From: Thermoplasmatales archaeon SW_10_69_26
Lineage (GTDB): Archaea; Thermoplasmatota; SW-10-69-26
Direction: 5' to 3'
NCBI GenBank assembly: GCA_003009755.1
Contig: PXUB01000038.1
Coordinates: 55,730-119,729 of the forward strand
Length of the DNA: 64,000 nucleotides
Position numbers and translations under genes: made by a program. The notes under the pieces were generated by a model. It did not search any database and was not told the origin of the DNA. It was given only the letters and a program-made list of their open reading frames with translations. Of the stretch, positions 1 to 64,000 are shown in pieces; position 1 is the stretch's first letter; each line of letters opens with the position of its first letter.

Positions 1-848
1 ACTGGTACTTCCCCCACTACCGCGATCCCGGCGTCGCGCTGTACCGGGGCGCCTCGATCGAGGAGATGGTCCACCAGTGCTACGGCACCGGCGAGGATCG
101 GATGCAGGGGCGCCAGATGCCGAACCACTACAGCTTCGAAGAGCTCAACTTCTACTCCATCAGCTCCCCCGTCGCCACGCAGATCCCCCACGCGGTCGGC
201 GCCGCCTACGCCGCCGATCTCGAGGGCGACGACGTCGTCACGGGCGTCAGCTTCGGCGACGGCTGCACCAGCGAGGGGGACTTCCACGTCGGCATGAACT
301 TCGCGGGCGTCTGGGACACGCCGACCGTGTTCCTGTGCGAGAACAACCAGTGGGCGATCTCGGTCCCCAACGAGAAGCAGACCGGCTCGGAGACGTTCGC
401 CCAGAAGGCCGACGCCTACGGCTTCGAGGGCCGCCGCGTCGACGGCAACGACGTGCTGGCCATGTACGCCGAGGCCAAACGCGCCGTCGAGAGCGCCCGC
501 GAGGGCGAGGGCCCGACGCTGATCGAAGCCCTCACCTACCGCATGGGACCGCACAGCTCCTCGGACGATCCCGACCGCTACGTTCCCCAGGAGGAGATCG
601 AGGCCTGGGCCGGGCGCGACCCGATCGACCGCTTCCGCACGTTCCTGATCGAGCAAGGCGTGATCACGGAGACCGAGGACGAGCAGATGCACGAACGCAT
701 CACGGACGAGATCGAGGCGGGCGTCCAGTCGGCCGAGGACGCCGAGGGGCCCACGATCCAATCGATGGTCGAGGACGTCTACGACGAGGTGCCCTGGCAC
801 CTCCAAGAACAGGCAGACGACCTCAAGCGCTTCTACGAGGAGGACTGA
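1..848 (+). CDS. 2-oxoacid dehydrogenase E1 component, alpha subunit (5' partial)
   Basis: Alpha subunit of the decarboxylating E1 component. With the beta subunit it uses thiamine diphosphate to decarboxylate a 2-oxoacid and pass the acyl group to the lipoyl arm of E2. The frame is open from the window edge (first complete codon at base 3, reading WYFPHYRDPG), so the N-terminus lies outside. 281 residues are present, against about 350-370 usual for the family. The ThDP-binding motif is visible as GDGCTSEGDFHVG, closing with ENNQWAIS (about 255-366). Stop TGA lies three bases before the E1-beta start, so this is the first of three tightly packed genes. The substrate (pyruvate, branched-chain 2-oxoacid or acetoin) cannot be decided from sequence. 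Confidence 0.95.
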   Translation, partial: WYFPHYRDPGVALYRGASIEEMVHQCYGTGEDRMQGRQMPNHYSFEELNFYSISSPVATQIPHAVGAAYAADLEGDDVVTGVSFGDGCTSEGDFHVGMNFAGVWDTPTVFLCENNQWAISVPNEKQTGSETFAQKADAYGFEGRRVDGNDVLAMYAEAKRAVESAREGEGPTLIEALTYRMGPHSSSDDPDRYVPQEEIEAWAGRDPIDRFRTFLIEQGVITETEDEQMHERITDEIEAGVQSAEDAEGPTIQSMVEDVYDEVPWHLQEQADDLKRFYEED

Positions 849-851
849 CAC

Positions 852-1826
852 ATGCCGGAGATGACGCTGGTCGACTCGGTGAACGATGCCCTGCACACGG
901 CGATGGACGAGGACGACCGCGTCGTCGTCATGGGCGAGGACGTCGGCGTGAACGGCGGCGTGTTCCGCGCCACCGAAGGCCTGCACGACAGCTACGGCGA
1001 GGAGCGCGTGATCGACACGCCGCTGGCCGAGGCCGGCATCGTCGGTACCGCGCTCGGCATGGCCATGTACGGCCTGCGCCCGGTGCCCGAGATCCAGTTC
1101 ATGGATTTCATCTACCCCGGGTTCGACCAGATCGTCAACGAGATCGCCAAGCTCCGCTACCGGTCCGGCGATCAGTACGAGGCGCCCATGGTCATCCGCA
1201 CGCCCTACGGCGGCGGGATCCGGGGTGGCCACTACCACAGCCAGTCCAGCGAGGCCTACTTCACGCACACGCCCGGCCTCAAGATCGTCGTCCCCAGCAC
1301 GCCCCAGGACACGAAGGGCCTGCTGTTGAGCGCGATCGAGGACCCCGACCCGGTCATGTTCCTCGAGCCCAAGCGCGTCTACCGCGCCGTCAGCGACGAC
1401 GTCCCCGAGGGCCACTACACCGAACCGATCGGCGAAGCCCGCCTCGCCCGCGAGGGCGAGGACGTGACCCTGATCGCGTACGGCGCGATGCACCACGTCG
1501 CCATGGAGGCGGCCGAACGAGCCGCCGACGAGGGCGTCAGCTGCGAGGTCGTCGACCTGCGCACCCTGGTGCCCTTCGACCGTGAGACGCTCGAGGAATC
1601 CGTCACGAAGACCGGCCGCGCCGTCATCGTCCAGGAAGCCCCCCGCACGGCCGGGTTCGCCGCCGAGCTGTCCGCGTTCCTGCACGAGGAGTGCATCCTG
1701 CACATGATCGCACCCGTCCAACGCGTCACAGGCCTGGACACCCCGTTCCCGTACACGCTGGAGGAGGAGTACCTCCCCACACCCACGCGCGTCCTGGATG
1801 CGATCGACGAGACCCTGACCTATTGA
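852..1826 (+). CDS. 2-oxoacid dehydrogenase E1 component, beta subunit
   Basis: Beta subunit of E1, 324 residues, full length for the family. It pairs with the alpha subunit to form the ThDP site and docks on E2. The N-terminal pyrimidine-binding domain carries GEDVGVNGGVFRATEGL (residues about 28-44), the signature of these subunits. The C-terminal transketolase-C domain has EVVDLRTLVPFDRETL. ATG start three bases after the alpha stop and an 11-base gap to E2 argue for one operon encoding the whole E1-E2 core. E3 is not adjacent but lies at 8950, beyond an inserted low-G+C segment. Confidence 0.96.
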   Translation: MPEMTLVDSVNDALHTAMDEDDRVVVMGEDVGVNGGVFRATEGLHDSYGEERVIDTPLAEAGIVGTALGMAMYGLRPVPEIQFMDFIYPGFDQIVNEIAKLRYRSGDQYEAPMVIRTPYGGGIRGGHYHSQSSEAYFTHTPGLKIVVPSTPQDTKGLLLSAIEDPDPVMFLEPKRVYRAVSDDVPEGHYTEPIGEARLAREGEDVTLIAYGAMHHVAMEAAERAADEGVSCEVVDLRTLVPFDRETLEESVTKTGRAVIVQEAPRTAGFAAELSAFLHEECILHMIAPVQRVTGLDTPFPYTLEEEYLPTPTRVLDAIDETLTY

Positions 1827-1837
1827 GGTGACACACG

Positions 1838-3172
1838 TTGACCGAGGACTTCCACTTCGAGCTTCCCGACGTCGGTGAAGGCGTTCACGAGGGCGAGATC
1901 GTCAACTGGCTCGTCAGCGAGGGCGATCAGGTCGACGAAGACCAGGACATCGTCGAGGTCATGACCGACAAGGCGACCGTCCAGATCTCCGCTCCCGTCG
2001 CCGGCACGATCAAGGAGCTGCGTTACGACGAGGGCACCGTCGTCGACGTCGGCGACGTCTTCGTCGTCATCGGTCCCGAGGGCGCGGTCGAGACCGACGA
2101 GGAGGAGACCGCCGACACCGGCGGTGAAGACGGCGCCCCCGAGGCCGAGGCCGGCGAGACCGAGGCCGAGGAGGACGAGGACGAGGACAAGACCCTCTTC
2201 GAGCTGCCCGAGGGGCCCGGCGGCTCCGAGGACGAGCGCCGGCCCGCGCGTCAGCGCGAGTCCACGCCGTCGAGGTCGGGTGAGGTCCTCGCGATGCCGC
2301 GCGTTCGCCACGCCGCCAAGGACCGCGGCGTCGACCTGGCCAGCGTGCAAGCCACCGGCTCCCAGGGCCACGTCACCCTGCAGGATCTCGAGGCCTACCT
2401 CGAGGGCGAGGCCGGCGGCTTCGAGCTCGAGCACTTCGACTTCGACCTGCCCTCCGTCGACCGTGACCAGGCGCGCGAGGTCGAGCCGCTCAAGGGCCTG
2501 CGCAAGCGCATCGCGGAGAACATGACGCGCGCGAAGACCCTGCAGCCGCACTTCACCTACGTCGACGAGCTCCGCGCCGACGAGCTCGTCTCCACGCGCA
2601 ACGAGCTCAAGCAGCTCGGCGAGAAGCGCGACGTCAACGTCACCTACCTGCCCCTGCTCGTCAAGGCCGTCGTCCGCGCCCTCCGCGAGCACCCGCGCTG
2701 CAACGCGCTCATCGACGAGGAAGACCAACAGCTGGTGATCAAGCAGCCGATCAACGTCGGCATCGCCGTCGCCACCGACCGCGGCCTCGTCGTCCCCGTC
2801 GTCAAGAACGCCGACGAGAAGACCCTGCTCGAGATCGCCTCGGAGATCGAGACGCTCGCCCAGAAAGCCCACGAGAACCGTCTCTCGATGGACGACCTCA
2901 CCGGCGGCACGTTCACGATCACCAGCCTCGGCGCCGTCGGCGGCATGCTGGCGACCCCGATCCTGTTCCATCCCCAGGTTGCCATCATGGGCGTCCACGC
3001 CATCCGCGATGAACCCGTCGTCGAGGACGGCGAGGTCGTGCCCGGCAAGAAGATGAACCTCTCGTTCACCTTCGACCACCGCATCGTCGACGGCTACGAC
3101 GGTGCCCTGTTCGCCCAGGACGTCAAGAAGTACCTCGAGGACCCGAACCTGTTGCTGCTCGAGGGCCGCTGA
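1838..3172 (+). CDS. 2-oxoacid dehydrogenase E2 component (dihydrolipoyl acyltransferase)
   Basis: Core acyltransferase of the complex; moves the acyl group from its lipoyl arm to CoA. Domains in order: lipoyl domain (residues 1-80, lipoylated Lys in VEVMTDKATVQIS), a very acidic linker rich in Glu/Asp (about 88-130), peripheral-subunit-binding domain (about 148-187, MPRVRHAAKDRGVDLASV), and the catalytic domain ending in SFTFDHRIVDGYDGALF with the HRxxDG active site. Length 444 is normal for a one-lipoyl E2. The start is TTG, supported by a Shine-Dalgarno-like GAGGTGA six bases upstream that overlaps the E1-beta stop. The acidic linker fits a salt-adapted proteome. Confidence 0.96.
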   Translation: MTEDFHFELPDVGEGVHEGEIVNWLVSEGDQVDEDQDIVEVMTDKATVQISAPVAGTIKELRYDEGTVVDVGDVFVVIGPEGAVETDEEETADTGGEDGAPEAEAGETEAEEDEDEDKTLFELPEGPGGSEDERRPARQRESTPSRSGEVLAMPRVRHAAKDRGVDLASVQATGSQGHVTLQDLEAYLEGEAGGFELEHFDFDLPSVDRDQAREVEPLKGLRKRIAENMTRAKTLQPHFTYVDELRADELVSTRNELKQLGEKRDVNVTYLPLLVKAVVRALREHPRCNALIDEEDQQLVIKQPINVGIAVATDRGLVVPVVKNADEKTLLEIASEIETLAQKAHENRLSMDDLTGGTFTITSLGAVGGMLATPILFHPQVAIMGVHAIRDEPVVEDGEVVPGKKMNLSFTFDHRIVDGYDGALFAQDVKKYLEDPNLLLLEGR

Positions 3173-3245
3173 CGTCGCCCGGGCCCCGGCCAGCCGCCGC
3201 CGGCACCCGTCAAGCCTTTGAGACGGGTGCGGGTTGGCCCTCGCG

Positions 3246-3803
3246 ATGCTGGAGACCCCCGTCCTGGCGTTGACGATGGGCACGTGGACGATGCTCGGCC
3301 TGCTGGGCGTGTTCGCGCTCGTCGGGCTCGTCGCCTTGACGAGCAAGGGCCACGACCCGGCGGCAAGCCACGGCGAGCGTCGCCGCTACGTCTTCGGGCT
3401 CGGCAAGTACCCGCGCCTGCACGCTCTCCCCGAGCTGCGTGATCTGCCCGCCACCGTCGAACCGCTCGGCCCCGAGGGCCTCCGCAAGCTCGGCAAGAAG
3501 GCCGATGCCACGACCGGGCTCACCACGACCAAGTACCGCATCCCCGAGGGTCGACGTCCCTGGCAGCTGTCCGCCGACATCCCGGATACGGTCGAGGCGA
3601 TCGAGATCGAGCGCGAGGGCGGCCGGCTTTGGTTCACCGCCGACGGCCACCTCACCGCCGAGCCGCCGCTCACCGAGGACGAGCTCGACACGGTCGGCGA
3701 TCTCCTCTACGACGTCGAGGACCGCCCCGATCTCCGCGCCGACCGACGAACGTGGGCCCACAGCGTCGAGAGCCCCGAGAAGATCAACGCGAAGCGCGTG
3801 TGA
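3246..3803 (+). CDS. Membrane-anchored protein of unknown function
   Basis: I do not recognise this family. The 185-residue product has one N-terminal membrane segment (about residues 8-34, MLGLLGVFALVGLVAL) followed by a soluble charged domain with the repeated theme TVEPLGPEGLRKLGKKA and an acidic C-terminal half. It probably sits on the cytoplasmic membrane with the domain inside. I chose ATG 3246 rather than the upstream TTG 3234 because a TATA-like AGCCTTTGAG is centred about 29 bases before the ATG. It follows E2 on the same strand but with its own promoter-like box. TGA stop. Confidence 0.6.
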   Translation: MLETPVLALTMGTWTMLGLLGVFALVGLVALTSKGHDPAASHGERRRYVFGLGKYPRLHALPELRDLPATVEPLGPEGLRKLGKKADATTGLTTTKYRIPEGRRPWQLSADIPDTVEAIEIEREGGRLWFTADGHLTAEPPLTEDELDTVGDLLYDVEDRPDLRADRRTWAHSVESPEKINAKRV

Positions 3804-3978
3804 GGCCCGACTTTCGCTGGGGCTGGGCGGCCCCTCCCGCGCTTGGTCTCCCTGCTTTCCCTCCAGCCTTAGAATCGTCGGTCCTCGGGCTTGACTGGTG
3901 AGCCCGGCCTCCTCCTCCGGCGCAGGGGTCCGTGTCCCGTGGACGGCCCGTTCCAGCACCTGAGTTCACGCGCCGCTG

Positions 3979-4695
3979 TCATGGTAAGCGGGTGGACGGG
4001 TCTTGGTTGAACAGCCAGGCGAACGCCTGAGCCCACGCCTCGACCTCGTCTCTCGAGGCGTTGGCCGGCCAGCGTCTGCGGAACGGGCCGATCCGCTCTT
4101 TGAGCAGGCCAAACCAGGTTTCCACGGTGTTGCGGACCCCGCCCGCGGTGACCTGCCACGCCAAGCCCAGCACGTTGAGCGGCCAGGGGTACCACACGCC
4201 CCGGTCGACGTGGATCGCCGGCCGGTTGTCACACCGGGCCAACACGCCCTTCACAAAGCCCAGGGCCTCCACGCTGCTGCGGCCCTGAGTGAGGGCGACG
4301 TGGACGAGTTGCTGGGTATCAGGGTCGACGGCGGCCCACAGGAACAGCTCGGTGAGATGATCGCCGGCATCCTTGTCGCACTCCTCGGGCCACTCGGATC
4401 GGGGTTGCTCGATGGGCAGACTGGTCTCGTCAATGACCAGCCGCTCGTGGCGTTGGACGGATTGCTCGCGGAACAGGTGGCTGGCGCGGCGGTACCAGGC
4501 GCTGATCGGGTTGTACGTGACCGGTTCAGCAAGCAGCGACACCAGTTGGCTGGTTCGCCGGCAGCTTAGGCCCGCGTGGTGCAGCAACAGGCTGAGGGCG
4601 CGGGTTCGGGGTTGCTTGCGGTCACGGTCGAAGATGTCTTCTTGGGTGAGGCGCTGGGTGAGCGTGCCGAGCAGGGCGTCGTTTTGGTGGAACAC
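3979..4695 (-). mobile_element. IS6-like DDE transposase gene
   Basis: Transposase of the IS6 type seen in archaea, 238 residues. The DDE residues can be placed: first Asp in RLVIDETSLP, second Asp in PAIHVDRGVWYPWPLN, and Glu in NTVETWFGLLKERIGPFRRRW, with the usual WAAVDPDTQQLVHV strand between. An N-terminal helix-turn-helix-like part (about residues 15-60) precedes the catalytic core. Length is normal and the frame is uninterrupted, so it may be active. I could not find convincing terminal inverted repeats in 3900-3978 or 4696-4800. It sits at the left edge of a lower-G+C segment that separates E2 from the E3 gene, and probably marks how that segment arrived. Confidence 0.85.
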
Positions 4696-4819
4696 AACGG
4701 GCCCTGCTCGATGTTCTTCCTCGTTGTTGTGGTTCGTGTTCGGGTGGCTCCCCGCTTAACTAGACAGTCCGTGGGAGTCCGCTAGGAACATTTAAGTCAT
4801 GGTCCGAGGACGACAGGCT

Positions 4820-6376
4820 ATGCCGCGGATGTCTCTCGGCATCGTGGCGGCCTTGGTCCTTCTCCCAGGTTCGTCGATTCAGGCCGTGGCCTTTGGTATT
4901 TCTCCGGATGTAAACCCGGGCCAGGCAGCTGTAGAGATAGAAGAGGATCTGGCCCTGGCTCCCCGCGGAAGTATTGTGATTGAGGGCGACGAAGACTTTG
5001 AAGAGCGAACCGAGATCAGCGGCGTCCGTGGTGGGACCGGAAGCCCTGACGATCCCTATGTCATCAGTAACTGGACGATCGCATCCACTGGTAGTGTTGG
5101 TATTCAACTCCGAGACACCAGTGCCCATGTTGTGATCCAAGATATCTTAGTCTCAGGCACTCCGCCAGCAACCTATGGGATCCATCTGGAAGGGGCAGAG
5201 AATGTAACTATCCGGGATGTCCACATCGCGAGAACAAGCACGTTCCACACTCCCTTGGATGACATTCGAACTGGGATCATGGTCGAAGACTCCTCGAATG
5301 TGAAAATCGAGCGGAGCCAGATAGCGCCCCTCAGCACGGACCGCAGCCGCGCCTTCGTAATTGGATTGAGGGTGATGGATAGCACCCAGGTTGTTACCGA
5401 GAACGTGAGTATTGAGGCCGCTCGGACTCCCATTTCGGTCCAGCGGTCTTCGGCTCTTCGTGTAGCGTCAAGTACTCTGGCGGAGGATCCTGAAGAGCTT
5501 GTCGGGGATACGACAGTGTATCTCTTCCGTCCGGAGAACGTGACATTTGAGGAAGTTCTCTTTGACGGGGTTGGGTTGGATACTGAAGATACCACCAATC
5601 TCACATTCAGGCGAAACGTAATTGCTGCTGACTCGGGTCGCGCTGGCGAGGTCTTCTCAAATCCGTTGGAAAGCGGAATCTCTTCGTTCGGGAAAGCCCA
5701 ATCCATCGAGATTTGTGGGAGTGTCTTTAAGGATTTGACATTCGAGGCTGTGGCGATCGAAGGAGCGAACATAGAGATCCGCGGTAATCAGTTCCTAAAC
5801 AATACAGACGCGCTTTCGATTCGGTCGTTTAGCGGAGGGGCTGAGATCCTACGCAATGAGTTCAAGGCCGTTGACCAGAACCTGGATCTCAAGTCCCCTG
5901 CTGCTCAAGTCCACGAGAACTCTTTCCCGGAGGACGCTTTCGACTCCTCTTTGTTTGTCAACGATACCAACGCCTCAGGGAATTGGTGGGGCCACCCGAG
6001 CGGGCCGTCGGTCGAGGGGGAGTCTGAGTCGGGTGAAGGCCATCCTGTACATATCCTCTCGGCGAATGTCACGTTCGCTCCAAACTTGACGGCCGAACCC
6101 GAAACCGGGCCCTCATCGGTCGATTGTGGTGGCCACGAAGGTCCTGTTGGTGTCCAGGCCAAGCCGAATCTGGTAGCCAGTGCCCGCGCTGGGGTGCATC
6201 TCTCCTCCAACCTAAACGAGAAGGTGGGCTCGGTCCACCTCAAGGCGAAGGCCAAGGTATCGACGGATGCAGAAACGTTCGAGGTATCGATACCCGAGCA
6301 GACACCGTCTCCGCTTAGCGAGGGGGCGGAGACGCGACCGGACGCTCGTGGAAGCCTTCAAGATCGAGGGCGATGA
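4820..6376 (+). CDS. Secreted NosD-like parallel beta-helix protein, copy 1
   Basis: Extracellular right-handed beta-helix protein: signal peptide MSLGIVAALVLLPGSSIQAV, then repeated PbH1-like coils (NVTIRDV, NVKIERS, NVTFEEV, NLTFRRN) and the typical closing motif GNWWGHPSGPS. Many N-x-T/S sequons suggest an exposed glycoprotein. ATG 4820 is preferred over 4799 because a TATA-like AACATTTAAG lies about 25-33 bases upstream. Base composition is clearly lower in G+C than the flanking genes, a sign of transfer. The region from EGDEDF to the C-terminal NEKVGSVHLKAKAK is repeated in the next frame. The last 20 or so residues look out of frame, and removing one base from the G5 run near 6321-6326 would join the two copies into one protein of roughly 970 residues. 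Confidence 0.85.
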   Translation: MPRMSLGIVAALVLLPGSSIQAVAFGISPDVNPGQAAVEIEEDLALAPRGSIVIEGDEDFEERTEISGVRGGTGSPDDPYVISNWTIASTGSVGIQLRDTSAHVVIQDILVSGTPPATYGIHLEGAENVTIRDVHIARTSTFHTPLDDIRTGIMVEDSSNVKIERSQIAPLSTDRSRAFVIGLRVMDSTQVVTENVSIEAARTPISVQRSSALRVASSTLAEDPEELVGDTTVYLFRPENVTFEEVLFDGVGLDTEDTTNLTFRRNVIAADSGRAGEVFSNPLESGISSFGKAQSIEICGSVFKDLTFEAVAIEGANIEIRGNQFLNNTDALSIRSFSGGAEILRNEFKAVDQNLDLKSPAAQVHENSFPEDAFDSSLFVNDTNASGNWWGHPSGPSVEGESESGEGHPVHILSANVTFAPNLTAEPETGPSSVDCGGHEGPVGVQAKPNLVASARAGVHLSSNLNEKVGSVHLKAKAKVSTDAETFEVSIPEQTPSPLSEGAETRPDARGSLQDRGR

Positions 6377-7727
6377 AGAGTTAGCTAAGCATCCGGCAGT
6401 GCGTGGAGGCGATGGCTCACCTGATGATCCCTATCGCATTTCCGATCTACTCGTGATCCAGGACCAGGTGTACGGGCTATGGTTGGCGAACGTGACCAGC
6501 CACGTCGTGATCCAAAACGTGATCGTTGATGGATCCAAGCTGGCGACGACAGAGACTGTTCGGTGTACGACAGACACTGGGGATTGCGGGTTAACGCGGG
6601 GGCTTTTCCTGAATAACGTGACAGATGCTACGGTCCGAGATGTTCGATTAGAGGACCAGTTCTGGGGGGTCCTCGTATCCGAGTCGGGTTCGGTGAATAT
6701 GAAGCGAGTCGAGCTGGGTTTTCCTGCCACGCGAACCCTCAACCCTCTCTCGAACGAGACGGCGACGGCTACCACCTTTACTCGGGGATTCGATGTCTCT
6801 AATACGGGAGAACTGGCCCTGGAGAACGTGACTATCGGTGATGCTAGGGTTACATTCTCGGCTCGAAACATGGAACGGTTAGAGCTGACGAACACAGAGT
6901 TCAACGGTCGCTCGTCGGAAGCTATCGTTCAAAATGTTAGGGAAGTTGAGGTCTCACAGTCGGTATTCTCGAAGGTCCAGCTCTTGGTGGAGGAGCAGTC
7001 TGAAAACGTGACGATCGTTGGGAGTAAGTTCGCGGAGTCTCCTGGGGTCGCGATGCGCGTCCACGCACGTACCGATGCGCCCTCGGTGGAGTTGATCCGT
7101 GTATGCGGGTCCTTCATTCAAAAATCTACAGGGAACGAAGCTCTTGATCTCTCCCGAACCAAACGGGTGGAGGTAATCGGCGCAACGTTCGAGGACACTG
7201 GGGGAGGGATACAAGCCCCGGACGCTAGCGAAGGGATCGAGGTGCGTCACTCGTCGATCACAAACACCTCCGGACCAGGGCTATTGCTTAAAGGATCAGG
7301 TATGGAGGTTCACAACAACTCAATCGCAGGTAACGGCGATGCGAGCATACTAGAGGCTCACGAATGGGGAAACGCCTCTCACAACTGGTGGGGTGATCCA
7401 GATGGGCCGGACATCAAGTTCGAGGAAGGGCCGGGTGATGGGGACGATCTCTGGCCTCCTGTGAATGTCACTTTCCGTCCCTTCCTGTCTGGGCCACCGG
7501 AGACGGGCCCGTCGGCGGTGGATTGCAGGGGTTCGGGGACTGATCCTGGCGTGAAGGCTGAGCCGTCGATTCCTGTCGCCGCCCACGCGGGAGTAGGTAT
7601 CGAGCATACCGTGAATGTCAATGAGAAGATCGCCGACCGCCGCGTGAAGGAGAAGGCCAAAGTGAAGGCGGAGGCCGAGGCCAGTATCGGCCCGGTCGCG
7701 ATCCCCACGGATCCGCTCCCCGAGTGA
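6267..7727 (+). CDS. NosD-like parallel beta-helix protein, copy 2 (no own signal peptide)
   Basis: Second copy of the beta-helix unit, matching copy 1 from EAFKIEGDEEL through GSPDDPY, the HNWWGDPDGPD closing motif and the NEKIADRRVKEKAKV tail. The first ~26 residues read as a frame-shifted version of the copy 1 tail and are unlikely to be translated as such; genuine homology begins near base 6342. There is no signal peptide and no obvious promoter. It is therefore either the second half of a two-unit secreted protein split by a one-base frameshift, or a tandem duplicate that lost its start. Composition is low in G+C like copy 1. TGA stop at 7725-7727. Confidence 0.75.
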   Translation: MQKRSRYRYPSRHRLRLARGRRRDRTLVEAFKIEGDEELAKHPAVRGGDGSPDDPYRISDLLVIQDQVYGLWLANVTSHVVIQNVIVDGSKLATTETVRCTTDTGDCGLTRGLFLNNVTDATVRDVRLEDQFWGVLVSESGSVNMKRVELGFPATRTLNPLSNETATATTFTRGFDVSNTGELALENVTIGDARVTFSARNMERLELTNTEFNGRSSEAIVQNVREVEVSQSVFSKVQLLVEEQSENVTIVGSKFAESPGVAMRVHARTDAPSVELIRVCGSFIQKSTGNEALDLSRTKRVEVIGATFEDTGGGIQAPDASEGIEVRHSSITNTSGPGLLLKGSGMEVHNNSIAGNGDASILEAHEWGNASHNWWGDPDGPDIKFEEGPGDGDDLWPPVNVTFRPFLSGPPETGPSAVDCRGSGTDPGVKAEPSIPVAAHAGVGIEHTVNVNEKIADRRVKEKAKVKAEAEASIGPVAIPTDPLPE

Positions 7728-7760
7728 TCTGGCATATCTAGCCCTGGAGGACACCGGGGC

Positions 7761-7845
7761 CTCCTTCCCCGATTTCTTTCTCTGATCAGGCAGGTGTCTC
7801 GTCTTCTGTTCCTCTGCCTTCTTTTCTACCACCTCCCCCCTCCAA
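7761..7845 (+). terminator. Pyrimidine-rich putative terminator after the beta-helix genes
   Basis: A T/C-rich tract with several short T runs (GATTTCTTTCTCT, then CTTCTTTTCTACC) follows the beta-helix stop by about 35 bases. Archaeal transcription often ends at such T-rich stretches without a hairpin. It also marks the right edge of the low-G+C segment. Confidence 0.45.
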
Positions 7846-7850
7846 GTTAG

Positions 7851-8576
7851 CCTCTGTGCCTAGCGGTCACGAGGTACGCGCAGGATCACCGCAACCCCTC
7901 GCTCGAGGGACCCCCGGGCTCGACCACAGGCTTCGGGTTCCTCTGGGGCAACGGTGAGACGACCGATCAAGCGCGAACGGGCCTGCAAGGGGTGAACCTG
8001 GGCCCCGGTGACACCGACGTCACCGGCTTCGGCGCGACCGCGTCGGTCGGCCTGGACCCGTTGAACCCCGACGGGGCCTATGCGGATAGCCCTGTCGGCT
8101 CTGCAGGCGCGACCGTGGGCGCTGTTCCCATCGAAGCCGTGGACGAGGTCGTGTACCACTACAACGTGCCGAACCCGATCTCGGACCCCGATGGGGGTAT
8201 CATCCAGACGTACATCTACGTGCAGAACGAGCCAGGCGCGACGACCTTCGGGTCCAGTCCGATCACCGATCCTTTCGACCCTTCGCAGTTCTCGTGCCTG
8301 ATCTTCGCCACCGAAGTCCCCCTCGAACAGACGGACGGCTGGCAGAGCTTCACCGTGGACGACGACACGCCGATGCACGACGGCGGTGGGGTCTGCGCCG
8401 GTAGCGAGGATGCTCCCACGACGTTCGGGGAGTACAAGGACGCGAACGCAGAGAAGACGCTGCAGACGACGATCGTCCAGACCCGCTCGGAGCCCGGGTC
8501 CACCTGGGAGGCCGGGAACCCCGTGTTCGTCGACGACGTGAGCGCCACCCTCGACCCGAGCCAGCTCGTCGGCTGA
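7851..8576 (+). pseudogene. 5'-truncated gene for a secreted/surface protein
   Basis: The frame is coding-like from just after an upstream TAG at 7848 all the way to TGA 8574-8576, yet no start, signal peptide or promoter precedes it. Residues encoded before the first GTG (7992), such as STTGFGFLWGNGETTDQ, look as genuine as those after it, so the gene seems to have lost its 5' end exactly where the low-G+C insert stops. The remaining 240 or so residues are acidic and beta-rich (YHYNVPNPISDPDGG, SFTVDDDTPMHDGGG) with a few cysteines and no recognisable family. A shortened product from GTG 7992 is possible but would lack an export signal. Confidence 0.5.
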
Positions 8577-8907
8577 GGTCCGAGCCCCTGCCCTTCATCG
8601 AGCGGGGGGCCGACGGGCCCGGGGCAAGGAGGCCTCGACCGGGCCGAGGCATCCGCGTCGTCAGCCCGGTGCCTGGCGTGGCGGTGGATGCGGCCCGGGC
8701 AAGGGCCCTCGCGGTCGGCCTCCCCGGTCGGCCTGGGATCCCGGCGCTGGCGCAGCCTCGGAATCGACGGAGGCGACGCGGTCGGCCCCGATCCGATCCG
8801 TCCCCGAGGCATCGCCGGAGTGCTTCACGACCAGCCCGGACCGGCCTGGGTCCGGCCCTCTATGGTCGAGGCCCACCTGCCAACCGGTGAGGGAACGGCG
8901 CGGTCCG

Positions 8908-8940
8908 AGGCTTTTTCGTCCCCGTCCCCATGCGGGGACG
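8908..8940 (+). promoter_or_regulatory. Promoter box and hairpin in front of the E3 gene
   Basis: A TATA-like AGGCTTTTTCG (8908-8918) lies about 35 bases before the E3 start. It is followed by a perfect 7-bp stem, CGTCCCC at 8923-8929 and GGGGACG at 8934-8940, with an ATGC loop, ending nine bases before the start codon. The stem could form in the leader RNA or be a protein site; its role is inference. The rest of 8577-8949 shows no gene. Confidence 0.4.
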
Positions 8941-8949
8941 AGAACCGCC

Positions 8950-10332
8950 ATGACAGATGACACCGACCTCCTCGTCGTCGGGGGCGGGCCCGGCGGCTAC
9001 CACGCCGCGATCCGCGCCGCCCAACTGGGCCTCGACGTGACCTGCGTCGACAAGGGCTCCTTCGGCGGGGTCTGCCTGCACTGGGGTTGCATCCCGTCCA
9101 AGGGCCTCATCGGGATGGGCAAGCTCGTCGACGAGATCCGCGAGTGGAGCGAACGCGGCCTCGAGGCGAGCGACCTCGAGGTCGACCTGGCCGAGACCCA
9201 GGAGTGGAAGCAGGGCCAGATCGACCAGCTGGCCCGCGGCGTCAAGCACCTGATGAGCAGCCGCGGCGTCGACGTCCGCGAAGGCACCGTCCGCCTGACC
9301 GGCGAGAACGAGGCCACGATCGACGGTGAACCGATCACGTTCGACCAGGCCCTCATCGCCACCGGCTCCAGCCCGATCGAGCTGCCCCACATCCCCTTCG
9401 ACGGCGAGACGGTGCTCGGCTCGCGCGAAGCGCTGGCGCTCGAGGAACCACCCGAGTCCCTGGCCGTCATCGGCGGCGGCTTCATCGGGCTCGAGATCGG
9501 TCAGTTCTACGAGCAGCTCGGGGCCGACGTCACCGTGGTCGAGATGCTGGACTCGGTCCTCCCCACCGCGGACGACGACCTCGGTGAGGAGCTGGGCCGC
9601 CAGCTCACCAAGCGCGGCCTCACCGTCCACACCCAGACCGAAGCCACCGACGCCGACGTCAGCGACGATGGCGTCCGCCTGAGCCTCGACGGCCCCAAGG
9701 CCGAACAGCTCGAGGCCGAGAAGCTGCTCGTCGCCGTCGGCCGCCAACCCAACACCGAAGGCATCGGCCTGGCCAAGGCCGGCGTCGAGACCGAGGACAG
9801 CGGCCACATCGCGGTCGACGACCAGATGCGCACGAGCAACGACGACATCTTCGCCATCGGCGACACCGTGCCCGGGCCCGCGTTGGCGCACAAGGCCAGC
9901 CACGAGGGCATCCACGCCGCCGCCGTCGCGGCCGGCCAGGACCACGTCGTCGTCGACTACCGCGCCATCCCGTGGTTCTGCTACACCACGCCCGAGGTCG
10001 CCGGCGTCGGCCTCACCGAGGAGGAAGCCCGCAGCCAGCACGAGGACCCGATCGTCGAGCAGTTCCCCTTCGCCGCGCTCGGCAAGGCCAAGATGAGCGG
10101 CCACACCGACGGCTGGGCCAAGGTCATCGCCCGGCAGGACGGCGCGCTGCTCGGCGTCCAGCTCGTCGGGCCCGACGCCACGAACCTCGTCGCCGAGCCC
10201 GCGCTCGCGATCGAGATGGGCGCCACGCTGACCGACGTGGCCGAGACCGTGCACGCCCACCCGACGCTGGCGGAAGTGTTCCTCGAGGCCGCCGAGGCCG
10301 CCCAGGGTCACCCGGTCCACGTCTCCAAGTAG
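8950..10332 (+). CDS. lpdA: Dihydrolipoyl dehydrogenase (E3)
   Basis: FAD-dependent E3 component that reoxidises the dihydrolipoyl arm of E2 and reduces NAD+. 460 residues, full length. FAD-binding GGGPGGYHAAIRAAQ near the N-terminus, the redox-active disulfide GGVCLHWGCIPSKG (two Cys separated by four residues), the NAD-binding AVIGGGFIGLEIGQ (about residue 175), the second FAD motif IFAIGDT, and the catalytic HAHPTLAEV near the C-terminus are all present. ATG 8950 begins exactly at the Rossmann strand (MTDDTDLLVVGGG); upstream codons are not conserved. It most likely serves the E1-E2 genes at 1-3172, from which it is separated by the transposase/beta-helix insert. Ends in TAG with a second in-frame stop 15 bases on. 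Confidence 0.97.
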   Translation: MTDDTDLLVVGGGPGGYHAAIRAAQLGLDVTCVDKGSFGGVCLHWGCIPSKGLIGMGKLVDEIREWSERGLEASDLEVDLAETQEWKQGQIDQLARGVKHLMSSRGVDVREGTVRLTGENEATIDGEPITFDQALIATGSSPIELPHIPFDGETVLGSREALALEEPPESLAVIGGGFIGLEIGQFYEQLGADVTVVEMLDSVLPTADDDLGEELGRQLTKRGLTVHTQTEATDADVSDDGVRLSLDGPKAEQLEAEKLLVAVGRQPNTEGIGLAKAGVETEDSGHIAVDDQMRTSNDDIFAIGDTVPGPALAHKASHEGIHAAAVAAGQDHVVVDYRAIPWFCYTTPEVAGVGLTEEEARSQHEDPIVEQFPFAALGKAKMSGHTDGWAKVIARQDGALLGVQLVGPDATNLVAEPALAIEMGATLTDVAETVHAHPTLAEVFLEAAEAAQGHPVHVSK

Positions 10333-10561
10333 ATCGTCTCGCCCGCCTGACGACGTCTCCCTCGGCCACGTGGGTCCGAGGGAGTCCTCCCAGCTTGTCG
10401 CCCCGGTCTGGTTATCGGGAGGGAACGCCCGATCGAGCCAGGCTGGTTCGAGCTCCCGTGAGGGTCTGGATGATCATCGACGGAGCCTGGCCGACGTCTC
10501 GTCCCTCTTCCCGGGTGGGCCTCCCGGCTGGGCGCTTGCTTTCGGGGGGCGAAACCCAATG

Positions 10562-10570
10562 CTTACATAA
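10562..10570 (+). promoter_or_regulatory. TATA box of the zinc-finger peptide gene
   Basis: CTTACATAA centred about 34 bases before the ATG at 10601, the spacing expected for a leaderless or near-leaderless archaeal transcript. It is one of the clearest TATA boxes in the window and supports the small gene. Confidence 0.55.
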
Positions 10571-11552
10571 GGCGGGGCTGTCGCATGCAACGAGTCCGCC
10601 ATGCCCGGCACGAACATCTGCGAGAAGTGCGGTCAACGCCGCAAGTCCGAGCGCCACGACTGCACGCCCTCCGCCGTCGAGAAGCAAGAGCGCATCGAGG
10701 AGAAGTTCGGCAACCTCCCCTCGGACCTCGGCGAGCCCGAAGACAACGAGTGACGATCCGGCCGTCGGGCGCCGCCGGTCGCCGGCGGGCCCGTCCACCG
10801 TACATCGGGTGCTCGTCGGGCTGACCCGCGCCGGCGCCCGCCTGCTTTTGCATCATCCGCAGCGTCCGCTCGATGTTCTCGGCCTCCGTGTACAGCGGCT
10901 TGACCTCGATGTCGACGTGATCGAGCAGATCGTCGACCGCCTCGATCACGCGCGCCGCGGCCCGCGCGTCCGGGTAGTTCGGATTGGCCTCGGCCAGCAG
11001 GCTCAGGCTGGGCATGTCTTCTCGCTTGCCCAGCGAGAGCAGCACGCCGCTGACACCCGTGATGATGCCGTTCGAGAACGTCTGGAGGTCGGCGGCGTCG
11101 AGCTTGTCCCGCAGCTCGCTCGTCGACGCGAGCCCGTACACCTCGACGTCCTCGTCCTCCTCGTCCGTCTCCTCGTCGGTCACCAGTCCCTCCGGCGAGA
11201 CGACGAGCTGGCTGTCGTGCTCGAGCGCGAAGTCCAGGATCGTCTCCGCGATCGGCCGCACGAGGTGCTTGTCCGGCTGGAACTCGGACACGAACACGCA
11301 CACCTGCTCGCTGGCGTAGATCCGCACCGGGAACATCGGCTCCCCGTCGCGCACGATCGACACCGTCGGGAACGCCGGCGCGTCCAGGATGCCCACCTGC
11401 TCGAGGTCCAGCAGATCGATCAGGTAGTTGGCGCAGATCGTGGACACCAACCCGACCGAGGGGAACCCGTCGACGACGGCCGCCCCCGAGAGATCGACGT
11501 CCTCGTACAGATGCACGTCCAGGTCCACGCCCCGGTTCCCGTCCGATGCCAT
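10563..11552 (-). CDS. PAC2-family (proteasome assembly chaperone-like) protein, stop missing after the domain
   Basis: PAC2-family protein; archaeal members are related to proteasome assembly chaperones, with unproven roles. The domain is clear in VDGFPSVGLVSTICANYLID, FPTVSIVRDGEPMFPVRIYA, SEFQPDK and GIITGVSGVLLSLG, and the protein should end near base 10797 after MMQKQ. In this sequence no stop occurs there: translation runs on for about 75 Arg- and Cys-rich residues that are simply the antisense of the zinc-finger gene at 10601-10753. The tail is probably not native, so a lost stop or a frameshift near 10790 is likely. Start ATG 11552 begins MASDGNRG; codons further upstream are not conserved in character. 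Confidence 0.8.
   Translation of the reverse strand: MASDGNRGVDLDVHLYEDVDLSGAAVVDGFPSVGLVSTICANYLIDLLDLEQVGILDAPAFPTVSIVRDGEPMFPVRIYASEQVCVFVSEFQPDKHLVRPIAETILDFALEHDSQLVVSPEGLVTDEETDEEDEDVEVYGLASTSELRDKLDAADLQTFSNGIITGVSGVLLSLGKREDMPSLSLLAEANPNYPDARAAARVIEAVDDLLDHVDIEVKPLYTEAENIERTLRMMQKQAGAGAGQPDEHPMYGGRARRRPAAPDGRIVTRCLRARRGPRGGCRTSPRCALASRRRRACSRGARTCGVDRTSRRCSCRAWRTRCMRQPRLM
10601..10753 (+). CDS. Small zinc-finger-like protein (50 aa)
   Basis: Fifty-residue acidic protein with CEKCG and a third Cys in RHDC, a partial zinc-knuckle pattern, followed by a charged helix (VEKQERIEEKFGNLPSDL). Function unknown; small proteins of this kind are common in salt-adapted archaea and may bind nucleic acid or a protein partner. 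The ATG is placed by a good TATA box 31-39 bases upstream. It lies wholly antisense to the apparent C-terminal extension of the PAC2 gene on the other strand, and its own codon usage looks more genuine than that extension. Confidence 0.6.
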   Translation: MPGTNICEKCGQRRKSERHDCTPSAVEKQERIEEKFGNLPSDLGEPEDNE

Positions 11553-11673
11553 ACCCCCGGCACGCCCGCCGCCGTACTTCAACGGCCAGGGTTCGGGACC
11601 CCATCCCTGTCGCCTGCAACCCCCGACCGATAGCAGGGAAACCTTTTTGCCCTCGTAGTCTCAGTCGGCGGTC

Positions 11674-11687
11674 GGCAAAGGTTACCC
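11674..11687 (+). repeat. 14-bp inverted repeat, left arm, also a promoter-like box
   Basis: GGCAAAGGTTACCC here is repeated as its exact reverse complement at 12611-12624, bracketing the gene 11723-12616. The left arm lies about 36-49 bases before the ATG and resembles the AAAGGTTA boxes before 25483 and 33349, so it may be the promoter. Confidence 0.5.
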
Positions 11688-11722
11688 CGGGACGCACGCC
11701 CGCGTCCCACCCAACGATCAGC

Positions 11723-12616
11723 ATGGCGCAGCTCTCGCTCGTCCCGTTCTCCACCGACGACGCCTTCTACGGGGCCCTCAAGGCCCACGTCTACGGCACC
11801 GTGTACGATACGGTGCTGGAGGCGTTGCGCAGCGGCAACACTCAGCCGCTGCGGATGGCACAGAACGGCAGCGAGGGTCTCAGCGTCAAGATCGGTCGCT
11901 TCACTGCGCGCAAGGCCAACAACCTGTTCGTGCCCGACGGCGGCCCGGCCAACGCCAGCGCCGAGTTCTTCGGGTTCACGAGCCACAAGGTCCGCGAGAA
12001 GCTGTCCGAGCTGGCCGACACGGACACGATCGAGAAGGTCGGCCGCGGTCTGCGCGACGCCAAGGAGTACAACTGGAACGAGACGATCGAGAAGTACCAG
12101 CTGTGCTCGTATTTGGCCTTCCGCAAGGCCACCGGCTCCGACACCTCGCTCGCGCTCGAAGCCTACCGCATCCTGCAGACCTTCGGCGAGGACGCCTTCG
12201 AAGCCAACGACTTCATCGAGGTCTACCAGCACGTTCACGAGGAGGAGTACTCCCAATCGCGCTGGGGCAAGCGCAAGTTCAAGGAGATCGCCGAGTCCTA
12301 CGACTACAAGACCTACATCAAGGACCGGCTGAAGGCGCTGGCCGAACGCGACCTCGTCCGCGTGGACCGCCAGGAGGGCACCTTCGAGCTCACCCGCGAG
12401 GGCGAGGACGTGGCCCACCACTTCGGTCTCTTCATCGACGAGGTCCCCTACAAGGCCTCGTGGAATATGTGTCAAGACTGCCCGGCACGCTCGCTGTGCT
12501 GGGATCTCCAAGTCACGGACCTGGTCCTGGACGCGATCCGGGGCGAACCGGTCGGTCCCCCAGAGGACCACGGGGCCGGGCCGATGACGAGCGGCTCCAA
12601 CAACGGCGCTGGGTAA
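11723..12616 (+). CDS. Unknown protein with winged-helix-like region and Cys cluster
   Basis: 297-residue protein I do not recognise. The middle and C-terminal part (about residues 190-250: KRKFKEIAESYDYKTYIKD, LKALAERDLVRVDRQEGTF, ELTREGEDVAHHFG) reads like a winged-helix fold with a basic recognition region. The last 40 residues hold CQDCPARSLC, a compact Cys cluster that could bind zinc or iron-sulfur. This pattern suggests a DNA-binding regulator, but that is inference. ATG 11723 is chosen because MAQLSLVPF starts a typical acidic/hydrophobic N-terminus and a promoter-like box sits upstream. A strong terminator follows at 12655. Confidence 0.65.
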   Translation: MAQLSLVPFSTDDAFYGALKAHVYGTVYDTVLEALRSGNTQPLRMAQNGSEGLSVKIGRFTARKANNLFVPDGGPANASAEFFGFTSHKVREKLSELADTDTIEKVGRGLRDAKEYNWNETIEKYQLCSYLAFRKATGSDTSLALEAYRILQTFGEDAFEANDFIEVYQHVHEEEYSQSRWGKRKFKEIAESYDYKTYIKDRLKALAERDLVRVDRQEGTFELTREGEDVAHHFGLFIDEVPYKASWNMCQDCPARSLCWDLQVTDLVLDAIRGEPVGPPEDHGAGPMTSGSNNGAG

Positions 12617-12624
12617 CCTTTGCC
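12611..12624 (+). repeat. 14-bp inverted repeat, right arm
   Basis: GGGTAACCTTTGCC, the exact reverse complement of 11674-11687. It contains the TAA stop of the upstream gene. Read on the minus strand it is the same promoter-like box. Confidence 0.5.
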
Positions 12625-12654
12625 ACAACGCTCAGCTGCGCCCACGGAGCCGTC

Positions 12655-12695
12655 GCCCGGAGGGGCCGTCCCTCCGGGCCATCCTTCCTCTTTCC
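12655..12695 (+). terminator. Hairpin plus pyrimidine tract, putative terminator
   Basis: A perfect 10-bp stem, GCCCGGAGGG at 12655-12664 and CCCTCCGGGC at 12670-12679, with a five-base loop, is followed directly by CATCCTTCCTCTTTCC. It lies about 40 bases after the stop of the 11723 gene. Confidence 0.6.
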
Positions 12696-12763
12696 GTCGC
12701 GGACGTGCACCGTCTGCGTCGGCATCCCCGCGAGCAACCCCTCCGGCGTCGTCGCCGAGGGCA

Positions 12764-12889
12764 GCCTGAGGCCTCCACCGTCCTGCTCTCGTCGCCGACC
12801 TCGATCCCGTCCCCGACCGGAAAGGGCTGCTCGAAGGGCATCGAGGCCCCCGCGATCAGGGTCTCGCCGAACCGCTGGGCCGCCAACCC
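12764..12889 (-). pseudogene. Remnant of an MscS-type mechanosensitive channel gene
   Basis: About 42 codons on the minus strand read RFGETLIAGASMPFEQPF then VGDGIEVGDESRTVEA. This is the well-known stretch at the TM3/beta-domain junction of MscS channels (NLIAG ... RPF.VGD.I.V ... TV). Sequence on both sides is Arg-rich and not channel-like, so only a fragment survives. No start or promoter is visible. Confidence 0.45.
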
Positions 12890-12949
12890 ACGACGACGCC
12901 GCCCACCCCCGTTCGACATCCTTTTGCCCCGGGCCCGGCTTGCCAGCAC

Positions 12950-13453
12950 ATGTCAGGCACGCGGGCCGAGGTGGACCTGTTCGCAGCGATCGATCCCGAC
13001 TGGCCGCCGCTGGACGACGTGCGCGAAGGCTGGCAGGCCCTCGACGAGGATGGCCGAGCCCGCGTCCGGCGCCGGCTGGCCGCCGTCCTGGCCGAGATCG
13101 AGCTTGACGACGAGGCCAACGAGGCCGCCGTCCGAGGCTTCCTCTCCTTCCTGGCCCAGGTCGAACCGATCGCCATCGACGTCCCGCTGCAAGCCCTGGC
13201 GGACGCCGAGGGAGAGGATGCCCGTCTGCACGAGCGCCAGCTCGCCGACGAGGTGTTCCACGCGCTGCTGTTCGCCCACCTCGCCGAGCGCCACGGCGGC
13301 CTCGCCGAACCGATCGGTGCTGCCGAAGACCTGCTGGCCGAGATCCGCGCTCCCGAGGACCTGGCCCACCGCGCCGTCCTGTTGAACCTCATCGCGGAGG
13401 CCTGGTTCGAGACCCTCTTCGAGCACGCCGCCGAGTGGGGCCTTGCAGACTAG
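12950..13453 (+). CDS. Ferritin-like diiron domain, N-terminal part (ends at an in-frame TAG)
   Basis: Helices A to C of a ferritin-like four-helix domain. Putative metal ligands: Glu72 (helix A, AQVEPIA), Glu101 and His104 (helix B, ADEVFHALLF) and Glu150 (helix C, LIAEAWFETLFEH). The reading frame is stopped by TAG at 13451-13453, but the same frame continues at once into helix D with the last ligand pair (EERH, Glu177/His180 of the joined protein). The stop therefore falls in the loop between helices C and D, and this 167-residue piece alone could not make a complete diiron site. A TATA-like ATCCTTTTGCC lies about 30 bases upstream of the ATG. Read together with the next entry. Confidence 0.8.
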   Translation: MSGTRAEVDLFAAIDPDWPPLDDVREGWQALDEDGRARVRRRLAAVLAEIELDDEANEAAVRGFLSFLAQVEPIAIDVPLQALADAEGEDARLHERQLADEVFHALLFAHLAERHGGLAEPIGAAEDLLAEIRAPEDLAHRAVLLNLIAEAWFETLFEHAAEWGLAD

Positions 13454-14647
13454 GTGTTCGAGATCGCGCTCGCCGACGAGGAACGCCACGTCGAGGAGGG
13501 CCACGTCCACGCCGCCGACGTCGACCCCGAGGAGATCGAGGACCTCGTCCGCGACTTCGAGGAGAAGCTGTTCGCCCTCGTCCAGCACCCCCGCATCCTG
13601 TTGCCGATCCTCGAGCTGGCCGGCGAAGACGCCGCCCGCGACTTGTCGCGCGCCTACCTCGCCACGCACGAGCAAGCCCTCGCCGAGATCGGGCTCGAAC
13701 CGCCCGAAGCCGTCGACGAGATGGCTCACACCCTCGCGGAGCTCGAGAACGACACCGACGGCATCGGGACCCCGACCCGCATCGAGCCCGAGACGAACTG
13801 GCGGCAGACGGCCCTCCACCTCTGGGACACACCCCGCAACCCGGTCATGCACGGCTGGTTCGACGTCGAGACCGAGCCGATCCCGGACGAGCTTTTAACC
13901 CCGATCGCCGTCGCCGCCGTCGGCCGCGTCTGGCACGAGTACCCCCGCGTCAACCGGTACACGCTCGGCGACGAGATCTACGAGCCCGACGGCGTCAACG
14001 TCGGCGTGCGCGTAACTCTCGGCGACGACCACGAGGCCCTGTCCACGATCGTCGTCCCCGACGCCCACGAGCGCTCGGTGACCGACATCCAACGCATCCT
14101 GGAAGCCGGCGTCCACGAGATGAACCGGCTGGGCCGACAGCTCGAGCCGATCGACCCGACCGAGGAGACCGAGCCGCTGCGCGCCGTGCTGCGCGACGAG
14201 GAGCTGATGAGCATGGTGCCGCCCGAAACCGTGGCCGCGCCCGTCACCGTCGCCAACTCCGGTCCCTCGGGCATGGTCGCAGGCTTCGGCGCCATGCCCG
14301 GCGCGCTCGGACAAAGCGTCGAGTTCGTGCTCGGTCGCATCGAGCAACGCCCCAGCTGGAACGGCGACCGCTACGTGCCCGCCGACCACGTGACCGTCGG
14401 CTGCTCGGCCGACCATCGCGTCATCGACGGCCACCACGCCGGGCAAACGATGGACCGGCTACAGACGGCCCTCTCCGAGGACGCCGTCGACGAGATCCTC
14501 ACCCGAGACGACACGATCCCCGCCGACGCCGACCTGGGGGACGTCGCGCTCAGCCCGGTTGGGATGGGTACCCAGCAGGTCGAACTCATGATGTCCTGCA
14601 AGCTGCCCTTCTGGCTGGGATGGATGTGTTGGCTGTTCAAGAAGTAG
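13454..14647 (+). CDS. Ferritin helix D fused to an E2-type (CAT-fold) acyltransferase domain
   Basis: Directly after TAG the same frame continues VFEIALADEERHVEEGH, the fourth ferritin helix with its ExxH pair, then about 80 further helical residues. From about residue 115 follows a 2-oxoacid-dehydrogenase-type acyltransferase domain: NPVMHGWFDVE at its start and the active-site HRVIDG (His321 of this piece) in VGCSADHRVIDGHH near its end. No lipoyl or subunit-binding domain is present. The C-terminus ends in a short hydrophobic, Trp/Cys-containing tail (LPFWLGWMCWLFKK). A GTG immediately after TAG could restart translation, giving a two-chain protein. Otherwise the pair is one ~565-residue fusion interrupted by an amber codon. 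I know of no described protein with this architecture. Confidence 0.8.
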   Translation: MFEIALADEERHVEEGHVHAADVDPEEIEDLVRDFEEKLFALVQHPRILLPILELAGEDAARDLSRAYLATHEQALAEIGLEPPEAVDEMAHTLAELENDTDGIGTPTRIEPETNWRQTALHLWDTPRNPVMHGWFDVETEPIPDELLTPIAVAAVGRVWHEYPRVNRYTLGDEIYEPDGVNVGVRVTLGDDHEALSTIVVPDAHERSVTDIQRILEAGVHEMNRLGRQLEPIDPTEETEPLRAVLRDEELMSMVPPETVAAPVTVANSGPSGMVAGFGAMPGALGQSVEFVLGRIEQRPSWNGDRYVPADHVTVGCSADHRVIDGHHAGQTMDRLQTALSEDAVDEILTRDDTIPADADLGDVALSPVGMGTQQVELMMSCKLPFWLGWMCWLFKK

Positions 14648-14794
14648 GGCCGGGCCTCGCGCCCCAGAGACTGAAGGCGGCTCGCAGAGGAATATGAAAA
14701 CGAGGGAGGGGGCGCCCATCGGGCCGGAGCTCGTCCTCGCCCGTCGGGCTCGGGTCCCCGCGTGCCGAGGATCGTCGCTGCTGACAAGATCCCA

Positions 14795-16498
14795 CTAACG
14801 GTGCCCGAACACGGCGTCGACCTCGTCCTCGCCGACGCGTTCGATGCGGCCGAACCCGTAGCGTTCGAACTGGACGAGATCGTCGGCGTCGTGGTCGAGG
14901 GCGGCAGGTTCGACGACACCGGTCTCCGTGGAAGCGTCGGGGCGAAGCACGGAGGCCTCGGGGCTATCGGGAACGGCCCACTGCACGATCGGGCCCTCGC
15001 GGTCCTCGGTCGGCATGCGGGATTCGAAGCGAGCTAGCCCGTCGCCGAGCCAGGTCGCATCGAGGCCATCCTTCAGCCGGAAGCGGGTGCCCTCCTCGAG
15101 GTCGGCCACCTCGTCGCTGGGGACGAGCACCTCGCCGGTGATCGTCATCGTGCGCACGCCGCGATCGGTGTCGTCGGGGTGGACGGCCAGCTCGGCCTCG
15201 ATCGGGTCCTCGAGGCCCTCGATCGTGACCGGCGTCGGGTCCGGCACGAAGAACAGGCGGTCGGCCCGCTCGTCGAGGAGCTTGCGGTTCTCGGCCGCCA
15301 GCGTCTCGAAGCTGACGTCGATGTCCTTCTCGGTCAGGCCGAGGTCGACCCAGAAGGTCACGATCGCTTCAGGTAGGAACCCGCGACGCCGCAGGGCCTT
15401 CAGCGTCGGCAGCCGGGGGTCGTCCCAGCCGTCGTACGCGCCGGCGGCGATGTCGGCTTGCATCGTGCTCGTCGAGAAGGTGCCGAACTCGTGCATGCCG
15501 ACCCGGCCCCAGTGGAGGACCTGGGGGTACTCCCAGCCGAAGTGCTCGTAGAGGAACCGTTGCTTGCGTTCGCTGTCGGCCAGGTCCTTGCCGCGGATGA
15601 TGTGGGTGGTGCCCTCGCGGTAGTCGTCGACCGCGGACTGGAAGTCCAACAGCGGCCAGACGTGGTACTCCGAGCCCACGCGGCAGTGCGGGTTCTCGTC
15701 GACGTCCACGATGCGGAAGGCGACCCAGTCCCGTAGCGCGGGGTCGTCGTGTTGCATGTCGGTCTTGATCCGGAGCACGCAATCGCCGGGCTCGTAGCCG
15801 CCCTGCATCATGCGCCGCCAGCGGCTCTTCTGCTCTTCGACGGGTTCCTCGCGGTGAGGGCAGGCCTCGGCAGCCTTCTTGTGTTCGCGGAACTGCTCGG
15901 GCGAGCACTCGCACGTGTAGGCGGCCCCGATGTCGATCGCGGTCTCCGCGCAGTCGTAGTAGGCATCCATGCGGTCGCTGGCGCGCAGCACGCGGTCGAC
16001 GTCGGCGCCGAGCCAGGCGAACTCCTCCTCGAACCAGTCGTAGGCTGGACGGGATGGGGGCTTGTTCACCGGGTCGGTGTCGTCGAAGCGCAGGATCAGC
16101 GTGCCGTCGTAGAGGTCCGCGTACCGCCCGTTGATGCACATGCCCCGCGAGTGGCCCAGGGAGGGCGCACCGTTCGGGTTCGGCGCGAAGCGCATCACGA
16201 CGTCGCCGCCCTCGGCGTTCGGCAGCTCGGGCAGGCCCTCGCGCTGGCTGTCCTTGGCCTCCATCTCGATCGAGCCGAGCTCGTCCAGCTCCGCACGCTG
16301 GTCGGTCTCGTCCAGCTCGTTGATCTGGCCCACGATGCGGCCCGCCACGCGGGCCACCTCGTCGGGCTGGTCCTTGTAGTCCTCGTCGTAGGACATGATG
16401 CGGCCGATCACCGCACCCTGGTTGGCCTCACCCCTGTGGTCGAGGGCGTTCTGGAGGGCGAAGCGCCGAGCCAGCTCCTCGAGTTCGTCCGCGGACAC
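14795..16498 (-). CDS. gltX: Glutamyl-tRNA synthetase (archaeal type)
   Basis: Class I aminoacyl-tRNA synthetase that charges tRNA-Glu, 567 residues, the normal archaeal length. HIGH-like motif in RFAPNPNGAPSLGHSRG, FDDTDPVNKPP in the catalytic fold, a Cys-containing insertion YTCECSPEQFREHKKAAEAC, the KMSKS-equivalent STSTMQ, and a beta-barrel anticodon-binding C-terminus (PTPVTIEGLEDP, GEVLVPSDEVADLEEGTRF). The N-terminal archaeal extension starts at GTG 16498 (VSADELEELARRFALQNAL); longer frames upstream are Arg-rich and unlike protein. A TATA-like GCGTTTTCTCC lies about 30 bases upstream. Transcribed away from the rRNA operon. Confidence 0.96.
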   Translation of the reverse strand: MSADELEELARRFALQNALDHRGEANQGAVIGRIMSYDEDYKDQPDEVARVAGRIVGQINELDETDQRAELDELGSIEMEAKDSQREGLPELPNAEGGDVVMRFAPNPNGAPSLGHSRGMCINGRYADLYDGTLILRFDDTDPVNKPPSRPAYDWFEEEFAWLGADVDRVLRASDRMDAYYDCAETAIDIGAAYTCECSPEQFREHKKAAEACPHREEPVEEQKSRWRRMMQGGYEPGDCVLRIKTDMQHDDPALRDWVAFRIVDVDENPHCRVGSEYHVWPLLDFQSAVDDYREGTTHIIRGKDLADSERKQRFLYEHFGWEYPQVLHWGRVGMHEFGTFSTSTMQADIAAGAYDGWDDPRLPTLKALRRRGFLPEAIVTFWVDLGLTEKDIDVSFETLAAENRKLLDERADRLFFVPDPTPVTIEGLEDPIEAELAVHPDDTDRGVRTMTITGEVLVPSDEVADLEEGTRFRLKDGLDATWLGDGLARFESRMPTEDREGPIVQWAVPDSPEASVLRPDASTETGVVEPAALDHDADDLVQFERYGFGRIERVGEDEVDAVFGHR

Positions 16499-16687
16499 AC
16501 GCCAGCAACCCCCGTCGCGGAGAAAACGCTTCCGGGTGGCTCTGGCAAGCCCTTGCGTGGGAAACCGTTCCCTGTGGCCTCGCTTCTCACGCAACGCCTA
16601 AGAGGGACGCGCTGTTAGGGATGGATCCCGGTCGCCCCGGAGCGGGATGCCCTGCTCCCGGCCTCGGGCCACCCCGGCCCGGACGGG

Positions 16688-16902
16688 AGGATACAAAATA
16701 GGGCGTCCCCTACCTGGGATCGCGATCACGGTCGACCTGCCCCGCCCCCTCGCCCCGGGCCCGACCCTGGGCGAGGATATATATGGGATGGGTCCTTACC
16801 TGTGATCCCGACCTGGGAGCGCGACGCCGGCCCCTGCCGGTTCAGTCCGGTGCCTCGGTTCGGCGATTCGACCCCCCTACCCTGCCCGAAAGGTATATTA
16901 GG
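16688..16902 (+). promoter_or_regulatory. Three tandem TATA boxes of the rRNA operon
   Basis: Within a very G+C-rich leader stand three AT-rich boxes: ATACAAAATA (16691-16700), GGATATATATGGG (16775-16787) and AAAGGTATATTAGGGG (16889-16904). They are spaced about 85 and 115 bases apart and lie 550 to 340 bases before the 16S gene. Multiple promoters in series are known for rRNA operons of haloarchaea. The remaining leader up to 17237 has no gene and should contain the pre-16S processing stem. Confidence 0.65.
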
Positions 16903-17237
16903 GGGGCGCGATGTACTCGCGTTCCCGCCGTGACCGCTCGGATGGAGCGGATCGCGGGGGACGATCCGCGCCACACAGATGGGTGGAGGGAGCATACCGC
17001 TCACGATGAACACCCGGATCCAGGGCGCGGAACATCACACGATGTGGGGATCCGAGAAACCCGGCCTCTCGCGAGGTCGTGATCTCTCGTGTCCGACGTA
17101 CGAACCGAGTCACGCGAGACAGGTTGGTGAAATCTCCCTGTCCCGCTGATTCCCAATCTTCCCAACGATTGGGCCCATACATCCGGTCCTTGTGGCCGGG
17201 CTCATTCGGCTGTGCCTTACCCCATGGCCGGTGAGCG

Positions 17238-18707
<1,470 letters not shown>

Positions 18708-18813
18708 ACGTACTTCCCAGCGGGACGGGGAGACACCAAAACCTGGCTCGCGTATGGTTCGGTTCGATGGCAACGCTCTTGTACCTGTGGTTATGCTGCA
18801 GGGCCTCGCCGTG

Positions 18814-18886
18814 GGGCTCGTAGATCAGTTGGCAGATCGCCACCCTTGCAAGGTGGAGGCCGTGGGTTCGAATCCCACCGAGTCCA
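18814..18886 (+). tRNA. tRNA-Ala (anticodon TGC)
   Basis: 73-base cloverleaf in the 16S-23S spacer. Acceptor GGGCTCG pairs with CGAGTCC, the T-arm holds GGTTCGAATCC, and the anticodon loop CTTGCAA gives TGC at 18847-18849. CCA is not encoded. A tRNA-Ala in this spacer is typical of euryarchaeal rRNA operons. Confidence 0.96.
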
Positions 18887-19140
18887 CCTACTCGGTGGGT
18901 GCGGAGTGGTTGCCGGTTCGTTGGACGTTATCCTGCATTCGATTTCACGCTCACACGGCGTCGATGCGATGCATCGACCCCGCTGCCGTTGGCAGCGTTT
19001 CAACGAGATCAGTGAGGCGGCTGTGGACGTCACTGTCCTAAGCCGTATGGACGAGGGCATAAGTCGGTGGATCGACCATCGCGGCCCGATGACGCCGATG
19101 CATACGCGAGTCTAGCAGTAAGTCGGAGCTGTAGCAATCC

Positions 19141-21977
<2,837 letters not shown>

Positions 21978-22071
21978 GTAACGCTTCAGCTCCGACCTTC
22001 AAATAGACTCGCGTATGCACGATCTCCGTTTCCTGGCTGAGCAAGTCGGGTTGATTTTCCACGGGGTGACA

Positions 22072-22188
22072 CGACGGCCATAGCGGGGGGTTGACACCCG
22101 GTCCCATTCCGAACCCGGAAGTTAAGTCCTCCTGCGTTCCGCGCGGTACTGAGGTGCTAGCGCCCTCGGGAGTTGTGGTTCGCTGTCG
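22072..22188 (+). rRNA. rrf: 5S ribosomal RNA
   Basis: About 117 bases. Helix I forms between CGACGGC (22072-22078) and GCTGTCG (22182-22188), and the conserved CCCATTCCGAACCCGGAAG is internal. A T/C-rich stretch (CCCTTTCCTTTC) follows and probably ends the operon transcript. Confidence 0.93.
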
Positions 22189-22284
22189 GTCGCCCTTTCC
22201 TTTCACGTTCTCATGGGTGGGTGGTTGGGTTCGGGTCGCTTGTCTCGAGCGAACGCTTTTGACGGGGAGCGGTTTTGCAGGTCT

Positions 22285-22491
22285 GTGGCCGAGGAAACCG
22301 TCTACTGGGTGTTCGGCAAGGAGCAGGGCGGCGAGGAGCAACTGCGCCTCGTCGGCAGTGTCAACGCCCTGAACCCAGCGCTCGCCGAGAACTACGCCCG
22401 TTCACTGTATGGCGAGGATGCGAATTGGGCGGAGATGGCGGTCGTTCCGCGCGGGTCTGTCCACCGATTCGACGACGTCCGAGGTGCCTAA
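22285..22491 (+). CDS. PaaB-like protein (phenylacetyl-CoA epoxidase subunit B family)
   Basis: Small protein of 68 residues resembling PaaB, the structural subunit that bridges PaaA-PaaC units of ring-epoxidising complexes. The pattern VYWVFGKEQGGEEQLRLVGS, ENYARSLYGEDANWAEM and VVPRGSVHRF matches the family fold (first strand, helix after ALAENYAR, closing VVPR). GTG 22285 is chosen because the frame before it is not protein-like. The PaaC-like gene starts two bases after the TAA stop. No PaaA catalytic subunit, PaaD or PaaE is present in the window, so the reaction is uncertain. Confidence 0.7.
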   Translation: MAEETVYWVFGKEQGGEEQLRLVGSVNALNPALAENYARSLYGEDANWAEMAVVPRGSVHRFDDVRGA

Positions 22492-22492
22492 C

Positions 22493-23278
22493 GTGACGGA
22501 TCGCCAACCCTCGCGAGACCTCACGCTGTCGGTCGCTGATTCGACGCTGGCGGCTGGCCTCCGGTACGGAACGTGGGTCGAGCGCGCCCCGAGCACGGAG
22601 GAACAGGTGGCGGTCTCCAGCATGAGCCAGGACAAGCTCGGCCAGGCCCGTGGCTTCTACCAGATGGCTGAGGAGCTTCACGACCTCGACAAGGTCGAGC
22701 TCCAGTACGACCGCGAGCCCGACGAGTTCCGTTGGACGCCAGCCTGGTCGACCCCCTGGAACTCATGGGGCCATCTCGTCCTCGGACAGGTCCTGTACGG
22801 TCGAGCTCTTCTCGACCAGCTCACCGCGATTGCCGACGGCGTCAAGCTCCGGGAACCGCTCTCGAAGATCGAGCAAGAGGACAGCTGGCATGCTCGCCAC
22901 GGATCGGCGTGGCTGAGCCAGGCCGCCCAGGACACGGGCGCTCGAGAACACTTCCAGGCGGCCCTCGACGACCTTTGGCCCCACGCCGTCACGGTGTTCG
23001 GAGCCGAGGACGACGAACGGTTCCCCGAGGACCTGGATGCCGGCGTGCTCGAGGCCACGGACGACGAGCTTCGGGAAGCCTGGCTGGCCGAGATCGTTCC
23101 CCAGCTGCGGGATGCGGGCCTCGAGGTGCCGGCCGAGACGACCACTGATGGCTGGCGCACGGACCCCGAGCCCTCGGCCAGGCAGTGCGAGCTGACCGAG
23201 GACGCCGCCCGGGAGACGGCCATGGAGCTGGCGGCGATGCTCCAGGATCCCGAACACCGCGAGCTCGCCGAGATCTGA
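22493..23278 (+). CDS. PaaC-like protein (phenylacetyl-CoA epoxidase subunit C family)
   Basis: 261-residue ferritin-like protein of the PaaC family, normally the non-catalytic partner of PaaA in phenylacetyl-CoA epoxidase. Diagnostic stretches are EEQVAVSSMSQDKLGQARGF near the N-terminus, LVLGQVLYGRALLDQL in the middle and KIEQEDSWHARHGSAWL then ALDDLWPHAVTVFG, matching the PaaC helices in order. Start GTG 22493 follows the PaaB-like stop by two bases, implying coupled translation. Without PaaA, PaaD or PaaE nearby the pair may act with distant genes or in another oxygenase-like assembly. TGA stop. Confidence 0.8.
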   Translation: MTDRQPSRDLTLSVADSTLAAGLRYGTWVERAPSTEEQVAVSSMSQDKLGQARGFYQMAEELHDLDKVELQYDREPDEFRWTPAWSTPWNSWGHLVLGQVLYGRALLDQLTAIADGVKLREPLSKIEQEDSWHARHGSAWLSQAAQDTGAREHFQAALDDLWPHAVTVFGAEDDERFPEDLDAGVLEATDDELREAWLAEIVPQLRDAGLEVPAETTTDGWRTDPEPSARQCELTEDAARETAMELAAMLQDPEHRELAEI

Positions 23279-23368
23279 ACTGGCCCCAGTGGCACCCCCG
23301 CGGGATGATCCCCGGCGGCGAGTGCCACGCGTGGTCTTGGGAGCCTCGGGCGAGGCCTGCTACTCGCT

Positions 23369-23890
23369 ATGCTGGTCGCGGGCACGGCGCTGACCGCCGT
23401 GGCCGGCATCCCAGGCCAAAGCCCGGAGGTGGACACGGTCGAGCAGACGATCGTCGGCGACCTCCGGCTTGCGGACCACGACGAAGGCCCCAGCGACGGC
23501 GTGGAGAGGACGTTCGCCGCGGAGACCCCCGCTCCGGGCGACCGCTCTGGCTCCCAGCTGGCGAGCTCGCGCGAAGCCCATCCGGACCTCGGCGCGGCCA
23601 TCCGCCCTAACGTCACGATCAACCTATCGGTCGACCGAGGACAGGCGTTGGCCGGTGCCCTCATCGTCGACGAGCTTCGCTACGGGGATCGAGACCCGCT
23701 CGGGAAGAACATCGAACGGTGTGGTCCCCTTCACACCAGCCGAGCTGGCGGCGAGCTGCCCGATGATCTCCCCTGCGTGGCCTCGCCCGATGGAGGCCGG
23801 TGCCGGTGGATCTTCGTCTCGTCGACGAACCCGTGGACGAGCTTACCCCGCTCGTCGCAGGGTTGGGCAAGTCAGTTGCCGGCCTGTTGA
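23369..23890 (+). CDS. Hypothetical secreted protein (doubtful)
   Basis: A 173-residue frame in the gap between the PaaC-like gene and the convergent methyltransferase. The N-terminus (MLVAGTALTAVAGIPGQS) could be a short signal peptide; the first 110 residues are acidic and protein-like, while the last 50 lose that character and run 19 bases into the opposite gene, so a frameshift or decay near 23750 is possible. No family recognised and no clear promoter. Confidence 0.35.
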   Translation: MLVAGTALTAVAGIPGQSPEVDTVEQTIVGDLRLADHDEGPSDGVERTFAAETPAPGDRSGSQLASSREAHPDLGAAIRPNVTINLSVDRGQALAGALIVDELRYGDRDPLGKNIERCGPLHTSRAGGELPDDLPCVASPDGGRCRWIFVSSTNPWTSLPRSSQGWASQLPAC

Positions 23891-25059
23891 TCGACGGGCC
23901 GCACGATGATGCCCTGGTCCCCGACACGGAACAACTGGACGGAGACGGATCCTTCGAGGCCTTCCTCGAGCGCGTTCCGTACGTCCCAATAGCGGTCGGG
24001 GTCGATCCCGGCGCGCAGGGTCACGTGCCCGGCGTCCAAGCGCTTGAGCTTCTCGCGCAAGCCCATGAGGTTCCACGTGTGGGTGTCCAGCACCTGGAAG
24101 TCGTTCGTGAACGCGGTGGCGGCGGGGCGGTCGCTCGTCAACAGGTAGCGGCGAGGGTGTTCCTCCGAGAGGAGCCCGTCGGCGTTGGCTCGGTGGGCGA
24201 GTTGGGGCAAAAGTTGGGCCCGGACGATCGTCCGGTCGACCCGGTGCAAGATCTCGTCGGGCTCCTCGACGGATACGAGCTCGCTGGTGGGCTCGCGATC
24301 ATCGATGCGTTCCCCTGCCGGGAGCGTGAGCGCGCTTCGGTCGGCCTCGCGGGCCTGCCCGCCGTAGATGGCCAGGCGGTTGAGGTCGCCGTTCAGCGAG
24401 GTGTAGGCTAGCTCGGCCTCGAAGGCTTCGCGGACCCGGTCGGGATCGATCATCGGCGGGAGCTCGTAGCACCAGGCCTGCGCATCCTCGGCGTAGCGGG
24501 CGTGGATCTTGCCCAGGTCCGGGGACAGGTCGTCCAGGGTCCGGCGCTCGGCTTCCGGGTCCCGCGCCGGGTCGCAGACGACGACGTCCGGATCGGGCAC
24601 GCGGTCGCGGGCCCCCGGGTCGAGGGCATCGGCCACGACGACCTCGGCCTCTGCCTCCGCCCCGAGGGCCTGCAGGTTGCGTTCGGCGAGCTCGGCGGTC
24701 TCCTCGTCGCGTTCGATGCCGACCGCCTGCTCGAAGGTGCGGGCGAGGAACGCCAGCTGGATGCCGACCCCGCACGCGGGGTCGACGGCGACGTCGCCGA
24801 AGCCCTCGAGTCGTTGGGCTCGGGCCCGGGCGACGCGGTCGGGCGTCGCGTACCGGAGGCCCTGGTCGGTGAACCACAGCTCCCAGGGGTCCTCGAAGCG
24901 GTCGCTGGCCTTGTTGCGGAGCCGCGCGATCGCGAACGCGTCGTCCTGGTAGTGCTCAGGGAGCAGATCCTTGATCTCGGCGTCGGAGACCTTGTGCTTG
25001 AGCATGCGAGTGGCGGCGGCTGCGGCGTCCGCCAACGTGTACTCGTCGTCCTCGGCCAC
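23872..25059 (-). CDS. SAM-dependent methyltransferase with THUMP-like C-terminal domain
   Basis: 395-residue class I methyltransferase. Motif I is VAVDPACGVGIQLAFLA, the following acidic strand is AVGIERDEETAELAERN, and motif IV is PDVVVCDPARDPEAERR. The DPARD motif, the following LSPDLGKIHARY and the C-terminal part (FQVLDTHTWNLMGLREKL, VTLRAGIDPDRYWD) resemble the family with a THUMP-like RNA-binding C-terminus, known from bacteria with unproven RNA substrates. GTG 25059 is preferred since upstream codons are Pro/His-rich noise and a TATA-like CACTTTTCAACC lies 20-30 bases upstream. Convergent with the 23369 frame. Confidence 0.8.
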   Translation of the reverse strand: MAEDDEYTLADAAAAATRMLKHKVSDAEIKDLLPEHYQDDAFAIARLRNKASDRFEDPWELWFTDQGLRYATPDRVARARAQRLEGFGDVAVDPACGVGIQLAFLARTFEQAVGIERDEETAELAERNLQALGAEAEAEVVVADALDPGARDRVPDPDVVVCDPARDPEAERRTLDDLSPDLGKIHARYAEDAQAWCYELPPMIDPDRVREAFEAELAYTSLNGDLNRLAIYGGQAREADRSALTLPAGERIDDREPTSELVSVEEPDEILHRVDRTIVRAQLLPQLAHRANADGLLSEEHPRRYLLTSDRPAATAFTNDFQVLDTHTWNLMGLREKLKRLDAGHVTLRAGIDPDRYWDVRNALEEGLEGSVSVQLFRVGDQGIIVRPVDQQAGN

Positions 25060-25215
25060 GGACGGCCAAGCCAGCGATGGTTGAAAAGTGGTCCTGGCGG
25101 GGTGAGGGTGACCGGGCCGGGGCCCTAGGAGTGGATCGAGCAAGGAACGAGCAGGGTGTGGTGTGGTGTGGTGTGGGTGGTGAGCCCGCGGCGGCCCCGG
25201 CAACGGTGAGCCGGA

Positions 25216-25320
25216 TCAGTCGAACGTGTACGTGCCGCCGGCGTTTATCGGCTCCTCGGCGATCGTGGACACGATCGAGGCGACGCGGACGAGCCCGCGG
25301 AGGGTCATCGTCTCCGACAT
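25216..25320 (-). CDS. Short peptide gene (34 aa), tentative
   Basis: A 34-residue frame, MSETMTLRGLVRVASIV then STIAEEPINAGGTYTFD, with protein-like composition and a purine-rich GGAGGGGGTG about 11 bases before the ATG. A longer version could start at 25452. It occupies part of the 423-base gap between two divergent genes; the rest of the gap shows only the promoter of 25483 (GCAAAGGTTAAG near 25426). No family known. Confidence 0.35.
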   Translation of the reverse strand: MSETMTLRGLVRVASIVSTIAEEPINAGGTYTFD

Positions 25321-25482
25321 CGTGACCAACGCACCCCCTCCCTCTGTCAGGAGGGATACGAACGAGATGTGGGACCCCTGTTCCTCAGGCGACCGCGAGC
25401 GTCTGTTCGTGAAGCTCGGAGGTAAGCAAAGGTTAAGCCACGCGCGCCCCATTCGAGGTTACCGACAGGGAGGTTCTCGATC

Positions 25483-27249
25483 TTGGCTTCGGATGCATCC
25501 GGTTCGACGTTCGCAGGACTCGGGTTGGCGCTGGCGTTGGTCGTCTCCACGCTGGTGGGGATCGCGCCGGCCACGATGTCCGTCGAGGAGGCCTGCGAGG
25601 ACGTGCACGAGGAGGCCACGATGACCGCGACCGGTCTCCCCGACGAGACCGTGCTCGGATCCAGCCTCGAGTCGGGGTCCGTCACGTTCGACATCGGTTC
25701 CCCGGATTGCCGGATCGTCCAGCTCGACACCGAGCTGACCGCGCCCGATGGCGAACTCGATGGCAACTCGACAGCCGACGCCGAGCTCGTCGTCGACTTC
25801 GAGGGCATCACGCTCGCCGAGAGCCGCGAACCCGGCACGAGCGAGTCCCTGTCGCTCGACGCGCCCCCTTGGGGTAGCTACGAGTTCTCGGTCGAGCCCT
25901 GGTCGGCCATCCAGACCCCGGTCACGTTGACGGTCGACGCCGTCCTCACCGGGGACTCCGAGCCCTCGGGGCCGAACGCGGACCAGGAGACCGTCGTCGT
26001 CGGGGTCGTCGATACAGGGATCAACCCCTACCACGACGAGTTCTCGGCCGACACCTACCCCGGATCCCTCGCCCTCGACGAGCACCCGTCCAACTACATC
26101 GAGGAGTACCCGGAACCGACCCCCAGCCTGGACCTCACGCTCGATGCGCCCTACGACGAGGCCCGTGACCAGGACGACTGGGACCAGGTCGATGCGAACC
26201 GACTGTACTGGCTGCCGGGCACCAAGATCGTCGGCGCCTACCACGCGGGCGGGAACATCGCCGGCGGGGACACCGTGACCGACGAGAACGGTCACGGCAC
26301 GGCCAGCGCAGCCGTCGCCGCCGGGAACACGGTCGGGTCCTGTGAGCGGTGCCTGATCGTGTCCGTCGAGGGCGAGGCCGGGCTCTCCTGGGCGCTGGCC
26401 CAGCCGTGGATCGACATCGTCTCCAACTCGTGGGGCACCATCGGTAACGCCGGGGTCCCGACGGCGGGCAACAACGACCTGAACCCGCTCGGTGCCGGCG
26501 GCGAGACGGCCCAGAACACGCGAGCCGCCGTCGAGCGGGGCCAAACCGTGCTCGCGGCAGCCGGCAACGGCATGGCGAACGCCTTCCTCGTCCCCCAGCC
26601 GACGTACACGAACCCGCTGGCCGGACCCGACTGGACCGTCACCGTCGGCGCCACCAGCGTGTTCGACGAGTGCGGGTGCTCCGGCGACGAGGGCTTCATC
26701 ACCGCCAGCGGCAAACCGGTCGACGTCTCCAGTTACGCGACCGGGGACATCCCGGCCGCCGACCACGAGTCCACGAAGGAGAGCGCCCAGCACGGCGGCA
26801 CGAGCGCGGCCACACCCAACGTCGCCGGCGTGATGGGCGAGACCCTCCTCGAGGCTCGCGAGAAGCTTGGCGACGATGTCGGCGGCACGCGCGATGCGGC
26901 GATCGCCGAGGGGCCAGCGATCACGGGCCCCCACGTTGGCATGCTGGACGATGGCAAGCTGACGCGGGCCGAGCTCGAGGAGGCCGTCCGCTACACCGCC
27001 CAGCACAGCAGCAGCGAATGGATCTCGGCCTACCCCGTCGTGGCGCCGACGTTCCCGGTGCCCGAGGACCTGGCTTGGGCCCAGTGGGGGGCCGAGGGCT
27101 GGGGCGTCGTCGCCGAGCGCACGGGCGCGAACGCGACCGACGTCGTCGTCGGCGATCAGCCGATGCCCGAGCGATCCTTCGACGAGCAGCAGGCCGCCCT
27201 CGACGAGCAGGTGCGCGCCCAGCTGTGGGGCGGCGCCGTCGAACCGTGA
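25483..27249 (+). CDS. Secreted subtilisin-family (S8) serine protease
   Basis: Extracellular protease of 588 residues. Signal peptide or N-terminal anchor (LGLALALVVSTLVGIAPA), a beta-rich N-terminal domain with four cysteines, then the S8 domain with the catalytic triad: Asp in VVGVVDTGINPYH, His in DENGHGTASAAVAAG and Ser in HGGTSAATPNVAGV; the oxyanion Asn is in LAAAGNGMANAF. A CERC pair and CGC near the core may form disulfides. The start is TTG 25483 with GGGAGGT ten bases upstream and a promoter-like AAAGGTTAAG further up. The C-terminal 120 residues lack a recognisable sorting signal, so the enzyme may be freely secreted. Confidence 0.93.
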   Translation: MASDASGSTFAGLGLALALVVSTLVGIAPATMSVEEACEDVHEEATMTATGLPDETVLGSSLESGSVTFDIGSPDCRIVQLDTELTAPDGELDGNSTADAELVVDFEGITLAESREPGTSESLSLDAPPWGSYEFSVEPWSAIQTPVTLTVDAVLTGDSEPSGPNADQETVVVGVVDTGINPYHDEFSADTYPGSLALDEHPSNYIEEYPEPTPSLDLTLDAPYDEARDQDDWDQVDANRLYWLPGTKIVGAYHAGGNIAGGDTVTDENGHGTASAAVAAGNTVGSCERCLIVSVEGEAGLSWALAQPWIDIVSNSWGTIGNAGVPTAGNNDLNPLGAGGETAQNTRAAVERGQTVLAAAGNGMANAFLVPQPTYTNPLAGPDWTVTVGATSVFDECGCSGDEGFITASGKPVDVSSYATGDIPAADHESTKESAQHGGTSAATPNVAGVMGETLLEAREKLGDDVGGTRDAAIAEGPAITGPHVGMLDDGKLTRAELEEAVRYTAQHSSSEWISAYPVVAPTFPVPEDLAWAQWGAEGWGVVAERTGANATDVVVGDQPMPERSFDEQQAALDEQVRAQLWGGAVEP

Positions 27250-27395
27250 GGACGCAGACCGGCACCGGGTGAACCGAGGCCAACCCCGGCCAACCGACCC
27301 GGGAGACCCGTTCCGCTCTGAGGGATCCTCTGCGTCTCCGTTCCAGTGTCCGGGGGGCGACTCGGTGCCCTCCTCCCCCTCCCCCTGGCGTCCTC

Positions 27396-28571
27396 TCAGC
27401 GTGACTCCGCGAACCGCACGATGCGGTCCATGGCGTCCTCGAGCACGTCCACGGGTGGCAGGTACACCATGCGGAAGTGGCCGGTCCCGGCGTCGCCGAA
27501 CCCGCTGCCGTGCACGGTGAGCACCTGCTCCTCCTCGAGCAGGTCCAGCACCCAGTCCTTGTCCGATCCTTCGAGGTCGTCGATGCGGACGAAGGCGTAG
27601 AAGGCGCCCTCCGGCTTTGCCATCGAGAGGGCCTGGGTCGACTGCACGCGTTCGTAGACGGTCTCGGCGCGGCGGCGCAGCCGGCGACGCACGTCGTCGA
27701 GGTGGTCGGCGTTGGGCGTCAGCGTGTTCGCGATCGCCGCCTGCATGGGGGCCGGAGAGCACAGCCGCAGCCGAGCCTGCTTCATGACGGTCTCCTTGAT
27801 GCCGGCCAGCTCGTCGTCGGGGTCGCGGAAGGCCATCCAGCCGGCCCGCCAGCCAGGCACGAGCCAGCTCTTCGACAGGCCGTCGAGCACGACCACGGGC
27901 CCTTGTCCGATCGCGCCGGCCGTCGTGGGGCGCTGGCCGAAGGACAGCTCCCAGTAGATGTCGTCCGTGATCAGCAACAGCTCGTGCTCCCAGGCGATCT
28001 CGCAGATCTCCTCGAGCACGTCCTCGGGGATCGTGGCGCCGGTCGGGTTGTTGGGGGAGATCACGACGAGGGCTTGCGTGTCCTCGTCGATGCGCTCGCG
28101 GATCGCGTCGGGGTCCGGTGCCCAGCCGTCCTCCATCCGGCACGGGTAGGCTCGGCTCTGCGCCGACGTGATCAGCGGCAAGGAGACGTAGGGCGGGTAG
28201 GCCGGCCCGGGAATGAGCACCTCTTCGCCGGGATCGAGCACGCTGGCCAACAGCAACCCCAGTGCCTCGCTGGTCCCGGTCGTGACGACCACGTCCTCGG
28301 CTCCGACGTCGACGCCGCGGGACCGCTCGTAGCGGGCGATCGCCTCGCGAGCGGATCGGCTCCCCTGGCTGGGGGAGTACCCGGCCGGGCGAGCCCCCTG
28401 CCGGTGGGCCTCGAGGAGCTTGGTCGGCGGCTCGAAGTCGAAGGCGCACGGGTCGCCGATGTTCAGCTTGAGGACGTCGTGGCCTTGGGCCTCGAGTTCC
28501 CGGGCTGGACCGAGCACGTCCCGGATCGCGTAGGAGACCTGGTCGAAGCGCTCCGCGGGCTCGTAAGGCAT
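27396..28571 (-). CDS. Pyridoxal-phosphate aminotransferase, class I/II (alanine aminotransferase-like)
   Basis: 391-residue fold-type I aminotransferase. The N-terminus (FDQVSYAIRDVLGPARELEA, VLKLNIGDPCAF) closely resembles bacterial and archaeal AlaA-type glutamate-pyruvate aminotransferases. PLP-binding features: TTGTSEALGLLL, SPNNPTGATIP, DDIYWELSFG and the Schiff-base Lys in LDGLSKSWLVPGWRAGW; a C-terminal Arg for the substrate carboxylate is in GHFRMVYLPP. Complete, ATG start, TGA or TAG-free interior. Upstream on the same strand is the LVIVD lipoprotein, separated by about 60 bases. Confidence 0.93.
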   Translation of the reverse strand: MPYEPAERFDQVSYAIRDVLGPARELEAQGHDVLKLNIGDPCAFDFEPPTKLLEAHRQGARPAGYSPSQGSRSAREAIARYERSRGVDVGAEDVVVTTGTSEALGLLLASVLDPGEEVLIPGPAYPPYVSLPLITSAQSRAYPCRMEDGWAPDPDAIRERIDEDTQALVVISPNNPTGATIPEDVLEEICEIAWEHELLLITDDIYWELSFGQRPTTAGAIGQGPVVVLDGLSKSWLVPGWRAGWMAFRDPDDELAGIKETVMKQARLRLCSPAPMQAAIANTLTPNADHLDDVRRRLRRRAETVYERVQSTQALSMAKPEGAFYAFVRIDDLEGSDKDWVLDLLEEEQVLTVHGSGFGDAGTGHFRMVYLPPVDVLEDAMDRIVRFAESR

Positions 28572-28629
28572 CGCGACGGGCAGGCTCCGCCACCGTGAAA
28601 AACCGCTCGGAGCCTGCCGCGCGTGGACG

Positions 28630-30039
28630 TCAGTTGCCCTGGTAGACGTCGAACCCGTTCGCCAGGTCGCCGGCGAACATGTAGCCCTGGTAGGTCCACA
28701 CGTCCCAGACGTTGCGGTTGTCGTTGAACTGGTCGACCATGATCGGGTTGGCGGGGTCCGAGAAGTCGACGAGGACGACGCCCGCGCCGTAGAAGGCCAT
28801 CGCGAGCTTCTCCTCGCCGGGGATCAGCTGTCCGAAGTGGGCGGTGCAGCCGGCGGGGACCTCGGTGCCGCCGATCTCGGTCATCCGGTCGTCCTGGGGC
28901 GGGTTGGAGGCGTAGTGGCTGGGCGGCGAGAACCATCCCTGCAGTTGGGGGTTCTCCTCGTCGCTGATGTCGTAGAACCAAAGGTTGCCGGCCGGGCCGC
29001 TGGCGCTTTGCCCGGCGGCGTCGGCGTACGCGTCGCAGGCGGGGGCGATGCCGCCGCCGTTCTCGTCGCCGACGATCAGCACGGAGGCGTCTTCGTTCAC
29101 CATCGCGAGGTGGCTGAAGAACGCGCTGCCGACGCCCGTGCTGGGTGTGCCAGAGACGCCGTGGTGCACGGGGATGTCCACGACGACGCTGGGATCGCGA
29201 GGGTCGCTGATGTCCCAGGTCTGCGTCATCTGGATGCCGGCGCAGTAGGCGCGCTGCTGGTCCTCGCTGATGTGGAAGCTGATGTCGTGGCAGCTGTACC
29301 CGTTCTCGAAGTCGGTCACCATCTCGGGGCTGGACGGGTCGGACAGGTCGTAGATGGCCGTCCCGCTGGAGCCCTCGCCGGGCACCTGGCTCCCGGTGCC
29401 GCCGCCGTTGCTGGCGGAGTTGTACAGCAGGGGCGTTCCGGGCACGACGCCGACGTTGTGGGAGCCGCGCTCGGGCTCGATCGTGGAGACCTTCTGCGGG
29501 TCGGTCGGGTCCGTGATGTCGTACACGGGCACGACACCGCTGTCCGTGGCGAACACGGCGTACAGGGTGCCGTCGGGGAACGCGATCGTGTCCGCGTCGC
29601 GGGCCGGCGGATCGCCGAGGTCCGACAGCTTCTCGGGGGTCGTCGGGTCCGAGATGTCGTAGATCGTCGTCTCGTCGATGTAGCCAGGTACGATCGCCAG
29701 CGAGCCGAAGACGGCGATGCCGGCGCCTCGCTCCTCGTCGGTGCCGTCGTTGGCGAGGTGCTCGACCTCGGTCACCTGATCGGGCAGGTCGCGTGGCTCG
29801 GGAGGCGCCCACCAGCCAGGCACCTCACCCTCGACACCCTGGGTCGGGTCGTTCATCGTCGGGAACCCGAAGCTGGGATGGGCGGCCTTCAACGCGGAGG
29901 GGTTCTCCACGTCGGGGACCGTCTCGTCCACGGGGTCCGTGCTCTGCTCGGCGGCATCCGTGCCCAGGTCCTCGCTGCCGATGCATCCGGCCAGGGGGGC
30001 GGCGAGGAGGAAAAGCGCCAGCAAGACGGCTCGCTGCAT
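28630..30039 (-). CDS. LVIVD-repeat beta-propeller lipoprotein
   Basis: Surface lipoprotein of 469 residues. Signal peptide with lipobox (LFLLAAPLAGCIGS, Cys19) should anchor it to the outer face of the membrane. The body consists of LVIVD-type repeats typified by VYDITDPTDPQKVS, IYDISDPTTPEKLS and VLVDFSDPANPIMVD, predicted to form a beta-propeller. Such proteins are common on haloarchaeal surfaces with unknown role. Start ATG 30039. The gene diverges from the tRNA-Cys; the AT-rich boxes between 30060 and 30135 serve both. Confidence 0.9.
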   Translation of the reverse strand: MQRAVLLALFLLAAPLAGCIGSEDLGTDAAEQSTDPVDETVPDVENPSALKAAHPSFGFPTMNDPTQGVEGEVPGWWAPPEPRDLPDQVTEVEHLANDGTDEERGAGIAVFGSLAIVPGYIDETTIYDISDPTTPEKLSDLGDPPARDADTIAFPDGTLYAVFATDSGVVPVYDITDPTDPQKVSTIEPERGSHNVGVVPGTPLLYNSASNGGGTGSQVPGEGSSGTAIYDLSDPSSPEMVTDFENGYSCHDISFHISEDQQRAYCAGIQMTQTWDISDPRDPSVVVDIPVHHGVSGTPSTGVGSAFFSHLAMVNEDASVLIVGDENGGGIAPACDAYADAAGQSASGPAGNLWFYDISDEENPQLQGWFSPPSHYASNPPQDDRMTEIGGTEVPAGCTAHFGQLIPGEEKLAMAFYGAGVVLVDFSDPANPIMVDQFNDNRNVWDVWTYQGYMFAGDLANGFDVYQGN

Positions 30040-30161
30040 GTGCCTGACACTCTCTCCGTCGCCCTAAAAGTGTTCCTGGACACCGGCCCGTCAGGGTCGC
30101 AGGCCGGAAGCCCCGCGACGCGAAAAACCCTTAACCGGTCCCCGCTGTCGGAGGGCCCGTC

Positions 30162-30232
30162 GCAGGGGTAGCCAAGTGGTTAGGCGGCGGATTGCAGATC
30201 CGTTAACGCGCGTTCAAATCGCGCCCCCTGCT
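30162..30232 (+). tRNA. tRNA-Cys (anticodon GCA)
   Basis: 71-base cloverleaf. Acceptor GCAGGGG pairs with CCCCTGC, the T-arm contains GTTCAAATC, and the anticodon loop TTGCAGA gives GCA at 30194-30196. No CCA encoded, discriminator T. A box CCCTTAACC (30128-30136) about 30 bases upstream is promoter-like. Confidence 0.93.
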
Positions 30233-30377
30233 TCGTTCTCCCTCCCCCACCCCTGCCCAACGCAGCCAACTTGGGGGTCCCGTCGGCGGTCGCCGTCGGC
30301 TCGCGGTCGGCTCGGTTCCCCCTTGGGCGAGGGGGAATCACGTAGCCTTTTTCCGTTGCGCTCGTCGAACAAAGCCC

Positions 30378-30905
30378 GTGGCGGGCACGCCTCCCTCGTC
30401 TCCCGAACGGCGGAAGCGAGCTTGGGCTCGCGTCGCGATCCTGCTAGCCTTCGGTGCTGGGATCGTGGCGGGAGGGGTGGCACTGACAGGTATGGAGCAG
30501 GGCTTCGACCCGATGCTTGGCATGATCGGCGGCGGGACCTTGGTCCTCGTCATCGTCTCCAACATGCTCGCCACGCGCCGGATCGAGGACGACGCCGACG
30601 ACTCCCCGCAACTGCCCGGCGAGAAGTACGCCGACCGCGATGCCCCCGAACCCCACCAGACCGCCGACGCCGAGCTCGAGGGGGTACCGTTCAGCGAGTC
30701 CAAGAAGGTCACCAACGGCGCCAACGGCGGCAACAAGCGGATCCGGGAGCTGAACGAGAAACTGGAGAAGGTCAACAAGGAGCTCCAGCGCGCCAACGTG
30801 AAGCTCGGGCTCGGCGAGATCAGCGAGGACGGCTACGAGCGCATCGTCGAGCGCCTCAAAGAGCAGCGGGCCAAGCTCGAGAACGAGCTGAACAAGCACA
30901 GGTGA
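30378..30905 (+). CDS. Membrane protein with C-terminal coiled coil
   Basis: 175-residue protein with two N-terminal membrane segments (about residues 17-36 VAILLAFGAGIVAGGVALT and 46-64 MLGMIGGGTLVLVIVSNML), an acidic linker, and a C-terminal coiled coil (KRIRELNEKLEKVNKELQR) ending in a short SHOCT-like helix pair (LGLGEISEDGYERIVERLK). SHOCT-like tails often mediate oligomerisation. GTG 30378 has a TATA-like TAGCCTTTTTC about 30 bases upstream. Function unknown. The next gene follows with its own promoter. Confidence 0.7.
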   Translation: MAGTPPSSPERRKRAWARVAILLAFGAGIVAGGVALTGMEQGFDPMLGMIGGGTLVLVIVSNMLATRRIEDDADDSPQLPGEKYADRDAPEPHQTADAELEGVPFSESKKVTNGANGGNKRIRELNEKLEKVNKELQRANVKLGLGEISEDGYERIVERLKEQRAKLENELNKHR

Positions 30906-30936
30906 AACCTTTACCTGAAGCCGCTATCGAGGCCTC

Positions 30937-31704
30937 GTGACCGATCGCGGCCTCGAGCAAGGCGAGCGGTTCCGCGTCGTGCTCGTCGAACCCAAGTACG
31001 AGGGCAACGTCGGCGCCGTCGCCCGCGTGTGCGCGAACTTCGGCGTCGACGATCTCGTCGTCGTCGAGGGTCCCGAGCTGACCGACCGGGCCCAGATGAT
31101 GGCGGTGCACGCCGACGACCTGCTCGACGACGCCGAAACCGTGGACTCCCTCGAGGTGGGCCTGCAGGGGACGAACCTCGCGGTCGGGTTCACCGCCCAG
31201 CTCGCCGGCAAGACCCAGGACCACGTCCGCGACGGGCTGGCCCTCCCCGAGGCCGCCGACACCGCCCGACGCATGCAGGGCACCCTCGCGCTCGTGTTCG
31301 GCCGCGAGGACGACGGCCTGTCGATCGATGAACTCGAGCTCATGGACGTCGTGACGCGGATCCCCGTGCACGAGGACTACCCGAGCATGAACCTCTCCCA
31401 CGCCGCGTCCGTGGGGCTGTACGAGCTCGTGGCTCGGGGGCGGTGGGCGCCCGAGCGCCGGGCCTCGGCCACCAAGGAGCAGATGGAGATTCTGTTCGCC
31501 ACGCTCGAGCACGTGGGCAAGCAAGCCCGCGTGCGCGACCACAAGCTGACGTTGATGCTGCGATGCCTGCGGCGCGTGTTCGGCCGCACCCGCGTCTCGA
31601 CGTGGGAGTACCACCGCATGATGGGCCTGTTCACGCGCACGCTCAAGCAGATGGACGCCTGGCCCGTGCCCACGGTCAAGGAAGGCGTCCTCGACGAGGA
31701 TTAG
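30937..31704 (+). CDS. trmJ: TrmJ-like SPOUT RNA 2'-O-methyltransferase
   Basis: SPOUT-class methyltransferase of 255 residues resembling archaeal TrmJ, which 2'-O-methylates position 32 of tRNA using SAM. The trefoil-knot fold shows in VVLVEPKYEGNVGAVARVC (with the RNA-contacting Asn/Arg), LALVFGREDDGLS and VHEDYPSMNLSHAASVGLYEL, followed by a helical C-terminal extension. GTG start with a TATA-like AAACCTTTACC 25-34 bases upstream. The TAG stop overlaps the stop of the convergent HAD gene by four bases. The family's natural end coincides with this TAG, so UAG acts as a normal stop here. Confidence 0.88.
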   Translation: MTDRGLEQGERFRVVLVEPKYEGNVGAVARVCANFGVDDLVVVEGPELTDRAQMMAVHADDLLDDAETVDSLEVGLQGTNLAVGFTAQLAGKTQDHVRDGLALPEAADTARRMQGTLALVFGREDDGLSIDELELMDVVTRIPVHEDYPSMNLSHAASVGLYELVARGRWAPERRASATKEQMEILFATLEHVGKQARVRDHKLTLMLRCLRRVFGRTRVSTWEYHRMMGLFTRTLKQMDAWPVPTVKEGVLDED

Positions 31705-32354
31705 GGGTCCAGCGCCGCCGCGATCGCCTCCGTGAGCGACCCCTCGACCAGGATGGTTCCCCGCATCCCGGCAGCCTTGGCTCCCGCCCGGTCCTCGCCC
31801 GCGCAATCGCCGACGTGCACGGCCCGGCCGAGCTCGACCCCCAACCGGTCCAAGGCCATCCAGAACGGGCGCGGATGCGGCTTGTATGCCCGCGCCTGGT
31901 GCGAGGAGACGACCGCGTCGGCCGCCCTCCTCAGTCCGGTCCGTCGAGCCAGCGCTGACAGCACGGGCTCGTCGACGTTGGACACGACCGCCCACGGCAC
32001 CCCGGCCGATCGGACCTGCTCCAGCGCGGCGGCCACGTCCTCGCGGAGCGGCCGCGTGGCCCACAGGCTCTCCAGCGCGCTCGCCCAGTAGCTGGGATCG
32101 ATCGCGAGATCGTGACGGCGGGCGAGAGCCCCGGCGCCCTGGACGAGGCTGGCCCGCACCGTGCGGAACGGCGTGCGAGCGCGCTCGGCCAAGCTGGCCT
32201 GCACCCACGTATCGAGCACCGCGTCCGGGTCGGCCTCGTGGTCGCCCTCGGCCAACAGGTCCCCGACGAGCGGGCGCTCGTCCCGCACGAGCGAGAAGTC
32301 GACCAGCGTCCCGAACAGGTCCAGCGTCAGGGCAGCGGGCGGCTTGGCCGGCAT
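31701..32354 (-). CDS. HAD-superfamily hydrolase
   Basis: 217-residue haloacid-dehalogenase-like phosphatase. Motif I ALTLDLFGTLVDF supplies the nucleophilic Asp, motif II is WAVVSNVDE, the motif III Lys is in ARAYKPHPRPF and motif IV is VHVGDCAGEDRAGA. The cap is of the small helical type inserted after motif I. Substrate unknown; this subgroup includes phosphoglycolate-like and nucleotide phosphatases. One caution is that the usual second Asp of DxD in motif I is replaced (DLF), as in dehalogenase-type members. Ends convergently against trmJ. Confidence 0.85.
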   Translation of the reverse strand: MPAKPPAALTLDLFGTLVDFSLVRDERPLVGDLLAEGDHEADPDAVLDTWVQASLAERARTPFRTVRASLVQGAGALARRHDLAIDPSYWASALESLWATRPLREDVAAALEQVRSAGVPWAVVSNVDEPVLSALARRTGLRRAADAVVSSHQARAYKPHPRPFWMALDRLGVELGRAVHVGDCAGEDRAGAKAAGMRGTILVEGSLTEAIAAALDP

Positions 32355-32362
32355 GGCCGGGC

Positions 32363-33184
32363 TCAGGCTTCCCGGGTGTCGGCGGCCAGCGGCTGCCCCA
32401 GGCCCTGGACCAAGCGCTTGGCTCGGCTTTTAGCCAACCCGTGGCGGGCCAGCTGGCTGCGCGCGGCCGGCGGATCGGGCGCGCTGGCCCCGGGCGGGGG
32501 CTGCTCGGCCACGGTCGGATCGAGGAACAGCTCACGCACGGCCTCGGCGCGGGGGAGCTCGGCCTCGCGAGCCTGGGCGGCCGCCTGCAGGTCGCCGTGT
32601 TCGCGGACGAGGTCGAGCCCGCGCACCGGGCCGACGCCGTGGACGCCGTCGTTGTAGTCGGTGCCGATCAGGATCGCCGCGTCGACGAGCTGCTGGCGGG
32701 TGATCTCGTGCTCGGCCAGTCGCCGTTCGAGCGTGATGCGCTCGGGATCCCGGTTGCCGGAGGCGCGCACGTAGCGCAAGGTGGTCGGGCACCCGTACAG
32801 CGCGGCGTCGTAGTCCTGGGTGATGCCGGCGTCGACGTGGTCGTTGGCCACCCACCAGGCCAGCTGGGCGTCGGTCTCCTCGGGCGCCTGGAACCAGGGC
32901 ACGCCCAGCGTGTCCAGCAGGGTCTTGGCCTCCCGGATCTGGGAGTCCTCCAGGCGGGCCGCTCCGACCTCGTCGCCCTCCTCGCGGGCCTTCTCCCGCT
33001 GGGCTTGGCGCTTCTCGATCGTTTTGGCCTTCAGCTCGGGGGGCTCGCCGTCGAACACCCAGACCGGCTCGACGCGCAGGCGAGCGTACAGCTCGAGCCG
33101 GTTGACCGCGACCCGGCGTCCCTCGAGCTCGGCGAGATCGAAGGGCTTGGGATCGAGGACGTCACGCAGCGCGGAGAGACCCAT
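32363..33184 (-). CDS. FEN1/XPG-like nuclease with N-terminal catalytic deletion
   Basis: Flap-endonuclease family protein, 273 residues against about 330-345 for archaeal FEN1. MGLSALRDVLDPKPFDLAEL and LEGRRVAV match the FEN1 start, but the text then jumps straight to YARLRVEPVWVFDGEPPELK. The stretch that should hold the first metal-binding Asp and the first part of the helical arch (about 40 residues) is missing. Later ligands remain (PEETDAQLAWW, GITQDYDAALYG, LIGTDYNDGVHGVGP). The C-terminus lacks a PCNA-binding box. The product should have little or no nuclease activity as written. ATG 33184 is preferred to longer frames; GGCTCAAACG is a promoter-like box 25-35 bases upstream. Confidence 0.8.
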   Translation of the reverse strand: MGLSALRDVLDPKPFDLAELEGRRVAVNRLELYARLRVEPVWVFDGEPPELKAKTIEKRQAQREKAREEGDEVGAARLEDSQIREAKTLLDTLGVPWFQAPEETDAQLAWWVANDHVDAGITQDYDAALYGCPTTLRYVRASGNRDPERITLERRLAEHEITRQQLVDAAILIGTDYNDGVHGVGPVRGLDLVREHGDLQAAAQAREAELPRAEAVRELFLDPTVAEQPPPGASAPDPPAARSQLARHGLAKSRAKRLVQGLGQPLAADTREA

Positions 33185-33348
33185 CGACGGTGCCAGGCGG
33201 CGGTGACGTTTGAGCCTTCCGGGAGGAGCCCGTCCCGAGGACGAGACGGCCAGCCCCCAGGGCGCCCTGGCGGTGGGACTTGGCGAACGGGAGCGGATAG
33301 GGGGAACACCCAAAGGTTCAGGGTACCCCCCGTCGTCTTGGAGGATGG

Positions 33349-34635
33349 ATGCTCGGGCTCGCGCGGAACGTGGCCGAGCGGGTCGCCTTCCTGGTGGTCA
33401 GCGCCATCGTGGTCGTGTACGGCGCCTACCAGGGCCTCCAGATCGAGGCCGTCTCCTTCGACGTCTGGGGCCTGTTCGTGCGCGTGGCCATGATCGACGC
33501 GATCCCCGCCGCGCTCGTGTTCGCCGCCATCGTGGTCCTCAGCGGAGCGATGCTGGCGCGCGAGGTGCACGGCGAGGGACCCGAGGGCCGCGTGAGGGAG
33601 GGACCCCGCGTGGCCGCCCTCGTACCCGCCTTCCGGGACGGGGACGTGCTCGAGGAGAGCGTCGGCACGCTTGTGACCTCGAACTACGAGGACCTCGAGG
33701 TCGCCATCTTGACCGAGCCCGGCGACCGTGAGACGAAGGCGCGGGCCCGCGAGCTGGCCGAGCACCCCGACGTCCAGGTGCTCGAGAACCGCTACCCGGG
33801 GTCCAAGGCCGGCGCGATCGACGACGCCGTCGAGCGGCTGGACGCCGACGTGTTCTGCGCCTTCGACGCCGACGAACGCGTCGACCCCGCGTACGTGCCC
33901 ACCGCCGTCCACGCCCTTACCGAGGACGGGCGCGACGTCTTCCAGGCACGCCGGGTCCCCCGCGTCAGCGGCCCCGTCGAGGCGTTGGCTTACGGCGAAC
34001 GCCTGCTCTTCCACGCCGGTCACAAGCTCGTCGAACCGCTCGGGTTCACCTACTGCCGCAGTTCCTCCGTGGCGTTCACGCCCGAGGCCTACGAGGCGGT
34101 GGACGGCCTCGACGACATGCTGACCGAGGACCTCGACTTCGCGCACGAGTGCTTCCGCGCGAACCTCGACGTCCAGCAGACCCGCAGCCTCACCAACGAG
34201 ATGGAGGCCCCGCACACCTTGTCGGACCTCTGGGGCCAACGCAAGCGGTGGCGCATGGGCCACATCGAGGTGCTGGTGAAGGCGCTGCGCGGCGGCTTCA
34301 CCCACGGCGGCTGGCGCGGGGCCTTGTCGACGTGTAGGCTGGCCACGACGCTGGCGGCCGGCCTGTTCCTGCTCGCCTTGGCAGCCAAGATCCTGCTGTT
34401 GCTCGTGCTCGACCTCGAGATCCTGTTCCTCGTCCCGCTGGCCGCCATCGCCTTGGCCACGCTGCCGGTCGTGCTCGCCGACCGCCAGGCCGGCCACATC
34501 CCGCAGGCCAGCCCCGCGATCGCGTTGATCCCGCTCATCTACCCCGGCTTCGGCCTGTTGAACATCCGCTCGCTCCTCGCGTACGGGTTGAGCTGGGATG
34601 GCGAGTGGTACCAGGTCGACAAGACGGGCTCGTGA
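33349..34635 (+). CDS. Membrane glycosyltransferase, family 2 (processive type)
   Basis: 428-residue GT2 enzyme. Two N-terminal membrane segments (VAFLVVSAIVVVYGAY and IPAALVFAAIVVLSGAML), a GT-A domain on the cytoplasmic side (VAALVPAFRDGDVLEESV), the metal-binding DxD in CAFDADERVD, the acceptor motif TEDLDFAHECF and the QRKRWRMGHIEV motif (QxxRW type) of processive synthases, then two or three C-terminal membrane segments. It probably makes a surface glycan or glycolipid from a nucleotide sugar. ATG 33349 has CAAAGGTTCAG about 35 bases upstream. No other glycan genes adjoin it. Confidence 0.9.
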   Translation: MLGLARNVAERVAFLVVSAIVVVYGAYQGLQIEAVSFDVWGLFVRVAMIDAIPAALVFAAIVVLSGAMLAREVHGEGPEGRVREGPRVAALVPAFRDGDVLEESVGTLVTSNYEDLEVAILTEPGDRETKARARELAEHPDVQVLENRYPGSKAGAIDDAVERLDADVFCAFDADERVDPAYVPTAVHALTEDGRDVFQARRVPRVSGPVEALAYGERLLFHAGHKLVEPLGFTYCRSSSVAFTPEAYEAVDGLDDMLTEDLDFAHECFRANLDVQQTRSLTNEMEAPHTLSDLWGQRKRWRMGHIEVLVKALRGGFTHGGWRGALSTCRLATTLAAGLFLLALAAKILLLLVLDLEILFLVPLAAIALATLPVVLADRQAGHIPQASPAIALIPLIYPGFGLLNIRSLLAYGLSWDGEWYQVDKTGS

Positions 34636-34777
34636 GGCTCACCCCCGCGCTCCCCGCCTCGGCGATCTGCTCGCGGAGGTTGGCCTGCACGGACGCGGGA
34701 CGCTCGTTACTGGCAATCTCGACGAGGCCGTCCAGGGCCTGGCGCAGGAGCTCGTCGTCGCCGGCGGCGTCGGTCAC
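34535..34777 (-). CDS. Small acidic protein, tentative, running antisense into the glycosyltransferase
   Basis: From GTG 34777 the minus strand reads TDAAGDDELLRQALDGLVEI then ASNERPASVQANLREQIAE, convincing amphipathic helices. After about 45 residues the text degenerates (SCRPGTTRHPSSTRTRG) where it runs antisense over the 3' end of the glycosyltransferase gene. As with the PAC2 gene, the native stop seems to be missing. No family recognised. It fills part of the 354-base gap before 34990. Confidence 0.35.
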   Translation of the reverse strand: MTDAAGDDELLRQALDGLVEIASNERPASVQANLREQIAEAGSAGVSLTSPSCRPGTTRHPSSTRTRGASGCSTGRSRGR

Positions 34778-34989
34778 GGTTGGTACGGCTCCAAGATGGG
34801 TCGGATCCCCGTGAAGAAGTTTTTGGCGCATGGGTCGAAGTGAAATCGGCTGGACCACCCGCTTCGATCCGAAGACAGTCGGTCAATTCTTCGACAAGAA
34901 TGCCCCTCATCTCGCCGAGTATTTATTCTGTGGTCGTATTGTTCCATAAAGTATAAACCATTCTCTCCAAATACTAGTTTGAGATAGCA

Positions 34990-35916
34990 ATGAAGGGTTG
35001 GGTCGCCTTGCTCTGACTTGCTACGGCGCTGGTGTCGGCAGCCCCCTTGGTCGTCGACGGTACAGGAATGCTGACGCCCTGGGAGCTGGAGGAGGAGGAG
35101 ACCGTTCGACCAGCTACGCCTGTCGAAATACAGTTCGAGGTGTTGGACGATGAGAAGAACGTGGTTTATCCCCTGGACGGGGGCGCAGCCGAGGGAAGAA
35201 TAACACCGGGATCGGATGATCAGGTTGCCCGGTTGCTCTCCCCGTACGTGTTGGGCCTTCAAGAAGGAGAGAGCATGAGAACCGCTCAACTCGACAACCC
35301 CTTCGGTGAACCACACCGTTACGAGATTCAGCGCACGATTTGGACGGGGAACAAGACGCAAACCATCGATGCCTCCGCGGTGGACCACGTCCCAGTCGGG
35401 GAAGAGTTCGTCGTCGAACCCATCAACATCACCGCAGTGCTCGTTGAAAGGGGGGAGTCCACCGCGAAGGTCGAATACCAGATCAGCGACTCGACGATTC
35501 TCCACCCTAGCAATCTCAATTTGTCAGTAACGAGCGACGAGGGGAACGTCCAAATTGCCCTCGATCATGAGGAGGGAGAGACGCTAAAACTGCGGGATGG
35601 TTGCCGCGACCTACTCGGGATCCCTGCAGGCTGGTTCCGTTTCGATCGTGTCGATCGCTCCCACGCCTATGTCACTTATTATCCCGTTCAGGACGCTGGG
35701 ACGTTCGAGGCTGCAGCTGCTCTTGCCTCTAACTCCTCCTATATCAATTTCACAGTGGAAACGATCCACAGCGAGGACGGGGACGAAAACCGAGCCGACA
35801 TGTCGGAGAAGTACCGACTGGAGGAGCTTCCGCAGAACATCGCAGGAACCAATCAGATCATTTACGATGAGGATATGCATAACGTTTCCTCGAATCACCT
35901 AATTCGCGAGATTTGA
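34990..35916 (+). pseudogene. Secreted protein gene with a TGA inside the signal peptide
   Basis: ATG 34990 opens a signal peptide MKGWVALL, then TGA (35014-35016), then the same frame continues LATALVSAAPLVVDGTG and 290 further residues to TGA 35914. The halves form one perfect signal peptide if the stop were a Trp (TGG) or similar. An intracellular restart at GTG 35032 (SAAPLVVDG) would lose export. The mature part is acidic, with N-x-S/T sequons and the stretch YVLGLQEGESMRTAQLDNPF then GEPHRYEI, faintly like FKBP-type peptidyl-prolyl isomerases, which I would not rely on. Base composition is lower in G+C than the neighbours; TATA-like boxes (AAAGTATAAACC) lie about 35 bases upstream. Confidence 0.55.
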
Positions 35917-35948
35917 GGATTTGAAGACGGAACTGGAGAAGAAGAAAA

Positions 35949-36422
35949 ATGAAGAGCATCTACGCAAGGATGGGTACCGCCATTGTTGCTGCTATGCTGG
36001 TGACTGGACTCGGGGTCGCCGGAGCCGTAGTGGCCCAGTCGAATAGTAGCGAGGAGAACTCGAACGAGAACGGAACGGAAAGCAACTACTCGGTCCAAGC
36101 TTCCAGTATGGGCGAAGCAGGAGATAAACTCGCTAAGCAGATCATCATGCCGGCCCAACACCTACCCGGCGACGACGAGCCAGAGTCACCCGGGACGACG
36201 TGCTCCTGTGAGACGGCCGGCTGGGGCGATGATTGCTCGGAAACCTGCGGAGACCAGGAATCCGAGCCCGGCTACGCCTGCTGCTGGGAGGACGAAGAGG
36301 GATTCAACGAAGCCAACGACTGCAAGTGTGGTTGTAAGGAGAGTCACGACGCCTGCACCGACTGGGCTGAGGAGGAGAGCGAAGAAGGAGAGTACGATAA
36401 GAAGGAGACGAAGAACAAGTAG
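35949..36422 (+). CDS. Secreted Cys-rich acidic protein
   Basis: 157-residue exported protein with a clear signal peptide (MGTAIVAAMLVTGLGVAG, cleavage near AVVAQS), a Ser/Asn/Glu-rich spacer and a compact C-terminal domain holding ten cysteines in about 60 residues (TTCSCETAGWGDDCSETC, YACCWEDEEG, DCKCGCKESHDAC), ending in a charged KKETKNK tail. The even Cys number suggests disulfides or metal binding. ATG is supported by GGAG about 12 bases upstream. It sits between another secreted-protein gene and an ABC permease, 12 bases from the latter, so it may be the cargo or partner of that transporter. Two TAG codons end it. No family recognised. Confidence 0.75.
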   Translation: MKSIYARMGTAIVAAMLVTGLGVAGAVVAQSNSSEENSNENGTESNYSVQASSMGEAGDKLAKQIIMPAQHLPGDDEPESPGTTCSCETAGWGDDCSETCGDQESEPGYACCWEDEEGFNEANDCKCGCKESHDACTDWAEEESEEGEYDKKETKNK

Positions 36423-36433
36423 TAGGAGATTCT

Positions 36434-37150
36434 ATGCCGGGGTCTCGCGCTTTCGTTCGTCAACAAAGCCACAAACTGGTCCGGTCCAGCGTTACTCGCG
36501 CCGGGATCGCCGCTCTATCGATTCTGGCGCTCCATCTCGGTTACGCGCTGGACCGGGCCGCCTACCTCGGTAAGACCGAGTGGCTCGGATTCGTGCTGGT
36601 TTCCGCCGCACTATTCCCAGCAGCCATGATCACCGCCGATCCACTTCCTCGCTCGCGAGAGAATCGCATGATGCTCCTCGAGGCAGCGTTGCCGCTGGGC
36701 TCGGTCCACCGCAATTCGGTTACGTTCGGTCTCGCGCTCGTCCTGTCCTCGGCGTCGATAGCCGTCCTCGTCGGAACCCTGTGGCTGTCGACCGTCCTCG
36801 GGAGAGGCTTGGCTCTCCGAGTCTTCGCGAGCCTCGTTCCCGTCGTGGTCCTCGGTTGGGGTCTCGGTGCCCTCGTGTCGGGTCTCGCGCGGACACGCAT
36901 TATGGCCCTGCTCTCGTCCACTGGTGCCTGCCTCGTGTTGCTGGCGACGACGGAGATGTTCAGCGGGGCCCTCGCCAGGGTGGGGGCAGGGTTTGTCGTC
37001 GAGACCAATCCCTTGACGCCTGCATACGCGAGTGCCCAGGATGCTCTCGCTGGTTGGCCAGCGAGACCGTCTCCGATTCCCGGCCTCGTCGGCGCAATCC
37101 TCGCAGGGATCGGCTTGGGGGCTGCCCGTTGGAGGAGGATTCCCCGGTGA
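36434..37150 (+). CDS. ABC-2-type permease-like membrane protein
   Basis: 238-residue protein with about six membrane segments (for example LGYALDRAAYLG region, WLGFVLVSAALFPAAMI, FGLALVLSSASIAVLVG, VVVLGWGLGALVSGL, IPGLVGAILAGIGLGAA) and a short cytoplasmic N-terminus with basic residues. Layout, the conserved ENRMMLLEAALPLGSVHR loop and the ABC ATPase downstream fit an ABC-2 exporter permease. Its TGA overlaps the next start (GTGA), so the two are translationally coupled. Twelve bases after the Cys-rich gene. Substrate unknown. Confidence 0.7.
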   Translation: MPGSRAFVRQQSHKLVRSSVTRAGIAALSILALHLGYALDRAAYLGKTEWLGFVLVSAALFPAAMITADPLPRSRENRMMLLEAALPLGSVHRNSVTFGLALVLSSASIAVLVGTLWLSTVLGRGLALRVFASLVPVVVLGWGLGALVSGLARTRIMALLSSTGACLVLLATTEMFSGALARVGAGFVVETNPLTPAYASAQDALAGWPARPSPIPGLVGAILAGIGLGAARWRRIPR

Positions 37151-38445
37151 CTGTTCGCGCCTCGTGGCCCACGTGGGTGTTCCTGGCAGTCGTGTTGGGG
37201 TTGGCCGGCTCGGCGGGTGCTTTGTCGGCCGAGATCCAGGACGACGACGGGATTCTCCTCGGAACGGGTGATGAGGGAGAGGTTCCCGTAGCCCTGGATG
37301 CCGATGCCCGTTCCGAACCCGTCCGCATCGCCTGGAGCCAGCCCAAACTCGGAGTGAACGGGTCGCAGATCGTCGAGGGGAACCGAAGCCAAGTCGAGAT
37401 CGGGATCCAGCCCACCAAGGTGGGAACGGGCGTCGTGGGGGTCGAAGCCCGCCAAGGAAACGATACCGTGCAACTTCGGATCCGCGCTGCCTCGGTACCG
37501 AAACTCGGGATCCAGATCTCCGGGGTCAGCGAACAACCGTCTCGAACGGCCCATCTATTCGCGAATGGAGACCGCACTTACAGACTGCATCTTCAAAACC
37601 ACGGCCCGGTCGACATCTCGACCCAGTTGCGCTTCCTCACGGTCAACGAGACGATTGACCTGGCTGCAGGGGAGACCAAGATCCTGGAGGACCGATATCT
37701 GGAGGACCATCGCTCGGACCTGGTAGGGGACCAGGTGGAAGTGCTCGTCGGCCAAACCTGGACCACACCACTGAAGCCTGAGGGCGGTCGCTACCTGCTC
37801 GAGGTCCACGTCCACAACGAACCGACCATCGTCCCCCGGATCGACGCCCGCACAGAACAGAAGGACAGCGAGCAGCAGCTCGTCGGAAACGTAACCCTCG
37901 TTCCCGTCGGCGAGGGAGTCGGGTTCTCGGGCCAGCTTTCGATCAGTCCCGTCGGCCCGCCAGTCCCTTGTGCCCCCCAGGAGAGGCGTCCGCTCGTTTC
38001 GGACGACCCCGGGTCCGTCCATCGCACCCTCTCGATCGAATGGCCCTGCGCCACGGATGCGCGGATCACCGTGACAGGGACGGGTTCATCTGGGGTGACT
38101 GTACGGGAAACCGAAACGGTCTCCGTGGACGCACCGAGCCCCGATCTGGCCGCGCCTCCACTGATTGGACCCGACGAACGGTTGCCGACGAGGGACGGCT
38201 GGACCTCGATACTCTGGCCCGCCCCTCCGGTCGAGGTTAGCGGGCCGGAACTAAACGCAGACGTGTTCGTCGACGAGGACGGTACGCCCGCAGCCAGCGG
38301 CTCGTTCCGCCTGTGGCTCGTCCGGTCGAACGCGTCGGTGCCCGTCGGCGAAGTGGATGTCGGCTCGGACCTGCAAAGCGTGGTCGCCGCTGCAGGACCG
38401 ATAGCGCTCGCGGTCGGCCTCGCACCGTTCACGCGGTTCCCGTGA
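37147..38445 (+). CDS. Exported protein coupled to the ABC permease
   Basis: 432-residue protein beginning at GTG 37147, which overlaps the permease stop by four bases. N-terminal signal or anchor (WVFLAVVLGLAGSAGALSA), a large beta-rich extracellular region with several Ig-like stretches (VRIAWSQPKLGVNGSQIV, LHLQNHGPVDISTQLRF) and a hydrophobic C-terminus (VVAAAGPIALAVGLAPF) that may anchor it. Two cysteines in PVPCAPQERRP and IEWPCATDARI could pair. It looks like the outer-face component of the adjacent transporter; no family recognised. Confidence 0.65.
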   Translation: MTVRASWPTWVFLAVVLGLAGSAGALSAEIQDDDGILLGTGDEGEVPVALDADARSEPVRIAWSQPKLGVNGSQIVEGNRSQVEIGIQPTKVGTGVVGVEARQGNDTVQLRIRAASVPKLGIQISGVSEQPSRTAHLFANGDRTYRLHLQNHGPVDISTQLRFLTVNETIDLAAGETKILEDRYLEDHRSDLVGDQVEVLVGQTWTTPLKPEGGRYLLEVHVHNEPTIVPRIDARTEQKDSEQQLVGNVTLVPVGEGVGFSGQLSISPVGPPVPCAPQERRPLVSDDPGSVHRTLSIEWPCATDARITVTGTGSSGVTVRETETVSVDAPSPDLAAPPLIGPDERLPTRDGWTSILWPAPPVEVSGPELNADVFVDEDGTPAASGSFRLWLVRSNASVPVGEVDVGSDLQSVVAAAGPIALAVGLAPFTRFP

Positions 38446-38483
38446 ACCGAAACAGAGGGCTCACAATGGACGTTAATGTACGT

Positions 38484-38640
38484 TAAGTGCTTCTCTGCGT
38501 GTCTCAGTACGGCCTCGAGCCCCACTATCCGACAAGCACGGACCACCGTCGTCCAGGGGAACGATAGACCCATTGTTCCCGATCGTCCCGCGCTCAACCC
38601 CGATGAAACCGGGTTACTGAAAGCGGTCGAGAAGCACTTA
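38484..38640 (+). repeat. 11-bp inverted repeat in the gap before the ABC ATPase
   Basis: TAAGTGCTTCT at 38484-38494 recurs as its exact reverse complement AGAAGCACTTA at 38630-38640. Both arms abut ACGTTAA-type boxes (38471, 38481 and 38642). The 251-base gap 38446-38696 holds no gene; its AT-rich ends may carry the ATPase promoter. Confidence 0.4.
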
Positions 38641-38696
38641 TACGTTAAAATCACTGGAGACGCGCCCGACGAGGCACCCACCGCGGGAGGCATGCG

Positions 38697-39434
<738 letters not shown>

Positions 39435-39492
39435 TATCACGCGCTCGGGCCCGACGCTAGCGACCGCGGTCCTGACCACGGTCGTGGGCCTC

Positions 39493-39891
39493 TAGACTGC
39501 CGGCCATGCTTGGGTTAAGCTCTCGCTCGGCCTCAGGCGGTGAAAGCGCGGAGCCGAGACGAAGGAATGCCCGGAGGGCATTTCGAGGTCGAAGGCGACA
39601 ACGCTTGCCACAGGCGTACTCGTGGAACTCGCGTCGTCGCCGCCTGAGGGCGGCCCCGCCGTGAGGGGGGTCACGGAGACCGCTCCCCCTCGATTTGGTG
39701 AACATTTCCTGGCCAACCGCTCGTATGGGGAGACCGTGGGACCGGAAATGTTCTGGTGCGCCGGTCTGAGGCGGGCAATCTCTTTGTCGCCCTCCGTCGA
39801 AAACCCACAGGGGGTTTCCTTCCTCGGGCTCCGCGACCTTGCCACGCTCAGACCGGCGCGAGAGCTTAAGCAAAACACGTCCGGCAGTCTA
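39493..39891 (+). mobile_element. MITE-like element with imperfect terminal inverted repeats
   Basis: 399 bp with no gene, ending in inverted repeats. The left end TAGACTGCCGG (39493-39503) and the reverse complement of the right end (39881-39891) match perfectly over 11 bases. After a divergent 11-base block they match again over TTAAGCTCTCG, with looser similarity for about 25 bases more. Inside is a second 10-bp inverted repeat (GAACATTTCC at 39700-39709 with GGAAATGTTC at 39744-39753) and short hairpins such as ATGCCCGGAGGGCAT. No target-site duplication is obvious. The first ~75 bases recur at 50021. This is the structure of a non-autonomous transposable element. Confidence 0.7.
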
Positions 39892-40090
39892 AGCCGCCGG
39901 GGGGAGGGCGCCGGTCAGGTCGCAGACGAACCCGTCCACGTCGTCCGGGATCTCGTCGCTGGCCCAACAACGACACCGGCTCGTGGACGATCAGCTCCAC
40001 GAGCTGGTCCACGAGGAGCCCGGGATCGGCCTCGCCATCGACGAGCCCCTCCGCCAGCGACCGGGCGACGAGCCTCGCCAGCATCGCCAC
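39889..40090 (-). pseudogene. Remnant or frameshifted small gene after dabA
   Basis: From GTG 40090 the minus strand reads MLARLVARSLAEGLVDG then EADPGLLVDQLVELIVHEP, helices reminiscent of the C-terminal domain of TetR-type regulators. Near 39975 the coding character shifts frame by one base to EIPDDVDGFVCDLTGALPP, ending at TAG 39891-39889. That TAG is also the first three bases of the MITE-like element's terminal repeat, so insertion appears to have truncated the gene. No DNA-binding domain is left between here and the dabA stop at 40148. Confidence 0.4.
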
Positions 40091-40147
40091 GCGTTTGGGG
40101 ATGCCCGGCCTCGACGTGTCGAGGCGGCCGGTGCGCGCCAGCTACGT

Positions 40148-42493
40148 CTACGTGTGCTCGTCGGCGCGCGCTCGGATCTGGGCGGCCTCGGGCTCGGCCT
40201 CCGTGGGTGGGCGATCGCCTTGGAAGGCGACCGCTTCGTGGTCCCGGGTCGGGTCGACGACGGTCAAGGACAGCCAGCCATTGGCGACCAGGTCCTCGAG
40301 GTGGTCGTGCTCGGCGAGCACCGCCCGGACGCGGTCGACGGGCGCCTCGACGACCGTGGACAGGCGAAGCGGTTGGTGTTGCAGGCGGCCGTCGACGTCG
40401 ACCAGGGACTCCTTCGGGAGGCCGGTGGCGGCGTCGCCCCCGTTGCCCTGCACCGTGACGACGTTCCCGACCGGGGTTTGGGTCACCTTGGATCCGCTTC
40501 CCCAGGTCGCGTTGTCGACGCTGGCGAAGTAGTAGTGCATGTTGATCCACTCCGTGACGACCCAGGGACCGGTCAAGATCGCCTCGAGAGCGTTGCCCTC
40601 GTCGTCGGCTCGCCAGTCGTAGCTGTGCAGGAACGCTCGACCGTCGAGGTCGAGGCCCGCGGGCACCTCCCGCCGGGCGATCACGAACGCGGCGTTCCCG
40701 GCCAGCCCCCACTCGGGGCGGGTCTGGGACCAGTCGGCGGCCCGGCGACGGGCCTCGTCGGCTGCCTTCGCGGGGTCGTCGGCGCCCCAGCGTTCGGCCG
40801 CGGTGCGCTGGCCGGCCTCGGCGAGGTCGGCGGCGAGCTCGTCGACGATGGCGGCGTGCCGATCGCGCTCGGGGCTCGGGAAGATCGCGACCTCGTCGGT
40901 GGTGGTGGTGTGCTCGGCGGCCAGGAACACCGTGTCCTCGGGGATCTCGATCCCGACCTCGGCCAGCGCCTCGCGCACGGGCTCGCGGTTGCAGATCCGA
41001 GCGAGCAAGCGAGCGTTGGGGCCGCCCGGGTTGCCGGCGCAGGCGCCGCAGTCGAGGCTCGCGTCGAAGGGGTTGTTCGCCGTCTCGCTGGCGTGGCCGA
41101 CGAACACGAAGACGGGCGCGAACGTGTCGATCCCCATCAGGTGGAAGGCGTTGGCCGCGTACTCGATCTGGGCGTCCAGGTCCAAGCCCTCCAGGGACGG
41201 CTCGCAGAACGAGGCCGGGGAGGGCACGCGGTCGGCCAGCCTGTCCAGCAGATCGCGCACGCGGCCGGGGACGAGCGTTCGAGCGCTCAACGCGGCCCCG
41301 TACCCGGCGCCGGTGTGCTCGACGAAGGGGAACGCCGTGGCGGGGTTCTTCTTGAGCGAGGTGACCATCGAGAGCGCCGTGTCGAGGAGGCTGGTCGTCT
41401 CCTCGTAGCGGTCCGCCACGTCGTCGTCGGTGGGGCGCTCCTCGACGGGGTGTTCGGGGGTGAGGATCGGGGGGCAGGCGCCGTGGGATCGCTCCTCGCT
41501 GAAGGCCTCGTACTCGATCGGGACGCCGAAGAAGCCGGCGTACCCGTGCGTCTCGTGGTCGCCGACGTCCTCCAGGTGCCGTCGGAGCACCTCCGAGCGG
41601 GTGTCGATGCAGAAGGCCAGCTGCGTCGTCGGTCGCTCGTCGCCCTCGTCGGCCGCGCGGGCCCGAGCTTGCACGCTCTCGACCAGATCTTCGCGGTAGG
41701 TGCGCTCCCAGGCGGCGAGGAAGGCCTCCTCGACGGGGGCCCGAGCCTCGCTGGGGGCCGAGCGGGTCGGGGGTTCGATCGGGGCGTCCAGGTGGTCGGC
41801 CAAGGCCAGCCGGGCGGCCGCGTACGCGAACAGGTCGATCGGGGCGGCCTCCTGCCAGGGGTCGTCGGCGTTCTGGCGGCGCTTGATCAGCTGCGTCCAG
41901 CCGGGCAGCGCGGCCAGGTGGTGTTCGAGGATCCGACGCCACTCGTCCTCGGGGTAGGGAGCCAGCGCCTGGGCCAGCGCCTCGGTCGGGTGCTCGGGGA
42001 TCGCGAGGTCGCCGTTGTCGGGGATCTGGCCGTCGTGGGGCGCGATCTTTCGGAAGGCGTGGTAGAAGCCGTCCTCGCGGTCCGGCATCGACCAGTTGGC
42101 GCGTCCCTCGTCGAGGAACGCAGACAGCCACTTCGCCATCAACCGATCGACGCGCTCGGCAGCGGGGTGCTCGTGGTCCGTCCCCGCGCGATCGCGGCTA
42201 TCGGCCCGCTCGAGCAGGGCCGCGGGCTCGGCGTCGAACCCGTGGGCGGCCAGCTCCTCGGAGAGCACCTGGTCGTCGATCCGTCCCTCGCGCAGCGCGC
42301 GATCGAAGACGCTGGCCTCGGGGTAGCCGCGGCCGCCGAACAGCTCCTCGGCCTGCCGCACGGCCTCGGGGAAGGGCTCGTGCTCGAACCCGGCCAGCGG
42401 GTTGGCGGTGACGAAGGAGTGCAGCGGCCAGGCCCGAGGGATGCTCTCGGCGGCTCCCTCGACGATATCCCGGAGGTCCTGTTCAGTGGTCAT
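40148..42493 (-). CDS. dabA: DabA, inorganic carbon uptake protein (DUF2309)
   Basis: 781-residue DabA/UPF0753 protein. In known DAB systems it is a carbonic-anhydrase-like zinc protein on the inner membrane face that converts CO2 to bicarbonate, driven by ion flow through DabB. Zinc ligands can be placed: Cys295 and Asp297 in LAFCIDTRSEV, a His in VFVGHASETANNPF and Cys482 in SLDCGACAGNPGG. N-terminal WPLHSFVTANPLAGFEH is a family hallmark. The start overlaps the 3' end of dabB by 11 bases. TAG stop, followed by a decayed gene and a MITE-like element. Confidence 0.93.
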   Translation of the reverse strand: MTTEQDLRDIVEGAAESIPRAWPLHSFVTANPLAGFEHEPFPEAVRQAEELFGGRGYPEASVFDRALREGRIDDQVLSEELAAHGFDAEPAALLERADSRDRAGTDHEHPAAERVDRLMAKWLSAFLDEGRANWSMPDREDGFYHAFRKIAPHDGQIPDNGDLAIPEHPTEALAQALAPYPEDEWRRILEHHLAALPGWTQLIKRRQNADDPWQEAAPIDLFAYAAARLALADHLDAPIEPPTRSAPSEARAPVEEAFLAAWERTYREDLVESVQARARAADEGDERPTTQLAFCIDTRSEVLRRHLEDVGDHETHGYAGFFGVPIEYEAFSEERSHGACPPILTPEHPVEERPTDDDVADRYEETTSLLDTALSMVTSLKKNPATAFPFVEHTGAGYGAALSARTLVPGRVRDLLDRLADRVPSPASFCEPSLEGLDLDAQIEYAANAFHLMGIDTFAPVFVFVGHASETANNPFDASLDCGACAGNPGGPNARLLARICNREPVREALAEVGIEIPEDTVFLAAEHTTTTDEVAIFPSPERDRHAAIVDELAADLAEAGQRTAAERWGADDPAKAADEARRRAADWSQTRPEWGLAGNAAFVIARREVPAGLDLDGRAFLHSYDWRADDEGNALEAILTGPWVVTEWINMHYYFASVDNATWGSGSKVTQTPVGNVVTVQGNGGDAATGLPKESLVDVDGRLQHQPLRLSTVVEAPVDRVRAVLAEHDHLEDLVANGWLSLTVVDPTRDHEAVAFQGDRPPTEAEPEAAQIRARADEHT

Positions 42494-43976
42494 CGTACTC
42501 CTCCCGCGAGGTCAGGACGGTCTCGGGTCGGGGTTGGCCGGCGTTCAACAGCCAGGCGTACAGCCGGCGGCTGCGGCGGTGGACGCCGGTCTCGAGCGCG
42601 ATGTAGGTGGTCAGGAAGGCGGCGGCGAGGGCTCCGTGGAGGAACGTCAGCTCGACCGGGGACGAGCTGGCGGGCACGTCCGCCATCAGTCCACGCACGA
42701 GGCGGTAGGCGCCGGCGTACAGCGCCACGGCGGGCAGCCCGATCAAGGGGAGGGCGCCGTAGCGCCAGGAGTCGCGGAGGTTGGCGCGCCGGGCCACCTG
42801 GCGTGCGGCGTGGACGCCAGTGAGGGCCACCAGGCCCGCCAGGACGAGGCCGCCGTCGAGGTGCAGGCCTTTGCCGGTGAGGACGGCGAAGAGGACGGCG
42901 CTGGCGAGGCCCGTGCCGAGGGCCACGGTGGAGCCGGCCACGCCCAGCGGGGAGACCTCCGCGTCCGCGCCCGGGGACTCGCGGGCGATGCCGGTGCCCG
43001 CGGCCAGGAAGCGGTAGGCCTTGTAGAACCCGTGGAGGACGAGGTGCGTGATGGCGGCGGCGAACAGGCCCAGGCCGGCCTGGAGGACCATGAACCCCAT
43101 CTGGGCCACCGTGGACGATCCCAGGCGGCGTTTGAGGTCGGGCTGGACCGACTTCCAGACCTTCCCGAGCAGGGCGCTGGCGGTGCCGAGCACGGCCAGG
43201 CTGCCGAGCAGGAAGGGTTCGGCCGCGAAGACCGGGGCCGTGCGGGCCAACAGGAGGCCGCCGGCGTTGACGAACCCGGCGTGCATGAGGGCCGAGGCGG
43301 GGGTCGGCGCGGTCATCGAGGACATCAGCCAGCCCTGGAAGGGAGCCAGGGCCGATTGCACGACCGCGCCCAGGGCCAGCGCCGCCCCAGCGGCTAGCCT
43401 GGCCCAGCGCGGGAGCGCGTCGACGCCGGCGAGGATGCCGGTCAGGGTCGTCGAGCCGGCCGCCCACGCGAGGGCGCCGAGCCCGGCGGCGACGAGCAGG
43501 CTCGAGGCGAGGAACGATCGGCGGGCCAGGCGGGCAGCCTCGCGGGCCTGGGGCCACGAGCGGGCGTGGCCGATCAGCTCGGCCATGATCAGCCCCATGC
43601 CGAGCCAGGCGGCCGCGAACACGGCAACGTGGTCGGCGGCCACGAGCAAGCCGACGGTCGCGGCGAAGGCGCTCACGCCGACGAAGAACCGGCCGCGGCC
43701 CTCGTTGCCGGCCATGTACCGCAGCGAGTACGTGTGCACGATGCCCGTGAAGAAAGCGACCACGGCCCACATCGTGACGGTCAGGCCGTCGATGTGGAGC
43801 AGCCCGGCCACGTCCACGGCGCCGACGCCGGCGACGAAGGCCCAGATGGCGGCCAGGCTGGCCAGCCAAAGCACCCAGGAGGCGGCGGTGAGCGTTCGAG
43901 CAAACCCGTCGCGAGGGCCCCCTGTGAGGCGATCGGGGTCGCCGGAGGGACCGCGCTCGCGTTCGTCCGCGTGCAT
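42483..43976 (-). CDS. dabB: DabB, NuoL-like ion-translocating membrane subunit
   Basis: 497-residue polytopic protein of the proton-conducting NuoL/MrpA family, about 14 membrane segments. Features of the ion channel include FFTGIVHTYSLRYM, the lysine-bearing GKVWKSVQPDLKRRLGSS, HAGFVNAGGLLLAR and THLVLHGFYKAYRFL. Immediately upstream of and overlapping dabA, the arrangement of two-gene DAB inorganic-carbon accumulation systems, where it supplies the ion gradient coupling. ATG 43976. Promoter region 43977-44131 carries two palindromes described separately. Confidence 0.92.
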   Translation of the reverse strand: MHADERERGPSGDPDRLTGGPRDGFARTLTAASWVLWLASLAAIWAFVAGVGAVDVAGLLHIDGLTVTMWAVVAFFTGIVHTYSLRYMAGNEGRGRFFVGVSAFAATVGLLVAADHVAVFAAAWLGMGLIMAELIGHARSWPQAREAARLARRSFLASSLLVAAGLGALAWAAGSTTLTGILAGVDALPRWARLAAGAALALGAVVQSALAPFQGWLMSSMTAPTPASALMHAGFVNAGGLLLARTAPVFAAEPFLLGSLAVLGTASALLGKVWKSVQPDLKRRLGSSTVAQMGFMVLQAGLGLFAAAITHLVLHGFYKAYRFLAAGTGIARESPGADAEVSPLGVAGSTVALGTGLASAVLFAVLTGKGLHLDGGLVLAGLVALTGVHAARQVARRANLRDSWRYGALPLIGLPAVALYAGAYRLVRGLMADVPASSSPVELTFLHGALAAAFLTTYIALETGVHRRSRRLYAWLLNAGQPRPETVLTSREEYDDH

Positions 43977-44028
43977 CGTTGGGGGTCTCCAGGCGGAGCT
44001 GGGGTCTCCTTGCTCTGCCTACGTTTCA

Positions 44029-44074
44029 CGAACGCTCCGTTCACTAAAGGGTTTCCATCGAACGCTCTGTTCGA
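44029..44074 (-). promoter_or_regulatory. Two palindromic operators flanking the dabB promoter box
   Basis: Two sites of the form CGAAC-N5-GTTCG: 44029-44043 (CGAACGCTCCGTTCA on the plus strand, one mismatch) and 44058-44074 (TCGAAC GCTCT GTTCGA, perfect). Centres are 30 bp apart, three helical turns. On the minus strand a TATA-like CCCTTTAG lies between them. This is the layout of a regulated promoter with a dimeric repressor or activator. Confidence 0.6.
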
Positions 44075-44131
44075 AATCTTGCCGTTACGTGCACGTGGTG
44101 TTCTCTACCATGGGCCGGTCCCGCGGGGACC

Positions 44132-44596
44132 TCACTCCCGTGCGAAGTCGCTGAAGGGGGTCGTCCGGTAGCTGCGGACCAGCACCTCGTCGGCCACGGT
44201 CAGGCCCATGTCGATCAGCTCCTGCGCGATCGGGGTGATGTCGCTGTCGGACTCGCCGACGGCCGTGACGAGGAGGTTCTTCTCGCCCGTGACGAGCTCC
44301 TGCACGGAGACGACGCCGTCGATCTCCAGGATCGCGGGCACGAGGTCGCCTCGTTCGGCGATCGAGGCCGTGCAGTACAGGAGCATGCGGAGCGGGTAGC
44401 CGGCGGTCTCGTAGTCGACCTCGGCGCTGTAGCCCTTGATCGCGCCCTCGTCCTCGAGGCGCTGGATCCGCTTGCGGACGGTGCTGTCCGAGGTCCCCGC
44501 CCGGTCGGCGATCTCGCTCGACGAGGTGTTGCGGGCGTCAGCCTGCAGGGCGTGCAGGATCGCGCGGTCGACCTCGTCGACGTCGGCGTCGGCCAT
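44132..44596 (-). CDS. Lrp/AsnC-family transcription regulator
   Basis: 154-residue regulator. N-terminal helix-turn-helix (DEVDRAILHALQADARNTSS, EIADRAGTSDSTVRKRIQRL) and a C-terminal RAM/ligand-binding domain (VVSVQELVTGEKNLLVTAVG). Family members sense amino acids or act as global regulators. ATG 44596 gives the canonical N-terminus. It lies upstream of dabB on the same strand, 155 bases away, and could control it, although paired palindromes with 5-bp spacing are not the usual Lrp site. Confidence 0.88.
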   Translation of the reverse strand: MADADVDEVDRAILHALQADARNTSSSEIADRAGTSDSTVRKRIQRLEDEGAIKGYSAEVDYETAGYPLRMLLYCTASIAERGDLVPAILEIDGVVSVQELVTGEKNLLVTAVGESDSDITPIAQELIDMGLTVADEVLVRSYRTTPFSDFARE

Positions 44597-44638
44597 ACCC
44601 GGGACTGGCTCTCCGGGCACAAAGGCTTGTCCTTGGCG

Positions 44639-45211
44639 TCACTCGGTCAGCTCGTCGCGGACCTCGCGCATCGCTCGCGCATAGACGGTGAGCTGCTCGG
44701 CCAGCTGATCGAACCGGCTCTCCCAGGTGTCCGGGTCGGCTGGGCCTTCGTCGGTGAACATGTCGGCCGGGTGCGGGACGTTGACGGCGCGAGGCACGGT
44801 CTGGCTGTTCAGGCCGCCGTTGACGACGAGGCGCAGCTGCTCCTCGCAGCGAACCCCGCCCACCGAGCCGCCGACGGTGACGAGCCCGAAGGCCTTGTGC
44901 GCCCACGGCTCCCAGATGTGGTCGATGACGTTCTTCAGCGCGCCCGGGTAGCCGTGGTTGTACTCCGGAGTCACGATCGCGAACCCGTCGGCCGCCTCGA
45001 CCGTCTCCACGAAGGAGCGCTCGGTCTCGCCCAGCATGTCCTTCTTCGGCAACCGCATCTCGAGGTCCCCCAGGCCCAGTTCGCCCGGGTTCACGAGCGT
45101 CGATGTGATCTCCTCGTGGGCCCGGAAGCGTTCGAGGGTGTAGTCCGCGACCACGGCTGTCTCGTTGCCCTCGCGCAGCGTGCCCTGGATGACGGGGAGG
45201 CGGACGGTCAT
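44639..45211 (-). CDS. NADPH-dependent FMN reductase-like flavoprotein
   Basis: 190-residue flavodoxin-fold protein. VIQGTLREGNETAVVADY forms the phosphate-binding loop, and TPEYNHGYPGALKNVIDHI is the family signature that contacts the flavin ring; KAFGLVTVGGSVGGVRCEEQ follows. Such enzymes reduce FMN, quinones or azo compounds with NAD(P)H. ATG 45211. Separated by about 40 bases from the Lrp gene downstream. Confidence 0.88.
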   Translation of the reverse strand: MTVRLPVIQGTLREGNETAVVADYTLERFRAHEEITSTLVNPGELGLGDLEMRLPKKDMLGETERSFVETVEAADGFAIVTPEYNHGYPGALKNVIDHIWEPWAHKAFGLVTVGGSVGGVRCEEQLRLVVNGGLNSQTVPRAVNVPHPADMFTDEGPADPDTWESRFDQLAEQLTVYARAMREVRDELTE

Positions 45212-45443
45212 CGAGATCGCGAGCGCCCTCGGCCGGGAAAGGGTTGGGTTCGACGGTAGGTTCCCTGAAAGCAGCCCCCGAACGGCGAACCCCTCCTGCC
45301 GGGCTGGTCCACCAGATCGAGCACCCCTCCCGTCTCAGCTCCTCGGTGACGTTGGGTCCGACCTCGCCGGCCCCAGCCACCACGACGTGCACGGCCGGAG
45401 GCGACGGGTCCAAAGCTTCAACCGGTCGGCGGACGGGCCGCCG

Positions 45444-46109
45444 TCACCAGGGCTCGGCCATGAACGGGGCTGTCGTCTCGCTCGTGGCGCCGTCGAGCGA
45501 GAACACCGTCGCCAGATCGCCGGCCTCGATCCGTGTCTTGCCGCGGGGGATGACCACGTCGCCGTCGCGTTCGAGGGCGACGACGATCGTCTCGTCGTCG
45601 AACAGGCCCTTGCGGCCCGCCTCGTCGAGAGTGAGGCCCGCGATCTCGGACTCCTGGTCGACGGTGATCTCGAAGATCTCGGCTCCTTTGCCGACCTCCA
45701 TGAAGTCCTGGATCGCCGGCCGCTGGACGGCGCGGTACAGGTACTCGCCGGTCAGACCGTGCGGGCTCTCGACGACGTTCACGCTCAACTGGCGGTACAG
45801 GCGGCTGTTGGCTTCGTCGTTCACCGAGCTGACGAGGGATGGGACGCCGAACTCGCGCCCGTGCATCATGACGAGCAGGTTGGTGGCGTCCTCGTCGGTC
45901 GTCGCGATCATGGCGTCGGCGTCCTCGATGTCGGCCTCGACCAGCGCCTCGACGGAGGCCCCGTCGTCGTGGATGGCGAGGCAGTCGAAGTCGGTGCTGG
46001 CCTCCTGGGCTCGCTGCTGGTTCTGCTCGATGACGACGACCTCGTGGCCCTCGTTCGTCGCCATCTCGAGGACGCGGCGCCCGGTGCGGCCGGCCCCGAC
46101 GACGATCAT
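45444..46109 (-). CDS. trkA: TrkA-type potassium uptake regulator
   Basis: 221-residue RCK protein. An N-terminal Rossmann domain (MIVVGAGRTGRRVLEMA, VVVIEQNQQRAQEA, MIATTDEDATNLLVMM) binds NAD(H)/ATP and a C-terminal TrkA-C domain follows (EITVDQESEIAGLTL). It gates the TrkH channel, whose gene ends 46 bases upstream. ATG 46109 is preferred to GTG 46115 because the nucleotide-binding strand starts there. Potassium uptake suits a salt-in lifestyle. Confidence 0.9.
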   Translation of the reverse strand: MIVVGAGRTGRRVLEMATNEGHEVVVIEQNQQRAQEASTDFDCLAIHDDGASVEALVEADIEDADAMIATTDEDATNLLVMMHGREFGVPSLVSSVNDEANSRLYRQLSVNVVESPHGLTGEYLYRAVQRPAIQDFMEVGKGAEIFEITVDQESEIAGLTLDEAGRKGLFDDETIVVALERDGDVVIPRGKTRIEAGDLATVFSLDGATSETTAPFMAEPW

Positions 46110-46154
46110 GAACACAGCCGGGCATACCGGCCTCGGCCTAAAGCCATCGGGCCC

Positions 46155-47789
46155 TCATCGGAACTTCATCCCGAAGCTGACCGCGCGGATGAGAGCCAGC
46201 ACGGGGAAGATCTCCAGCCGGCCCAGCCACATGAGGAACACGAAACTGGTCTTCGCGGTCGTGTTCATCGCCGGTCCGGTCAACCCGGCGGAGAGACCGA
46301 CGGTGCCTTGCGCGGAGGCGACCTCGAAGGCGACGTCCTTGAGCGCCAGCCCCGGCTCGACGCCGAGGTACAGCAACGTCCCCAAGGCGAAGAACAGGCC
46401 GTAGGCGATGGCCAACAGCCCGGCCTCGCCGAACTCCTTGCCGGCCTCGTCGGCGTCGAGGGTGCGCTTGGTGGTGCGGACGGTCTGGATCGCGTTCTCG
46501 GGCAGGAAGGCCCCGTGGATCTTCCAGCGAAGCGCCTTGGCCAACAGGTAGCCGCGGATCAGCTTGATGCCGCCGGTCGTCGACCCGGCCGAGCCCTGGA
46601 TGTTCATGCCGAAGAGGACCAGCAGCATGATGGGGGCCGCCGACCAGATGCCGATGTCGGTCGTCTGCCACCCGGTCCCGGTCAGGCCGCTGATCCACTG
46701 GAAGGCGCCCTCCCGGACCGCGGGCGATCGCGCGATCTCCCGGAGGCCGGCCAGGCTCGTCCAGGCCACCTCCGGGAACGGGAAGGTGACCTGGGAGAGC
46801 AGGTACACCAGTGCCGGCCCCCCGAGCACGATCAAGACGAACATCGTGCGGACCTGGGGGTCCTGCGTGAACACGCGAGGATCGCGGTCGTTGAACGCCA
46901 AGTAGTACAAAGGCAAGGCGATGGCGCCGAGGATCATCGGCAGCATGTGGACGAGCTCCAGCGCGTAGCTCCCGTAGCCGGCGATCGAGTCGTCGAGCAC
47001 GCTGAATCCGCCGGTGGCCTGGCCGGTCATCGCGTGGTTGACGGCGTCGAAGATCGTGTTGGCGAGACCGTAGTCCGGCTGGAGGACGAACAGCGCGCTG
47101 GCCAGGTAGGCGGCCACGAGGGCGGTCAGGGCGGCGTAGACGACGGCGATCGAGCGTGCGGTCGCCACGATCGACGGGCGCACGCGCTGCTGGCGGGCCT
47201 CGGACTTGTACAAGGAGTAGCTGCCGGCGCCGCCGCCCTGCCGCAAGACCGCCAACGCGAGCACGACGACGCCGGCCCCGCCGATCCACTGCGTGAGCGA
47301 CCGGTACAGCAGAAGCGAGTGCGACAGCGAGGGCTCGTGGACGGTCATCGTGAGCCCGGTCGTGGTGTACCCGCTCATCGCCTCGAACACGGCGTTCAGC
47401 GGGTCCCGGAAGTAGTAGAGGCTGGAGACGTAGTCGGCGCTGGCGGGAACATGCGAGGCGACGATCTGGCTGGGCGTCCACCAGGCCGCTAGAAGATAGG
47501 GCAAGGCGCCGAAGAGGGCCACGGAGAGCCAGCCGGCGCCGGCCGTCACCATGGCGTGACGCAGCTTGGGTTCGCCCGCGCCCTGGAACCCACGGTACAA
47601 CAGGTACCCGGACGCGACCGTGATGCCGGACGAAGCCAGGAAGGACAGCCCCGAGTACAGCTCGCCGTAGACCGCCGCGACGAGGGCTGGGATCACCATC
47701 AACGCCCCGATGAGGAACAGCAATCCTCCGACGTCGCGGAGGACGATGCCGAGGCTTCGGGGGACCTGTTCGTGCGCGGCCCGAGGCAC
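46155..47789 (-). CDS. trkH: TrkH-type potassium transporter
   Basis: 544-residue K+ channel-like transporter with four pore repeats. Selectivity filters are recognisable in EAMSGYTTTGLTMT, HAMTGQATGGFSVL, NIQGSAGSTTGGIKLI and ASAQGTVGLSAGL. GTG 47789 is chosen since upstream codons are Pro/Arg-rich noise and a TATA-like GCCCTTTTCCG lies about 30 bases upstream. Forms the uptake system with TrkA just downstream. Confidence 0.92.
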   Translation of the reverse strand: MPRAAHEQVPRSLGIVLRDVGGLLFLIGALMVIPALVAAVYGELYSGLSFLASSGITVASGYLLYRGFQGAGEPKLRHAMVTAGAGWLSVALFGALPYLLAAWWTPSQIVASHVPASADYVSSLYYFRDPLNAVFEAMSGYTTTGLTMTVHEPSLSHSLLLYRSLTQWIGGAGVVVLALAVLRQGGGAGSYSLYKSEARQQRVRPSIVATARSIAVVYAALTALVAAYLASALFVLQPDYGLANTIFDAVNHAMTGQATGGFSVLDDSIAGYGSYALELVHMLPMILGAIALPLYYLAFNDRDPRVFTQDPQVRTMFVLIVLGGPALVYLLSQVTFPFPEVAWTSLAGLREIARSPAVREGAFQWISGLTGTGWQTTDIGIWSAAPIMLLVLFGMNIQGSAGSTTGGIKLIRGYLLAKALRWKIHGAFLPENAIQTVRTTKRTLDADEAGKEFGEAGLLAIAYGLFFALGTLLYLGVEPGLALKDVAFEVASAQGTVGLSAGLTGPAMNTTAKTSFVFLMWLGRLEIFPVLALIRAVSFGMKFR

Positions 47790-47956
47790 GGGGTCAGCAC
47801 CCGTCCGCCACGGAAAAGGGCTTCGCGGGCCGGGAACGCCGCCCGCGGCTAGTCTTGATACGTTCTCACGCGGTTCGTCGGGTCGTGGGCGCTCTCGAGG
47901 CCGGAGGGCGGTTGGCTTGCCACCGTTGCGGGCCTTACCGATCTCCGAGAGCGGCC

Positions 47957-48517
47957 TCAGCGCCGGCCAAGGCGTATCGCCAAGGCCACCCACAGCGCCG
48001 CCAGGACGCCGGCGACGCCCGGCGTCGGCACGGCCACGGCCTCGGGCGGGCCCTCGTCCTCGCTCGCGCCGGCCGGCGAGGCCTCGATCACGAAGGTTCC
48101 CCGCTCGCCCAGGTCACCGTGGCCCGGCTGCCCGCAGTGGAACCCGTACGTGGCGGGTGGCACGTCCTCGATCGTCGTGAAGTTGAACGTGACGCTGTCG
48201 CCGGGCTCGATCGGGTCGTCCACCGAGTAGTTGGCCAGCGGCGTGCCGGGCTCGAAGGAGAGGTTGTGGGCGACCTCGCCGCCGTTCTCGACGGTGAGCT
48301 CGATCGGGTGGACCCCCTGGAAGCGCACCTCGGCGGCGTCGTCCACGATGTTGCCCTCGGTGCCGGGCCCGCCGGTGACGCGGATGCAGGAGGCCCGGTC
48401 GTCGGGGCAACCCTCGCCCTCGAGGAAGGTGAACGTCAGCTCGGCCGCGTGCGCCGCCGCTGGGGACGCGAGGACGACCAAGACGAGGATCGCGGCGGCA
48501 AGCGTGCCCCTGCTCAC
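47957..48517 (-). CDS. Secreted cupredoxin with C-terminal sorting-like tail
   Basis: 186-residue exported protein. Signal peptide AAAILVLVVLASPAAAHA; cupredoxin fold with copper ligands His in GGEVAHNLSF and Cys, His in TYGFHCGQPGHGDLGERG. The usual axial Met after the loop is absent (GDLGERG), which would alter copper geometry. Two extra cysteines (GCPDDRASC) probably form a disulfide. The C-terminus PTPGVAGVLAAL then a hydrophobic stretch and RLGRR resembles archaeal PGF-CTERM anchors. GTG start. Possibly an electron carrier on the cell surface; no oxidase genes nearby. Confidence 0.8.
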   Translation of the reverse strand: MSRGTLAAAILVLVVLASPAAAHAAELTFTFLEGEGCPDDRASCIRVTGGPGTEGNIVDDAAEVRFQGVHPIELTVENGGEVAHNLSFEPGTPLANYSVDDPIEPGDSVTFNFTTIEDVPPATYGFHCGQPGHGDLGERGTFVIEASPAGASEDEGPPEAVAVPTPGVAGVLAALWVALAIRLGRR

Positions 48518-49159
48518 GGGCCGTCATGGCGCCCGGGCGAAAAGAACGTTGCGGGGCCTCCCGGCCCGGCTGTCTCGTTAAGCAGGGGCCGCGAAGGACA
48601 CGAAGGATCGCCAAGGCCACGACGGGCCTGTGACTCGCCGCCGGGCGGCGTTGTCACGGCAGCTGCTCGCCTTTGTGCCCTGGCGTCCCGTCGCGTCCTT
48701 GGTGGTCCCCCCCCCCGTTTCTTGTCCTTACAGCCCCGCCCACCGGAACCCCAACGTATTTGTACGGGATAGAGCCCGCTGTCTCGTAGACGATAATTGC
48801 TGCGGGGAGTCCCCCGGTTGGACGCCCTGCCGCCCCTCCTCGCCGATCTCGATCCAACCAGCCCTGGCTGTCGCTCGGGGACAGCTTCACCTGCGCGGTC
48901 GACAGGAAGCGCGCAGAGACGCAGGGAAGCAGCGGAGCAGAGAGAAGCGCGGACGGCCGGCAACCGATCCCACCCGAAGACCGAACCGCGCCCCAGACCG
49001 AGGGACGAGGGGCCCATCGCGCCCGGCCCCCGGGGCCTCTTTCGCGACCGGTTTCCGTTTCCGGGGGTCGGTCGGCGTCGAGGCCCCTCGAGGAAGGAAA
49101 AGGGTCGATGATGTTCGCCCGGGAGGCTATCCCTGCCCAGCCCCACTGACCGATCCACG
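48518..49159. other. 642-base gap without a supported gene
   Basis: I see no convincing gene on either strand. It holds a C10 run (48708-48717), an AT-richer patch with promoter-like AACGTATTTGTACGG near 48752-48766, and a purine-rich repeat of GCAGAGA/GCGCGGA type near 48905-48955. GGAAAAGGG near 49095 may be the promoter of the 49160 gene. Confidence 0.4.
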
Positions 49160-50023
49160 ATGGCCACCCCCAGCGATCGGGAACCGTCCAGCGGACCGGA
49201 CCAGGAAGCCATGGGTCGGATGGGCGAGGGCTATTTCATCCTCGGCATGGCCGTCCAGGTCGGCTTGGTCGGGCTCGTCGGCTTGGCGCTGGTCGGCGTC
49301 CAAGGGCTGGGGTTCATCTCCCTGGGCACAGCCGTCGCCTTGGCGGGGCTGGCGATCGGTGTCCTGGCCGTCGGCACGATCCTGACGCTGGCCTCGCTGC
49401 GGCACACGCTCAACGTGCTCTACGACCACGACGATCGCATCGACCGGGTCGCGGAGCGCGTCGGGCGTCTGGCGCAAGAGGTCCGCGGTGACGAGGCCGT
49501 CGGGTGGAAGGGCGAAGAGATGGATCTGACCGCTCACCGACCCCACGAGCGGGCCCCTCCCTCGGACCCGCAGGAGCGTCGGCCCGAGCCAGGCCCCGGC
49601 TCACCCCCGGACCCTCTCCAGCACGAGCCGGTGCATCCGATCGTGGACGTGCCGGGCATCGACGGGGATCAGGCCGAGCGCTTGGCCGATCTGGAGGTCG
49701 AGGACACCGACCAGCTGCGTGCGCGGGACACGATGTACCTGGCAGGCCAACTGCAAGAACAGCCGGGGACCGTCCGCCGCTGGCAGGCGACCGCCGACAT
49801 GATGACGGTCGAGGGGGTCGGCGGGGAGCAGGCGCTGATGATGGCCGAGGCGGGCCTCGGCTCCGTCGACGAGCTGGCCCACGAATCCCCCGAGCGGCTG
49901 ATGGCTCGGGTCGAGGAGGCCGACGTCGGCGAGTCGGCTCCGCCCGTGGGCCCCCAGCAGGCCGACCGGTGGATCCAGGCTGCCCGTCGCCGGCAGACTT
50001 CCACCGAGGAGCGGGAGGCCTAG
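49160..50023 (+). CDS. Membrane protein with tandem helix-hairpin-helix domains
   Basis: 287-residue protein. Two N-terminal membrane segments (YFILGMAVQVGLVGLVGLAL and LGTAVALAGLAIGVLAVGTI), a helical linker, an acidic/Pro spacer, then two helix-hairpin-helix units (IVDVPGIDGDQAERLADLEV and MTVEGVGGEQALMMAEAGLG) like the DUF4332/Rad51-N type. It may tether DNA to the membrane or be a protein-interaction module. The stop TAG coincides with the first three bases of the repeated MITE terminus at 50021, so the native C-terminus may have been a little longer. Confidence 0.75.
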   Translation: MATPSDREPSSGPDQEAMGRMGEGYFILGMAVQVGLVGLVGLALVGVQGLGFISLGTAVALAGLAIGVLAVGTILTLASLRHTLNVLYDHDDRIDRVAERVGRLAQEVRGDEAVGWKGEEMDLTAHRPHERAPPSDPQERRPEPGPGSPPDPLQHEPVHPIVDVPGIDGDQAERLADLEVEDTDQLRARDTMYLAGQLQEQPGTVRRWQATADMMTVEGVGGEQALMMAEAGLGSVDELAHESPERLMARVEEADVGESAPPVGPQQADRWIQAARRRQTSTEEREA

Positions 50024-50096
50024 ACTGCCGGCGATGCTTGGGTTAGGCTCTCGATCGGCCTCAGGCGGTGAAAGCGCGGAGCCGAGAGGAGGGAAC
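50021..50096 (+). repeat. Second copy of the MITE terminal sequence (one end only)
   Basis: About 76 bases starting TAGACTGCCGG closely match the left end of the element at 39493 (both contain GCCTCAGGCGGTGAAAGCGC and GGAGCCGAGA). Similarity fades after about 50095 and no matching right end occurs in the window, so this is a solo or diverged copy. Its terminal TAG serves as the stop of the upstream gene. Confidence 0.65.
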
Positions 50097-50363
50097 ACCG
50101 GGGACCTGCTCCACCAGTACCGGTTGGCGCCCACCGGAGGGCCGGGGACCGTCGGACGGACCGTGTGCTTGAAAGGGGAGAAGACCAAAGGGCGGGTCAC
50201 CTTGCCTGACGACGGGCCGCCCCAGGGACCTCCGATCGGTGGCGCACCGGGAGGAGGACCTGGCGTTATCGAGATGATCGGGAAGCGGAAGGCTGCGCTC
50301 GTGGCGCTGGCCGGCGTGATCGCCGGCGCGCTGGCGTCGCTGATCCCTCGCTTCCTGATCTGA
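50034..50363 (+). CDS. Doubtful small membrane protein
   Basis: A 109-residue frame that starts inside the MITE terminus. Only the last 45 residues look protein-like: a Pro/Gly linker (GGAPGGGPGVIEMIGKR) and one membrane helix (AALVALAGVIAGALASLIP). It might be the tail of a gene whose 5' part was replaced by the element. No promoter seen. Confidence 0.25.
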   Translation: MLGLGSRSASGGESAEPRGGNTGDLLHQYRLAPTGGPGTVGRTVCLKGEKTKGRVTLPDDGPPQGPPIGGAPGGGPGVIEMIGKRKAALVALAGVIAGALASLIPRFLI

Positions 50364-50515
50364 CCGCTGCATCCGCGTTCCGATCGCTGCCGACCAGCAC
50401 CCCCAGCTCCTCGCTCGGCCCCCAGACCATCCCGTGAGCCATCCTCGGCTCGCCACCGTCGACGGCGAACCCCGGAACGGTTATACGTACACATCCGTTC
50501 GCATTGAGACGAACG

Positions 50516-50713
50516 ATGGTCGGACAACGCGCCGTCGCGACGACGGTCGGGTTCGTGTTCACCGCCGTCGGGATCCCCGGCTTCATCGGCGGCGGGTTCG
50601 TTGTGGACCTGCTGGCGCTGACCATGGCCGACAGCGTCCTGCACCTGGTGGTCACCCTCGGCCTGCTCGTGCCCGGCTTGAGGCTCGATACGCGTGCGCC
50701 GGCCCACGCCTGA
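50516..50713 (+). CDS. Small membrane protein (65 aa)
   Basis: 65 residues with two membrane segments (VGFVFTAVGIPGFIGGG and VLHLVVTLGLLVPGL), DUF4383-like in the pattern LHLVV. ATG 50516 has a good TATA box (GGTTATACGT, 50479-50488) about 30 bases upstream. The palindrome CGTTCG-N8-CGAACG (50496-50515) abuts the start codon. Followed nine bases later by another small membrane protein, probably co-transcribed. Confidence 0.65.
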   Translation: MVGQRAVATTVGFVFTAVGIPGFIGGGFVVDLLALTMADSVLHLVVTLGLLVPGLRLDTRAPAHA

Positions 50714-50722
50714 GGGTTCCTG

Positions 50723-50950
50723 GTGGCGGTGACCAAAGCCCTCCTCCACTCGCTGGTTCCCGGTCACGGGATCTGGTCCACGCTGCTGGAGATCGGGGTC
50801 TTCGTGACCCTGGTCCTGGCCATCCTGGGAGCCGTGGTCGTCGGCGAGGATGGCCTCGAGGGGCGCGAACGCTGGTCGTGGCTGGCGATCGTCCTGCTCG
50901 TACCGATCGCGGGGACGATCACCTACCTCGTCCGCCGGCGGCACCGCTGA
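50723..50950 (+). CDS. Small membrane protein (75 aa), PLDc_N-like
   Basis: 75 residues, two membrane segments (IGVFVTLVLAILGAVVVG and LAIVLLVPIAGTITYLV) and a basic C-terminus RRRHR. The second half (WLAIVLLVPIAGTITYLV) resembles the phospholipase_D-nuclease N-terminal domain found in small archaeal membrane proteins. GTG start, close behind the preceding gene. Function unknown. Confidence 0.6.
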   Translation: MAVTKALLHSLVPGHGIWSTLLEIGVFVTLVLAILGAVVVGEDGLEGRERWSWLAIVLLVPIAGTITYLVRRRHR

Positions 50951-50970
50951 CCCCACCCTCCATTCGGTCC

Positions 50971-50985
50971 AGGGCGAACGTTTTT
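50971..50985 (+). promoter_or_regulatory. Promoter with half-site before the HTH regulator
   Basis: GGGCGAACGTTTTTC, about 28-42 bases before the start at 51013. The CGAACGTT core is shared with sites at 51730 and 52381 and may allow self-regulation. Confidence 0.4.
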
Positions 50986-51012
50986 CTTGTCGTATCCCTC
51001 ACGTGATATCGG

Positions 51013-51723
51013 ATGCCCACCTCCAACTTCGACATCTACGAGGTCGGTGACGATTACGTCGCCGTGACCAACGAGGTCCGACGCTCGATCCTGTCCAAGT
51101 TGGAGGAGGGGCCCTCCCAGCTGCCCGACCTGGTGGAGCTCACCGGCAGGTCCAAGTCCACGCTGTCGAGCATCCACGTGCGCGAGCTCGTCGACCAGGG
51201 CATCGTCGAGGCTGGCGCCCATCCCCAGGACGAGCGCAAGAAGGTCTACCAGCTCGCGGGACGCAAGATCGGATCCTCGGACGTGCCGCTAGAGGAGCTG
51301 CGTGAGGCCGTGAAGGAGTACGTCAGCCTCGCGCCCGAGGCGGCTCGCTTCCCGCTCTCCGTCGCGATCGACGCGATGGCGGCGGCCCCCGAGGACGCCG
51401 GCGAGGACCTGCTAGGCGCCCAGGCTCGGCGCCTGGGCCTGCTCGTCGGTCAGCTGCTCGACGTCGGCCGAGGCCGCGACCGACTGATGGACATCGCCGA
51501 CATGCTCGAACGCGAGGGCCTGGCGGACCCGGTCCGCCTGGACATGGAGGCCGGCGACCGCCTGGTGCTTCGCCCGGGCGATAGCGCCCCCAGAGAGGCC
51601 TCGCTGGCGCGTACGGGCGTCCTCGTCGCAGCACTCGTCGAAGGCGTTCTCGCCACCGACGGAGCCCCCGAGGTCGAGGTCAGCGTGGTCTCGGACGAGC
51701 GCTTCGCGCTCGCCATCACCTGA
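51013..51723 (+). CDS. Winged-helix transcription regulator with V4R-like sensor domain
   Basis: 236-residue regulator. An ArsR-like winged helix occupies residues 15-85 (NEVRRSILSKLEEGPSQLPD, TGRSKSTLSSIHVRELVD). The C-terminal part (RLGLLVGQLLDVGRGRDRL, DPVRLDMEAGDRLVLRPGD, TGVLVAALVEGVLATDGAP) resembles V4R small-molecule-binding domains. ATG-less annotations are unnecessary: ATG 51013 fits a promoter 30 bases upstream. Neighbouring promoters share CGAAC/GTTCG palindromes, making it the best candidate for their regulator. Ligand unknown. Confidence 0.75.
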   Translation: MPTSNFDIYEVGDDYVAVTNEVRRSILSKLEEGPSQLPDLVELTGRSKSTLSSIHVRELVDQGIVEAGAHPQDERKKVYQLAGRKIGSSDVPLEELREAVKEYVSLAPEAARFPLSVAIDAMAAAPEDAGEDLLGAQARRLGLLVGQLLDVGRGRDRLMDIADMLEREGLADPVRLDMEAGDRLVLRPGDSAPREASLARTGVLVAALVEGVLATDGAPEVEVSVVSDERFALAIT

Positions 51724-51729
51724 GCACTC

Positions 51730-51758
51730 CGAACGTTCGTTGCCACCCAAACGTTATG
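51730..51758 (+). promoter_or_regulatory. Palindrome plus promoter before the DUF4383 gene
   Basis: Perfect palindrome CGAACGTTCG (51730-51739), nine bases, then AAACGTTATG (51749-51758) as TATA-like box about 30 bases before the ATG at 51785. The same palindrome-9-box layout occurs at 52381. Confidence 0.55.
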
Positions 51759-51784
51759 TTGGGTAGGGGTCTTGCGTCGCCACC

Positions 51785-52234
51785 ATGGCCGAAGTCGCCA
51801 CGACAGAAGATGCGAACCAGGACACCGTCGACCCGATCGCCAACGTCGACATCTACTGGAAGACGAGCGCGATCGCCCTCGCCGCCGTTGCCATTCTGGG
51901 CATCGCCCTCAACCTCATCGGAGGCAACTTCGCCTACACCCCCAACATCGCCTTCATGGAGAGCGTCCTCGTCTTCGACTGGACGCACAACGTCGTGCAC
52001 GTCCTCCTCGCTGGCGTTGCGGGCGCCTTCGGCTTCGGTGACTTCGACGCCGAGCTCTCTGCCAACGTCGCCAAGGTCGTCGGCATCGTGTACATCGCTC
52101 TCGGCGTCGTCGGCTTCGTCCCCGCCGTCACCGATCTCCTCCAGAGCCTGCTCGGGCTCGGGCTCGAGGCGGGCGAGAACGTGATCCACCTCGCCCTCGG
52201 TGCCTGGGGCACCTACGCCGGCTTCTCCGCGTGA
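51785..52234 (+). CDS. DUF4383-like membrane protein
   Basis: 149-residue protein with four membrane segments. The motifs FDWTHNVVHVLLAGVAGAFG and LEAGENVIHLALGAWGTYAG match the DUF4383 pattern of two His-containing helices (THNxVH, NxxH). N-terminal 25 residues acidic and cytoplasmic. The gene is monocistronic, with its own operator-promoter and a long pyrimidine-rich terminator. Function unknown; the His pairs could bind a metal or cofactor. Confidence 0.8.
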   Translation: MAEVATTEDANQDTVDPIANVDIYWKTSAIALAAVAILGIALNLIGGNFAYTPNIAFMESVLVFDWTHNVVHVLLAGVAGAFGFGDFDAELSANVAKVVGIVYIALGVVGFVPAVTDLLQSLLGLGLEAGENVIHLALGAWGTYAGFSA

Positions 52235-52285
52235 GGTCCCTTCACGGCCCGGGCAGCCTCCGCTCCGTTGTTCCCCCGCCCGGGT

Positions 52286-52338
52286 CCGCCTTTCTCTCCT
52301 CCTTTCCCCTCTCCTCCCCTCTTCTACTCCGTTCCCTC
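52286..52338 (+). terminator. Long pyrimidine tract, putative terminator
   Basis: A run of about 50 pyrimidines broken by few purines (CTTTCTCTCCTCCTTTCC and onward) begins about 50 bases after the DUF4383 stop. Such tracts terminate archaeal transcription. Confidence 0.6.
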
Positions 52339-52380
52339 AGACCACTCGACCCCCACCTATCGATACCCTACGTATAGAAA

Positions 52381-52413
52381 CAAACGTTTGGTCTGGGGCA
52401 AACGGTTATGTGG
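52381..52413 (+). promoter_or_regulatory. Palindrome plus promoter before the DUF7282 surface protein
   Basis: Perfect palindrome CAAACGTTTG (52381-52390), nine bases, then AAACGGTTATG (52400-52410) about 30 bases before ATG 52440. Spacing is identical to the site at 51730, suggesting shared control. Confidence 0.55.
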
Positions 52414-52439
52414 TGTAGGTCGTTTGGGCGGTTGACGTG

Positions 52440-54497
52440 ATGCCCTTGCCCCTGTCAAGCGCCGGTTCCCGTCTCCCGCCCGTACTCGTGGCCCTTGCTC
52501 TCGCCACCGCCATGGCCGTCCCGATGGCTGGAGCCCAGTCGTCAGACGTTGCCGTGACCATCGAGGACCAGACCTCGGGTGGCACGACCCTCGAGATCGC
52601 CGAGACCACCCTCCCCAACGGTGGGTTCGTGGCCATCCACGACGCCTCCATCGGTGAGGGCGAGGTCCTCGGCAGCGTGGTCGGTGCCTCCGACTTCCTC
52701 GACGAGGGCACGCACGAGGACGTGCGCGTGCACCTCTCCGAGCCGGTCACCGAGGACGCCCAGCTGATCGCCATGCCGCACGAGGACACCGACGGCGACC
52801 ACATCTACGACTTCGTCGCCGACAACGGCAACACCGACGGCCCCTACACGGCCGACGGTGAGGCCGTGACCGACGGCGCCGAGATCACCACATCCGCGAC
52901 CGTGACCGCAACCGATCAACGAAGCGACGGCGAGTCCGTGATCGTCGACCGCGTCGAGATGGCCGAGGGTGGCTTCGTCGCCATCCACGACGACCGCCTG
53001 CTCGACGGTCAGCCGCTGGCCAGCGTGGTCGGCCACTCCGGGTTCCTCTCGGCCGGCGTCCACGAGGACGTGCGCGTCGAGCTGTCGGAGACGATCTCCG
53101 GCAACGAGACGATCATCCCGATGCCGCACGCGGACAGCGACGACGACCAGACCTACGACTTCATCACCAGCGACGGCCAGGACGATCCGCCCTACCGCAA
53201 CGGCGACGACGAGGCCGTCATCGCGCAGGCCGAGGCGACCGTCACCGACGACGCCCGAGCCACCTACGAGGCCCAGCCCTCCGGCGGCCACACCGTCCAC
53301 GTCGCCGAGGTCTTCCTCCCCGACGGCGGCTTCGTCGCCATCCACGACAGCTCGCTCGCAGACGGGCAGACGTTCGACAGCGTCCGCGGCTCCAGCCAGT
53401 GCCTGGACCCCGGCGTCCACCGCGACGTCGCCGTCGAGCTCGACGACACGCTCGACGAGGACGACACCCTGATCGCGATGCCGCACGAGGACACGAACAA
53501 CAACTGCTCGTACGACTTCGTGACCTCCGACGGCAGCGAGGACGGTCCCTACACGGACGACGACGGGATCGTCACCGACGGCGCCGAGACCACCGTCTCC
53601 GCCTCGGTGAGCTACGACGTGCAGGACGCCGACGGCCGCACGATCGATCTCGGCCACGTCGACCTCTCGCAGGGCGGCTTCGTCGCCGTGCACGACGCGT
53701 CGCTGTTCGCGGGCGAGGTCCTCGGCAGCGTGATCGGCGTCAGCTCCTACCTCGACGCCGGCACCTACGAGAACGTCGAGATCGAGCTCGACACCCTGCT
53801 GAAGACCTCCCAGGTCGTCGTCCCGATGCCCCACAAGGACACCAACGGCGACGAGACCTACAACTTCGTCGACACCGAGGGCGCCGACGACGGACCCTTC
53901 GCGACGAGCGAGGGGAACCCGGTCGTCGACACCGGGCTGACCGTGGTGAACGCCCAAGTCACCATCGAGGACCAGGACGCCGGCAGCTCCGTCTCCGTCG
54001 CCAGCGTCACCATGCACGAGGGCGGGTTCGTCACCATCCACGACGGCAGCCTGCTCGAGGGCGAGGTCCTCGGCAGCGTGATCGGCGTCTCCGAGCCGCT
54101 CTCGCCCGGCACGCACGAGGACGTCGACGTCCCCCTCGACGAGCAGCCCGACGGTGAGGCGTCGCTCATCGCGATGCCGCACTACGACACGAACGGCAAC
54201 GACGCCTACGACTTCGTCGACAGCGAGGGCACCGACGATGGCCCCTACGTGACCGACAAGGGCGCCATCGTGCACGTCGCCACCGGGACCTTCGCCACCG
54301 ACGACACCGACGACAACACCGACGGGGACGCCTCCCCGAACGGTGACAGCCGAACGGATGGCGAGACCGGTGACGAGACGAGCAGCGACGACGAGCCGAT
54401 CGGCGCCGACACCGAGGACGCGCCCGGTCCGGGGCTCCTCGCGGCGCTGGCCGCTCTCGCCGCCGTGGCCGCCATCGTGGCGCCCCGGCGAGGCTGA
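52440..54497 (+). CDS. Surface protein with five DUF7282 repeats and C-terminal anchor
   Basis: 685-residue secreted protein. Signal peptide VALALATAMAVPMAGAQS, five DUF7282 repeats of about 115 residues, each built on GGFVAIHD, GEVLGSVVG, GTHEDV and MPHxDTDGDxxYDFV (for example at about 66, 180, 300, 415 and 530), then a Thr/Asp-rich stalk (DDTDDNTDGDASPNG) and a C-terminal helix with APRRG that resembles PGF-CTERM anchoring. DUF7282 proteins occur on haloarchaeal surfaces with unknown function. ATG 52440 is chosen by the promoter spacing; GTG 52437 is adjacent. A decayed sixth repeat lies just downstream. Confidence 0.9.
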   Translation: MPLPLSSAGSRLPPVLVALALATAMAVPMAGAQSSDVAVTIEDQTSGGTTLEIAETTLPNGGFVAIHDASIGEGEVLGSVVGASDFLDEGTHEDVRVHLSEPVTEDAQLIAMPHEDTDGDHIYDFVADNGNTDGPYTADGEAVTDGAEITTSATVTATDQRSDGESVIVDRVEMAEGGFVAIHDDRLLDGQPLASVVGHSGFLSAGVHEDVRVELSETISGNETIIPMPHADSDDDQTYDFITSDGQDDPPYRNGDDEAVIAQAEATVTDDARATYEAQPSGGHTVHVAEVFLPDGGFVAIHDSSLADGQTFDSVRGSSQCLDPGVHRDVAVELDDTLDEDDTLIAMPHEDTNNNCSYDFVTSDGSEDGPYTDDDGIVTDGAETTVSASVSYDVQDADGRTIDLGHVDLSQGGFVAVHDASLFAGEVLGSVIGVSSYLDAGTYENVEIELDTLLKTSQVVVPMPHKDTNGDETYNFVDTEGADDGPFATSEGNPVVDTGLTVVNAQVTIEDQDAGSSVSVASVTMHEGGFVTIHDGSLLEGEVLGSVIGVSEPLSPGTHEDVDVPLDEQPDGEASLIAMPHYDTNGNDAYDFVDSEGTDDGPYVTDKGAIVHVATGTFATDDTDDNTDGDASPNGDSRTDGETGDETSSDDEPIGADTEDAPGPGLLAALAALAAVAAIVAPRRG

Positions 54498-54597
54498 TCG
54501 CGACGCGGCCGGGCCCGACCGCCCACCCTGCGAGTGACTCCCTTTTCCCGGGCCCGGCCGCCCGCTCCCCTCCGGCATGGCTCCCTCCGGACCCTCT

Positions 54598-54765
54598 CTC
54601 GATCGTCGAGGTCGGCCCTCCCGGGGAAGGCTTCGTGGCCCTCCACGACTCCCCTTGGACGAGGGCGAGGTCCTCGGCAGCGTCGTCGGGGTCTGGGATC
54701 ATCCCAGACAGGCCTCGGTCAAAAGTTCGGACGTGTCGAGGTCAGCCTGAGGGACGGGGGGACGA
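54598..54765 (+). pseudogene. Decayed DUF7282 repeat downstream of the surface protein
   Basis: Translated text LSIVEVGPPGEGFVALHDSP is followed, after a one-base shift at 54654, by LDEGEVLGSVVGVWDH and, after another shift, by FGRVEVSLRDG. These match the successive elements of a DUF7282 repeat. Two frameshifts and no start codon show a dead fragment. It contains the palindrome GTCTGGGATCATCCCAGAC (54691-54709). Confidence 0.55.
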
Positions 54766-54774
54766 TCCGGCAAC

Positions 54775-55920
54775 CTACCCCCGGATCCGGGCCAGCGCGC
54801 CGAACAGCTCGTCGATCTCGTCCTCCGTGTTGTAGAAGTGCGGGGAGACGCGGATGCCGCAATCCGGGCGCCAGTCGACGACGATGCCCTGCTCGGCGAG
54901 CTCGTCGGTGGCTTGCTCGGCGCCCTCGAAGTCCAGGCACACCATGCCGCCTCGGCGGTCCTCCTCGCGCGGGGTGCGCACGGTGAGATCCTGGGCGTCG
55001 GCGTGGACGAGGATGCGGTCGGTCAGGTCCAGCGATCGCTGGCGGATCCGATCGAGGCCGACCTCGCGGATCGCCTCCAGGCCCTCGCGCGCGGCCACGA
55101 GTCCCGGGACGTTGGGCGTGCCACCCAGGAACCGGCGGGCGCCCTCGGCCGGCGGGCCCCGGCCCTCCAGCTGCTCGTAGGCGAAGGGGTCGGCGAGGCC
55201 GAACCAGCCGCGCAGGCGCGGGTCCAGCTCCTCGGCGACGTCCTCCCGCACGTACAGGTACCCGGCACCGGGTCCCCCGCACAGCCACTTGTGGCTCCCG
55301 CCGACGAAGAAGTCGACGCCCAGCTCGGCGACGTCCACCGGGACGACCCCGACGCTCTGGTAGCCGTCGACGAGCGAGTAGGCGCCCGCCTCCCGGGCGG
55401 CCTCGACGACGGGCTCCAGCTGTTGCAAGGCGCCCGAGCGGAAGTAGACCTGGCAGGTGTGGACGAGCAGCGTGCTCTCGTCGACCGCATCCGCGATCGC
55501 CTCGGCCGGCACCCTGACGCCATCGGGGCTCTCGACGACCTCGATCTCGGCGCCCAGCTCCTCGAAGCCGCGCCACAGCGGGTAGCTGGTCGTGAACTCG
55601 AGGTCCGTCATGACGATCTTGTCGCGGCCCTGGCTCGGGTCGAGGGCGCTGGCGACGCCGGCCATGCCGCGCGTGGCGTTGAGCATCGGGGCCACGGTGC
55701 CCTCGGGGGCGCCGAGGATCCCGGCGATCTGCTCGTTGAACGTGGCGATCGCCTCGGCCCAGGGGCCCTCCCAGGCGCCGATGCCCTGCCTGGCCCAGGC
55801 CTCGTGGTAGCCCTCCAAGGCCTCCTTGGCCGAGGCGGGGACGGCGCCCAACGAGTGGCTGGCCAGGTAGGTCTCCTCCTCGAGGATCGGGAACCGTGAT
55901 CGCAGCGGGGCCGCGGACAC
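54775..55920 (-). CDS. Kynureninase-like aminotransferase class V
   Basis: 381-residue PLP enzyme of fold type I. TYLASHSLGAVPASAKEAL is a kynureninase-type start, PLP pocket residues appear in LVDGYQSVGVVPVDV, and the Schiff-base Lys is in FFVGGSHKWLCGGPGAGYLY. Known kynureninases cleave kynurenine to anthranilate and alanine. The tryptophan 2,3-dioxygenase gene about 240 bases upstream on the same strand makes that role plausible. GTG 55920 is preferred because upstream text is Pro/Arg noise and CGTTTTTGGCC is a promoter-like box about 30 bases upstream. Confidence 0.82.
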   Translation of the reverse strand: MSAAPLRSRFPILEEETYLASHSLGAVPASAKEALEGYHEAWARQGIGAWEGPWAEAIATFNEQIAGILGAPEGTVAPMLNATRGMAGVASALDPSQGRDKIVMTDLEFTTSYPLWRGFEELGAEIEVVESPDGVRVPAEAIADAVDESTLLVHTCQVYFRSGALQQLEPVVEAAREAGAYSLVDGYQSVGVVPVDVAELGVDFFVGGSHKWLCGGPGAGYLYVREDVAEELDPRLRGWFGLADPFAYEQLEGRGPPAEGARRFLGGTPNVPGLVAAREGLEAIREVGLDRIRQRSLDLTDRILVHADAQDLTVRTPREEDRRGGMVCLDFEGAEQATDELAEQGIVVDWRPDCGIRVSPHFYNTEDEIDELFGALARIRG

Positions 55921-56052
55921 GCAGACCGAACCCCGTGGGGGGCCAAAAACGCCCGGGGCTCGGCTCGGCCGAGGACCGGCGGCCCCGGGGCCTGGTCGGG
56001 CCAAGGGCCGGTGTGAACGAACGGTTCCCGTGGCCGTGCCGGAGGCTGTCCC

Positions 56053-56142
56053 GTGGGGCTGACCGACGCGGACCTGCACGGCATCCTCGACGACGTCACC
56101 GCCGCCTCGTTTCGGCCCACGGGCCCGGATGATCCCGCGTGA
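56053..56142 (+). CDS. Very short peptide (29 aa), tentative
   Basis: GTG 56053 opens a 29-residue frame, GLTDADLHGILDDVTAA then SFRPTGPDDPA, with helical acidic composition, between the divergently read sides of the kynurenine genes. It could equally be a remnant of a longer gene. No promoter placed. Confidence 0.25.
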   Translation: MGLTDADLHGILDDVTAASFRPTGPDDPA

Positions 56143-56161
56143 GGGGCCTCTCGAAGCGCGC

Positions 56162-57019
56162 TCACGTGTCCAGCTCGGTCGGCGTGGGGACCTCGTCGGC
56201 GCCGAGGTAGGTGCGCACGTCCCACAGGTGGGGGAAGCAGCGCTTGTCGGTCGTCTGCTTGAGGTAGCCGACGCCGCTGGAGCCGCCGGTGCCGCGCTTG
56301 TGGCCGATGATGCGCTCGACGACGCGGACGTGATGTTCGCGCCACAGGCCCATCGTCTCGTCGAGCTCGATCAACGCCTCGGTCAACAGGTACAGCGGCA
56401 GGTTGCCGTCGGGCTCCATGTAGAGGTCGGTGAGCGCGTGCATCACGTTGTCGCGCAAGTCGCCGTCGAGCGTCTCGTGGGTGGGCTCGGCCGGCAGCGG
56501 GTAGCCCTGGTCGGCGAGCATCGCGTAATACGTCGTGCGCAGGTCGGGCTCCTCGAGGCGGCCGGCCAGGCGCTTGGCCGCGTCCTCGTCCAGCATCTCG
56601 AGGTAGCGTTCGTCCTTGAGCCCGCACGCGAACTCGATCTCCCGGAACTGGACGCTTTGGAACCCGCTGGCGGGGGCCAGGCGATCGCGGAACTGGAGGA
56701 ACTCGACGGGTTCCATCGTCTCGAGGATGTGGATCTGGTCGACGAGCAGGTCCATGACCTCGACGATGCGGTCGACGAAATGCCGAGCGCCGAGGATCTC
56801 GCCCTCGCGCATGGCCTCCATGGCGGAGGTGAGCTCGTGGCGGATCAGCTTGAACCACAGCTCGTAGGCCTGGTGGATGATGATGAACAGCATCTCGTCG
56901 TGGTGGGCCGGCTCCGAGCGCGGCTCCTGCAGGTCGAGCAGCTCGCGCACCGTCAAGTACTCCTCGTAGGTGAGGTCGCCTTCGCCGTAGGCGCTCGGCT
57001 GCTCCCCCGAGTTGGACAT
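56162..57019 (-). CDS. kynA: Tryptophan 2,3-dioxygenase
   Basis: 285-residue all-helical heme dioxygenase that opens the indole ring of tryptophan to give N-formylkynurenine. LTYEEYLTVRELLDLQ is the N-terminal signature, the distal His is in MLFIIIHQAYELWFKLI, the substrate-binding residues FQSVQFREIEF follow, and the proximal heme ligand His is in LWREHHVRVVERIIG; KRGTGGSSGVGYLKQT closes the active site. Complete length. ATG 57019 with AAACGGCTATCC about 28 bases upstream. No formylkynurenine formamidase is seen nearby. Confidence 0.93.
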   Translation of the reverse strand: MSNSGEQPSAYGEGDLTYEEYLTVRELLDLQEPRSEPAHHDEMLFIIIHQAYELWFKLIRHELTSAMEAMREGEILGARHFVDRIVEVMDLLVDQIHILETMEPVEFLQFRDRLAPASGFQSVQFREIEFACGLKDERYLEMLDEDAAKRLAGRLEEPDLRTTYYAMLADQGYPLPAEPTHETLDGDLRDNVMHALTDLYMEPDGNLPLYLLTEALIELDETMGLWREHHVRVVERIIGHKRGTGGSSGVGYLKQTTDKRCFPHLWDVRTYLGADEVPTPTELDT

Positions 57020-57079
57020 GTCTGTCCAACCGACACGGGTGGGATAGCCGTTTCCCCCGGCCGAGCGAGGGCCTCCCCG

Positions 57080-57268
57080 CTAGGGGTGAGGCTGGCGGGC
57101 CTCGACGAGGTAGGTGAACGCGCCGGTGTCGTGGGTCTGGACGTCGTCGAAGCGGCGCTCGATCATCGCCGTCAGATCCTCCGGCGCGAGGAAGCGGGAC
57201 CCGAAGCGCATCACCACGTTCTCGCCGAGCTCGATGGCTCGCCCGATCGGGTGGCCGGGGTCGATCTC
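57080..57268 (-). pseudogene. C-terminal part of the methyltransferase beyond the in-frame TAG
   Basis: Directly after TAG (57271-57269) the same frame reads EIDPGHPIGRAIELGEN, MRFGSRFLAPEDLTAM and TGAFTYLVEARQPHP to TAG 57082. This is the expected end of a Rossmann methyltransferase (strands 5 to 7). It has no start or promoter of its own, so it is expressed only if the amber codon is read through or is an error. Confidence 0.65.
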
Positions 57269-57652
57269 CTAGACGGCGAAGCCGCCCTCGGGGCGGAGGA
57301 CGCGGGCGATCTCGGCGACGATCGCCTCCTGGTCGGGGGCGAAGTGGTGGAAGGCTTCGGTAACCGTGACGGCGCCCACGGAGGCGTCGGCGAGCGGCAG
57401 GTCGACGCCGTCGGCGAGGATCGGCGCCACCGATCGCTCGGCGCGACGGGCGCGGGCGAGCATGCCCCGGCTGCGGTCGGCCAGCACGCGCGGGGAGCGC
57501 TCGGCGTGCAGGCTGCCGGTGAAGCGGCCGGTGCCGCCCCCGAGATCGAGGCCGGGCCCGTCGAGGTTGGCCAGGGTCTGGCGGACGGTGTCGGGCTGGG
57601 TCGGAATCGGCAACAGGTCGTAGATGCGGGCGAGCCGATCGAAGCGCGCCAA
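57269..57652 (-). CDS. Class I SAM methyltransferase, interrupted by an in-frame TAG
   Basis: Methyltransferase whose frame opens at TTG 57652, four bases after the stop of the PEBP gene (ARFDRLARIYDLLPI). Motif I is LDLGGGTGRFTGSL (residues about 35-48), post-I VLADRSRGMLARAR, motif IV-like VTVTEAFHHFAPDQEA and RVLRPEGGFAV, where TAG at codon 128 stops translation in the middle of strand 5. Homologous text continues in frame for 62 codons (next entry). As encoded the protein would be truncated by a third and should not fold. Either the codon is read as sense, or the gene is a recent pseudogene, or a base is wrong. Confidence 0.75.
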   Translation of the reverse strand: MARFDRLARIYDLLPIPTQPDTVRQTLANLDGPGLDLGGGTGRFTGSLHAERSPRVLADRSRGMLARARRAERSVAPILADGVDLPLADASVGAVTVTEAFHHFAPDQEAIVAEIARVLRPEGGFAV

Positions 57653-57656
57653 GGCC

Positions 57657-58322
57657 TCACCGCTCGTAGGTGCCGGTGAGGGTGTCCTCGGCGATGACGG
57701 CGCCCTCCATGGCGTTCTCCAGCTCTTCGCGTTGGGCACCCTCGTCGACGTCGAGCTGGGCCTCGAGCGCGAACAGCTGGAACCGGTAGCGATGCGGGCC
57801 CTCGCCCTCGGGCGGGGCCGGGCCGTCGTACCGCTCGTTGCCGAAGTCGTTGGCCCCCTGGCAGCTGGCGTTGAAGGCCTTGCCGTCGCCGCTGGGCGGG
57901 TAGCCTGCGGCGATCGTGTCGGCCTCGCCGGGGATGTTCCACATCAGCCAGTGGACGAGGGGGTCCTCCCGCGGCGCGTCGGGGTCGTCGACGATGATGG
58001 CCAGGGTCTCGGTCTCGTCGGGAACGTCGGTCAGGTTCAGCGGCGGCGAGGCGTCCTCGCCGTCGGCGGTGTGCTCCTCCGGGATCGGCTCCCCGTCCGC
58101 GAACGCGTGGCTTCGGATCTGCATGGCCGGTTCCTTCTCGTCGGTCTCGTTGGTGTCCTCGTCGGTGTCGCCTGGCTCCCCGGTGCCCGGCTCGGGGGTC
58201 TCGTTCTCGGTCGCGTTCTCCGGGGTTTGCCCACCGGCTTCCTCCTCGGGCGGCGGGGCCGGATCCTGCCCCGCGCAGCCGGCGACGAGCACCACGACCG
58301 CCAACAACACGACGCGGCGCAT
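57657..58322 (-). CDS. PEBP (YbhB/YbcL-type) lipoprotein
   Basis: 221-residue lipoprotein. Lipobox LVAGCAGQ (Cys16), a long acidic/Thr/Pro spacer (about residues 20-66), then a phosphatidylethanolamine-binding-protein fold with PPLNLTDVPDETETLAIIV, DDPDAPREDPLVHWLMWNIP, GYPPSGDGKAFN and PPEGEGPHRYRFQLFAL. The anion-binding pocket residues (DPDAP, HW, GPxPPxGxxHRY) are complete. Role in archaea unknown. The methyltransferase gene follows by four bases. Confidence 0.9.
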   Translation of the reverse strand: MRRVVLLAVVVLVAGCAGQDPAPPPEEEAGGQTPENATENETPEPGTGEPGDTDEDTNETDEKEPAMQIRSHAFADGEPIPEEHTADGEDASPPLNLTDVPDETETLAIIVDDPDAPREDPLVHWLMWNIPGEADTIAAGYPPSGDGKAFNASCQGANDFGNERYDGPAPPEGEGPHRYRFQLFALEAQLDVDEGAQREELENAMEGAVIAEDTLTGTYER

Positions 58323-58440
58323 CGCCGGGGAACCCGCGAGCAGGCGGGTAAGCCTTCCGCCGAAAGCTGTCCGAGCCGGCCTCGGCGGCTGTCTAGGTCA
58401 ACCCAACGCCCATCACCCCCCAGGTGCCTGGGAGACCCCG

Positions 58441-58800
58441 ATGCCCACGGACGGGGACCTCGAGGCCTTCGGCGAAGACGTTGCCCGCTTCTGCGAGGAA
58501 CGCAAGTGGTCGCAGTTCCACACGCCCAAGGATCTCGCGATCGGGCTGACGACCGAAGCCAGCGAGCTGCTGGAGCTGTTCCGATTCCTCGACGAGCAGG
58601 ACATCCAGGCGCGGCTGGGCGACCAAGCGTTCGCCGAGGAGGTCGAGGACGAGATCGGCGACGTCGTGTTCTTCCTCGTCCGCCTGTGTCAGGTGCTCGA
58701 TCTCGACCCCGTCGAGGTCGCCCAGGCCAAGCTCGCCAAGAGCCGCGAGAAGTACCCCGCCGACGAGTACGAGGGCGACAACTGGACGGTGCTCGAGTAG
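58441..58800 (+). CDS. MazG-like nucleotide pyrophosphohydrolase
   Basis: 119-residue all-alpha NTP pyrophosphatase of the MazG/dCTPase (RS21-C6-like) type. Metal-binding residues are in TTEASELLELFRF (ExxE) and VEDEIGDVVFFLVR (ExxD), as in the family, with the typical SREKYPADEY end. It probably clears non-canonical nucleotides. ATG 58441 gives the usual MPTDGDLEAF start. TAG stop at a natural family end. Confidence 0.9.
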   Translation: MPTDGDLEAFGEDVARFCEERKWSQFHTPKDLAIGLTTEASELLELFRFLDEQDIQARLGDQAFAEEVEDEIGDVVFFLVRLCQVLDLDPVEVAQAKLAKSREKYPADEYEGDNWTVLE

Positions 58801-58849
58801 AGCGTCCCGCAGCGGACCCCGTCAACGGCGCGTTCCGAGCTCTCGACCG

Positions 58850-59434
58850 TCACTCGAGCCCGCCGACGGTGCAGGTTCCTTCGAGGAACGTGTCGTAGGT
58901 ACCGGTGTGCTGCCAATCGAAGGTGAACGTCGCCTGGTTATCCACGGAGGCGTAGGCTGGCTCGGGAGCGTTGATCGCGACGAACAAGCTCACCGTGAAC
59001 TCGGGATTGGCCAACCCCCACCCAGTGACGTTGACGGTGTGCTCGCCGGGTTCGATGTCGCGCCGGACGCGCTCCTCCAGACCCGGGCCAGCACGGACGT
59101 TCAGTTCGCCGGTCGTCGTGGTGTTCACGTCGCCGGGTTGCCAGTCCAAGCGGATGGTGCCGTTCACGATGCGGAACTCCTCGCTGGTGTCCCCGAGCGC
59201 CACGCAGTTGTTGTCTGTCGTTTGGCCTCTGTTGGCGCGGACGTGCGTCCATGCCAGATCGAAGGACTCGCTCACTTCGGATACGTTCGAGAGGCTATCC
59301 CCTCGGCTCGCGTTCGCTGGTCCCTGCGGTGTTCCTTCCCCTTCCGACGTCGGTTGCGCTGGCTCGGTTCCCCCGAAACAACCGGCCGTGACGAGCAGCA
59401 GGATCACCACCGCGCCTGCAGAGAGCCACCTCAT
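58850..59434 (-). CDS. Secreted lipoprotein of unknown function
   Basis: 194-residue lipoprotein. Signal peptide and lipobox VVILLLVTAGCFGG (Cys19), an acidic Ser/Thr spacer, then a beta-rich domain (FRIVNGTIRLDWQPGDVN, TTTGELNVRAGPG, TVNVTGWGLANPEFTV) that may be Ig- or C2-like. Two cysteines (NNCVAL, GTCTVG) could pair. No family recognised. It lies directly downstream of the decayed Cys-rich gene on the same strand, seven bases away. Confidence 0.7.
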   Translation of the reverse strand: MRWLSAGAVVILLLVTAGCFGGTEPAQPTSEGEGTPQGPANASRGDSLSNVSEVSESFDLAWTHVRANRGQTTDNNCVALGDTSEEFRIVNGTIRLDWQPGDVNTTTTGELNVRAGPGLEERVRRDIEPGEHTVNVTGWGLANPEFTVSLFVAINAPEPAYASVDNQATFTFDWQHTGTYDTFLEGTCTVGGLE

Positions 59435-59440
59435 GTAGGA

Positions 59441-59858
59441 TCACCTAGTCCGTGGAGACCTCGTTGGGATCGGAGAGAGCTCCACCGCCGGGGAGCCGTG
59501 CTCGGTCTCGACGCAGTCGTCGACGCAGAGACCGCCGTCATCATCGCCTCCCCCGCCGCCATCACAGTGGACATGGTGCAGCTCGCCAGACGACGAGCCC
59601 CCACGGGATCCCGAGTCGTCCACCTCGGCTTCGTCGCTTTGCGGGTCGGAGCAGAAGCCTGAATCGTCCGCACAGCTAATGTCACCTCCAGCGCAGTGGA
59701 AATAGCCGGAGACGCCCTTCCGTCCTCTCCTCGAACGCTCACGGAAAGGTCGCCGCCCTCTACGCAGCTCTCCGAGCTTTCCTCGCGAGCCACGACAGAC
59801 GGTGCAGGTATCATAAGCAAACCCAGCGCTGCTCGCCCACCGATTGTTTGCGGTTCAT
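59441..59858 (-). pseudogene. Decayed gene for a Cys-rich secreted protein
   Basis: Minus-strand ATG 59858, with GGGAG eight bases upstream, begins MNRKQSVGEQ. A one-base shift then gives the signal-peptide core ALGLLMIPAPSVVAREESS and ESCVEGGDLSVSVRGEDG, and a second shift gives GVSGYFHCAGGDISCADDSG and onward through VHC, GLCVDDC to TGA 59441. Seven cysteines and acidic loops resemble the intact Cys-rich protein at 35949 in style though not in alignable sequence. Composition is lower in G+C than neighbours. Two frameshifts make it non-functional as written. Confidence 0.5.
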
Positions 59859-60259
59859 TGTTTCTTCTCCCTAACGGCCGAACCCGTTCGGCGCCTGGAA
59901 ACCGCCTGTGAACTGATAGGCTCTTCGGTGGTTGGATGGACTCCCTCACAAAGACTCCAACGGTCCCACCATTCCCTGGCGCTGCAACGTCCCCCTCTCC
60001 GGCGTCCCTGGGCTTCCTGCCCTCCTTTCTCTGGGTCTGGGCTCCCCTGCTCCTCTGCGGGCTTTCTCCCCAACCTCGGTCGACGATGGCGCCCAAGCAG
60101 CACTAGCCGGCCCAGACGGCGTCGGAGGGGTCGGAGCACTCCCCGGGTTAGCCTGATAGACGAGGACGGGCACGCCGAACTCGGTGCCTTGCTCGACGAC
60201 GGGCTCACACGCACGGCCAGCCGTCAGGCCTATCAGCTAGGAAACCGAACCTGGGCTCG
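59859..60259. other. 401-base gap without a supported gene
   Basis: No convincing gene. The plus strand near 60149-60258 reads SLIDEDGHAELGALLDDG and LTRTASRQAYQLGNRTW, which could be a short remnant, but there is no start and no domain. A pyrimidine-rich stretch lies at 60005-60075. Confidence 0.35.
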
Positions 60260-60553
60260 ATGTCCCGCGGCCTCGAGGGTCCCCGGGCGACGCTAAACGA
60301 GCTGAAGTGGCGCTACGACGCGCTCGCGGAGGCCATCCTCGCGTTCGAGGACCGGGAGGCGCCCGACGGCGAGGCGCGCGCCAGCGGGGCCGACATCGTG
60401 GATCTCGGACGGTCCTTCATCACGCTGGAGCGCGAGTTCGGCGAGGTCCAGCTGCCCTACCATCGGGTGCAGGAGATCCGCCGCGGGGACGAGGTCGTGT
60501 TCGACCGCGACGAGATGGGTGGCGAGCCCGGGCAACACCCGGAGCCCGGGTAG
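60260..60553 (+). CDS. DUF504-family protein
   Basis: 97-residue archaeal DUF504 protein. The family pattern is visible: LNELKWRYDALAEAILAFED at the start, REAPDG, IVDLGRSFITLE and the closing LPYHRVQEIRRGDEVVFDRD. Such proteins often sit beside tRNA or RNA-processing genes and may bind RNA, but the function is unproven. ATG 60260, TAG stop. Convergent with the PspC pair. Confidence 0.8.
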   Translation: MSRGLEGPRATLNELKWRYDALAEAILAFEDREAPDGEARASGADIVDLGRSFITLEREFGEVQLPYHRVQEIRRGDEVVFDRDEMGGEPGQHPEPG

Positions 60554-60611
60554 CCTCTCCGATCACGCCGTCCCTCGGCCGAGTGACAGCCCGGCCAGCA
60601 CCGTGGCCTAG

Positions 60612-60800
60612 CTAGACTGCCGCGTCGGGGTCGTCCATGACGAGGTAGAGGACGAGGTAAACCACGAGTCCCAACCCGGTGGAGAGGAGAGTGAGCACGA
60701 CGTACAGCACGCGGACGAGCGTCGGGTCCAGGTCCCACTCCTCGGCCAGGCCCCCGCACACGCCGCCGAGGATCTGATCGTTGGATCGTTGGAGCGCCAT
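60612..60800 (-). CDS. PspC-domain membrane protein (62 aa)
   Basis: Single PspC domain: RSNDQILGGVCGGLAEEWDL followed by VLYVVLTLLSTGLGLVVYLV and an acidic tail. Members contact the membrane-stress machinery in bacteria; in archaea the role is open. It starts seven bases after the stop of the next entry, forming a tandem pair. Confidence 0.82.
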   Translation of the reverse strand: MALQRSNDQILGGVCGGLAEEWDLDPTLVRVLYVVLTLLSTGLGLVVYLVLYLVMDDPDAAV

Positions 60801-60807
60801 CGCCGGC

Positions 60808-60978
60808 TCATGCCGGCGGGGGCAGATAGAGCACCACGTAGAGGGGGAGTCCGAGCCCGAAGAGGACCAGACTGGCGGCGTAGAGCGTGCGGAGGACCAT
60901 CGCCTCGACGCCGAGGCGCTGGGCGAGGCCGGCGCAGACGCCGGCGATGATCCGATCCTCACAGCGGCGCAGGTCCAC
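60808..60978 (-). CDS. PspC-domain membrane protein (56 aa), tandem partner
   Basis: A second PspC domain, DRIIAGVCAGLAQRLGVEAM then TLYAASLVLFGLGLPLYVVL, starting at GTG 60978 with GGAGG six to ten bases upstream. It shares the GVCxGLA core with its downstream neighbour, a likely duplication. Only 16 bases separate it from the 60995 gene, so three small membrane proteins probably form one transcript. Confidence 0.75.
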   Translation of the reverse strand: MDLRRCEDRIIAGVCAGLAQRLGVEAMVLRTLYAASLVLFGLGLPLYVVLYLPPPA

Positions 60979-60994
60979 GCCGCCGCCTCCTCGG

Positions 60995-61216
60995 CTACCA
61001 CTCCTCCTCGGAGGAGGACGACGAGGAGGAGGATCCGAACGTGATGACCGCGTAGGCGATGGCGGCCAGCGCGACGACGGCGCCGAGCACCATGCCGATC
61101 GTCTGGGCCTTGGAGCGCCCGGGGCTGATCTGGTTGGCCAGCTCCTCGCGGGCCTCGTCCATCTTCTCCATCGCCTTCTTGTTCACGGTGGACGCCGAGG
61201 ACTTCTTCAGCTTCAT
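60995..61216 (-). CDS. Small membrane protein with Ser/Glu tail
   Basis: 73 residues: a charged helical N-terminus (MEKMDEAREELANQI), one membrane helix (IGMVLGAVVALAAIAYAVIT) and the unusual tail of eight Ser followed by EEEW. ATG 61216. First gene of the PspC mini-operon. No family recognised. Confidence 0.65.
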   Translation of the reverse strand: MKLKKSSASTVNKKAMEKMDEAREELANQISPGRSKAQTIGMVLGAVVALAAIAYAVITFGSSSSSSSSEEEW

Positions 61217-61326
61217 CACCCCTCGGTACTGTCTCGGGGCCCTTGAAACGTCTGTGCCGATTTCGTCCCAACCCCGGCGGTTGTCCCTCTCGGCTTTTCC
61301 GTCGAGAGGTGGGAGAAGCACGGGCG

Positions 61327-61464
61327 ATGAGCGAGGATCAGCGTACCTGTGACCGTTGCGGGAAACCGATCGAGGGTCCAGGCTCGGTGACGGCGGATCG
61401 CGGCGAGGCTGTGTGCTTGGCCTGCGCGCATCCGGCGCACCGGCGCGACCGGCAGGCGGCCTGA
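61327..61464 (+). CDS. Small zinc-ribbon protein (45 aa)
   Basis: 45 residues with two CxxC knuckles, TCDRCGKPIEG and AVCLACAHPAH, spaced 20 residues apart, the pattern of a zinc ribbon. ATG 61327; TATA-like GGCTTTTCCG lies about 35 bases upstream. Function unknown; such proteins may bind nucleic acid or a larger partner. Confidence 0.65.
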   Translation: MSEDQRTCDRCGKPIEGPGSVTADRGEAVCLACAHPAHRRDRQAA

Positions 61465-61562
61465 GGCGCCTGACCCCTGGGGTGAGGCGGAACCGGACGG
61501 CCTGGGGGGCTCGAGGCGGCGGGACCCTCTCCCGCCTCGTCGACGCCCCGAGCGCCGGTCGC

Positions 61563-61706
61563 TCAGGTGAGCAGTGCCGGGTCGATCATTCCTTGGTCGG
61601 AGAGCTGTTCGCCGAGCTCGCGCATCTTGACGTACTCTCTGATTTGGCGTTCGAGCTCGGGCTCGATCCCTTCGGGTACCGTGAGGTGGACCTCGTTGGC
61701 GTGCAT
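61563..61706 (-). CDS. Small helical protein (47 aa)
   Basis: MHANEVHLTVPEGIEPELER then QIREYVKMRELGEQLSDQG: a beta-strand followed by an amphipathic helix, a layout seen in small antitoxin-like or DNA-binding proteins, though no toxin gene is next to it. ATG 61706, promoter-like CATAACGG (minus strand CCGTTATGC) about 60 bases upstream. Family unknown. Confidence 0.5.
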   Translation of the reverse strand: MHANEVHLTVPEGIEPELERQIREYVKMRELGEQLSDQGMIDPALLT

Positions 61707-61821
61707 GGCATCCCATCCTGGCGCGGCCCGCCCGCGCCATCGTGGAAGTCCCCCGAGTCCTGCATAACGGTTGGGGAAGCGCACCAGGTCCAGAGCGGTA
61801 TCGGGTCCAAGCCGCCCCGGC

Positions 61822-62628
61822 TCAGCCGAGGGGCCCAGCGAGCTCGCGCGCCCACGGCCCGGGATCGCCGGCGCCCACCGGGGCACCATCGAGCTCCACG
61901 ACCGGCACGATGCCGGGCCCGGTGAAGGTCACGAACAGCTCGCGGGCCTCCTCGAGCGCCGAGCGCGGCAGCGGGCGGACGTGGACGTCGATGCCGAGCC
62001 GGTCGGCGGCCTCGCGGACGCGTCGGCGCGTGATGCCGGGGAAGGCCGGCGGCGAGGGGGGCGTGACGAGCTCGTCGTCGAGGCGGGCGAAGACGTTCGA
62101 GCGGGTGCCGCAGACGACGCGGTCGGAGCCGTCCAGCATCAGGCCCTCGAAGGCGTTGCGCCCGCGGGCCTCGCGGTGGGCCATGATGCGCGGCAGGCAG
62201 GGCGCCTTCACGTGGGCGGGCCAGGCGTCGGTGGGTGCCGGGATCGTGGACGTGACGGCGACGACGCCCTCGGCCAGGTCGCCGTAGCGGGCTGGCGTGA
62301 CGGCGACGCGGACGTCGGCCGAGCGCTCCTCCATGTGCAGGCCGACGGGTTCCCCGTTGGCGTGCAGGCTGACGCGGAGGACGCCGGTCTCGTGGTTGCT
62401 GCGGGCGAGGGCGTCCTCGATCGCCTCGTCGACGGCTTCCCAGCCGCCGACCGGGCCCAGGCCCAGCGTGCGGGCGCCGCGAGCCAGCCGTTCGAGGTGG
62501 GCCTCGCCGTCGACGAGGACGCCGTCCTCGACGGCGATCGTGTCGAAGCAGGTGAGCCCGAGCAGGCGGTCGGCCGAGCGATCGGGCTCGGTGGCCGGTT
62601 CGCCGTTGACGAGGACGACGTCGCTCAC
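61822..62628 (-). CDS. pabC: Class IV aminotransferase, probable aminodeoxychorismate lyase
   Basis: 268-residue fold-type IV PLP enzyme. Catalytic Lys is in WPAHVKAPCLPRIMA, followed by GRNAFEGLMLDGSD and VCGTRSNVFARL that bind the cofactor phosphate. It overlaps pabB by four bases (ATGA), so it most likely converts aminodeoxychorismate to p-aminobenzoate; branched-chain or D-amino-acid aminotransferase activity cannot be excluded from sequence alone. ATG start in the overlap. Confidence 0.82.
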   Translation of the reverse strand: MSDVVLVNGEPATEPDRSADRLLGLTCFDTIAVEDGVLVDGEAHLERLARGARTLGLGPVGGWEAVDEAIEDALARSNHETGVLRVSLHANGEPVGLHMEERSADVRVAVTPARYGDLAEGVVAVTSTIPAPTDAWPAHVKAPCLPRIMAHREARGRNAFEGLMLDGSDRVVCGTRSNVFARLDDELVTPPSPPAFPGITRRRVREAADRLGIDVHVRPLPRSALEEARELFVTFTGPGIVPVVELDGAPVGAGDPGPWARELAGPLG

Positions 62629-63830
62629 ACGGACACCTCCTGGGCGACACCCAACGCCTCAAGCAGGGCTTGGGCTTTGGCCATCGATTCGGCGTGTTCG
62701 CGCTCGGGGTCGGAGTCGGCCACGATGCCGGCGCCGGCTTGGACGTGGGCCCGGCCGTCCTGGAGGACGAGCGTGCGGATGAGGATGTTCCAGGTACTCC
62801 ACTCCGGGGTGACGAGGCCCAGCGAGCCGGTGTAGGCGCCGCGGGAGACGGGTTCGAGCTCGTCGATGATCTCCATCGAGCGGCGCTTGGGGGCGCCCGA
62901 GATCGTGCCGCAGGGGAAGAGGGCCTCGAAGGCGTCCCAGGCGTCGGCCTCGGGAGCCAGACGGCCGCGGACCTCGCTGACGAGGTGCATGACGTGGCTG
63001 TAGCGTTCGATGATGGCGTCCTCGGCGACCTCGACGGTGCCGTGCTCGGCGACGCGGCCGAGGTCGTTGCGGGCGAGATCGACGAGCATCGCGTGCTCGG
63101 CGCGCTCCTTGGCGTCGGCTCGCAGCTCCCCGGCGAGGGCTCGATCCTCCGCGGGCGTGTCCCCGCGGGGGCGGGTGCCGGCGATCGGGCGGGTGACGAG
63201 CTGGCGGCCGTCGACGTCGACCAGCAGCTCGGGGCTGGCGGAGACGAGCGTGACCTCGGGCGCGAGCACGAGCGCCTGGTAGGGGCTGGGGTTCATCGAC
63301 CGCAGCTGGTGGTACAGCCTCGTCGGGTCGCCCTCGAGGTCCATCGAGGCGCGCAGCGAGAGGTTGACCTGGTAGCTGTGGCCGGCCTCGATGTAGGCCT
63401 GGGCCTTCTCGACCATCGCGGCGAAGCGGGCTCGGTCGTGGGTGAACCTCGGGTCGGCGGCCTGCACGCGGGCCCCGGGCTCGGCTTGGGGGACCTCGGC
63501 GATCGGCTCGGCTTCGCCGTGGCGGGAAAGCTCGCCGGTCCGGTGGTCGATCGTCCAGCGGGCATCGACGGGGAAGCTGGCCAGCTCGAACCCGAGATCG
63601 GGCCCGTGGTGGCTCTCGATGTCCTCGAGCGCGAGGCCGTGGTCGAAGGTGGCCAGGCAGACGTGCTCGCCCTCGGTCGGTCGACCCAGGCGGGGCTCGG
63701 CCAGCCGGCACAGGTGCGTGTAGCGAGCCGCCTGGCTGCCGGCGGGGGAGTCGAGCAGGGCCACGCGGTGGCCAGCCTCGTGGATCCCGCGGGCGTGGGG
63801 CAAAAGGTCGGTCTCGCCGGGCTCGGCCAC
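62625..63830 (-). CDS. pabB: Chorismate-binding enzyme, probable aminodeoxychorismate synthase component I
   Basis: 401-residue chorismate-utilising enzyme. Active-site blocks are VTRPIAGTRPRGDTPAEDR, LVDLARNDLGRVA, FPCGTISGAPKRRSME, GAYTGSLGLVTPEW and QAGAGIVADSDPEREH. It is closer in layout to PabB than TrpE because pabC is coupled downstream; the amidotransferase partner is not in the window. GTG 63830 with GTAACGCTTTTCACC about 30 bases upstream. Bases 63831-64000 show nothing else. Anthranilate synthase is the alternative, as chorismate enzymes are easily confused. Confidence 0.85.
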   Translation of the reverse strand: MAEPGETDLLPHARGIHEAGHRVALLDSPAGSQAARYTHLCRLAEPRLGRPTEGEHVCLATFDHGLALEDIESHHGPDLGFELASFPVDARWTIDHRTGELSRHGEAEPIAEVPQAEPGARVQAADPRFTHDRARFAAMVEKAQAYIEAGHSYQVNLSLRASMDLEGDPTRLYHQLRSMNPSPYQALVLAPEVTLVSASPELLVDVDGRQLVTRPIAGTRPRGDTPAEDRALAGELRADAKERAEHAMLVDLARNDLGRVAEHGTVEVAEDAIIERYSHVMHLVSEVRGRLAPEADAWDAFEALFPCGTISGAPKRRSMEIIDELEPVSRGAYTGSLGLVTPEWSTWNILIRTLVLQDGRAHVQAGAGIVADSDPEREHAESMAKAQALLEALGVAQEVSV

Positions 63831-64000
63831 GCGTTCCAGTGGGGGCCGGCGGTGAAAAGCGTTACTCGCGGACCTGTACTGGCTCGCAGGGCTCGGCCAT
63901 CGTCACGGTGGCCGCGGTCGTTCGTACTCGTCTGAGACCGAGCGCGCGGTGTCCATCAGCCCTCTGCCGTGATTGGAGACCTCCCTCCCCGGTCGGAAAG

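Follow-up and report, generated by a model that had tools for sequence, protein, structure and literature searches.

A predicted four-helix diiron domain and an E2/CAT-type acyltransferase domain are fused in a single reading frame of the Thermoplasmatales archaeon SW_10_69_26, and this frame is interrupted once, by an in-frame TAG. On balance, we favour the reading that this is one gene, encoding a rare and laterally scattered fusion enzyme, whose C–D interhelix loop has acquired a TAG by a single recent nonsense substitution. Uninterrupted homologues in bacteria, the use of TAG as a normal terminator in this genome and the presence of other sporadic TAG interruptions carry this reading. The nearest homologue, which is likewise cut once by a TAG in the C–D loop, is evidence against it and is weighed below.

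One reading frame encoding two domains

The window is a stretch of 64,000 nt (assembly GCA_003009755.1, contig PXUB01000038.1, positions 55,730–119,729 of the forward strand). Within it, a frame of 565 codons (12950–14644, + strand) has the TAG at 13451–13453 as its sole interruption. Its features are as follows.

12950, + strand: start codon ATG (frame check)
12950–13450, + strand: upstream ORF, leader and first three helices (A–C) of the ferritin-like diiron domain, residues 1–167 (alignment with fused homologues; AF2 model)
13163–13165, + strand: Glu72 codon, predicted metal ligand of helix A (invariant in 11 homologues)
13250–13261, + strand: Glu101-x-x-His104, predicted ligands of helix B (invariant)
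13397–13399, + strand: Glu150 codon, predicted ligand of helix C (invariant in 9 fused sequences and the divergent locus L035)
13451–13453, + strand: in-frame TAG, codon 168, in the C–D interhelix loop or first turn of helix D (sequence; AF2 model)
13454–13456, + strand: GTG (Val169), possible restart codon, abutting the TAG as TAGGTG (locus L019 likewise uses GTG for the homologous Val)
13454–14644, + strand: downstream ORF, helix D, remaining helical domain, linker and E2/CAT-type acyltransferase domain, residues 169–565 (sequence, PF00198, models)
13478–13489, + strand: Glu177-x-x-His180, predicted ligands of helix D, past the TAG (invariant; aligned with MMOH DELRH)
13760–14500, + strand: E2/CAT catalytic-type domain (PF00198 above cut-off; model of this part alone matches E2 cores)
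14411–14431, + strand: D-H-R-V-I-D-G, E2/CAT active-site motif, with His489 at 14414–14416 (sequence, alignment)
14645–14647, + strand: terminal TAG of the frame (sequence)

A first-pass annotation, made from the sequence alone, had claimed that the frame is the same on either side of the TAG. This was confirmed, and no other stop occurs within the 565 codons. GC content by codon position (0.84/0.42/0.88 before the TAG, 0.74/0.41/0.92 after it) is continuous across the interruption. When 1.58 Mb of the genome were scanned by codon usage, this TAG ranked first among in-frame stops flanked before and after by strong coding signal.

AF2 modelling of the two parts joined gave a good fold for residues 20–250 (helical domain pLDDT about 80–92). 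The predicted helices A (55–75), B (88–114), C (138–162) and D (167–188) form a ferritin-like, R2-like four-helix bundle carrying the predicted ligands in the order E, ExxH, E, ExxH. Codon 168 falls at the N-terminal edge of predicted helix D, so the annotation was right to place the TAG between helices C and D. It had also named the ligands correctly: Glu72, Glu101, His104, Glu150 and the Glu177 and His180 of the downstream EERH are identical in 9/9 fused sequences aligned. A chain ending at the TAG has an incomplete ligand set, Glu177 and His180 being encoded downstream of the stop. In the model, the downstream helix is predicted to complete the bundle. The helix and ligand positions, together with the invariance of the ligands across the TAG, thus support the claim that a diiron site needs both parts.

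The solved structures closest to the predicted helical fold were aldehyde deformylating oxygenase, ADO (4rc7; VIA Z 22.0 over 206 residues, 3.1 A) and the soluble methane monooxygenase hydroxylase, MMOH (7tc7; VIA Z 18.9), both of which have the same ligand order, E / ExxH / E / ExxH, as the window protein. A profile comparison with a weak E-value (0.02) placed Glu150 on the GEACF Glu of MMOH and Glu177xxHis180 on the MMOH ligands. In contrast to these enzymes, to which it is 14–16% identical, the window protein has a CAT domain fused behind the helical domain and no Pfam match to their families. The resemblance to ADO is in fold only, with no match to such a family model in Pfam at E up to 1, and no Pfam or NCBIfam model matches the first domain.

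The downstream CAT-fold domain with its HRVIDG motif, also proposed from the sequence, was borne out. PF00198 matched the downstream part at 1.5e−13 (51.2 bits against a curated cut-off of 23), and the HxxxDG motif is present. Modelled alone, the CAT part reached modest confidence (mean pLDDT 57), yet it clearly matched E2 cores (Foldseek 3.3e−11 to 3mae; VIA Z 16.2 over 168 residues). The PF00198 domain, the HRVIDG motif and the E2-core fold are therefore common to the window protein and the catalytic domain of 2-oxoacid dehydrogenase E2. A Pfam search of the chain found no lipoyl and no E3-binding domain, whereas the separate, complete E2 of the same genome (1832–3169) has both. That E2 belongs to a pyruvate dehydrogenase whose genes lie near the fusion, as the annotation had observed.

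3–3169: pyruvate dehydrogenase E1-alpha, E1-beta and complete lipoyl-bearing E2 with E3-binding domain
8944–10329: pyruvate dehydrogenase E3

The neighbouring complex thus already owns a complete E2, apart from the fused protein. In intact members of the family, a single chain would combine an oxygen-activating diiron site with the CAT domain, the latter serving in acyl transfer or as an oligomeric core. Such an enzyme would bind two metals and could act on an acyl-thioester or acyl-carrier substrate. The annotation's idea that the fused protein oxidises a substrate bound to an acyl carrier stays conjectural.

Homologues and spread of the fusion

Using tblastn, we found a stand-alone ferritin-like relative on a plasmid of Legionella adelaidensis. 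Its alignment runs through the TAG, opposite which it has Lys; Lys also stands at the position of Glu150. An initial contig scan with a single sequence as the query gave no matches; a two-sequence profile search of 84,980 species genomes returned eight loci. In seven of these (L020–L026), which come from Legionellaceae and other Gammaproteobacteria, a single ORF with no stop covers the entire fusion and all ligands are kept. In the eighth (L019, Myxococcota MAG DP_38), the fusion is interrupted once by a TAG. Together with a more divergent fused gene, also without a stop, in genome G518, this gives a total of eight uninterrupted single-ORF fusions.

The whole gene thus exists as one ORF in relatives, from which we conclude that the two parts in the archaeon are one gene; the homologues do not encode them as unrelated genes with a complete ferritin domain elsewhere. 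Nor is the fusion unique to this genome, as had seemed from the sequence alone, since the uncut bacterial homologues carry the same architecture. L020–L026, which are unnamed in Pfam and NCBIfam, have the domain order and diiron ligands of the window protein at 20–25% overall identity. They differ from the window gene in having no stop codon and in being extended at the C terminus, by about 130 residues at most. L019 is closer (38–42% identity) and shares the single TAG in the C–D loop, whereas its TAG, which aligns with Trp163 of the window protein, comes five codons earlier and its gene ends in TGA. In the tree, the window gene groups with L019 with moderate support (80/66) and long branches.

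The searches for further members covered several groups. In the archaeon's own class and phylum, no orthologue was found, only generic E2 matches. Among 317 Myxococcota-class genomes and a 377-genome phylum sample, L019 and the divergent L035 were the only members of the clade, and viral contigs yielded none. We found no report of a diiron/E2 fusion in the openly accessible literature. The combination of a diiron oxygenase-like domain with an E2-type acyltransferase is an apparently unnamed architecture, with a patchy distribution over an archaeon, Myxococcota and Legionellaceae.

The CAT motif varies among the relatives. Its His, kept in the window protein, is replaced by Ser or Asn in four Legionella members (L021, L023, L025 and L026), which suggests a non-catalytic or altered acyltransferase domain in these proteins. 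Acyl transfer may therefore not be kept everywhere. In three Legionella genomes, the next gene upstream in the same orientation (L023:5002–5967, L025:4977–5942 and L026:4717–5682) encodes a putative polyprenyl diphosphate synthase, judging from its N-terminal sequence.

TAG decoding and sporadic TAG interruptions in the genome

The annotation had also considered programmed readthrough. Whether programmed or tolerated, reading of the TAG by a near-cognate or suppressor tRNA would give some full-length enzyme. Its attraction is that the reading frame stays intact across the stop and that a TAGG context is common to the two interrupted homologues and most of the other interrupted genes described below. 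The searches for a means to decode the codon, however, found none. No match to PylS_Cterm over the cut-off was found in the whole genome (a Methanosarcina control passed), which rules out pyrrolysine decoding. No tRNA with a CTA anticodon was found, either by a whole-genome pattern search or by ARAGORN on 1.97 Mb (70% of the genome), searches in which an intron-containing tRNA could be missed; those pattern matches that are tRNAs were Arg-TCT only. The same genome sample holds four copies of tRNA-Glu(CTC). Moreover, TAG terminates 416 of 1529 coding-scored frames in the 1.97-Mb sample (about 27%), which rules out its wholesale reassignment.

The stop itself is not conserved, with a sense codon at the position of codon 168 in eight homologues and the TAG of L019 at another codon. 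The residues replaced differ between the interrupted genes, and homologues show K, E, A, H or S at the position of codon 168. The CTAGG context shows no more than a mild enrichment relative to GAG codons (P = 0.026). We therefore consider readthrough, whether programmed or tolerated, very unlikely.

A census of interruptions, judged partly by eye, covered the same 1.97 Mb. Most same-frame coding pairs appeared by eye to be ordinary gene boundaries, in which a TAG or TGA is followed by an ATG. Four or five other genes are interrupted by a single stop, in every case a TAG.

TAG 57269–57271, − strand: SAM-dependent methyltransferase, frame 57083–57652 (GAG and no stop in the same-family genome G001)
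TAG L119:19229–19231: SDR oxidoreductase (domain spans the TAG)
TAG L070:18016–18018: AbiEii-type gene (domain spans the TAG)
TAG L083:1629–1631: DNNEVLQ-repeat protein (census)
TAG L116:17599–17601: possible DDAH-like gene (by eye only)

About 0.4% of frames in the genome are interrupted. The exclusive use of TAG is as expected and no sign of recoding. The codons that a single step would turn into TAG, TGA and TAA account for 0.180, 0.032 and 0.040 of codon use, respectively, so that TAG should arise in about 70% of random nonsense changes. In-frame stops in prokaryotic genes have been described as widespread and mostly short-lived (PMC7918605). We also considered a Dcm-like mutational hot spot converting CCAGG to CTAGG, most interrupted codons reading C-TAG-G. 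This was rejected, as counts of CTAGG and CCAGG were near expectation, precursors of the GAG type showed just a mild excess and no more than a single C5-methylase gene was observed.

The same scatter of TAGs bears on a further reading, namely that the TAG is a base error in the consensus or reflects a mixture of strains, most cells having a sense codon at 13451. The source is a genome assembly in 49 contigs, several single TAGs are scattered through it, and the relative of the interrupted methyltransferase has GAG. In addition, CTAG is strongly under-represented in the genome sample (0.37 of expectation), which makes its occurrence in a coding frame unusual. Consensus errors are, however, rare per base, and a like interruption occurs in an unrelated Myxococcota assembly. 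An error or mixture is hence improbable, though less so than readthrough.

A sporadic nonsense substitution remains the reading we favour, and the TAG would then be a true and recent mutation. A single base change in the sampled archaeon would have placed the TAG in the C–D loop. As TAG is an ordinary terminator in this genome, most translation would end after helix C, giving a product unable to complete the metal site, and nothing points to a dedicated decoding of TAG 13451. The remaining frame would be intact because the change is recent. The gene in the sampled archaeon is probably inactive or being lost. If the TAG is such a sporadic change, amber codons in G+C-rich assemblies need to be set against a genome-wide base rate before recoding is claimed.

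A second TAG in the C–D loop of the Myxococcota homologue

The single in-frame TAG of L019 aligns with window residue 163, five codons from the TAG of the window gene. Both cuts lie within the six-residue C–D loop, leave every helix whole and are upstream of the same GTG valine. Of the 36 columns invariant in the nine-sequence fused alignment, neither interrupted gene has lost any, before or after its stop. Since about 0.4% of frames are interrupted and 2–3% of TAG-prone codons are no more than five codons away from the stop, the chance of both cuts is ~1 in 2000, a rough and post hoc figure that allows for eight homologues.

This coincidence speaks for a natural split enzyme, in which translation would stop at the TAG and restart at the adjacent GTG, and helices A–C would assemble with a second chain (helix D and the CAT domain) into the diiron bundle. 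The position in a loop would make the cut tolerable or even selected. The clade's only two members have independent TAGs, at codons 163 and 168, each followed by the homologous GTG valine, after which the frame is open for about 397–400 codons. In the archaeon, the GTG directly abuts the stop, and cutting the chain there keeps both helices of the AF2 model whole. If true, this would be a natural diiron site built from two polypeptides whose coding sequences were once a single gene.

The initiation signals, however, are unconvincing. The ribosome-binding energy at the archaeal GTG is −5.4 kcal/mol, a strength reached by 49% of random sites; the site in L019 is stronger (−8.6 kcal/mol, 13% of random sites) but lies 12 nt away. 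A GTG codon for a conserved valine is unremarkable in a G+C-rich gene, and all other homologues are uncut. Furthermore, a restart in L019 would skip the stretch of five codons from the TAG to the GTG (GIAD-H), yet this stretch still matches the family consensus, which suggests that the stop is recent. We therefore regard a natural split enzyme as unlikely, although less so than an assembly error. Similarly doubtful, to about the same degree, is the fuller scenario in which amber codons arose independently in the C–D loop of an archaeon and a myxobacterium and a second polypeptide is made from the same valine GTG in each.

The two cuts may be best reconciled with sporadic nonsense by survivorship, i.e. 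a cut in the C–D loop may be better tolerated than one elsewhere. In a 272-kb sample of the Myxococcota MAG (G389), a polyketide ketosynthase was the one further gene genuinely interrupted by TAG, and this genome therefore also has a background of TAG interruptions. The ketosynthase TAG (L205:6523, − strand) falls within the conserved RG(S)AVNQDG motif, which reads RG*AVNQDG.
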